34,050 bases of DNA, taken from assembly GCA_017534595.1 (NCBI GenBank), contig JAFXVY010000080.1, positions 1 to 34,050 of the forward strand, read 5' to 3'. The notes under the pieces are model-generated. The model had not been told where the DNA came from. It made no database searches and saw only the letters and a program-made list of their open reading frames with translations. Shown here piece after piece: positions 1 to 34,050 of this stretch. Each line of letters opens with the position of its first letter. Within the stretch, counting starts at the first letter, position 1. A program made the position numbers and the translations under genes. This DNA is from Ruminococcus sp. Its GTDB lineage: Bacteria; Bacillota; Clostridia; Oscillospirales; Ruminococcaceae.

Positions 1-84
1 AAAGTCCGTGCTCGCTGCTCGCTCGCAGGCGAACTTGTGCGGGCGACGAACAAGGGGAGGCCCTCTCTTGCAGGGACTCCCCTC

Positions 85-115
85 TTTAAAAACAGTCCAC
101 CGGACTGTTTTTAAA
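85..115. terminator. perfect 14-bp inverted repeat, probable bidirectional terminator
   Basis: TTTAAAAACAGTCC (85-98), a three-base loop (99-101) and its exact reverse complement (102-115). Each arm ends in a T-rich or A-rich stretch, so a transcript from either strand would form a stem followed by U residues. It could end the ZIP transcript, although it lies about 240 bases past that gene, or a gene to the left of the window. Confidence 0.55.
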
Positions 116-201
116 TTCACCCCTTGCGGAGCGCCCTCCGGTAAGGGGAGTTTCGCCGTCTGCGGACGGCGACGAGGGGAGCTCCGCCCCCTCGACCCCC
201 G

Positions 202-250
202 CAAGGGGGAAGCGTCCCCCTTGACCCCTCTTTCGCTTTGCGTTTGGGTC
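202..250 (-). repeat. dispersed 3'-end element with hairpin, copy 1
   Basis: Read on the minus strand, this begins GACCCAAACGCAAAGCGAAAG, runs through GGGGTCAAGGGGGA and closes a hairpin (202-210 with 215-223). A close relative follows the GH5 gene at 30682-30734 in the same orientation relative to its upstream gene. Both copies sit just downstream of a coding region, so they may act as transcription terminators or mRNA 3'-end elements. Confidence 0.6.
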
Positions 251-356
251 ACACAACTTTGTTCAGCCCGCCGTCAAACCGAAGTGCTTTCCTGCACTCC
301 AAAAGCCAAAGGCGGAAATGCGCCGTCCGCGCCGAGGACCCGCGGGTTTTCGGTTG

Positions 357-1133
357 TCACCCCAGCGCCACATCCAGTATCATCATGATCTGAAACCCGA
401 GCATCACTCCCATCGTCCCCATGTGCCCCGACCCGATGTGCGCCTCCGGGATGAGCTCCTCTACTACAACGTACAGCATCGCCCCCGCCGCAAATGCAAG
501 CATCCAGGGCATAAGGATAGCTGTGTGCCCCGCCGCCGCAGCTGTTAATACTCCCGCTATCGGCTCGACGATCCCCGAAAGCGCCCCGCAGACAAAGGAT
601 CTCCTCCGGCTCATCCCCGCCTGCCGCAGAGGAAGCGAGATCGCCGCTCCCTCCGGAAAGTTCTGGATCCCGATACCCGCCGCAAGCGCTATCGCTGCCG
701 CCATTGACTCCGGACTGTCCGCCGCCGGTACGAAGGCCAGCCCTACTGCCATGCCCTCCGGGATGTTGTGCAGCGTAACCGCGAAGACCAGCAGGGCAGT
801 CCGCCCCAGACCGCGCTTTACACTGCTTTCGTCCGCGGGACGGAAAAACGGCATCAGACGGTCAAAGAGCATGAGGAAAAGGACGCCCGCCGTTATCCCC
901 GCCGACGCCGGCAGCCACCCCGGCAGCCCTCTTTCTTCCGACTGCTCGATGGACGGTATCAGCAGAGACCATACCGAAGCCGCCGTCATAACTCCCGCCG
1001 CGAACCCGAGCAGTACCCGCCGCAGAGATTCGCCCGAGCTGCCCCTTCGCATAAAGAATACCATACCCGCTCCCAGCGCGGTCATGGCAAACGTGAAGCC
1101 TGTCGCAGCCAGCGACAGCATTACTGTATTCAT
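357..1133 (-). CDS. ZIP family metal (zinc) transporter
   Basis: This 258-residue integral membrane protein should import divalent metal ions such as zinc into the cytoplasm. Hydrophobic segments are spread along the whole length. The two family signature motifs are visible: HNIPEGMAVGL in the fourth predicted segment and QNFPEGAAISLPL in the fifth, which supply the His, Asn/Gln, Pro, Glu and Gly residues of the metal site. The length and the poorly conserved loop place it in the GufA/ZupT-like branch rather than the eukaryote-type ZIPs. The ATG at 1133 has only a distant GAAAGG (about 12 bases upstream) as a ribosome binding site. The next gene is divergent, so the two share the control region 1134-1323. 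Metal specificity cannot be told from sequence. Confidence 0.92.
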   Translation of the reverse strand: MNTVMLSLAATGFTFAMTALGAGMVFFMRRGSSGESLRRVLLGFAAGVMTAASVWSLLIPSIEQSEERGLPGWLPASAGITAGVLFLMLFDRLMPFFRPADESSVKRGLGRTALLVFAVTLHNIPEGMAVGLAFVPAADSPESMAAAIALAAGIGIQNFPEGAAISLPLRQAGMSRRRSFVCGALSGIVEPIAGVLTAAAAGHTAILMPWMLAFAAGAMLYVVVEELIPEAHIGSGHMGTMGVMLGFQIMMILDVALG

Positions 1134-1260
1134 AAGGAGATCATGCCTTTCGTGTTAATTTTTGTCAGACAAAGCTAATCTATACTATGCCGGGAGGGCT
1201 TCTATTGTGCAGTTTGTTAAATACAAGAACAATTTAGTAAAAAAAGTTAAAAAATTACTA

Positions 1261-1289
1261 TTGTAAATCCCGGGGCAGTATGGTATAAT
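1261..1289 (+). promoter_or_regulatory. sigma-A type promoter for the 1324 gene
   Basis: TTGTAA at 1261-1266, a 17-base spacer and TATAAT at 1284-1289, followed by a GAGGTG ribosome binding site at 1311-1316. Confidence 0.7.
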
Positions 1290-1323
1290 TAAGGTGAGGT
1301 ATAATCGAAAGAGGTGACAGAGC

Positions 1324-1917
1324 TTGGATTCTGTGAAATTCCTGCTTTATACGCTTGCACGCATAGGCCTTATGATCGCGTGCGCCGCATTCGGGATACT
1401 TTTCGGAAGAGTGCTCTGTCCTGCGGTCATAACTCTCCTGCCCGACGGGGCGTTCAGGGATACCTTGATCGACCCTTCGCTGAGATCCGGTCTTGCGTTC
1501 GCGATGATGCTCGGCTTTCTGATCGCCGTGTTCGTCGAGGACGGGAAGAAGCACGCAGCCTATGAGATCTGGAGCAGCGTGAACGTCACGATCACCCTGA
1601 TATTTATGGTGATGGTGTACTTCGTGCCGTCCATATTCCGTGACTCGTTCGAGCCCTACGGCAAGGCTAATGCGTTCTATGAGGTCAGCTATTTCCCCTT
1701 TGACTGGCTCGAGGATCTGACCGGCGCCGAGTTCCTTGTGAGAGTCGCTCTCGGGCTCGGGATAATGGGCGCTGTGCTGTTCGGGGTGTATCTTGCGGCT
1801 TTCAAGAGATATGCCAAGGCTCACCCGTTCATATTGGGCGGACCCAAGCGTGGGGAGGATAAAATACCGCATGAGGAGGAGGAACCTGCCGAGGAAATGA
1901 ATTTGTTAAATGAATGA
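1324..1917 (+). CDS. unknown four-segment membrane protein
   Basis: I do not recognise this 197-residue protein. It starts at TTG (1324), supported by GAGGTG seven bases upstream and a good promoter at 1261-1289. Four hydrophobic stretches are visible at about residues 6-28, 54-72, 82-102 and 139-160, so it is a polytopic membrane protein. The C-terminal 35 residues are hydrophilic, with a run of acidic residues (HEEEEPAEEMN), and are probably cytoplasmic. It ends about 230 bases before the pilus operon, which has its own promoter, so it is probably a separate unit. Being next to the pilus genes is not enough to assign it to pilus assembly. Confidence 0.8.
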   Translation: MDSVKFLLYTLARIGLMIACAAFGILFGRVLCPAVITLLPDGAFRDTLIDPSLRSGLAFAMMLGFLIAVFVEDGKKHAAYEIWSSVNVTITLIFMVMVYFVPSIFRDSFEPYGKANAFYEVSYFPFDWLEDLTGAEFLVRVALGLGIMGAVLFGVYLAAFKRYAKAHPFILGGPKRGEDKIPHEEEEPAEEMNLLNE

Positions 1918-2037
1918 AACAGTACATAAGGGGTAAATATTGGACTCATAATGCGTGTATTGTAGATTTTGTTGAATTGTAATAAAAAACGGGGAGATAT
2001 TTTGTTACTTAAATAATAAAAAAAATTCATTTTTTCC

Positions 2038-2066
2038 TTGATTATTATAACGAAAAATGTTATAAT
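2038..2066 (+). promoter_or_regulatory. sigma-A type promoter of the pilus operon
   Basis: TTGATT at 2038-2043, a 17-base spacer and TATAAT at 2061-2066. The region 1918-2037 upstream is AT-rich and holds no gene. The transcript would start near 2073 and carry a leader of about 75 bases before the pilC start codon. Confidence 0.75.
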
Positions 2067-2072
2067 TATAAA

Positions 2073-2146
2073 AATGCGTTTTGTGCCTCATTGCGCCCTG
2101 GCGCAGGGAGCAGGACGTATGACACAGTGGAGGTGTAACCAGAAAA
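2073..2146 (+). promoter_or_regulatory. structured 5' leader of pilC, possible translational switch
   Basis: TGCGCC (2092-2097) can pair with GGCGCA (2100-2105). CCCTG (2096-2100) can instead pair with CAGGG (2104-2108). CCTCATTG (2086-2093) is complementary, with one bulge, to CAGTGGAGG (2125-2133), which contains the ribosome binding site. The alternatives overlap, so they could compete. It does not match any riboswitch consensus I know, and the structure is only inferred by eye. Confidence 0.35.
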
Positions 2147-3343
2147 ATGAAAAAATTTACTTACGTTGCCAAGGATGCCACGGGTAAGACCGTCAAGGGT
2201 ACCATGGAAGCGGAAGACGCACAGGGTGTCCTCGAAAAGACCCATGAACAAGGTTTGTTCCTGGTCAGCTATACCGAGGCTCTCGGAGGCGGCAGAAAGA
2301 ACTCATATAAGTTCTCGACCAAAAAGCTTGCCTTCTCGTGCCGTCAGCTCGCGGCTATGATGACGTCCGGTCTTACTATCGTAAGAGCGCTCGACATCCT
2401 GTACAAGGAAGAAGAGCACAAGGGCGCCAAGGCAGCATGGCTCGGCGTTTATGAAGACGTCAACAAGGGTACTACCCTTACCGATGCTCTGAGATCAAGG
2501 CTCGGTACGTTCCCCGACTTCTTCATTTCGATGGTCGATGCGGGTGAGACTTCGGGTACGCTCGATATCACGATGCAGCGTCTTTCGGATTACTACGCCA
2601 ACTCAAACAAGCTCAACAATAAGATAAAGAGCGCAAGTATCTACCCGATAATCCTCGGCGTTCTCTGTATCGCGATGGTAATCGGTATGTTCACCTTCAT
2701 CATGCCGCAGTTCGCCGGAATGATGGAGGAAGATAAGATGAACGGCCTGTCCAAGGCGCTGTTCGCGTTCTCTGACTTCTTCAAGGCAAGATGGTATATC
2801 CTGCTGATCGCACTGGTCGTTATAGTGCTCGGTATCATCTACGGCCTGAAGGTAGAGTCGATAAGGCTCTGGTTCGACAGAGTCAAGATCAAGATGCCCG
2901 CCGTCGGACCTCTTATGGTCAAGATCTACGAGGGCAGATTCGCAAGAACACTTTCATCGCTTTATTCAAGCGGTATCTCAATGGTCGAGTGCCTTGAGCG
3001 TTCGTCCAAGATCCTGAACAACACCTACGTTGATAAGTGCTTCATTCAGGTAGTCGATGAGGTAAAGCAGGGCGCACCGCTTTCGCAGTCGCTCGTTAAG
3101 ACCGAGATCTTCGAGGGTATGTTCTGCTCGATCATCTACGTCGGCGAAGAGTCGGGTGCTCTCGACGAGATCCTTGAAAAGACCGCAGACTTCTACGAGG
3201 AAGAAGCTGATTCCGCAGTTGAGAGACTGGTAGGACTTATGGAACCCCTTATGATCATCTTCATGGGCATTGCGATAGGTCTCTGTCTCGCAGGTATATT
3301 CCCGCTGCTCTACGGTTCGTTCGAGGGTATTGAGAACTCGTAA
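2147..3343 (+). CDS. pilC: type IV pilus inner membrane platform protein PilC (GspF family)
   Basis: This polytopic platform protein sits in the membrane at the base of the pilus machine and couples the PilB/PilT ATPases to pilin movement. The 398 residues match the usual length. The N-terminus (FTYVAKDATGKTVKGTMEAED) is the typical start of the family. Two GspF domains follow, at about residues 60-185 and 262-385, each ending in a hydrophobic hairpin; membrane segments lie near 165-190, 215-235 and 365-390. The start ATG at 2147 has GGAGGTG at 2129-2135, with a rather long spacer of 11 bases. It is the first gene of a run with pilM-pilN, pilO and three prepilin-like genes on the same strand. 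Confidence 0.95.
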   Translation: MKKFTYVAKDATGKTVKGTMEAEDAQGVLEKTHEQGLFLVSYTEALGGGRKNSYKFSTKKLAFSCRQLAAMMTSGLTIVRALDILYKEEEHKGAKAAWLGVYEDVNKGTTLTDALRSRLGTFPDFFISMVDAGETSGTLDITMQRLSDYYANSNKLNNKIKSASIYPIILGVLCIAMVIGMFTFIMPQFAGMMEEDKMNGLSKALFAFSDFFKARWYILLIALVVIVLGIIYGLKVESIRLWFDRVKIKMPAVGPLMVKIYEGRFARTLSSLYSSGISMVECLERSSKILNNTYVDKCFIQVVDEVKQGAPLSQSLVKTEIFEGMFCSIIYVGEESGALDEILEKTADFYEEEADSAVERLVGLMEPLMIIFMGIAIGLCLAGIFPLLYGSFEGIENS

Positions 3344-3381
3344 AAAAGAAAAATTATTATCTTGAATGGAGTGAATAATAA

Positions 3382-4872
3382 ATGCTGTCATTTGATATTT
3401 CGGACAGACAAGTACACATTGTTAAAGGCGAAAATGCCGGCGGCAAGATCAAGATCGAAAAATCTCTCACGGTCGAGGTCCCCGAGGAAATGATCATGAA
3501 CGGTGAGGTCATCAACCTCTCCGGACTTGCCGACCTGCTCGTTACCAACCTCAAGGCAGAGCTTATGATGGATAAGGAAGCTATCGTTACCTTCTCCTCA
3601 AGCAACATCGTATTCAAGGAACTCGTGGTCCCCAAGGCCAAGAGCGGTGAGTTCCTCCAGATGGTCCAGAACCATATGTCCCAGGAAATGGGTATCTCGG
3701 ATGAGTACTCTATCTCCTATACAGTAGTAGGCGAGGCCGGCGAGGATAACCCCGGCGCAGTTAAGGTGCTCGCTACCGCCTGCCCCTCCGCTATCGTTGA
3801 GGCGTTCAGAAAGCTGTTCAGCATCATGTCGATCAGCCTCAAGTCGGTAAACATCAGCTGCAACTCTATCTCGAGAATCGTGCTCTCCGATAAGAGCAAC
3901 AACGATAAGATGCCGCTGCTCGTTTGCCAGCTCGACGATAACTTCCTCGGCCTTACTCTCTTCGAGAACGGCCAGATGGCTTTCGCAAGATACGTCCCGA
4001 TTGATCCCTCCGACTACGATCAGGAGGACTACGTTACCGAGGCTCTCAACGAGAACATCTTCAGGATGGAGCAGTTCAATAAGGCTAGAGGCGGCCCGGG
4101 TCTCGATCATGTAATACTCTACGGTAAGATCGTAGACTTCATCAAGCTCGTTGACTCGCTCGACGGCATGGATATCAAGGCTTCGATCCTCGGCGTTCCC
4201 GCTCAGATCACCGGTTACGAGAACTTCGAGTTCACCGTATTCGCAAACGCTATCGGTTCTCTGTATAAGAGAAACAAGCAGACCGAGCGTATCAACCTCC
4301 TCGAGATCGACAATGCCACCGGCAAGACCTCCGAGGCTGCTACCGGCCTTCTCATTACCGCAGGCGTTATCGTTGCGGCATCCGCACTCGCTATCGGCGC
4401 TATCACCTTCTTCGTAAACATGAGGAAGAACGGCGTGCTCGACGATATCGAGGACACCAAGGCGGAGATCGCCAAGTGCGACGAGATCATAGCAGCCAAC
4501 AGGGTGCTCCATAACGGTCTCGACCAGGTCAACAGGTATAAGGCGATCGTTGAGAATGCCAAGAACAAGCTCGACGCTCTCCCGGTACTTAAGAAGAAGA
4601 TCTTTGAGCAGATCGATGAGGCGACAAACTCCACCAAGGAAAAGACCAACTACAAGGGCTTCTCCTATACGCTGGGCAGCGGACTTATCGCGATCTCCAG
4701 CGTCGAGGTTGCAGATCAGCTCCAGGCTCCTGAGTTCGTAAGAGGCGTCAAGGCGCTCAACTACTTCAACGATGTCAGATTTAACGGATATACGGGCACA
4801 GGCGACGAGGATGATCCCGTTATCATCAGTGCGCTGCAGCTTTACCTGAAATCAGAGGAGGTCGCTAAATAA
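3382..4872 (+). CDS. PilM-PilN fusion, pilus assembly protein
   Basis: The first 310 residues look like PilM, an actin-fold cytoplasmic protein: it opens with LSFDISDRQVHIVKG, has the phosphate-binding style of the family and a SHS2-like insert near residues 60-130. A single membrane segment follows at about 322-346, then a coiled-coil stretch (350-400) and a small alpha/beta domain to residue 496, which is the layout of PilN. In most bacteria PilM and PilN are separate proteins that bind each other through the PilN N-terminal tail; here they are one chain. The start ATG at 3382 follows a GGAG-type site at about 3367. The stop codon overlaps the pilO start by one base (TAATG at 4870-4874), so the two are translationally coupled. 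Confidence 0.85.
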   Translation: MLSFDISDRQVHIVKGENAGGKIKIEKSLTVEVPEEMIMNGEVINLSGLADLLVTNLKAELMMDKEAIVTFSSSNIVFKELVVPKAKSGEFLQMVQNHMSQEMGISDEYSISYTVVGEAGEDNPGAVKVLATACPSAIVEAFRKLFSIMSISLKSVNISCNSISRIVLSDKSNNDKMPLLVCQLDDNFLGLTLFENGQMAFARYVPIDPSDYDQEDYVTEALNENIFRMEQFNKARGGPGLDHVILYGKIVDFIKLVDSLDGMDIKASILGVPAQITGYENFEFTVFANAIGSLYKRNKQTERINLLEIDNATGKTSEAATGLLITAGVIVAASALAIGAITFFVNMRKNGVLDDIEDTKAEIAKCDEIIAANRVLHNGLDQVNRYKAIVENAKNKLDALPVLKKKIFEQIDEATNSTKEKTNYKGFSYTLGSGLIAISSVEVADQLQAPEFVRGVKALNYFNDVRFNGYTGTGDEDDPVIISALQLYLKSEEVAK

Positions 4873-5579
4873 TGAAACTCAGTTATCGTGATAAAGTCAT
4901 TCTGATAGTACTTCTCGTGATCCTGGTATGGGTCATCGGAGTAATGTTCTTCATCAAGCCCAAGTTTGAGGAGCTCGATGACGCTAACAAGGAATTCGAC
5001 AATCAGGTCCTCGTACTTGAGAACAAAAAGAATGAGATCAAGGCCGATGAGGGCCTTGAGGACAGAGTCAGGGAAGCTTACAATGAGGTGACCAACATCA
5101 CCAAGAACTTCTATGACAAGATGACTACCGAGGAGGTCAGTGAAACTATCGATAACATCCTCGACGAGGATGAGATCACCAACGACTCTCTCTCGATCTC
5201 GGCTTACGGTACCGCTACTATCGATCTGGTAAACTCTATCCCCCAGGATATGCAGACCGAAGTAGATATCATCGCCAGCCAGAACGCCAACCTTGGCGTA
5301 ACACCCGTTGAGAACTCCGAAGAGATCACAAGCGAGGAGACCGTTCAGGGTCCCGCTACCGTGCCCGCTTACTCTGTAAGCTTCGGATTCAGCTGCACTA
5401 TGGAACAGCTCCAGTCGTTCCTCGACAAGCTCCTCACCAGAAACGAGAAGAGCCTTGTTGTTACCAGCTGCACCATCTCGGATGTTAACGAGGAGACCAT
5501 CAGCGGCTCCATGGATATGACCCTGATGATGATGCCCAGGCTGCAGAACCCGCTCGACAAGCAGGCGGCAGCTTCCTAA
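4872..5579 (+). CDS. pilO: PilO-like pilus alignment protein
   Basis: This is a 235-residue bitopic membrane protein. It has a short cytoplasmic N-terminus, one membrane segment at about residues 8-28, a coiled coil (32-80) and an extracytoplasmic alpha/beta domain. This is the PilO layout, and its position directly after the PilM-PilN fusion supports the call. PilO pairs with PilN to link the cytoplasmic ring to the outer parts of the pilus machine. The ATG at 4872 overlaps the previous stop codon; AGAGGAGG at 4854-4861 gives a good ribosome binding site. The sequence is divergent, as is usual for this family, so identification leans on layout and context. Confidence 0.82.
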   Translation: MKLSYRDKVILIVLLVILVWVIGVMFFIKPKFEELDDANKEFDNQVLVLENKKNEIKADEGLEDRVREAYNEVTNITKNFYDKMTTEEVSETIDNILDEDEITNDSLSISAYGTATIDLVNSIPQDMQTEVDIIASQNANLGVTPVENSEEITSEETVQGPATVPAYSVSFGFSCTMEQLQSFLDKLLTRNEKSLVVTSCTISDVNEETISGSMDMTLMMMPRLQNPLDKQAAAS

Positions 5580-5588
5580 GTCAATAAG

Positions 5589-5635
5589 CACTTTTCAGCA
5601 GGTAGAGGGCATAATTTGCCCCCTACCGAAAAGTG
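5589..5635 (+). other. long imperfect hairpin between pilO and the PilX-like gene
   Basis: CACTTTTC (5589-5596) pairs with GAAAAGTG (5628-5635). Inside, GGTAGAGGGC (5601-5610) pairs with GCCCCCTACC (5618-5627), with one mismatch. There is no clear T tract after it, so it may be a weak terminator, an attenuator or an mRNA processing or stability element that lowers expression of the downstream prepilins relative to the assembly genes. Confidence 0.5.
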
Positions 5636-5691
5636 TTATAAAAGGTAAGAAGATGGATTGAATTGCAAAACCAGGAAGAAAGGTGGTAAAA

Positions 5692-8142
5692 ATGCGAAAA
5701 AGATTTGTCAAGAATGAAAGAGGAACAGTTCTGCTGACAGTTCTTTGCTTTACTACGATGTGTATGGTGATCGCTGCGATCGCACTGAATGTTTCCAACA
5801 TTTCTACAGTCGATTCCACCAACAACGTAAAGAGGGCACAGGCTCAGATCACCGCAGAGCATTACCTCGAACAGTACCTCTCCACGTTCCCCACCGATCC
5901 CAAGACGGGAAGGACAAACTACGACGATCTGAAAAAGCTCGCCGTAGGCGATGAAGAGAAAGCAAGCGTTATCTCGATCAGCGTTGACGCCTCCGACGGA
6001 TCGATCGGCAAGGGGGCCAACATAAGCAGCGGGACACTTGATCAAACGGCTGCGTTCGGCGGAAACTGCAATATCTATGTTTATAAGCTGGATGCGAACG
6101 GCATCGTTGTAAAGTCTGTCGCTTCTTACGACGATCAGCAAGGCATGGCAAGTGCCTATTTCTACGGAGAGGTCCCCAACGTTGACCTCAACAAGAACGC
6201 AGTAGAGACCTGCGGTACCTATACTACCACTGAGTACGCTGCGGCAGTTGCCGGAGACGTTCTGCTCGAACTGGCGGATCCCACATCCGTAACGAGCTTC
6301 CACAACTCCAACGGCAGCTATTATTCGAACTTCTACACAAATGCGAACCTTCTTTTGGCCAAGAACACCCCTGTTTACTTCGGCGATACTCTGGCTATCC
6401 CCGGCGTTCGTCTTTCCAACGCTCCTACCATTACGGCGGTCGGCAATATATTCCTCGATCAGCTGAATATGAGCACTACCGTTGGTAAGACCGATGGTAA
6501 CGGTAACACTACGACCTATACCGGTACTTCCGGCACTACCTACAACAGGAAAGACCTGTTCAACAAGAACGGTTATATCAACAGCGATGCCAAGGTGTTC
6601 CTCACCAGAGGCGGAAACAAGATCGGCGACTCTACCAACCCGATCGACATCTATTGCCGCGGTATGGTCATCGGCGTTATACCTGATTGCTATAAGAGCG
6701 ATCCGGGCTTCAAGACCAAGTATGACAGCTGGAAGAGCGATATAACCAATAAGTTCAGCGGCGGCACCTTCGAGAAGGGCGACGTCAGCAGCATCTACGG
6801 AAATATCTATTCCTACAAGGCCAAGGCCGACGATCCTTATACCGACGGAACTGTTATCATCAACAGCAACAATACCACCACGATCCACGGCGACCTCTGC
6901 GTTGACGGAGACCTCGTGATTTACAGCAACCTTTCCTGCGACGGCGGTATCTATGTTACAGGTACTGTTTATACTATCGGTTCCGGCACTAACTGGACCT
7001 GCTACTATCCCAAATCTGACGGTTCAGGCGGAGTTGAAAAGAAGCAGAAGTCGGCCGGCGACTCTATCGAGAGCACTATCCCTCAGAACAAGAGATCCAA
7101 CAAGCCTTCGATGAAGTATGCTCCCGGCCTCTTCAACTGGGAGGATAAGGAAAAGAGAAATCCCGAGATCGTTCTTCCGAGCACATATAAGGAGAAGTCT
7201 CCTAACAATATGTTCGCCGATAACAACGAGGATTCCAAGTTCTTCAAGGATAGATTTAACGAAGCTCTCAAGGTAACTCTTGCCGACAAGATCCCGAGCG
7301 GCTCGACCATGGTTCCGGTTTGTCCTGAATATAACGCTTCTCAGGGCGATAAGTCCCTTGTCAGGATGAAGGATTATAGCTATGTTACAATCAATGCGAG
7401 CTGCCGTCTGACTCCGCAGCAGGTAGGCGATACTTCCTTTGCTTCGGATATAAACGGTACCAACGATTGCGGTATCAAGTACTATGTAAATGTACAGGAT
7501 AAGGATATCTGGATCCTGCTGCCTGTAGTAAACGGTGCGACCAGTAACACCATCTGGGCAAACTTCCGTGTAAGAAATGCCAACAACGGACATCACTGCT
7601 ACTTCGTATTCTATAATTACGAGAACGGCAAGCCGGCTGATTATTATACCAATCCGACTACCATGACCACTGCTGCGACCAATGCAGGCAAGTTCTACAC
7701 CTCGACTACCAACAATACCGTTTACTTCCCCGCTCCTCAGAAGGGCGAGGTGGTAAAGGACGGCATCAAGTTCGCTTCCACCACATTCTCGTCAAGCTTT
7801 GCAGCAGGTCTCGAGGATAAGGACGGAGACTGCAACATGGTAATGCTCGTTCCCGACGGCTTCAAAACCGACTTCGGACATTCCGGCGGCGGAGCAGAGT
7901 ACTCCAATCCTTTCCAGATGATCGTTTACGGCCCCAATGCCGATTTTGTGTATAATTCAAAAGCGGGCAACGTTAAGTTCTACGGTCAGGTAAAGGTAAA
8001 CTCCTATAAGGTTACCGGTAACGCTGATACTCCGTTCAGATACAACGAGCTCAGCAAGGACTCCATACTCCATAAGTACCTCACCAAGGCAAACAAGGAC
8101 GTAGGAAATGTATACTTCCAGTATTACATCAGACACAAGTGA
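5692..8142 (+). CDS. large PilX-like secreted pilus-associated protein
   Basis: This 816-residue protein has a short basic N-terminus (MRKRFVKNERG) and then a membrane segment at about residues 12-35 starting TVLLTVLCFTTMCM. That resembles PilX-type or class III pilin-like leaders, with a possible cleavage after Gly, but the Glu normally at +5 of mature pilins is a Thr. The remainder is a long polar, Asn/Thr/Tyr-rich extracytoplasmic region of the beta-sheet type, with no catalytic motif that I can see. The ATG at 5692 is preferred because AAGGTGG lies five bases upstream; the frame also opens at GTG 5683. It is followed after 19 bases by a true prepilin. It may be a tip or adhesin-type minor pilin, which is an inference from position and size. 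Confidence 0.75.
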   Translation: MRKRFVKNERGTVLLTVLCFTTMCMVIAAIALNVSNISTVDSTNNVKRAQAQITAEHYLEQYLSTFPTDPKTGRTNYDDLKKLAVGDEEKASVISISVDASDGSIGKGANISSGTLDQTAAFGGNCNIYVYKLDANGIVVKSVASYDDQQGMASAYFYGEVPNVDLNKNAVETCGTYTTTEYAAAVAGDVLLELADPTSVTSFHNSNGSYYSNFYTNANLLLAKNTPVYFGDTLAIPGVRLSNAPTITAVGNIFLDQLNMSTTVGKTDGNGNTTTYTGTSGTTYNRKDLFNKNGYINSDAKVFLTRGGNKIGDSTNPIDIYCRGMVIGVIPDCYKSDPGFKTKYDSWKSDITNKFSGGTFEKGDVSSIYGNIYSYKAKADDPYTDGTVIINSNNTTTIHGDLCVDGDLVIYSNLSCDGGIYVTGTVYTIGSGTNWTCYYPKSDGSGGVEKKQKSAGDSIESTIPQNKRSNKPSMKYAPGLFNWEDKEKRNPEIVLPSTYKEKSPNNMFADNNEDSKFFKDRFNEALKVTLADKIPSGSTMVPVCPEYNASQGDKSLVRMKDYSYVTINASCRLTPQQVGDTSFASDINGTNDCGIKYYVNVQDKDIWILLPVVNGATSNTIWANFRVRNANNGHHCYFVFYNYENGKPADYYTNPTTMTTAATNAGKFYTSTTNNTVYFPAPQKGEVVKDGIKFASTTFSSSFAAGLEDKDGDCNMVMLVPDGFKTDFGHSGGGAEYSNPFQMIVYGPNADFVYNSKAGNVKFYGQVKVNSYKVTGNADTPFRYNELSKDSILHKYLTKANKDVGNVYFQYYIRHK

Positions 8143-8161
8143 TCGAAAGGAGAGACGGTTT

Positions 8162-8935
8162 ATGAAAACTAACAGAAAGCTCTCCAAAGGTATGACTCTT
8201 GTCGAGGTACTGGTCTCTATGACGATCTTCGCAGTTATGGCAGGCGTTATCTTTACGGTCATAATGAGGGCCAACCAGAATCAGAACCGTAACAAGATGC
8301 GTGATGCCGAGCTCGCGAGCGAGATCAATATCATAGGCAGAAAGAACGACGCCATGCTCAACGTGACCTCGCCCAACTCCTTCAGCGGCGACTACAAGAT
8401 CACCTTCAACGTGCCCGGCTCCACCGCAAAGGAGCTGGACGGAGTCAAGGTGTATGAGACCGATGAGGGCGAGTTCGCAGATGCCTTCGACTTCAGGATG
8501 AAGACGGTCGTTGAGACCGCTTCGCTCTCGGGCATGACGATCACGAACCTTAACGAAAATGAGTATGCCTTTGATTTCACAAACAATCTGGCAGAGCCTA
8601 TAACCCTCGTTATCACCATCAATAAGGGCTTCATCTTCGAGGGTACAGGCAGACAGTATGTCCATACCGGAAGCACCTATACAAGAACGATCTCAAGCGG
8701 AAGCACGATAAATATCGGCTATTACAATGACAGCTATACTGACACTGACCTTTCGTTTGAGCTTAAATCCGGTATTTCGGGCTCGATCATTCAGGGACTG
8801 TCCGTAAAGGGCAAATTTACTGTAGGCGGAGCAGGTATCCATGCTGACATCAGAAAGGCTAAGCTCGTTGTCAGCCAGGACGGCACCAATCCTATTATCA
8901 AAGCAAACATCGATTATCCGCACCCTGTAGTATGA
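8162..8935 (+). CDS. prepilin with class III signal (type IV minor pilin)
   Basis: The 257-residue product carries a textbook prepilin leader, KLSKG followed by MTLVEVLVSMTIFAVMAG. PilD would cut after the Gly and methylate the new N-terminal Met; Glu is at position +5. The hydrophobic helix runs to about residue 35, followed by a polar globular part without cysteine pairs. Length is above that of usual major pilins (about 150 residues), so this is more likely a minor pilin or pseudopilin of the PilV/PilW class. The ATG at 8162 has AAGGAGA at 8147-8153; an in-frame extension from 8108 overlaps the previous gene and is unlikely. The next prepilin follows after 16 bases. Confidence 0.9.
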   Translation: MKTNRKLSKGMTLVEVLVSMTIFAVMAGVIFTVIMRANQNQNRNKMRDAELASEINIIGRKNDAMLNVTSPNSFSGDYKITFNVPGSTAKELDGVKVYETDEGEFADAFDFRMKTVVETASLSGMTITNLNENEYAFDFTNNLAEPITLVITINKGFIFEGTGRQYVHTGSTYTRTISSGSTINIGYYNDSYTDTDLSFELKSGISGSIIQGLSVKGKFTVGGAGIHADIRKAKLVVSQDGTNPIIKANIDYPHPVV

Positions 8936-8951
8936 TGGGAGGTAAAGAATT

Positions 8952-11636
8952 ATGAAAAGGAATTATAAAGGCTTTACCCTTGTCGAGCTAATCGTTGTTA
9001 TGGCTATAATGGGCATCATACTTGCTGTTATCATGTCCATTATCAGACCTACCCAGAGGGTAGCGAACAAGATCCAGAGTATGCACGACGAGGAAACAGT
9101 CGTTTTCCAGGTCGGAAAGAACTTGAAGGATAACCTCACCTATGCTACGAGCGTAAAGATCGTAGCAGCAGATGCAGCCGATGTAACTCAGCCCACAGCT
9201 TCCTCCGATTACAACTACGTTTACATTCTTGATAACGTCTATTTAAGAAGCAGTTCGAGGAAGAATGCACTCGGCGCAGTAAGGCTTGCAGGATGGGACG
9301 GCAAGGATCTGCTCAATGAGCAGGTCGTTATGCAGGAGCCCACTTACGGTGAAGACAGCTATTTCTTCTCCATAAGCGAGTACAACAACTTCAAGATGAA
9401 TGACAGCTCGAGCAGCTCAAGCAGCTCAAGCAGTTCCTCCAGCTCATCTTCAAAGTATGACGATCCCACAAGCTTCTATATCATTCTAAACTTCAACGGA
9501 TATCCGATGAAGGTCAACAGTTCGGGCGACGGCTATGCCATTGACTACGATTCCAAGTATTCGTATAAGGTAGCCATCGACTTCATGAACATCAACAACA
9601 AGGGCATCCTTGAAAGAGGCGGAAACACCGGCGCCAACGATTTCACCTGTGAGATCGACGGCACCAGCCTCATGAGCAAGTCAGACAGGATCTACATTTT
9701 CTTCAAGGCAGCTGCAGATACTCCGATCTCCGCAGGAAACGGAACTACGGTCGCCAATCCCGAGAATGAGTCCTCGTCTACGATAACCTCGAGCAGCTCG
9801 GGCGGCGGTTCTACTACTTCGGCTACCAGCAGTGAAGAGACTATAGAGTTCTTCTGCGCTAACGGAACTGATAAAATAGGAGATGCCAAGCGTACAGTTT
9901 ACACCTACACCGACGGCACTGTCGTTTACAGCAATCCTGCGCCTCCCGCTGCATCAGAACGCCTTGCAAAGGAACCCTCAATGTATACGGAGGATCACGA
10001 CGCTGACGGATACAGATGGGCTTTCAAGGGCTGGTTCGATTCTCTGACAGGCGGAACCGGAGCCTATACAAACACCAGTGCAGCCAAGACCTATTATTCA
10101 AGGTATGAAAAGGTGACCCGCGTAAAGGTTACCTTCAAGGACTATGACGGTGCGACTATTTCCACTGTTTACGTTGACAAGGGCGAGAAGGTAACGCCTC
10201 CCGCAGAGCCCGATCCCGGAACGGATCAGGTGTTCGACAAGTGGGAATGTAATCTTTCCGGAAAGACCATAAACGATGCGATCGATCAGGAGACTATCTT
10301 CAAGGCTACCAAGGCAAATGCTTCCGGACTTATTTACATCCACTACCTTGCGGATTATAATGACGGAAGAATGATTTTCCAGTACGATAACGCTTCCAAG
10401 TTCAGGATCGACGGAGCTGAAAATGCCGGCTATTATACGTATGAAGGGTTCAGCAAAGGTGCCGGCACGGAAACTGTGATCAAGGTATTAAATCATATTG
10501 ACCTCTCGTTCTGCAAGCCGAATACTCATGACAGTCTTGCAACTATCAAGAAGGGTACCAACTCGTTTGCCAAGGAAGACTGGTATTACTATCTCGGCAA
10601 CGACGGCACATATCATTTTGAGAAGCTTTCCACACCTCCGGCTGTTACCACAACGAATGTAAAGATCATCGTTGAAAAGAGTGCGGACGGAGTTGAGGTG
10701 GCTGCCGGAAACGGCACCGGAATGGGTCTGTTCGATATCATCGGCGGTGCAAGCTATGCTCCTGCAGCAAACGATACCGTAAAGTTCAGTCTTTCCGAGG
10801 GTGAGGTCGTATTCAAGCTCAAGACCAACATCACCTTCAAGGCTATGAACATTTATTCCAAGGCCTTTGAAAACAACGGCGTTGAGCAGACCTGGTATCT
10901 CTTCAAGGATATCAAGGGCAACTACGGATTCAAAACTGTTCCTTACGGCGATTACTACTCCGTAAAGCTGAATCTTATCGAAAAGCCGGATCCTGCCTCT
11001 GTTACGATCGTAGGACCTACGACTTATGTTGATCCTTACAACGGAACAGGTTATCTTGAGAATCTGGGTGCCGGATCCGTACATGAGATCTCCGGTGCAT
11101 ACATCGGTGCAGGCGCTACCACGCTTGACCTGAAATTCCAGGGTGATACCACTCTCAGGATCGAGGGTCATGATATGGCAGTCGATTCTTCCAAGGGCGA
11201 TCAGGTATTCTTCTACTACGGCGGAGTGCTCTATGAGAAGAAGGCGGATGCTCTTGCAGCCAAGGCTGCAGCTAATCCCGGCGATATCTCATCCCTTATA
11301 AGCGGTATGCACACGGATGACGATTCTCAGAATTGGGAATGTCCTATATTGATGTCTAAGCTCTTTGTGAGAAATACAAGCGGAGGACCGGTAGACAATG
11401 TTAAGCTTGTTATTGAGTTTAACGCTCCGATAAAAGCTTATAACGGCGAACCCAAGAAGCCTCATACAGAGAATGGCAAGAAGGTAACAATTGATCTCGG
11501 AACGATCGCAGCCGGAGATACCAAGATAGAAAACACCTGGGGCGGCGACTCCATTACGTTCAAGGCCTCAGATACTCCTGTTTCATCAGACTTCAAGCTA
11601 CAGATCGTTTCAATGGATATCGTTATAGGTTCATAA
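8952..11636 (+). CDS. giant prepilin-like surface protein with InlB-type repeats
   Basis: The N-terminus MKRNYKG then FTLVELIVVMAIMGIILAV is a perfect class III prepilin leader, with cleavage after Gly7 and Glu at +5. At 894 residues it is about five times the size of a normal pilin. A pilin-like domain with a 16-serine tract at residues 152-167 (9405-9452) is followed by a Ser/Thr-rich linker near 273-297. Next come two segments resembling Listeria-Bacteroides (InlB B) repeats, around 313-390 and 395-440, marked by the FKGWFD and FDKWEC cores. The C-terminal 450 residues are beta-rich, and the last 100 resemble an immunoglobulin-like or carbohydrate-binding sandwich. The ATG at 8952 follows GGGAGGT. 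It is likely a tip-located adhesin; the ligand is unknown, and cellulose or plant cell wall is a guess. Confidence 0.85.
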   Translation: MKRNYKGFTLVELIVVMAIMGIILAVIMSIIRPTQRVANKIQSMHDEETVVFQVGKNLKDNLTYATSVKIVAADAADVTQPTASSDYNYVYILDNVYLRSSSRKNALGAVRLAGWDGKDLLNEQVVMQEPTYGEDSYFFSISEYNNFKMNDSSSSSSSSSSSSSSSSKYDDPTSFYIILNFNGYPMKVNSSGDGYAIDYDSKYSYKVAIDFMNINNKGILERGGNTGANDFTCEIDGTSLMSKSDRIYIFFKAAADTPISAGNGTTVANPENESSSTITSSSSGGGSTTSATSSEETIEFFCANGTDKIGDAKRTVYTYTDGTVVYSNPAPPAASERLAKEPSMYTEDHDADGYRWAFKGWFDSLTGGTGAYTNTSAAKTYYSRYEKVTRVKVTFKDYDGATISTVYVDKGEKVTPPAEPDPGTDQVFDKWECNLSGKTINDAIDQETIFKATKANASGLIYIHYLADYNDGRMIFQYDNASKFRIDGAENAGYYTYEGFSKGAGTETVIKVLNHIDLSFCKPNTHDSLATIKKGTNSFAKEDWYYYLGNDGTYHFEKLSTPPAVTTTNVKIIVEKSADGVEVAAGNGTGMGLFDIIGGASYAPAANDTVKFSLSEGEVVFKLKTNITFKAMNIYSKAFENNGVEQTWYLFKDIKGNYGFKTVPYGDYYSVKLNLIEKPDPASVTIVGPTTYVDPYNGTGYLENLGAGSVHEISGAYIGAGATTLDLKFQGDTTLRIEGHDMAVDSSKGDQVFFYYGGVLYEKKADALAAKAAANPGDISSLISGMHTDDDSQNWECPILMSKLFVRNTSGGPVDNVKLVIEFNAPIKAYNGEPKKPHTENGKKVTIDLGTIAAGDTKIENTWGGDSITFKASDTPVSSDFKLQIVSMDIVIGS
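9405..9452 (+). repeat. serine-codon tract (16 Ser) in the giant prepilin
   Basis: Sixteen consecutive serine codons of mixed AGC/TCA/TCC/AGT type. Because the codons vary, the run is kept at protein level more than as a DNA microsatellite, although the AGCTCA core repeats and could slip. It probably serves as a flexible or glycosylated linker. Confidence 0.85.
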
Positions 11637-11649
11637 CAAACTTTCACAG

Positions 11650-11717
11650 GCGGCTCGCAAGAGCCGCTTGCTGAAAAAGCTCCCCCGGGTGAGAGCCCGG
11701 GAGGACTTTTTGAGCAA
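11650..11717 (+). terminator. two tandem hairpins ending the pilus operon
   Basis: Hairpin one is GCGGCTC (11650-11656), loop GCAA, GAGCCGC (11661-11667). Hairpin two has outer arms TTGCTGAAAAAG (11668-11679) and CTTTTTGAGCAA (11706-11717) with 11 of 12 pairs, and an inner CCCGGG pair. They begin 13 bases after the giant prepilin stop and lie between convergent genes. Confidence 0.65.
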
Positions 11718-11730
11718 AAAAAGTGATATC

Positions 11731-11772
11731 GCCCGTGAAACGGGCATAAAAATACCGCTCTGAAAAGAGCGG
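11731..11772 (-). terminator. two tandem hairpins ending the prepilin peptidase transcript
   Basis: On the minus strand, CCGCTC (11767-11772) and GAGCGG (11755-11760) form a stem followed by TATTTTTAT, a good intrinsic terminator 14 bases past the pilD stop. A second stem, GCCCG/CGGGC (11731-11745), follows, with a T run further on. Confidence 0.7.
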
Positions 11773-11786
11773 CACTTTAATGCGTT

Positions 11787-12584
11787 TTATGCGACGGTCT
11801 CGCTCAGGCCGGTGAATGCCAGATACCAGTCACCGATCTGTCGGCTGTACAGTGCGGCTACCGCAACTCCGAGCGAAAGCCACGGGCCGAATGCGAATAC
11901 CGAATTCTCGGTCTTGTACTTGATTATAAGTCCTGCTATCGAGCCGGTTATCAGTGCTACGGCGAGCGCCACGAGGATCCCCTGGATGCCGAGGAACAAT
12001 CCGCAGGCAGCCATCAGGTAAACGTCCCCGCGCCCCATGGCCTTACCCTTTGAGGCAAGCTCGATAATGAGCAGCGGTATGCTTACCACGAATGCTCCGA
12101 TGATGTGCGAGTAGATCGGCACGGTCGGAGTGATTATCATGTAAGGTATCGCGATGATCGCTATGAAGATAACAACGTAGGTCGAGATCAGCTGGGTGTC
12201 CCAGTCCATGAAGAAGACTACGATCAGCGCCGAGAAGAGAAGTGCCATAAGTATGAACCTGACCGGATGTATAAGTACATCGGACTTGTATGCCACGAAG
12301 ACCCACAGCAGAGCGTTGAGTGCCTCAACTACCGTGTAGCGGGGAGATATCTTGGCTCCGCAGGCGCGGCATTTGCCCCTGAGCAGGCACCAGCTGACGA
12401 TCGGGATAAGATCGCGGCGCTTGATCTCAGTACCGCAGGTCATGCAGTGAGAGTTGCGCTTGATGAGCGATTCCTCTTTCGGCAGGCGGTAGATGCAGAC
12501 GTTCAGGAAGCTGCCCACGCAGGCTCCGAACAGGAAAACGAAAACGTAGATTATCGCCATATAAATATAGTATTGCGTTGACAA
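11787..12584 (-). CDS. pilD: prepilin peptidase (A24 family, PilD)
   Basis: This membrane aspartic protease cuts prepilin leaders after Gly and N-methylates the new end; its substrates here are the prepilins at 8162 and 8952. The 265 residues show the expected order: a first membrane segment with GACVGSFLNVCIYRLP, a cytoplasmic methyltransferase-type loop with two CxxC pairs (CMTC and CRAC), then further membrane helices. One catalytic Asp lies in the MDWDTQLIS stretch, and the second is in the GRGD motif, which reads GRGDVYLMAACGLFLG. The start is TTG at 12584, with AAGGGGGA seven bases upstream and a promoter at 12615-12643. It faces the pilus operon and is divergent from pilB. Confidence 0.95.
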   Translation of the reverse strand: MSTQYYIYMAIIYVFVFLFGACVGSFLNVCIYRLPKEESLIKRNSHCMTCGTEIKRRDLIPIVSWCLLRGKCRACGAKISPRYTVVEALNALLWVFVAYKSDVLIHPVRFILMALLFSALIVVFFMDWDTQLISTYVVIFIAIIAIPYMIITPTVPIYSHIIGAFVVSIPLLIIELASKGKAMGRGDVYLMAACGLFLGIQGILVALAVALITGSIAGLIIKYKTENSVFAFGPWLSLGVAVAALYSRQIGDWYLAFTGLSETVA

Positions 12585-12614
12585 TAGCGGTTCCCCCTTA
12601 GTTGATATGCTACT

Positions 12615-12643
12615 ATTTTACCACACTTATCTTTAAAAATCAA
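12615..12643 (-). promoter_or_regulatory. sigma-A type promoter of pilD
   Basis: On the minus strand TTGATT (12638-12643), a 17-base spacer and TAAAAT (12615-12620). The pilB gene starts in the other direction at 12749; I see no convincing promoter for it in 12644-12748, which holds only a small CCCGC/GCGGG hairpin near 12689-12706. Confidence 0.7.
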
Positions 12644-12748
12644 CCGTCGGGGAATGAATATTTGAATTATTGCTGAAATACAGCTTCCCGCCGTCCGCAG
12701 CGGGGGAGATGCACATATTATCACATCTGCGGAGAATGGAGTAGATTT

Positions 12749-14428
12749 ATGAAAAACGGACCCATAGGACAATACCTTGTCGAGAAGGGCATCATCACGG
12801 AGGAGCAGCTGCAGGACGTTCTGAAAAAGCAGAAGGAATCCAAGGGCAAGCTTTTCGGCGATGTCATTATGGAGCTCGGATATGTTTCCGATGTCCAGTT
12901 CACCAAGGTGCTCGCGGAAAGACTCAATGTTGATTTCGTCGATCTTGACACCGCTCCTCTTGAGAAGGATATCGTCAAGACGATACCCGAGGCTGTTGCG
13001 AGAAAGTATACCGTTATCGCGGTCGCCAAGCTCGGCAAGAGAATGTCGGTAGCGACCAACGACCCCGTAAACTTCTACATCTTTGAAGACCTGCGTGCCA
13101 TCACCGGATGCAGCATCTCGCCTGTGCTCTCTACCAAGGCTTCCATCAACAGAGCAATAGGTAAGATGTACTCCGAGGGTCAGGCGGAAGGTATAGCCAA
13201 GGAGGCTCAGGACGAGAAGGAAAGCGAGATGAATCTCGAAGACCTCCGCGATTTGTCCGAGGAGCGTATCGAGAATGCACCTATCGTTAAGCTCGCTACC
13301 GCTATCGTTGAGAACAGCTTCCGTCAGGGCGCAACGGATATCCATATAGAGCCCTTCAAGGATATCACCAGAATACGTATCCGTATCAACTCCGACCTTG
13401 TTGAGCTCATGACCCTTTCTCCCGCACTCCACGTTTCCATCGTTACACGTTTCAAGATCCTCTCGGGCATGAATATCGCCGAGAAGCGTATCCCTCAGGA
13501 CGGCCGTATGTCTCAGGTAGTTGACGGCACTACGATCGACCTCCGTGTATCCAACCTGCCTATGGTCTACGGCGAGAAGGTCGTTCTCCGTATCCTTGCC
13601 GGCGATGAGTCGGTAAGAAAGATACAGGACCTCGGTATGACCGACTATAACTATAAGAGATTCGTTTCCTGCCTGAAGGTACCTCAGGGAGTTGTTCTGG
13701 TAACAGGACCTACAGGTTCCGGTAAGTCCACAACGCTGTACGCCGCGCTCGGTGAGATCGCCAAGCCGGAGCTCAACGTTATCACGGTCGAAGACCCTGT
13801 CGAAAAGAAGATCGCAAACATCAACCAGTGCCAGATAAACGAAAAGGCCGGCATGACCTTCGGCGCTGCGCTGAGATCCATCCTCCGTCAGGACCCCGAC
13901 ATCATCATGATAGGTGAGATGCGTGATACCGAGACCGCCGAGATCGGTATCAGAGCCGCTATCACCGGGCACCTTGTGCTTTCGACACTTCATACCAACG
14001 ACGCGGCTTCCACCGTTACCCGTCTTGTGGATATGGGCGTTGACGCTTACATGGTCGCCACCTCTCTTATCGGCGTCGTGGCTCAGAGACTTACAAAGGT
14101 ACTGTGCCCCGAGTGCAAAGAAATGAAAATGTCCAACGAGGAAGAAAATCAGCTTATGGAGATAGACCATTCCGTGCCTATCTATGAGGCTCATAAGGGC
14201 GGCTGCCCGAGATGCATCGGCGGCTATAAGGGACGTACCGCGATCCACGAGATCCTGCTTGCGACCCCGACCATGAAGGAGATCATCTCCGCCGGCGCGA
14301 AGTCGGAGCAGATACAGGAGCTTGCCAGAAAGGAAGGCTGCCTGCTGCTTCGTGACAACGTATCCAAGCTCGTCCAGGAGGGCAAAACATCAATCGGTGA
14401 GCTCATCCGTGTAACATACGCGGTCTGA
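12749..14428 (+). CDS. pilB: type IV pilus extension ATPase PilB
   Basis: This cytoplasmic hexameric ATPase drives pilus extension through PilC. The 559 residues split into an N-terminal MshEN domain (about 1-140) and a GspE/PilB motor. The first MshEN half reads IGQYLVEKGIITEEQL and the second FGDVIMELGYVSDVQF; domains of this type bind cyclic di-GMP in other bacteria. The Walker A motif GPTGSGKST is at 320-328, the Walker B region is in DPDIIMIGEMRD, and the His box is in HLVLSTLHTNDA. A late CPEC/CPRC tetracysteine group would hold zinc, as in GspE. The ATG at 12749 follows GGAG at about 12736. PilT starts 39 bases after the stop, so both are probably transcribed together. Confidence 0.96.
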   Translation: MKNGPIGQYLVEKGIITEEQLQDVLKKQKESKGKLFGDVIMELGYVSDVQFTKVLAERLNVDFVDLDTAPLEKDIVKTIPEAVARKYTVIAVAKLGKRMSVATNDPVNFYIFEDLRAITGCSISPVLSTKASINRAIGKMYSEGQAEGIAKEAQDEKESEMNLEDLRDLSEERIENAPIVKLATAIVENSFRQGATDIHIEPFKDITRIRIRINSDLVELMTLSPALHVSIVTRFKILSGMNIAEKRIPQDGRMSQVVDGTTIDLRVSNLPMVYGEKVVLRILAGDESVRKIQDLGMTDYNYKRFVSCLKVPQGVVLVTGPTGSGKSTTLYAALGEIAKPELNVITVEDPVEKKIANINQCQINEKAGMTFGAALRSILRQDPDIIMIGEMRDTETAEIGIRAAITGHLVLSTLHTNDAASTVTRLVDMGVDAYMVATSLIGVVAQRLTKVLCPECKEMKMSNEEENQLMEIDHSVPIYEAHKGGCPRCIGGYKGRTAIHEILLATPTMKEIISAGAKSEQIQELARKEGCLLLRDNVSKLVQEGKTSIGELIRVTYAV

Positions 14429-14467
14429 TCTGAAAAATAAAAAATTATATATGGAGGTAAATATCTT

Positions 14468-15538
14468 ATGTCAGTAGATATTAACAAAATTCTCGATGAA
14501 TCGAGAGCACTTGGCTGCTCGGACCTGCACTTCACAGTTGGTATCCCCCCGATAGTTCGTCAGGGCGGTAACCTGAGAAAGCTTTCGAGCTACCCCGACA
14601 TGACCGAGATCGATATCCTGCACATCTGCGAGGATATGTGTACCGATAAGCAGCGTCAGTCGATCAAGGATCATATTGATACCGACTTTACTTTCGTTTC
14701 GTCGAGAGGCTTCCGTCACCGTGTTAACGTATACCGTCAGAGAGGTAACACGGCTATCGCTATCCGTCTGCTGAGAAACGATATCCCGACGCTTACCGAC
14801 CTCGCTCTGCCTCCCGTGCTTGCAGAGTTCGTAATGCGTCCCCGTGGACTCGTGCTTGTAACAGGTCCTACCGGTTCGGGTAAGTCCACTACGCTGGCCG
14901 CCATGATCGACCACGTTAATCTGCATAAGTCCGCTCATATCATCACCATCGAGGATCCTATCGAGTATATGCACGCTCACAAGAGATGTATGGTAAACCA
15001 GAGAGAGATCGGCCCCGATGTACCGAGCTTCTCGCTTGCCCTCCGTGCTGCCCTCCGTGAGGACCCGGATATCATCCTCGTAGGAGAAATGCGTGACTTC
15101 GAGACTATCGAAGCCGCCGTTACCGCCGCTGAAACAGGTCACCTTGTTATGAGTACACTTCATACCACCGATGCTCCTTCGACCATCGACCGTATCATCG
15201 ACGTATTCCCCGCTCACCAGCAGCATCAGATCAGAACTCAGCTTGCATCCGTTCTCGTAGGTATCTGCACTCAGACCCTCTGCCGTACTCTTGACGGTAC
15301 GAGCCGTATCGCCTGCTGCGAGATCCTCAATGCTACCGATAACATCAAGGCTATGATCCGTGACGATAAGGTTCACCTTATCAACTCGGCTATGCAGACC
15401 GGTAAGAACGTTGGAATGCAGACCCTTGACCAGGAGCTTGCAAAGCTTGTCAAGGAGAAGAAGATCACCAAGGAAGTCGCTGTCGAGAAGTGCCTGAACC
15501 TCGGCGAGCTGAACAGATTTATTGCTTCCGCGCACTGA
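14468..15538 (+). CDS. pilT: type IV pilus retraction ATPase PilT
   Basis: PilT powers pilus retraction, and so twitching motility and pulling on bound surfaces. The 356 residues match the family. The N-terminus has the usual SDLHFTVGIPPIVRQGG stretch. Walker A GPTGSGKST is at 133-141, the Walker B region is in DPDIILVGEMRD, and the His box is in HLVMSTLHTTDA. The C-terminal motif that is AIRNLIRE in Gram-negative PilT reads NIKAMIRDDK, a modest variant. The ATG at 14468 has GGAGGT at 14453-14458. A strong terminator follows at 15553. The presence of PilT suggests that these pili retract and are not only a secretion pseudopilus. Confidence 0.95.
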   Translation: MSVDINKILDESRALGCSDLHFTVGIPPIVRQGGNLRKLSSYPDMTEIDILHICEDMCTDKQRQSIKDHIDTDFTFVSSRGFRHRVNVYRQRGNTAIAIRLLRNDIPTLTDLALPPVLAEFVMRPRGLVLVTGPTGSGKSTTLAAMIDHVNLHKSAHIITIEDPIEYMHAHKRCMVNQREIGPDVPSFSLALRAALREDPDIILVGEMRDFETIEAAVTAAETGHLVMSTLHTTDAPSTIDRIIDVFPAHQQHQIRTQLASVLVGICTQTLCRTLDGTSRIACCEILNATDNIKAMIRDDKVHLINSAMQTGKNVGMQTLDQELAKLVKEKKITKEVAVEKCLNLGELNRFIASAH

Positions 15539-15552
15539 TTTTTCAGATCATC

Positions 15553-15586
15553 AAAGAACCGTCCGCATGGGCGGTTCTTTTTTTGT
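15553..15586 (+). terminator. intrinsic terminator after pilT
   Basis: AAAGAACCGTCC (15553-15564), loop GCAT, GGGCGGTTCTTT (15569-15580), with one G-T pair, then a run of T. Confidence 0.92.
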
Positions 15587-15598
15587 GCCATATTTCTG

Positions 15599-15627
15599 TT
15601 GATTTTTCTCCCATAATGTGTTATAAT
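15599..15627 (+). promoter_or_regulatory. sigma-A type promoter of the asparagine-synthase-like gene
   Basis: TTGATT at 15599-15604, a 17-base spacer and TATAAT at 15622-15627. It starts right after the pilT terminator. Confidence 0.8.
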
Positions 15628-15668
15628 ATAAAGTACTTTGAGCATATACTAACCAGAGGTGATCTGTA

Positions 15669-17204
15669 ATGACTGAAATCAAAGCGTATAGAGGACATAT
15701 CCGTAACCATAAGGCGCTCTGCGAAGAGCTCGGTATCCCCGCAGACCTGACCCGTGAGGACAGGGAGCAGAGGATACTCCTTGCTGCCTACGACAAGTGG
15801 GGCAGCGGCATGGCCGAGCATCTTTACGGTATGTTCGCGTTTGCCATATATGACAGCGAGAAGGATAAGCTCTTCTGCCTCAGAGACCATTTCGGCACCA
15901 AGCCGTTCTACTACTATCTCACCGAGGACGGCAGACTGCTTTACGGCACGAATATCTCCGACTTCATAAACGATCCCGGCTTCAAGAAGGAGCTCAATGT
16001 CGATATGCTTCAGATCTATATGAGCCTGACCTATGTCGCCGGTGAGGATACCTTCTTCAAGGGCGTCAGGAAGCTGATGCCCGGCTGCTGTCTCGAGTTC
16101 GAGGGCGGAAAGCTCACCGTTACCCGCTACTGGACTCCCACCTTCAAGCCGGATAACGAAAAGTCCCTCGAAGCCTGGGCTGACGAGATCCACGAGACCG
16201 TCAAGCTGATGATGACCGAGGTCAAGGATCCCGGAGAGACCGCCGAGAGCTTCCTTTCGGGCGGAGTGGACAGCTCCTATGTGTTCGCTATGTCAGACGC
16301 CGAGATGTCCGACAGCTGCGGCTATGAGGAGGAGCGCTTCGACGAGTCGCCCCTCGCAAGAAAGACCGCCGAGCTGCTTGGCAGAAAGAACTCCACCGCG
16401 ATCATCACTCCCGAGCAGTATTTCGGCATCGTTCACTATGTGATGAAGGAAATGGAGCAGCCCCTCGGCGACGCTTCGGCGATCGTCTTCACCATAGGCT
16501 GCCTCGAGACCGCCAAGCATACCAAGCTCTGCTATTCCGGCGAGGGCGCGGATGAATTCTTCGGCGGATATAATATGTACCGCAACGCCGAGCGCTACGG
16601 CGACAACCTCAAGACCTTCTATGTGGGCAACACCAACATCATGAAGGAGGAGGAGAAGCAGCGCCTGTTAAAGCACTACGATCCCTCCGTGCTGCCTATA
16701 AACCTGGTAAAGCATATCTATGAGGAGACCGAAGGCCTTGACCCGCTGACCAAGATGTCGGATGTTGACATCCAGATCTGGCTGGAGGGCGATATCTACC
16801 TCAACGTTGACAAGATGAGCACCGCCGCCGGGCTGGAGATACGAATGCCCCTGACGGACAGGCGCGTTTTCGATATCGCTTCGCGCTTGCCGTCCAAATA
16901 CAAGGTAACAGAGGAGCAGAACAAGGTCGCTTTCAGAACGGCAGCCGCCAAGGTGCTGCCGGAGGAGATCGCCTTCCGCAAGAAGCTGGGCTTCATCGTG
17001 CCTATCCGCATCTGGCTCGCAGACGAGCGCTACAATTCGGACGTCCGCGAGAAGCTGACCGCCGACTGGGCAGGGGAGTTCTTTGATCTTGCTTATGTCA
17101 AGGAGATCTACGACGACTATGTCGGCGGCAACTCCGACAACTGGCGCAAGCTCTGGACGATCTATACCTTCCTTGTATGGTATGAGGAATACTTCAGGAA
17201 ATAA
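15669..17204 (+). CDS. asparagine-synthase-like protein lacking the glutaminase N-terminus
   Basis: Asparagine synthase B makes asparagine from aspartate and ATP, with ammonia drawn from glutamine by an N-terminal Cys. Here the C-terminal synthetase half is intact: SGGVDSS of the ATP pyrophosphatase loop near residue 199 and SGEGADEFFGGY further on. The N-terminal half starts late. Residue 7 onward (AYRGHIRNHKALCEELGI) aligns with the family stretch around NGEIYNHQAL, so about 70 residues with the catalytic Cys and other glutamine-binding residues are absent, and NGE is replaced by RGH. Length is 511 residues against about 554 in E. coli AsnB. The start is firm: ATG at 15669, AGAGGTG seven bases upstream, promoter at 15599 and a terminator just before. 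It may use free ammonia or amidate something else. Confidence 0.85.
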   Translation: MTEIKAYRGHIRNHKALCEELGIPADLTREDREQRILLAAYDKWGSGMAEHLYGMFAFAIYDSEKDKLFCLRDHFGTKPFYYYLTEDGRLLYGTNISDFINDPGFKKELNVDMLQIYMSLTYVAGEDTFFKGVRKLMPGCCLEFEGGKLTVTRYWTPTFKPDNEKSLEAWADEIHETVKLMMTEVKDPGETAESFLSGGVDSSYVFAMSDAEMSDSCGYEEERFDESPLARKTAELLGRKNSTAIITPEQYFGIVHYVMKEMEQPLGDASAIVFTIGCLETAKHTKLCYSGEGADEFFGGYNMYRNAERYGDNLKTFYVGNTNIMKEEEKQRLLKHYDPSVLPINLVKHIYEETEGLDPLTKMSDVDIQIWLEGDIYLNVDKMSTAAGLEIRMPLTDRRVFDIASRLPSKYKVTEEQNKVAFRTAAAKVLPEEIAFRKKLGFIVPIRIWLADERYNSDVREKLTADWAGEFFDLAYVKEIYDDYVGGNSDNWRKLWTIYTFLVWYEEYFRK

Positions 17205-17270
17205 AAGGAATTTTTCCGCAGCCGTTGATCTGCCGTGAGCCTTTATTTCCCGAGAAAATAAACTCTCCTC

Positions 17271-17299
17271 TTGACTGAAACGAAAAAAAGCGGTATAAT
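17271..17299 (+). promoter_or_regulatory. sigma-A type promoter of metG
   Basis: TTGACT at 17271-17276, a 17-base spacer and TATAAT at 17294-17299. A GGAGGT ribosome binding site follows at 17318-17323. The leader is short, with no room for a T-box. Confidence 0.88.
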
Positions 17300-17333
17300 A
17301 TATTGTAACGTTTTTTCGGAGGTAAAAATACAA

Positions 17334-19319
17334 ATGGACAAGAAAACCTTTTATATAACCACGCCCATATACTATCCCTCGGGCGACCCGCATATCGGGC
17401 ACTGCTATACCACCGTCGCCTGCGATTCCATCGCTCGCTACAAGCGTATGCAGGGGTATGACGTAATGTTCCTCACCGGCACCGACGAGCACGGTCAGAA
17501 GATCGAGGAGAAGGCAAAGGACAAGGGCGTTACTCCCAAGCAGTATGTTGACGAGATCGTGGATATCTTCAAGAAGCTCTGGAGCTATATGAACATATCC
17601 TACGACAGATATATCCGCACCACCGACGATTACCATATCGAGTCGGTGCAGAAGATCTTTAAGGAGCTCTACGACAGAGGCTATATCTATAAGGGCGAGT
17701 ACAAGGGCAAATACTGTACCCCCTGCGAGAGCTTCTGGACTGAGACCCAGCTCGACGAGAACGGCTGCTGCCCTGAGTGTCACAGACCCGTCAAGGAGGC
17801 TGCCGAGGAGGCTTACTTCTTTAAAATGGCTCCCTTCGCCGACAGGATAGAGAAGCTGCTTACCGAGACCGATTATCTCCGCCCGAAGACGAGAGCGGTC
17901 GAGCTGGTAAACAACTTTATCAAGCCCGGCCTCGAGGATCTCTGCGTTTCGAGAACATCCTTCACCTGGGGCGTACCCGTGCCGTTCGACGGCAAGCACG
18001 TTGTCTATGTTTGGATCGACGCGCTTTCAAACTATATCACCGCCCTCGGCTATAAGAACGAGGCCTTCGACGAGTACAGCAAGTACTGGCCCGCAGATGT
18101 CCACATGGTCGCAAAGGATATCATGAGATTTCATGCGATCATCTGGCCGGCTATGCTCATGGCTTTGGAGGAGCCGCTGCCCAAGCATCTTGCCGTTCAC
18201 GGCTGGATCACCTTCCTCAACAAGAAGGGCGAGGAGCAGAAGATGTCCAAGTCTCTCGGAAATGTGGTAGACCCCTTCATGCTCGGCGAGCGCTACGGCG
18301 TGGACGCTATCAGATACCACATCCTCAGAGAAATGGCTCTCGGCGCAGACAGCGCATTCTCCAACGAGATCATGATAAACCGCATAAACTCCGACCTTGC
18401 CAACGGCTTCGGGAACCTCGTTTCGCGTACCGTTGCCATGGCCGACAAATACTTCGGCGGCACTCTCCCCACTGAGCGTGAGGAGGGCGAGTTCGACAGC
18501 TCGCTTATCGAGTGCGTCTCGGCTGTCCGCGGCAGGGTAGACCTCTGCATCGACGAGACAAGGCTCAAGAACGCCCTCGAGGAGATCTTCGTGGCCGTAG
18601 ACCGCGCCAATAAGTACATCGACGAGACCGAGCCCTGGAAGCTCGGCAAGGACGAGTCCAAGAAGGCAAGGCTCGCAACGGTGCTCTATAACCTGCTCGA
18701 GTCGATCCGCGTGATCTCCACGCTGCTCTCTGCGTTTATGCCCACAGCTATGCCTAAAGTCTGGGAGCAGATCGGCGCAGGCGAGAAGGACGTCACCTAC
18801 GACAACGCCGGGAAATTCGGTGTCCTGCCCGCGGATGTTACCGTTCATAAGGGAGAGATACTCTTCCCGAGAATAGATCTCGAAAAGGAGATCGCAGAGC
18901 TCAACGCCATAATCGAGAAGAATATGGCAGCAGCCAAAGCCAAGCTCGGTGCCGACGAGGCAGCCGGGGCGTTCGCTCCCGCAGAGCTCGCCCCCGAGAT
19001 CGCCATCGACGATTTCGCCAAGGCAGACCTCAGAGTAGCACTGGTCAAGAGCTGCGAGAAGGTCAAGAAGTCCAAGAAGCTGCTCTGCCTGCAGCTTGAT
19101 GACGGCTTCGGCGGCAGACAGGTCGTATCCGGCATAGCCCAGTGGTATGAGCCCGAGGACCTTGTCGGCAAGAAGATCATCATAGTAGCGAACCTCAAGC
19201 CCGCCACCCTTTGCGGCGTCGAGTCGCAGGGAATGATCCTCGCAGCCGATACCCCCGACGGCGGCGCAGCCGTGGTATTCCCCGACCAGAGCCTGCCGTG
19301 CGGAAGCAAGATAAGGTAA
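17334..19319 (+). CDS. metG: methionyl-tRNA synthetase
   Basis: It charges tRNA-Met and so is needed for translation initiation. The 661 residues hold a class I catalytic core beginning TFYITTPIYYPSGDPHIGH (HIGH motif), a zinc knuckle with CTPC and CPEC (residues near 126-150), the KMSKS loop at 303-307, and the anticodon-binding helical domain to about 530. A C-terminal OB-fold tRNA-binding domain (from about 565, IDDFAKADLRVALV) also allows dimer formation. ATG at 17334 is chosen because GGAGGT precedes it and the promoter covers the upstream in-frame extension, whose first codon is the -35 box itself. It is a housekeeping gene and its own transcription unit. Confidence 0.97.
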   Translation: MDKKTFYITTPIYYPSGDPHIGHCYTTVACDSIARYKRMQGYDVMFLTGTDEHGQKIEEKAKDKGVTPKQYVDEIVDIFKKLWSYMNISYDRYIRTTDDYHIESVQKIFKELYDRGYIYKGEYKGKYCTPCESFWTETQLDENGCCPECHRPVKEAAEEAYFFKMAPFADRIEKLLTETDYLRPKTRAVELVNNFIKPGLEDLCVSRTSFTWGVPVPFDGKHVVYVWIDALSNYITALGYKNEAFDEYSKYWPADVHMVAKDIMRFHAIIWPAMLMALEEPLPKHLAVHGWITFLNKKGEEQKMSKSLGNVVDPFMLGERYGVDAIRYHILREMALGADSAFSNEIMINRINSDLANGFGNLVSRTVAMADKYFGGTLPTEREEGEFDSSLIECVSAVRGRVDLCIDETRLKNALEEIFVAVDRANKYIDETEPWKLGKDESKKARLATVLYNLLESIRVISTLLSAFMPTAMPKVWEQIGAGEKDVTYDNAGKFGVLPADVTVHKGEILFPRIDLEKEIAELNAIIEKNMAAAKAKLGADEAAGAFAPAELAPEIAIDDFAKADLRVALVKSCEKVKKSKKLLCLQLDDGFGGRQVVSGIAQWYEPEDLVGKKIIIVANLKPATLCGVESQGMILAADTPDGGAAVVFPDQSLPCGSKIR

Positions 19320-19332
19320 TTCGCCGGACTGA

Positions 19333-19397
19333 CCGCACAGCAGGGAAAAACCTGTCGGGCTTACCCGCACAGTATGGGAAAATCCTGTCGGGCTTAC
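19333..19397. repeat. two tandem short repeats of 32 and 33 bases
   Basis: Unit one (19333-19364) and unit two (19365-19397) both start CCGCACAG and end CCTGTCGGGCTTAC, differing by a few bases in the middle. They run into the longer repeat pair that follows. Frames through here on either strand are low-complexity and have no ribosome binding site, so I treat them as non-coding. Confidence 0.75.
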
Positions 19398-19625
19398 CCC
19401 TCTGGGTACAAAGTGATAGCTCAAAACAAAGCTGCCCCCTCCCCTCCGGGGAGGGCAAAGCTGAGTATGTTTCCTCACTCCGGTTCGGGGGTGGGGGAGA
19501 TAAAAAAGGGCTTACCCCTCTGGGTACAAAGTAATAGCTCAAAACAAAGCTGCCCCCTCCCCTCCGGGGAGGGCAAAGCTGAGTATGTTTCCTCACTCCG
19601 GTTCGGGGGTGGAGGAACTAAAAAA
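19390..19625. repeat. tandem duplication of a 118-base hairpin element
   Basis: Copy one is 19390-19507 and copy two 19508-19625, nearly identical except at their last dozen bases and one base near the start. Each holds a perfect hairpin, CCCTCCCC, loop TCC, GGGGAGGG. The pair sits directly before a tRNA gene and after metG. This region of about 300 bases carries no gene I can support. Confidence 0.85.
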
Positions 19626-19626
19626 A

Positions 19627-19703
19627 GCGCCCGTAGCTCAGTTGGATAGAGCGCAAGACTCCGACTCTTGAGGCCGCAGGTTCGACTCCTGTCGGGCGCA
19701 CCA
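19627..19703 (+). tRNA. tRNA-Arg (anticodon CCG)
   Basis: The cloverleaf is complete in 77 bases. The acceptor is GCGCCCG with CGGGCGC, the D arm GCTC/GAGC, the anticodon arm CAAGA/TCTTG with loop CTCCGAC (anticodon CCG, reading CGG), and the T arm GCAGG/CCTGT with TTCGACT. The discriminator is A and CCA is encoded. An intrinsic terminator follows directly. The tRNA is whole, and no integrase or att-like duplication is seen near it. Confidence 0.96.
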
Positions 19704-19708
19704 GAAAA

Positions 19709-19740
19709 AGGACGGCTCGTGAGCTGTCCTTTCTTATTTT
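19709..19740 (+). terminator. intrinsic terminator after tRNA-Arg
   Basis: AGGACGGCTC (19709-19718), a two-base turn GT, GAGCTGTCCT (19721-19730), with one G-T pair, then a T-rich run. Confidence 0.88.
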
Positions 19741-19796
19741 GTGTTTGATCATAATGTGTGCTATAATATATGTATCAAAACACGGGAGAGATCAGA

Positions 19797-20258
19797 ATGA
19801 CTGTAAAACGTATTACCCCATCCGAGCTGCCGCTGCTGACGCAGCTTTTCGACTATAACGATACTGATGAAATGATAGAGCAGAACCGGCGTGATATGAA
19901 CAGCGGTTCTGTTGATATCTTTGTGATGTTCGACGCTGAACGGCCTGTCGGCGAGCTCCATGCGTCCTATGAAAGCGATGACGAGCGTGCCGTCAGAGGA
20001 AGAAGGGCGTATCTGTTCGCTTTTCGCGTTCATGAGGACTGTCAGGGACAAGGATACGGCAAACAGCTTTTTCAGAGCGTCATCGACACTCTCACCGAGC
20101 AGGGCTATTCGGAATTCACCGTCGGTGCGGAGGACGATAACGACAGAGCAAAGCATATCTATGACAGCTTCGGGTTTACCGAGCTTATCGCCCGTAAATA
20201 CGAGGAATTTCAAGGCGACGGATATGAGTTCGGATTGTATTTGAGAAGAAATCAGTGA
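19797..20258 (+). CDS. GNAT family N-acetyltransferase
   Basis: This 153-residue single-domain protein has the GNAT fold and transfers an acetyl group from acetyl-CoA to an unknown amine. The central strand and the CoA pyrophosphate loop are visible as LFAFRVHEDCQGQGYGKQLFQS (Q/RxxGxG/A type, here CQGQGYG). The usual late motif follows in DRAKHIYDSFGFTE. ATG at 19797 is chosen for GGGAGAG six bases upstream; a frame from 19770 adds nine residues but overlaps that site. A TATAAT box lies at 19763-19768 with a weak -35. It appears to be a single-gene unit between the tRNA and the MATE fusion. Substrate cannot be predicted. Confidence 0.88.
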   Translation: MTVKRITPSELPLLTQLFDYNDTDEMIEQNRRDMNSGSVDIFVMFDAERPVGELHASYESDDERAVRGRRAYLFAFRVHEDCQGQGYGKQLFQSVIDTLTEQGYSEFTVGAEDDNDRAKHIYDSFGFTELIARKYEEFQGDGYEFGLYLRRNQ

Positions 20259-20371
20259 GCGATGTCAGGACTGCTCTGTGCGTGTATTATACTGTAAACT
20301 GTCCTAAAAATAGTACACTTTTCGCCTCCTCCGCCCGTCTATTTGTTAAATATAAAAACCCAGTATGTTTA

Positions 20372-20400
20372 TTGACTTATCTCCCGTTCTGTGCTATAAT
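20372..20400 (+). promoter_or_regulatory. sigma-A type promoter of the MATE fusion gene
   Basis: TTGACT at 20372-20377, a 17-base spacer and TATAAT at 20395-20400. Confidence 0.85.
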
Positions 20401-20446
20401 CATCTTGTAAGTACAAGCTTGTTTATGCTTGGAAAGGGATGATCCA

Positions 20447-22195
20447 ATGATTAAAAAGCTCTTCAAACAAATGCTTGTTACACAGATAATCTCGGCAATG
20501 ACCGTTACTCTGTGTATGCTTATAGACAGTATCATGATAGGGCGGTTTCTCGGCGTCGATTCGATGACCGCCTACGGCCTCGCCGCACCTATATTGCTGG
20601 CGTTCGCGGCCTTTGGGGCGCTGATCTCGGCGGGCGTGCAGGTAATGTGCGGGCGCACGATCGGCAGCGGCGATAAGGAGGGTACCAACGCCTGTTTCAC
20701 CGTCTCGGTGATAATGTGTGCCGCCGTCGCGGTGATAGGTCTGTTCATCGTGCTCGTGTTCATGGACCCGATCTGTACGCTGCTCGGCGCAGGCGAGCCC
20801 ACTGCGGATAACGAGGTCTTCTTCCTCACCCGGGACTACCTGCGGGGCTTCATTATCGGCGCTCCCGCGTTCCTGGCGGCTCAGGTCATGGTACCGTATA
20901 TGCAGATCTCCGGCAGCCGGGTAAGGCTCGTAGTGGCCGTCGCCGCTATGACCGTCAGCGATATACTGTTCGATATCATCAATGTCTTTGCCATCAAGCA
21001 GGGGACCTTCGGCATGGGTCTGGCGTCGAGCCTGAGCTATTTCATAGCGTTCTTTATCGGCGCGGCGTATTTCTTCAAGAAGAACTGCATCTTCAAGTTC
21101 AAGCTCAGCTACTTCAAAATGCCGATCTGTGCACGCCTCGCCCGGGACGGCATACCTACACTGATAAATCAGGTCAGCCTTGTGCTGCTGACCTTCGTGC
21201 TCAACAACCTGCTGCTCGAAGTCAGCGGAAAGCACGCCGTTGCGGCCTATTCGGTCATCACCACGGCGGGGAATATCTGCTATGCGTTCAGCTCGGGAGT
21301 CGCGGCGGTGGCGCTGACCCTCTCGTCTGTGTTCTATGCCGATTCGGACAGAACGGCTCTCAAGGGGCTCGTCAAGACAATGTCCTTCTATGCAGTGGTC
21401 ATCTGTGCGGCGGTAACGGCGGTCGTGCTTGCGGCTGCGAAGCCTATGGTCACGCTGTTCCTTGACGATGCAACAGCCACCGATATGGCTGTGACCGGTA
21501 TGCGGCTGTTCGTCCTCTCGCTGGTTCCCTGTGCGCTGAATACCTCGTTCAAGAATTACTATCAGGGCATCGAGCGGGTGCGCTTCACGATGATAATTTC
21601 CGTGCTCCAGAATTTCGCCCTTACTGCTCTCGCGGCTCGCTTGCTCAGCCTGCCCTTCGGGGTCAAGGGTATCTGGTTCTCGTTCCTCTGCGGCGAGACC
21701 GTTACGCTCATCTGTATCTGCGTTGTCGTATTCATCAAAAACAAAAAGCCGGAGATCAGCGCTCAGGCATTTGCCCTGCTCCCGGAGGACTTCGGCGTCA
21801 GCGACGAGGACTGTCTCGAGATCTCGATCACCGACGGTCAGCAGGTCGTTGCAGCCTCCACCGAGGCAGGGGAGTTCTGCAAGAACCGCGGGCTTTCCAG
21901 AAAGGTCGCCACGCTTATCGCCCTGTGTATAGAGGAGATGTCCAACAACATCGTCCACCACGGCTTCCGGGGACGGCGTGAGCATTCGATCGACATAAGG
22001 CTCATCATCACCGACAGCAAGCCGACGCTGCGTATCCGCGACAACTGCGCCCACTTCGACCCGGTGAAGTACCTCGAGCTCCACAGCTCCGACGATCCGG
22101 TTTCCCATATCGGTATCAGAATGGTAATGAAGCTCGTCAACAACGCGAATTACGTCAACACCCTCGGCCTCAACAACCTGATACTATCGCTTTGA
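20447..22195 (+). CDS. MATE family transporter fused to an RsbW-like ATPase domain
   Basis: Residues 1 to about 435 form a MATE-type antiporter with some twelve hydrophobic segments, from an N-terminal stretch with TVTLCMLIDSIMIGRFLG. These proteins export drugs or metabolites in exchange for sodium or protons. After a short linker, residues about 445-582 form a cytoplasmic GHKL (HATPase_c) domain of the anti-sigma-factor kinase type. Its N box is CIEEMSNNIVHH (Glu496/497, Asn500/501) and a G1-like box is DNCAHFDP (532-539), where the usual Gly is Cys. The ATG at 20447 follows AGGGA, and a consensus promoter is at 20372. The gene converges on an RsbW-like kinase and a STAS gene. The fusion suggests that transport is tied to partner-switching signalling, which is an inference. 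Confidence 0.88.
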   Translation: MIKKLFKQMLVTQIISAMTVTLCMLIDSIMIGRFLGVDSMTAYGLAAPILLAFAAFGALISAGVQVMCGRTIGSGDKEGTNACFTVSVIMCAAVAVIGLFIVLVFMDPICTLLGAGEPTADNEVFFLTRDYLRGFIIGAPAFLAAQVMVPYMQISGSRVRLVVAVAAMTVSDILFDIINVFAIKQGTFGMGLASSLSYFIAFFIGAAYFFKKNCIFKFKLSYFKMPICARLARDGIPTLINQVSLVLLTFVLNNLLLEVSGKHAVAAYSVITTAGNICYAFSSGVAAVALTLSSVFYADSDRTALKGLVKTMSFYAVVICAAVTAVVLAAAKPMVTLFLDDATATDMAVTGMRLFVLSLVPCALNTSFKNYYQGIERVRFTMIISVLQNFALTALAARLLSLPFGVKGIWFSFLCGETVTLICICVVVFIKNKKPEISAQAFALLPEDFGVSDEDCLEISITDGQQVVAASTEAGEFCKNRGLSRKVATLIALCIEEMSNNIVHHGFRGRREHSIDIRLIITDSKPTLRIRDNCAHFDPVKYLELHSSDDPVSHIGIRMVMKLVNNANYVNTLGLNNLILSL

Positions 22196-22207
22196 CAGCA
22201 ACAGCAA

Positions 22208-22242
22208 AGCCCGCCTGCGAAGATCCGCAGGCGGGCTGTTTG
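22208..22242 (+). terminator. intrinsic terminator after the MATE fusion
   Basis: AGCCCGCCTGCG (22208-22219), a six-base loop, CGCAGGCGGGCT (22226-22237), then GTTTGT. It lies between convergent genes and could serve both. Confidence 0.85.
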
Positions 22243-22279
22243 TATGTTGGAGGATGTATCCGTCATGCCCTGCCGGAGC

Positions 22280-22690
22280 TCACTCCAGCTGCTTCCTGAT
22301 CGTCAGGATGTTCTGCCCGTCTTTGTAGTTGTAAACGACATCGTCCATTGTCTGCTTGACCATGAAGATACCGAGCCCGCCGATGCTTCTTTCCCTGAGA
22401 GGCAGCGTCACATCCGGGTCGGGTCTTGCAAGCGGGTCGTAGGGCATACCGTTGTCAATAAAGCTTATCACCACCGAAAGGGGATCGTTCACGATCTCTG
22501 TCCTTACAGTGGCGGGACCCGTCTCCGGGTCGTAGGCATAGCTCGCGATATTGACGAATATCTCCTCCACGGCTATGCTTATCTGTGTCCTCACCTTGAC
22601 CGAGCAGCCGAGCTGTTCAAGCTCGCTGTCCACAAAGCCGGTAACTGTATCAAGATTTTCCTTAACAGCTAACAGATCGAGCTCTTTCAT
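22280..22690 (-). CDS. anti-sigma-type serine kinase / ATP-binding protein (RsbW/SpoIIAB-like)
   Basis: This small cytoplasmic GHKL protein should bind ATP, phosphorylate a STAS partner and hold a target such as a sigma factor. The 136 residues include the N box IAVEEIFVNIASYAY, the G1 box DNGMPYDP and the G2 box GGLGIFMVKQ, all intact. ATG at 22690 has AAGGGTG with a six-base spacer; an in-frame GTG at 22699 would add three residues. The STAS gene ends 11 bases upstream of the ATG, so the pair is coupled and is likely a cognate kinase and antagonist. No sigma factor gene is in view, so the final target is unknown. Compare the ATPase domain of the convergent MATE fusion. Confidence 0.9.
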   Translation of the reverse strand: MKELDLLAVKENLDTVTGFVDSELEQLGCSVKVRTQISIAVEEIFVNIASYAYDPETGPATVRTEIVNDPLSVVISFIDNGMPYDPLARPDPDVTLPLRERSIGGLGIFMVKQTMDDVVYNYKDGQNILTIRKQLE

Positions 22691-22701
22691 ATCTATCACC
22701 C

Positions 22702-22998
22702 TTATTCAAAAACGAGATCCTCGGCAAAGCCGGTGACTTCAAAAATATCCATTACTGACCTGCTCACGTTGCGCAGTACCATTTCTCCCTTGCCGTCCAT
22801 AGCCTGCATGGATGTGAGCAGTACCCGCAGACCGGCGCTCGATATGAACTTGAGATCCTTGAAATCAAAGATCAGCTTTTCGTTGTCGCCGAGGTTTTTT
22901 TTGAGCTGCGCTTCGAGCTCGGGAGATGTCAGGGTATCGAGCCTGCCCGCCACGGCGACGGTGAGCTCTTTTTCATTTTTCGTGATAGTTATATCCAT
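22702..22998 (-). CDS. STAS domain anti-anti-sigma factor (RsbV/SpoIIAA-like)
   Basis: This 98-residue single STAS domain has the family core FDFKDLKFISSAGLRVLL, where one of the two serines is the usual phosphorylation site. When unphosphorylated, it would bind the RsbW-like kinase and free that kinase's target. The start ATG at 22998 has a clear GGAGGT (23006-23011); frames opening further upstream run into the metallophosphoesterase gene and are unlikely. It is the third of four genes read from 25615 down to 22280. It is clearly paralogous to the STAS gene at 25899 on the other strand, sharing GRLDT, TSPEL, SSAGLRVLL and FEVTGF. Confidence 0.93.
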   Translation of the reverse strand: MDITITKNEKELTVAVAGRLDTLTSPELEAQLKKNLGDNEKLIFDFKDLKFISSAGLRVLLTSMQAMDGKGEMVLRNVSRSVMDIFEVTGFAEDLVFE

Positions 22999-23030
22999 GA
23001 TAATAACCTCCGGTCGTAGTAAACTGTTTG

Positions 23031-23690
23031 TCAGAGGAATGCTCCGAACAGCCTTTTGAGCACATCCATGCGGGTCATCTGAGGCTTCTTGCTCTCGTCC
23101 AGCTCGAGGATGTATTTCTCGTAGCCGTTTATTATCCTCGTGCCGCTGGGATGGTCGAGTATCCTCTTGAAGCGCTTGCCGTAGCTGGCGTGAACGTGCC
23201 CGTGCAGCATATATGCCGGGTGACAGCGCTCCATGAGCTCGTTGAAGCATTCAAAGCCGCGGTGGGGCAGATCGTCCATATCCCCGAAGCCGCGGGCAGG
23301 GGAGTGTGTTACGAGCACATCGAAGCCCGAGTGGTTGAATATGGTCTGCTTGGTGCGGCGCAGACGGCGGCGCATCTCCTTCTCGGTGTACATATAAGGC
23401 TTGTCGCCGTACTTGAACGACCCTCCGAATCCGAGAAAGCGAAACCCCTTGTAGGTGAAGATCCTGCCGTCGATGCATTCGCAGCCCTGCGGCGGGGATT
23501 CGACATAGCGGCTGTCGTGATTGCCGGGAACATAGAGCACAGGGCTCCTTCCCATAGTGACGAGGAATTCAAGGTACTCCGCTTTCAGGTCGCCGCAGGA
23601 GATTATGAGATCTATCCCCTCGAGCTTGTCGGGGGTGTAGAAATCCCACAGGGACCTGGATTCCTCATCCGCGATTATCAAGACCTTCAT
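23031..23690 (-). CDS. calcineurin-like metallophosphoesterase
   Basis: This 219-residue cytoplasmic enzyme has the metallophosphoesterase motifs in order: IIADEES (Asp ligand; the usual DxH His is absent), SCGDLK, PGNHDS, VTHSPARG and HGHVHASYG. It should hydrolyse a phosphoester with two metal ions, but the substrate is not predictable: nucleotide, cyclic nucleotide or phosphoprotein are all possible. The ATG at 23690 lies 11 bases from the stop of the upstream BMP-like gene, and the ribosome binding site GAGG overlaps that stop, so they are coupled. Its place inside a kinase/STAS operon raises the idea that it acts as the missing STAS phosphatase, but partner-switching phosphatases are normally PP2C proteins. 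Confidence 0.9.
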   Translation of the reverse strand: MKVLIIADEESRSLWDFYTPDKLEGIDLIISCGDLKAEYLEFLVTMGRSPVLYVPGNHDSRYVESPPQGCECIDGRIFTYKGFRFLGFGGSFKYGDKPYMYTEKEMRRRLRRTKQTIFNHSGFDVLVTHSPARGFGDMDDLPHRGFECFNELMERCHPAYMLHGHVHASYGKRFKRILDHPSGTRIINGYEKYILELDESKKPQMTRMDVLKRLFGAFL

Positions 23691-23701
23691 ACAGCCCTAC
23701 C

Positions 23702-25615
23702 TCACTTGCTTTCACGCGAGGGAAGTTCTCCGTCGATATTCTCGTTGAGCCAGTCCATGAAAGCTATGCTGCTCATCTCGAGATTGACCTGATCGAGTGA
23801 GACAGCCGAGCTCCTGCCCGAGGTCTCATGGATGACCGCTCCGCTCTGAGAGTGCAGCTCGCCCGAGAATGGTCCGAAACCGCCGTTCACGATGGAGTCC
23901 TTGAAGAAGGCCAGCAGCTTGGAGGTCTGGTAGCCGAGGTTCTTGGTCCTGATATCCACAACGCCGGTGGACAGGCCGAACCAGTAGTTCGCCGAGTTGT
24001 TGTATTTCATCTTCTCGCCGACATCCCACGCTCCCGAAAGCACCGACTGCACTATCTGAACGTAGTATTTGCCCCAGCTGTAATAGGGTGAGCCGAGGTA
24101 GATGTCCTTGTCCCTGCCAAGCAGGTAGAGGCCGGGGCGTGAGCCCTGAGCAGCCTTTGAGGACTGGTCGAAGTCGGCGTAGATGTGTATGCCCTCGTCG
24201 AGGAATTCTCCCCGGAAGGACGTGTCGTTGGCGCGGTTAGCGTACCTGAGCACTATCCTGCATTCGGGGTCTATGAGCGAGGCACCCACTGCGAAAGCGT
24301 TGAGCTCCGCGACGCTGAGATCTGCTCCCGACCTGACGATATAGCCGATCTTGCGGTCTCCCTCGGTGCGTTCGAGCAGCAGCCTGTCGGCGGCGAGTAT
24401 GCCCATAAGGAAGGTGGCCTCATAGAGCTTGCCCTGATAGCAGCGCACCGACGAGCGGGAGTTGCCGAGCGAGCAGTTGAGGAACTTGATCCCCGGGTTC
24501 TGAACGGCGGCCTTGAGCGTATCGGGCATCATCCTGTCGGAGACGGTGAAGATGATCTCGTTTTTGTCCGCGACGGCCTTGCCGACAGTTTCTTCTATAT
24601 TCTTTTCCGTGCCCAGATAGCAGCGGGTAACAACGTTGCTTCCGGTCATCTCATCGACATAGAGCCTGCCGGCCTCGTGGCTGTCTATCCAGCGGGACTG
24701 CTCGATATCGGCATCGTAGACGAATGCAACTCTGAGCGGCGAGGAGGATGTGTACTTCTTCGTGCCGGAGAACAGCTTTGAGAAAACGGAGGTCTTCTGA
24801 GACTGCGCCTCCGGAGCCGCCTCGAGGAAAGAGATCTCCGAGGACTTGCTGCCGGCCAGCAGCTCCTTGCTGGCGGATCTTATATTCTTGATGACCTGCT
24901 CCTCGGTATCGCGGAACAGAGTCTTCATCGGGAAGATCGAGACGTACATCAGAAACGCTTCGGAGAGCGCCTTGTAGTCGGCGATCTTGAGCTCGCTGCG
25001 GCACTTGCGGCAGAAGCTGAAATATGCGCATTTGAGGTCGGCGCAGACCTCCTCCGGCCACTCCCTGTCGAGGCTGAGGCCGAGCAGACCCGCGAGCCTT
25101 GAATACTCCCCGGGCTCGGAGAAGATAATATAGTAATTTCCTGTGCAGTCATAGAAGTCGAGGTACTCGGAATAGACCTTGTATTCCTTCGACTCGCTCT
25201 TTTCGGGGATGATCCTGATGACGTCGGCAAGGATGAACTCCATCCCGCCGTACATCGAAACGGAGACCCTCTTGTTGCCCTCCTGCACATAGTAGCGGTT
25301 CATATATTCATAGACCTTGATCGCGTCGCGGATACCCTCCTCAAGGAAGGAGTCGTAGAGGTTCGACCATTTCACTGCAAACTCCGAGCCCTCCTCGAGC
25401 AGCGGCATGAAATTGTTGGCGAAGGCGTTGTTGCGGCCCTGCTCCTTGTTGCCGGTTATCCTTGAAAGAGGCAGCTCCATGAGCCCGAGGCGCACCTCTT
25501 TCAGCGAATTGCCGAGATCCTCGAGCACGGGCAGATAAGGCGAAACACCGTTTTTCTGTGCGGCTGAGACAGCGGCTTCTGCAAGTTTCTTTGCGGCTTT
25601 GTAATCCTCTCTCAC
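23702..25615 (-). CDS. cytosolic BMP/Med-type ligand-binding protein with ParB-like N-terminal part
   Basis: The last 340 of 637 residues form a BMP (PnrA/Med-like) periplasmic-binding fold, beginning LRVAFVYDADIEQSRW, with the usual later blocks around GLYLLGRDKDIYLG and SVLSGAWD. Such domains bind nucleosides in ABC importers. There is no signal peptide or lipobox, so it stays in the cytoplasm and is more likely a sensor. The N-terminal 290 residues include EEGIRDAIKVYEYMNRYYV with QEGNKRVSV (about 92-119), reminiscent of the ParB motif with its EGxxR core, then a region with four close cysteines near 191-205. GTG at 25615 is favoured because GGAGTG lies seven bases upstream; an ATG at 25630 lacks a site. 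It is the first gene of the four-gene operon. Confidence 0.78.
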   Translation of the reverse strand: MREDYKAAKKLAEAAVSAAQKNGVSPYLPVLEDLGNSLKEVRLGLMELPLSRITGNKEQGRNNAFANNFMPLLEEGSEFAVKWSNLYDSFLEEGIRDAIKVYEYMNRYYVQEGNKRVSVSMYGGMEFILADVIRIIPEKSESKEYKVYSEYLDFYDCTGNYYIIFSEPGEYSRLAGLLGLSLDREWPEEVCADLKCAYFSFCRKCRSELKIADYKALSEAFLMYVSIFPMKTLFRDTEEQVIKNIRSASKELLAGSKSSEISFLEAAPEAQSQKTSVFSKLFSGTKKYTSSSPLRVAFVYDADIEQSRWIDSHEAGRLYVDEMTGSNVVTRCYLGTEKNIEETVGKAVADKNEIIFTVSDRMMPDTLKAAVQNPGIKFLNCSLGNSRSSVRCYQGKLYEATFLMGILAADRLLLERTEGDRKIGYIVRSGADLSVAELNAFAVGASLIDPECRIVLRYANRANDTSFRGEFLDEGIHIYADFDQSSKAAQGSRPGLYLLGRDKDIYLGSPYYSWGKYYVQIVQSVLSGAWDVGEKMKYNNSANYWFGLSTGVVDIRTKNLGYQTSKLLAFFKDSIVNGGFGPFSGELHSQSGAVIHETSGRSSAVSLDQVNLEMSSIAFMDWLNENIDGELPSRESK

Positions 25616-25685
25616 GGATAAACACTCCATTCATTGTGATCTCAGGCTTTTACGCCCCTTAAGGCGGCAATCCTCACCCGAATAC

Positions 25686-25714
25686 ATTATACCATATCAT
25701 CAGTTACAAGTCAA
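25686..25714 (-). promoter_or_regulatory. sigma-A type promoter of the BMP-MPE-STAS-kinase operon
   Basis: On the minus strand TTGACT (25709-25714), a 17-base spacer and TATAAT (25686-25691). Confidence 0.88.
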
Positions 25715-25759
25715 TCAAAAACTGCCCCGCGGCTTCAAAAAATCAGTCGGTCAACGCCC

Positions 25760-25788
25760 TTGACAAAGCCGGATAAATGTGCTATCAT
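25760..25788 (+). promoter_or_regulatory. sigma-A type promoter of the second STAS gene
   Basis: TTGACA at 25760-25765, a 17-base spacer and TATCAT at 25783-25788. It is divergent from the operon promoter at 25686-25714, with 45 bases between the -35 boxes, so one regulator could act on both. Confidence 0.8.
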
Positions 25789-25898
25789 AAGCCTAAGACG
25801 GGACAGTAACGTGAAGCTGCCCGGCGCCGCATCGGGGCGTATAGATACACTGCCGCTCCCGCAGGCCGGATTTTTGCGAAATGAAAGGAGATTTTGCC

Positions 25899-26195
25899 AT
25901 GACACTGACTAAGACTACCGAAGGAAGCAAGCTGACCATAGCTATCACGGGCAGGCTCGATACGATGACCTCGCCCGAGCTCGACAAGGAGCTCAAGGGG
26001 TGCCTTGACGGAGTGACCGAGCTGGTGTTCGACTTCACCTCTCTCACCTACGTTTCCTCTGCCGGGCTGCGTGTACTTCTCTTTGCACAGAAGCAGATGG
26101 ATTCCCGCGGGACCATGACCGTTATCAACTGCTGCGAAGAGGTCAAGGAGGTATTCGAGGTAACCGGCTTTGACGAGCTGCTTACCATCGTCTGA
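25899..26195 (+). CDS. second STAS domain anti-anti-sigma factor
   Basis: This is a 98-residue single STAS domain with the core FDFTSLTYVSSAGLRVLL and the phosphorylatable serine. ATG at 25899 is chosen over 25881 because AAAGGAGA at 25884-25891 sits seven bases upstream. It is monocistronic, with its own promoter and terminator, and divergent from the operon holding its paralogue. Two STAS proteins beside two ATPase domains (the free kinase and the MATE C-terminus) suggests one cognate pair each, but the pairing cannot be read from sequence. Confidence 0.93.
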   Translation: MTLTKTTEGSKLTIAITGRLDTMTSPELDKELKGCLDGVTELVFDFTSLTYVSSAGLRVLLFAQKQMDSRGTMTVINCCEEVKEVFEVTGFDELLTIV

Positions 26196-26213
26196 TCCGG
26201 AAGACTGAACTGA

Positions 26214-26247
26214 CGGCGCATCCTTTGCGGGATGTGCCGCTTTTTTA
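26214..26247 (+). terminator. intrinsic terminator after the second STAS gene
   Basis: CGGCGCATCC (26214-26223), loop, GGATGTGCCG (26230-26239), one G-T pair, then CTTTTTTAT. Confidence 0.88.
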
Positions 26248-26259
26248 TAGCTTTTATCA

Positions 26260-26288
26260 TTGACTTTTCTTCTGCCGGCTGTTATCAT
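26260..26288 (+). promoter_or_regulatory. sigma-A type promoter of the CotH gene
   Basis: TTGACT at 26260-26265, a 17-base spacer and TATCAT at 26283-26288. Confidence 0.78.
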
Positions 26289-26325
26289 TGTCTTGAGACA
26301 TATCTGCTGCTAAGGAGGCATAACG

Positions 26326-27879
26326 ATGAAAAGACCATTAGCCCTGATGCTCGCGGGTTGTATGCTGCTGTCCGGCTGCGCTTCGTCCGAAAGCAGCTCC
26401 GAACAGGCTGTGACCTCTCAGACCACGGAAACTCAGACCGCTGCTGTTTCGGTGACGGAGCCGGTGATATCAGAGCCGGAGCCCGAGCCGCCTCCCTTCG
26501 AGGCCGACCCCACCCCGCTCGAGCAGGAGGAAAAGGTCAGGCTCGACTATACCGCCGTCATGCAGCAGTATGAGGAAAACAGGTCCGAGCACGATGCCGA
26601 GCTTGAGCAGATCTCCGCGGAGAAGGATGTGCCCTGCGTGTTTATCACGACTCAGGACAGCAAGAAGATCATCTCCAAGAACGAATTTGTCCCGAGCGTC
26701 ATAGATGTTTTCAACTGTGAGGACGATTTCAGGCTCACTGCCAACGGCGGCGTGAAGATACGCGGCAACTCCACCGCCGATCAGAGCGACGAGAAGCCCT
26801 ACCGCATCAAGTTCGAGGAGAAGCATAATATGCTCGGGCTCAACTCAGGCAGGGAGTACAAAAGCTGGGTGCTGCTGCGCTCCTACTGGAACCTCGCTCC
26901 CGATCACATGGCGTTCAATCTCGCAAAGACCATCTTCGAGGGGAAGTATTACTGCAGCGACAGCACCTATGTCAACCTCTATATCAACGGCGAGCCCTGC
27001 GGGGTCTATCTGCTCTGCGAGCAGAATCAGGCGGCAAAGGGCAGGATAGAGGTCAGCGAGCCCAAAAAGGATGACACCGGCATCGACATCGGCTACCTGC
27101 TCGAAATGGACAACTACCCCAGCGACGAGCATCCCTTCTTTGAGCTCGATCACGAGAACGCCAACATCGAGGATATCTCCGGGGAGTCCCGGGTGCTGGA
27201 GAGCCACGCTTACAGCGTCAAGAGCGATATCAACACCGAGGGTCAGCTCGAGTTCATCGGCAAGTATCTCGAGGGAGCCTTCGACATACTCTATCAGGCT
27301 GCCGAGAACGGCAAGAGGTACCGCTTCGACAGCGCCTATAACGTCGTCTCCGCCGGGGACGTTTATCAGACCCCCTATGAGGCGGCGGACGCCGTGTTCG
27401 ACCTTGAGTCGCTGGCGAATATGCTGATCCTCGAGGAGCTCGTCCACAACTACGATGTGGGGGCGGGGAGCTTCTACATAGCCGTGGACTTCTCGAAGAA
27501 CAGCAAATATCCCAAGCTGACCTTCCTCGCTCCCTGGGACTTCAACTGGGCTTACTATGAGGAAGCGAGCGGGCAGTATTACGCCTGCACGTTCCAGAAG
27601 ATACAGGATGACGGCTACGACAGATCTAACCCGTGGTTCATCACCGCCATGAAAGCGGACTGGTTCCGTAAGATCGTTACGGACAAGTGGGCGAAGCTCT
27701 CGGAAGGCGATGCCATTATCGAGACGACAAAGCAGGTCACGAGGGACTGCAATAAGCTCAAGCGCGACCTCGGTGACGACAGCTGGAAGATAGACTGTGC
27801 CAAGGATATCGCCAAATTCGTCGTCGGGCGGGTAAGGTGGCTCGACAAGCAGTGGAAGACTCAGCAGACCGCCTCCTGA
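26326..27879 (+). CDS. CotH-family lipoprotein (CotH kinase fold)
   Basis: The 517-residue product begins with a lipoprotein signal (LMLAGCMLLSGC), with the lipidated residue being Cys18, then a Ser/Thr/Glu/Pro-rich linker to about residue 70. The CotH domain follows: VKIRGNST near 145, KPYRIKFEEKHNMLG, SWVLLRSYWN, and the NLYINGEPCGVYLL stretch, with late catalytic-type motifs in DFNWAYYEE. CotH proteins are atypical protein kinases of spore coats, and in ruminococci and other cellulose degraders CotH-like proteins occur with cellulosomal or surface enzymes. The ATG at 26326 follows AAGGAGG. Its position upstream of GH51 and GH5 genes fits a cell-surface role in polysaccharide use, but it has its own promoter. 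Confidence 0.9.
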   Translation: MKRPLALMLAGCMLLSGCASSESSSEQAVTSQTTETQTAAVSVTEPVISEPEPEPPPFEADPTPLEQEEKVRLDYTAVMQQYEENRSEHDAELEQISAEKDVPCVFITTQDSKKIISKNEFVPSVIDVFNCEDDFRLTANGGVKIRGNSTADQSDEKPYRIKFEEKHNMLGLNSGREYKSWVLLRSYWNLAPDHMAFNLAKTIFEGKYYCSDSTYVNLYINGEPCGVYLLCEQNQAAKGRIEVSEPKKDDTGIDIGYLLEMDNYPSDEHPFFELDHENANIEDISGESRVLESHAYSVKSDINTEGQLEFIGKYLEGAFDILYQAAENGKRYRFDSAYNVVSAGDVYQTPYEAADAVFDLESLANMLILEELVHNYDVGAGSFYIAVDFSKNSKYPKLTFLAPWDFNWAYYEEASGQYYACTFQKIQDDGYDRSNPWFITAMKADWFRKIVTDKWAKLSEGDAIIETTKQVTRDCNKLKRDLGDDSWKIDCAKDIAKFVVGRVRWLDKQWKTQQTAS

Positions 27880-27908
27880 CAGGTTTTCAAAATCGTCATT
27901 ATATCTTA

Positions 27909-27937
27909 TTGCAATGCTCACGGAAATACTGTACAAT
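27909..27937 (+). promoter_or_regulatory. promoter of the GH51-GH5 operon
   Basis: TTGCAA at 27909-27914, a 17-base spacer and TACAAT at 27932-27937; GGAGGG at 27957-27962 serves the GH51 start. No operator-like palindrome is obvious. Confidence 0.65.
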
Positions 27938-27966
27938 AATATCAGATTTAAACTATGGAGGGATGA

Positions 27967-29442
<1,476 letters not shown>

Positions 29443-29452
29443 GGTGAGGCGA

Positions 29453-30673
29453 ATGAGAAAGACCAGGCTTTTAGCTCTGCTTGCCGCGCTGACGGTGTCG
29501 GTAACGGCATTCGTTTCCTGCGGCAGCGATGACAGCTCCTCCGGCGCGGAAACTACGACGACAGCTGCGGGTACACAGGCTCCCGCCGAAAGCACCGCCG
29601 ACTCAAAGGCCGAGCCCGACGCCTCCCTCGCGAGGACAGGTGAGATCCGTTCGCTTACGGCAGCTCAGCTCGTCGCCGAGATAAAGACCGGCTGGAACCT
29701 CGGCAACTCCCTCGACGCCTACGGCAATAAAGGCGTCCTCTCGGAGATCGCATGGGGCAACCCGAAGACCACCAAGGATATGATCGACGCGGTAAAGGCC
29801 AAGGGCTTTGACCTTATCCGCATACCCGTGACCTGGGGCGGGCACCTCGGCGAAGGCCCCGACTACACCGTTGATCCCGAGTGGTTCGACAGAGTGCAGG
29901 AGGTAGTCAACTACGCCTACGATAACGGGATGTATGTGATCATCAACTCCCACCATGAGGAGGACTGGCGAATCCCCGACAACAAGCATATAGAGGCCGT
30001 TGACGCGGAGGTAAAGGCGCTGTGGCTCCAGATCGCCGAGCGTTTTAAGGACTACGGCGACCACCTCATATTTGAGGGGCTCAACGAGCCGAGAGTCAAG
30101 GATGGCGCGAACGAATGGAACGGCGGCACCAAGGAGGGCAGAGAATGCGTCAACAGGCTCAACAAGACCTTCCTCGACGCTGTGCGCTCGACGGGCGGCA
30201 ACAATACGAACCGCCTGCTGCTGCTGACGACCTTCGCATCCTCCTGCGGCACGACTGCGATCAACGCGGCGGAGATCCCGCAGGACGAGCACGTCGGGTA
30301 TTCCATCCACGCATATACGCCTTACGCATTCACCTATAACGCCAACGAGTCGTGGGAGCTTTTCACCTGGGACGGCTCGCACGACACCGAGATACTGGGG
30401 ATGCTTTACAACCTCAAGGAGAGGTTTGTTGACAACGGCGTACCTGTCATCATCACGGAATACGGTGCGGTGAACAAGGACGGCAACGATGAAGAGGTAG
30501 CGAAGTGGGCGACCTGCTATCTCACCACGGCGAAGTCGGTAGGGATACCGTGTGTATGGTGGGACAACGGGTACTACACGACGGGCAACGAGCTGTTCGG
30601 TATATTCAACCGGAAGAAATGCGAATGGTACAGTAACACGGTAGCGGACGCGATCGTGGGCGTGTACAAATAA
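29453..30673 (+). CDS. surface lipoprotein GH5 endoglucanase
   Basis: This is a 406-residue cellulase of family GH5, most like subfamily GH5_4 (GWNLGNSLDAYG near the start and WGNPKTTKDMIDAVK). These enzymes cut cellulose, xyloglucan or mixed-linkage glucan. The acid/base is Glu212 in EGLNEPR, the nucleophile is Glu336 in ITEYGA, and the aromatic late motif is VWWDNGYY. A signal peptide ends at FVSC with Cys23 as the likely lipid anchor, followed by a Ser/Thr/Ala linker to about residue 60. No dockerin, CBM or sortase motif is present, so the enzyme is tethered to the membrane. The ATG at 29453 follows GAGGTGAGG, which overlaps the end of the GH51 gene. Confidence 0.95.
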   Translation: MRKTRLLALLAALTVSVTAFVSCGSDDSSSGAETTTTAAGTQAPAESTADSKAEPDASLARTGEIRSLTAAQLVAEIKTGWNLGNSLDAYGNKGVLSEIAWGNPKTTKDMIDAVKAKGFDLIRIPVTWGGHLGEGPDYTVDPEWFDRVQEVVNYAYDNGMYVIINSHHEEDWRIPDNKHIEAVDAEVKALWLQIAERFKDYGDHLIFEGLNEPRVKDGANEWNGGTKEGRECVNRLNKTFLDAVRSTGGNNTNRLLLLTTFASSCGTTAINAAEIPQDEHVGYSIHAYTPYAFTYNANESWELFTWDGSHDTEILGMLYNLKERFVDNGVPVIITEYGAVNKDGNDEEVAKWATCYLTTAKSVGIPCVWWDNGYYTTGNELFGIFNRKKCEWYSNTVADAIVGVYK

Positions 30674-30681
30674 AGCTGACA

Positions 30682-30742
30682 GACCCAAAACGCGAAGCGA
30701 AATGGGGTCAAGGGGACCGAGTCCCCTTGACCCCATTATTTT
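30682..30742 (+). terminator. dispersed 3'-end element, copy 2, terminator of the GH operon
   Basis: It begins GACCCAAAACGCGAAGCGAA and continues with GGGGTCAAGGGGAC (30704-30717), loop CGA and the exact complement GTCCCCTTGACCCC (30721-30734), then ATTATTTTCC. It shares its first half and the stem core with the element at 202-250, downstream of the ZIP gene. Confidence 0.85.
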
Positions 30743-30753
30743 CCTGACAGCGG

Positions 30754-30783
30754 TTGACAACCCCCAACGTTTTAGTGTATAAT
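30754..30783 (+). promoter_or_regulatory. consensus sigma-A promoter of the amino acid ABC operon
   Basis: TTGACA at 30754-30759, an 18-base spacer and TATAAT at 30778-30783. Confidence 0.9.
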
Positions 30784-30820
30784 CATATTACCGAACTAAA
30801 TCGCACCGGAGGTGTGTTAA

Positions 30821-31534
30821 TTGGAATTTAAAGACGTCGCTAATGTCTCTAAAATACTCCTCGAGTATCTCCCCAATACACTCAAACTGTTCTTCTTTAC
30901 CCTGCTCTTCTCGATCCCCCTCGGAGCAGTCGTCACATGGCTCAAAAAGTGTAAGTTCAAACCCGTGTCGTGGATAACAAATCTGTATATCCTCATAATG
31001 CGCGGTACACCCCTCATGCTGCAGATAGTCGCTGTGTATTATGCTATCCCCATGCTCGCCGCAGGCATCAAAAAGGACGGCGGCGACAGCTGGTTCGACA
31101 GGTTCATAACAGGTATAGATACCCGCTCGGATAACTATATGTTCATAGCCCTCGTCGTAGCGTTCGCACTCAATTACGCCGCCTACTTTGCCGAGATCTT
31201 CCGCGGCGGCATAGAGTCGATACCCAAAGGGCAGTACGAGGCCGCACAGATGCTCGGCATGACAAAGCCCCAGACATTTTTCAGGATCATCCTGCCGCAG
31301 GTCGTAAAGCGCGTTATCCCCGCGACTTCAAATGAGGTCATCGTGCTCGTGAAGGATACATCCCTCGCCACGATCATCGCCTATGCCGAGATCATGCTCA
31401 AGGCCAAGCAGATGATGAATACATACAGCTCGATCATCCCGCTGTTCATCGCAGGACTTTTCTATTTCGTCCTCAATGCGATAGTCACGCTGGCGTTCGT
31501 GCTGATCGAAAAGCACTACGCATATTATAAATGA
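30821..31534 (+). CDS. polar amino acid ABC transporter permease
   Basis: This is the membrane subunit of an importer of the His/Glu/Gln/Arg family. Its 237 residues show about five membrane segments, an early RGTPLMLQIVAVYYAIP block typical of the family, and the EAA loop EAAQMLGMTKPQTFFRIILPQ that docks the ATPase. The start is TTG at 30821, supported by CGGAGGTG six bases upstream and a consensus promoter. The ATPase gene follows after 15 bases. The solute-binding protein usually encoded alongside is not in the window; its gene may be elsewhere. Substrate is not certain; glutamine or cystine types are both possible. Confidence 0.94.
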   Translation: MEFKDVANVSKILLEYLPNTLKLFFFTLLFSIPLGAVVTWLKKCKFKPVSWITNLYILIMRGTPLMLQIVAVYYAIPMLAAGIKKDGGDSWFDRFITGIDTRSDNYMFIALVVAFALNYAAYFAEIFRGGIESIPKGQYEAAQMLGMTKPQTFFRIILPQVVKRVIPATSNEVIVLVKDTSLATIIAYAEIMLKAKQMMNTYSSIIPLFIAGLFYFVLNAIVTLAFVLIEKHYAYYK

Positions 31535-31549
31535 TCGGGAGAGACCGCT

Positions 31550-32311
31550 ATGGCTATACTTGAAGTTAACAATCTTTCAAAGAGGTTCGGAGACCTCGAG
31601 GTGCTGCGCGATATCTCCTTCTCGGTGGAGGAGGGGCAGGTTGTTTCGATAATCGGGCCCTCCGGCTCGGGCAAATCCACTCTGCTCAGATGCATAAACC
31701 AGCTCGAACGCGCCGACGGCGGCGAGATAAATGTCTGCGGGATGAATATGATGAAGACCGCAGACGGCAAGGCTGTCTATGCGCCGAAGAAGACTCTCCG
31801 CGAGATACGTCTGCGGATAGGTCTCGTGTTCCAGAATTTCAATCTGTTCCCCCACAAATCGGTTATGGAGAATATCATCGAGGCGCCCGTCCATGTGCTG
31901 AAAAAGGCTAAGACGGAGGCGGTCTCCGAGGCCAATGAGCTTATCAGGAAAATGGGTCTTACCGGCAAGGAGAAGAGCTATCCCTGCGAGCTTTCGGGCG
32001 GTCAGCAGCAGCGAGTTTCCATAGCCCGGGCGCTGGCGCTCAAGCCGGATGTGCTGTTCTTCGACGAGCCCACCTCGGCGCTCGACCCCGAGCTCACCGG
32101 TGAGATACTCAAGGTCATCAAGGAGCTCGCGGAGGAAAAGATGACCATGGTGATAGTCACTCATGAAATGGAGTTCGCCCGCGATGTTTCCAACCACGTT
32201 ATCTTTATGGACGGCGGCTTCATCGTCGAGGAGGGCGACCCTGCGGAGCTCTTCGGCAACACTCAGAACGAGCGTACCAAGCAGTTCCTCAAGCGCTTCA
32301 AGGGGATGTAA
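31550..32311 (+). CDS. polar amino acid ABC transporter ATPase (GlnQ family)
   Basis: This cytoplasmic ATPase energises the permease encoded just upstream. The 253 residues have Walker [10 protein letters not shown] (residues 36-44), a Q loop in [10 protein letters not shown], the signature [15 protein letters not shown], Walker [14 protein letters not shown], and the switch His in IVTHEMEFA. This order and the length are those of the GlnQ/HisP group. The ATG at 31550 has GGGAGAG upstream. A bidirectional terminator follows the gene. Confidence 0.96.
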
Positions 32312-32318
32312 AAAACGA

Positions 32319-32363
32319 CTGCTGCACGGCACCGGTCAGACGGTACTGTGCAGCAGCTTTTTT
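32319..32363. terminator. bidirectional terminator shared by the ABC operon and the RT gene
   Basis: CTGCTGCAC (32319-32327) pairs with GTGCAGCAG (32348-32356), and the stem extends inward by several pairs with one mismatch. On the plus strand CTTTTTTT follows; on the minus strand TCGTTTTTT follows. The RT stop codon (32336-32338) lies within the loop region. Confidence 0.9.
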
Positions 32364-33550
32364 TGTTTGTGATATTCGGCGGCAAGGCTTCTGTACCCCA
32401 GCTCTTTGAGGTCGGAGTACCTTACCCGGAAGCGGGAGGCGGTGCGCTTTCCGCTTATGAGATAGCGCAGGCAGTCCTGAGCGTAGCGGTCGATGCTCCT
32501 AAGTGAGCGGTCGGTGTTTATCACGGGGAAATACCACCTTGCCCAGCTCAGGTCGTTGTCGGAGGGCGCGTCGAACAGCTTGCTGTTGAAGATGCGTATA
32601 AACGATACGGCGGCGTTCTCGGGTTCTATCTTCTTGCGCTGCTGCCAGCGTTTGAGCGCCCGGCACTTGCGGCGCATCTTGGCTTTGAGCTTTCTCACCG
32701 AAGCCGGAGCGGCGTCGATGCAGCCGCCTTGATAGCTCAGCCCGAGGAACACGAATCCCTCATCCGGGGCGGTGAAGCACTCCTTATCGGGGTTTATGGA
32801 CAGCCCGAGGGAGGCGGCGGTGTCTCTGACGGTCTGAGCGAGGCGGTGTATCTCCTGTTCTGTCTCCGCGAAGCAGACGATATCGTCGGAATAGCGGGCA
32901 TAGGGTATGCCCTGCGAGGCGAAGTGCTCATCGAGCCCGCGGAGGTAGATGTTTGCGCAGAACGCAGAGATGGGTGTACCCGCCATCATGCCTTTCTGCT
33001 CGGTGACGATGCTGCCCCTGTCGCTGACGCGGGGCTCTTTGAGCAGCGCAGACAGGAACCCGAGCAGCCGGGGGTCATCCTTTAAGGTCTCCCCGAGCAT
33101 TGAGAGCAGTATGCCGACATCGGCGGAGTTGAAGTAGTTGCTGATATCGGCTTTGTAGCACCACAGCTTATCAATGCCGGGTCTGCGGGCGAGGCTTAGA
33201 AAGCCCTGTGCGGCGGTACGCGCCGGGCGGAAGGAATAGAGGTTATCCGAGAAGATGCCGTCGTATTTTCTGAGCATCAAAAATGTCAGCATTTTGAGCA
33301 CTGTATTCTCCGGCTCGGGGTAGGTGTAGACGGTACGCTTCTTGGCGGTATCGAGCTTACTGATAAGGCTTTTTCCCGGCAGGGGGAACTCCTCACCGCG
33401 ATTTATCCTTTCGCAGACGGGGAGGTACTCCTTCCCGTCGGTAAACTCTCTCAGCCTTTGCGAGAACCGTTTGGTACAGCAGAGCGAGGTCTTATAGCGA
33501 TAGAAGCTCTCCCAGCACCCGGGCTCCGAGAGCATATCCAAGAGTGACAA
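32336..33550 (-). CDS. stand-alone reverse transcriptase of unclear group
   Basis: This 404-residue RNA-directed DNA polymerase has the palm motifs in order: YSFRPARTA (105-113), CYKADISNYFNS with catalytic Asp135, KGMMAGTPISAFCANIYL (186-203), and YARYSDDIVCF with Asp222 and Asp223. The active site reads YSDD in place of the YADD common in group II introns. A basic helical thumb follows (285-310), and the C-terminus includes LRYLISGKRTASRFRVRYSD and LKELGYRSLAAEYHK. I see no maturase or HNH domain and no Cas1 fusion, so it is not an obvious intron or CRISPR-linked RT. The start TTG at 33550 has GGAGGTG seven bases upstream, just after the stop of the small gene before it. Confidence 0.9.
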   Translation of the reverse strand: MSLLDMLSEPGCWESFYRYKTSLCCTKRFSQRLREFTDGKEYLPVCERINRGEEFPLPGKSLISKLDTAKKRTVYTYPEPENTVLKMLTFLMLRKYDGIFSDNLYSFRPARTAAQGFLSLARRPGIDKLWCYKADISNYFNSADVGILLSMLGETLKDDPRLLGFLSALLKEPRVSDRGSIVTEQKGMMAGTPISAFCANIYLRGLDEHFASQGIPYARYSDDIVCFAETEQEIHRLAQTVRDTAASLGLSINPDKECFTAPDEGFVFLGLSYQGGCIDAAPASVRKLKAKMRRKCRALKRWQQRKKIEPENAAVSFIRIFNSKLFDAPSDNDLSWARWYFPVINTDRSLRSIDRYAQDCLRYLISGKRTASRFRVRYSDLKELGYRSLAAEYHKQKKLLHSTV

Positions 33551-33566
33551 TCCCCGGCACCTCCGA

Positions 33567-33872
33567 TCACTGTCTCAGCACCGAATAATATGCGGTGACA
33601 TGGCGGCGCTTGCCGTTCCCGTCGTCGGCCTTGATATCGACGCCGTTACGGCTCATGAGCTCAGCGGCGATGCAGCCGTCGAGCAGGCAGCGGAAGACCT
33701 CTTTGCCGTCGCAGACTATAATGAGCTCGCTCTCGGTGACGGATATCCCGCCCTTTCGGCCGATAACTCTTTCGCCGTTCCCGTCCCTTTCCGAGACATA
33801 GGACAGTCTTTTGCCGTGCAGCTTTTCGAGCTCGCTGCGCGGTGTACCTTTTTCTTTCTTCTTGAAAAACAC
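33567..33872 (-). CDS. small unknown protein coupled to the reverse transcriptase
   Basis: I do not recognise this protein of 101 residues. A basic N-terminus (FFKKKEKGTPRSELEKL) is followed by a strand-rich part with RKGGISVTESELIIVCDGKEV and a short C-terminal block ending VTAYYSVLRQ. No membrane segment or catalytic motif is visible in this form. GTG at 33872 is preferred because AAGGAGA lies nine bases upstream; an ATG at 33953 would add 27 residues but has no ribosome binding site. The RT ribosome binding site begins two bases after its stop codon and the RT gene 16 bases after it, so the two proteins are made together and probably work together. Confidence 0.75.
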   Translation of the reverse strand: MFFKKKEKGTPRSELEKLHGKRLSYVSERDGNGERVIGRKGGISVTESELIIVCDGKEVFRCLLDGCIAAELMSRNGVDIKADDGNGKRRHVTAYYSVLRQ

Positions 33873-33979
33873 TTGCGTTATTCTCCTTTTGAACGAGGGG
33901 ATAAGTGTACAGGCAACACCGCACAACCACCGGCTAACGCCTTTGTACATCATCCGCTTGCATATTTTCCGTCATATTA

Positions 33980-34026
33980 CCCAAATTCTCCTTGCCTTGC
34001 GCCAGCAAGGCGGCGTCGAATTTAGG
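33980..34026 (-). other. structured non-coding element upstream of the RT operon
   Basis: On the minus strand CCTAAATTC (34018-34026) pairs with GAATTTGGG (33980-33988) with one G-T pair. Enclosed is a perfect 7-bp hairpin GCCTTGC, loop TGGC, GCAAGGC (33994-34011). It ends about 108 bases before the small gene's GTG. It could be a terminator of a gene beyond the window, a leader structure or part of a non-coding RNA used by the RT. The window ends here, so the full extent is unknown. Confidence 0.45.
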
Positions 34027-34050
34027 CAATCTGACGAAAAATCTGACTGC

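What the first reader, a model, noticed from the sequence alone, without database searches (positions are those of the whole stretch)
32336..33872. Two-gene unit: small unknown protein plus stand-alone YSDD reverse transcriptase
The sequence shows a complete RT palm with Asp135 and YSDD at 220-223, without maturase, endonuclease, integrase or Cas1 parts, translationally coupled to a 101-residue protein I cannot place. Known stand-alone bacterial RTs without mobility domains are mostly retrons, diversity-generating elements or defence RTs (Abi, DRT/UG groups). The AGTPISAFCANIYL motif differs from the intron form (QG..SPLLANIYL) and from the DGR form (SQ..AN). So this is a candidate undescribed RT system, with the small protein as possible partner, toxin or regulator.
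Basis: partly seen in the sequence, partly recalled or inferred. Interest (0 to 1): 0.72.

Follow-up and report, generated by a model that had tools for sequence, protein, structure and literature searches.

The report
Reverse transcriptase split from its RNA
The gene is a reverse transcriptase of a known but uncharacterised bacterial group (UG26); in close relatives it usually sits behind a small protein gene and a structured RNA, but in this genome those two lie elsewhere, and the small gene beside it is an unrelated neighbour.

Summary
The RT is real: 404 aa, complete palm, D135 and YSDD 220-223. It is a clear member of PADLOC group RT_UG26 (E 5e-167). The adjacent 101-aa protein is not its partner: none of 12 RT homologue loci carries it and its homologues lie elsewhere. 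The real companions are a ~165-aa protein, PADLOC RTasCOG2852, and a structured RNA, Rfam RF03026, RT-5. In 70 of the 80 closest named loci the order is protein, RNA, RT. Of 297 family genomes the protein is found in 12 of 13 UG26-positive ones and, as a strong hit, in none of 284 others; in a wider class draw 10 of 16 UG26 genomes lack it. In the window's genome and three relatives the protein-RNA pair lies on another contig. The RNA covaries strongly, pseudoknot included. Likely working: RT and RT-5 RNA form an RNP in trans that makes cDNA, with the protein as cofactor or effector; defence is plausible but unshown. UG26, its COG2852 link and RT-5 were each catalogued before; joining them and the unlinked layout are added here. 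No structure prediction was possible.

The parts
32336..33550 (-). UG26 reverse transcriptase, 404 aa, TTG start; catalytic D135 and YSDD (220-223)
   Evidence: invariant residues
33558..33564 (-). Shine-Dalgarno-like GGAGGTG, 7 nt before the RT start codon
   Evidence: sequence printed
33567..33872 (-). 101-aa ORF: a neighbour, NOT part of the RT system; conserved protein that in relatives lies elsewhere, often beside or near Maf
32311..32364 (.). inverted repeat with A/T tails between the converging RT and ABC-transporter genes; probable two-way terminator
   Evidence: I1

Best explanation
The window holds the RT of a three-part system: RTasCOG2852 protein, RT-5 RNA (RF03026) and UG26 RT. 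In the layout of most close relatives, probably the ancestral one, a cassette reads protein, RNA, RT. In this genome the RT is separate: it is on C127 (the window) and the protein-RNA pair is on C34. Shown: what the parts are, that they occur together, the RNA fold by covariation, and that the RNA is kept when it is not next to the RT. Inferred: the RT binds RT-5 RNA as a diffusible RNP and copies part of it into cDNA, as DRT2, DRT9 and DRT10 do with their RNAs. The partner, with an amphipathic N-terminus and a domain that PADLOC labels COG2852 but that does not keep most DUF559 catalytic residues, would serve as cDNA/RNA-binding cofactor or effector. Defence against phages is the most likely purpose but is not shown. 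Rough odds: membership 0.95, RNP in trans 0.75, RT-5 as template 0.5, defence 0.5.
For: RT_UG26 553.6 bits against 104.9 for the next model. 16 UG26 rows fall on one side of a branch, 100/99. Partner profile: 12 of 13 UG26-positive and, by strong hit, 0 of 284 other family genomes; five of the 12 (G000, G282, G071, G246, G192) did not seed that profile and are not in cassette order with the RT. The Rfam model, made without my data, rings in 9 of 227 family genomes, all nine UG26-positive. Of the 80 closest named loci, 70 read partner-RNA-RT, and 74 have the RNA within 600 nt upstream. No partner-RT gap is under 157 nt in 77 distinct gaps. The RNA pairs in 92.5% of 3373 cells against 81.0 in shuffles and 34-50% when slid. 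RNA and partner lie together on another contig than the RT in four genomes. RT, partner and RNA distances correlate over 61 systems (r 0.26-0.40; 0 of 2000 permutations as high). PADLOC files both proteins under DRT.
Against: No activity, RNA binding, cDNA or phage data. 130 neighbour proteins of 38 loci show no clear run of defence genes, only scattered PADLOC matches. UG26 was not found on plasmids at E 1e-20 (at 1e-3 the limit of 5000 records was reached, all under 60% identity), not confirmed in viral contigs and not matched closely in phages. Of 16 strong UG26 genomes in the class search 10 lack a detectable partner, and 3 of those 10 also show no RT-5-like element in the stretch fetched; so neither is strictly needed, or both diverge beyond detection. 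This genome's RT-5 copy fits my structure poorly in the alignment (31 of 44 pairs). For single systems RT and partner distances agree weakly (median rank correlation 0.14). The COG2852 fold rests on PADLOC's label; my comparison with DUF559 was not convincing. Many of the genomes are fragmented MAGs.
Confidence: 0.62

Rival explanations
1. RT-5 is only a cis element (leader or attenuator) that controls expression of the RT gene downstream of it.
For: The RNA profile match ends within 30 nt of the RT in 45 of 74 loci, and in many elements of the alignment the closing stem is followed by a T-run like a terminator.
Against: In G000, G282, G071 and G246 the RNA stays beside the partner on another contig, not upstream of the RT. 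It keeps 41 and 39 of 44 pairs in L122 (G282) and L123 (G071), though only 31 in L121 (G000) as aligned; L124 (G246) was not counted. A pseudoknotted core with so much covariation is more than a terminator needs.
Confidence: 0.15
2. A domesticated housekeeping retroelement rather than a phage-defence system: the RNP makes a cDNA used in the host's own regulation or repair.
For: Mixed, ordinary neighbours; no UG26 found on plasmids or viral contigs at the limits used; parts kept in the same genomes even when unlinked.
Against: Patchy spread: 13 of 297 family genomes and 16 of 391 class genomes, more like defence than housekeeping; PADLOC files both proteins with DRT.
Confidence: 0.3
3. One reading: the 101-aa protein is the RT's own partner, toxin or regulator.
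For: Adjacent, same strand, 16 nt apart in the window.
Against: None of 12 RT homologue loci carries it; 38 of 297 genomes have it, including all 5 of the genus in that draw, two of them without a UG26 RT; in six of seven relatives examined it lies beside or near Maf.
Confidence: 0.03

Closest known systems
UG26 RTs / PADLOC RT_UG26 with RTasCOG2852 (DRT, uncharacterised as far as seen)
   Same: Same RT group end to end, same partner family (4 of 4 partner proteins scanned)
   Different: In this genome RT and partner are unlinked. PADLOC models proteins; the RNA link was made here
RT-5 RNA (Rfam RF03026)
   Same: The RNA in the cassette; 10 of 10 loci tested pass the gathering score, including the C34 locus of this genome
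   Different: Here a 6-bp pseudoknot, an outer closing stem and the tie to UG26 and RTasCOG2852 are described; whether the Rfam family or its original paper has these I have not seen
DRT10 (UG17): ncRNA, SLATT protein, RT
   Same: Three parts: structured ncRNA, small accessory protein, UG RT (PMC12632851, passages)
   Different: Other protein (SLATT against RTasCOG2852), other order (RNA upstream of SLATT), other RT group; here parts may be unlinked
DRT2 and DRT9
   Same: RT with a structured ncRNA (PMC12632851 and PMC12483538, passages)
   Different: Different RT groups; RTasCOG2852 is not mentioned in the passages seen
Retrons
   Same: RT plus structured RNA plus, often, an accessory protein (partly recalled)
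   Different: NCBIfam retron St85 model far below its cut-off (38.3 against 235 bits); no evidence of msDNA

Membership tests
UG26 RT (PADLOC RT_UG26) | End-to-end match to the group's profile, best by far | tested here: met
   E 5e-167, residues 2-398 of 404; next model 104.9 bits
UG26 RT (PADLOC RT_UG26) | Grouping with other UG26 RTs, apart from group II intron RTs | tested here: met
   16 rows on one side of a branch, 100/99; unrooted tree, no labelled retron, DGR or other UG references; a weak member (L106) falls inside
UG26 RT (PADLOC RT_UG26) | Catalytic D and YxDD intact | tested here: met
   D135, Y220, D222, D223 invariant in 69 rows
DRT system with RTasCOG2852 | RTasCOG2852 gene beside the RT | tested here: not met
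   No partner-profile match in the window, which ends 500 nt upstream of the RT; one copy elsewhere in the genome, G000:C34:63210-63695
DRT system with RTasCOG2852 | Protects against phage | not testable with these tools
   needs bench work
RT-5 RNA RF03026 | Covariance-model score over the gathering cut-off | tested here: met
   65.0 bits against 45.7 at C34 of this genome; none in the window
Class 2 DRT (ncRNA-templated) | RT copies its own structured ncRNA into repetitive cDNA | not testable with these tools
   Associated RNA present; templating inferred only
Retron | Retron RT family match | tested here: not met
   St85 model 38.3 bits, cut-off 235; TIR model 12.7, cut-off 600
Group II intron | RT/maturase equivalog score and intron RNA | tested here: not met
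   113.7 bits, cut-off 300; no intron RNA at gathering score in the window
DGR | Template and variable repeats near the RT | tested here: inconclusive
   Only one 15-nt direct repeat pair in 32000-34050; the contig ends 500 nt upstream; no DGR reference was labelled in the tree
COG2852/DUF559 nuclease (partner) | Significant homology to DUF559 and its conserved residues | tested here: not met
   hhalign probability 1.3%, E 0.039. In that alignment E125 falls on the invariant DUF559 E54; D43, D56, G57, H60 have no matching conserved residue. Eight DUF559 rows only; PADLOC's label COG2852 stands against this

The most novel reading that the evidence does not exclude
UG26 is a three-part retroelement whose templating RNA and RT act in trans. 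The unlinked layout in this genome and three relatives is a natural experiment showing that RT-5 is a diffusible RNA component rather than a cis leader, and the partner is a catalytically altered nuclease-like, membrane-touching effector, a kind of RT effector not known to me. With no defence neighbourhood and no mobile carrier found, it may be a domesticated cellular retroelement rather than a defence system.
Probability: 0.25. Interest if true: 0.7.

Novelty: new variant of a known kind. Interest (0 to 1): 0.45.

Why it matters
Catalogue entries that stand apart (an RT group, an associated protein family and an RNA family of unknown function) turn out to be one system, with named strains in which it could be tested (Ruminococcus flavefaciens MA2007, YL228, YRD2003). 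The unlinked genomes argue that the RNA works in trans. They also warn that looking only beside the RT can miss or, as in the finding, misassign the partner.

Tried and rejected
Rejected: the 101-aa protein as partner. Group II intron and retron membership. RT_UG17 as the nearest group: that model scores about as well on several other RTs, so its place means little. RT_UG27 was matched end to end by UG26 members and by none of the seven other RTs (E limit 1e-20), a hint that UG27 is the sister group, not tested further.

Led nowhere: genome-contig scan with the single protein (nothing confirmed); viral contigs (16 pattern matches, none confirmed); solved-structure search with the partner profile (none up to E 5); Pfam and NCBIfam on the partner (only insignificant hits). 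Papers: UG26 with reverse transcriptase (3 papers, one relevant: PMC10504277, passages); RF03026 or RT-5 RNA; COG2852 with reverse transcriptase; RTasCOG2852, UG27 and the like (20 papers, the 12 listed not about bacterial RTs); the 224-RNA paper title with retron (one citing paper, listing only). The UG/Abi classification paper and the RT-5 discovery paper are not held; what I say of them is recalled. The library is partial, so I do not claim that the UG26/RT-5 link is absent from print.

By construction, and rows dropped: 7 of the 12 family hits seeded the first partner profile; all 6 class hits, this genome's included, seeded the second, so only the absence in 375 others is news there. UG26 status means an E-value of 1.8e-85 or lower and 38% identity or more, not a PADLOC scan of each; the other 52 of 65 genomes with an RT match there had weaker ones and were set aside. 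In one search, three of 19 matches (E 1e-40 to 1e-42) were not counted as strong. The RNA profile was built from partner-RT gaps. The RNA alignment A4 holds 78 of 92 non-redundant elements; the 14 left out are L033, L096, L099, L124, L135, L138, L145, L152, L157, L159, L184, L196, L201, L204. In one search L126, L144 and L185 were dropped as duplicates. The PADLOC partner model found nothing in 11 UG26 genomes without partner, and the tool warned that nothing rang anywhere in that search. The neighbour scan took 38 of 80 loci, at most two ORFs a side, none over 700 aa.

Full report
What is in the window. The - strand ORF 33550..32336 encodes 404 aa from a TTG codon. It is a full-length match to PADLOC RT_UG26 (553.6 bits, E 5e-167), far above the next models (generic RT 104.9, RT_UG17 97.4, RT_UG4 94.9, RT_UG27 89.7). 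The group II maturase and retron models stay well under their cut-offs. In an unrooted tree of 34 RTs, 16 UG26 rows fall on one side of a branch (100/99), apart from the group II and Cas1-linked RTs; the tree has no labelled retron, DGR or other UG references. A search of the genome with this RT gives one match, itself. The window is the whole of contig C127, which ends 500 nt upstream of the RT.

The small gene is a bystander. Its 101-aa product matches no Pfam, NCBIfam or PADLOC family (PHROGs only at E 0.075). Of 297 genomes drawn from the family, 38 encode a homologue, including all five genomes of the same genus, two of which have no UG26 RT. In the five other genomes that have both, the two genes are on different contigs or, in G113, 0.7 Mb apart. 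None of 12 RT homologue loci has it in the stretch fetched, and among 107 RT loci scanned, window included, it is found only in the window. In seven relatives examined it lies directly downstream of a gene that reads as Maf in three (L044, L050, L051) and near Maf in three more (L046-L048); in L045 no Maf was seen in the 1.5-kb flanks (the name Maf is recalled from the sequence, not from a call). The 16-nt spacing to the RT in the window, with a GGAGGTG box, is a local arrangement.

The real companions. Upstream of the RT in 7 of the 12 family-level homologues lies an ORF of about 160-210 aa with a start that reads like MGLLxKLF. A profile of these seven, run over the same 297 genomes, hits 12 genomes strongly (E 5.2e-41 or lower), all among the 13 with a UG26-like RT; the thirteenth (G226) lacks it. 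None of the 284 others has a strong hit; two have weak partial ones (G156 4.7e-5, G292 1.4e-4). Five of the 12 (G000, G282, G071, G246, G192) were not used to build the profile and are not in cassette order with the RT. In a class-level draw of 391 genomes a 17-row profile hits 6, all UG26-positive and all among its own seeds, and none of the 375 genomes without a strong UG26 match; 10 of the 16 strong UG26 genomes have no hit. The PADLOC model also finds none in those ten or in G226, with the tool's warning that nothing rang in that search. PADLOC names the protein RTasCOG2852, a DRT component: 4 of 4 proteins scanned, E 2e-56 for this genome's copy.

Between that gene and the RT there is a gap: 77 distinct gaps, 157-748 nt from the partner's last codon to the start of the RT match, none shorter. 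The gap holds an RNA that Rfam knows as RT-5, RF03026: 10 of 10 loci tested score over the gathering cut-off. A genome search with the Rfam model, which owes nothing to my alignments, rings in 9 of 227 family genomes, all nine UG26-positive (the listing does not show whether the other four UG26 genomes were among the 227). The RT alignment found 545 relatives in named genomes, of which the best 80 were kept. Of these 80, 70 read partner, RNA, RT on one strand, with the RNA between the two in all 70; 3 have the RNA but no partner; 1 has the RNA with its best partner hit downstream (L184, which holds two partner-like ORFs, one of them upstream); 6 have neither nearby.

The split. In this genome the partner is at C34:63210-63695 (-) and RT-5 follows it at C34:63075-63179 (65.0 bits, cut-off 45.7), while the window has no RT-5. 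The same holds in G282, G071 and G246. In G192 the pair lies about 3 kb from the RT on the opposite strand of the same contig. Distances between RTs, partners and RNAs correlate over 61 systems (r 0.36 RT-partner, 0.40 RT-RNA, 0.26 partner-RNA; 0 of 2000 permutations as high). The window's RT and its unlinked partner share two of their three nearest relatives (L031 and L129); the RNA's nearest are L127, L132 and L037. Rank correlations for single systems are weak (median 0.14) and near zero for L032 and L036, so this supports common descent broadly, not in each case. G000 has 144 contigs, 93% completeness and 1.1% contamination, so a misbinned contig cannot be wholly excluded for any one genome; the same pattern in four makes it unlikely in general.

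The RNA. On 78 of 92 non-redundant elements I scored a structure with a closing stem of 11 pairs, a small hairpin of 3, a core of two stems (4 and 8 pairs) and an inner hairpin (4), a 6-pair pseudoknot between a 5' segment and the loop of the inner hairpin, and a 3' hairpin (8). Of 3373 cells 92.5% pair, against 81.0 (sd 0.3) in shuffles and 33.7-50.3% when the partner strand is slid; 376 cells change on both sides against 97.1 (sd 8.5). The pseudoknot pairs in 99.6% of cells, with double changes in 4 of 6 pairs. The structure was drawn from these sequences, which favours it over the slid versions. RNAalifold returns the closing stem, the core stems and the 3' hairpin; it gives the small hairpin another 3' strand, inside my pseudoknot, and does not predict the inner hairpin. 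This genome's own copy (L121) fits 31 of 44 pairs as aligned; its outer stem looks misaligned by eye.

The partner. Its last ~110 residues hold the conserved part (invariant P70, F86, E125, R149, Y151, GWWN 156-159, Y163 in 69 rows). COG2852 is, from recall, the Vsr/DUF559 nuclease-like group. A profile comparison with eight DUF559 proteins aligned the two as that would predict, but unconvincingly (probability 1.3%, E 0.039), and of the DUF559 residues in reach only E54 meets a conserved one (E125); the others are not kept. The first 11 residues are amphipathic (mean moment 0.51 against 0.30 shuffled; 68 of 69 above their own shuffles), which could mean membrane contact. No structure could be predicted.

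Setting. A scan of 130 neighbour proteins from 38 of the 80 loci shows mixed, ordinary genes. Thirteen PADLOC families appear at E 1e-10, eleven of them in one protein each (AriA, three RmrA models, a CARF and two PDC models among them); the commonest, mad3 with 8 proteins, is for the member shown an ABC transporter, and Pfam finds 8 ABC_tran proteins in the set. One hit is RTasCOG2852 itself, probably the second copy in L184. No UG26 RT was found on plasmids at E 1e-20; at 1e-3 the limit of 5000 records was reached, all under 60% identity, with most of those listed annotated as group II intron RTs. Phage records give 7 distant matches of 20-26% identity; the viral-contig scan confirmed none. 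A published survey reports UG26 in cold-seep viruses (PMC10504277, passages seen), which my scans neither found nor exclude.

How it probably works. UG RTs studied so far include DRT2, DRT9 and DRT10, which copy a structured ncRNA into repetitive cDNA; DRT10 adds a SLATT protein (PMC12632851, passages). The layout here is alike in kind: RT, structured RNA, small protein. Another paper says that the Class 2 systems studied thus far rely on ncRNAs encoded in cis (PMC13174585, passages). Because the RNA here is kept beside the partner and away from the RT in four genomes, it most likely acts in trans as a component of an RNP. That UG26 belongs with Class 2, that RT-5 is the template, and that the partner is effector or cofactor, are inference; so is defence.

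What is known and what is added. UG26 and its associated COG2852 protein (both in PADLOC) and RT-5 (in Rfam, whose name itself points to reverse transcriptases) were described before. I found no held paper that joins them, but the main papers are not in the library.

Noticed in passing
L184:4280-4789 and 6953-7507: Two RTasCOG2852-like ORFs flank one UG26 RT.
   Followed up: no
L044, L046-L048, L050, L051: The 101-aa protein belongs to a conserved, unnamed family next to or near Maf in these loci; the window's copy matches no Pfam family.
   Followed up: partly
L092-L096, L098, L103, L040: UG26 RTs with an RT-5-like element (L093 1.2 kb and L095 7.3 kb away) but no detectable partner; the RNA-RT link may be older than the partner link.
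   Followed up: partly
L105, 886-215 nt before the RT: A 223-aa ORF stands where the partner would be, with transposase-like ORFs (by eye) upstream; only a very weak partner-profile hit (E 0.93).
   Followed up: no
L121:7034-7063 (-): A 13-pair terminator-like hairpin with a T tail follows the RT-5 RNA in the split locus of this genome (3 such sites found, 2.3 expected in shuffles).
   Followed up: no
window 27970-30673: By eye, an arabinofuranosidase-like and a cellulase-like gene lie upstream of an amino-acid ABC transporter pair (30821-32311); no family search was run.
   Followed up: no
L018, L021, L026, L028, L029: A separate group of solitary RTs (100/98) in the same family, below NCBIfam cut-offs, not assigned here.
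   Followed up: no
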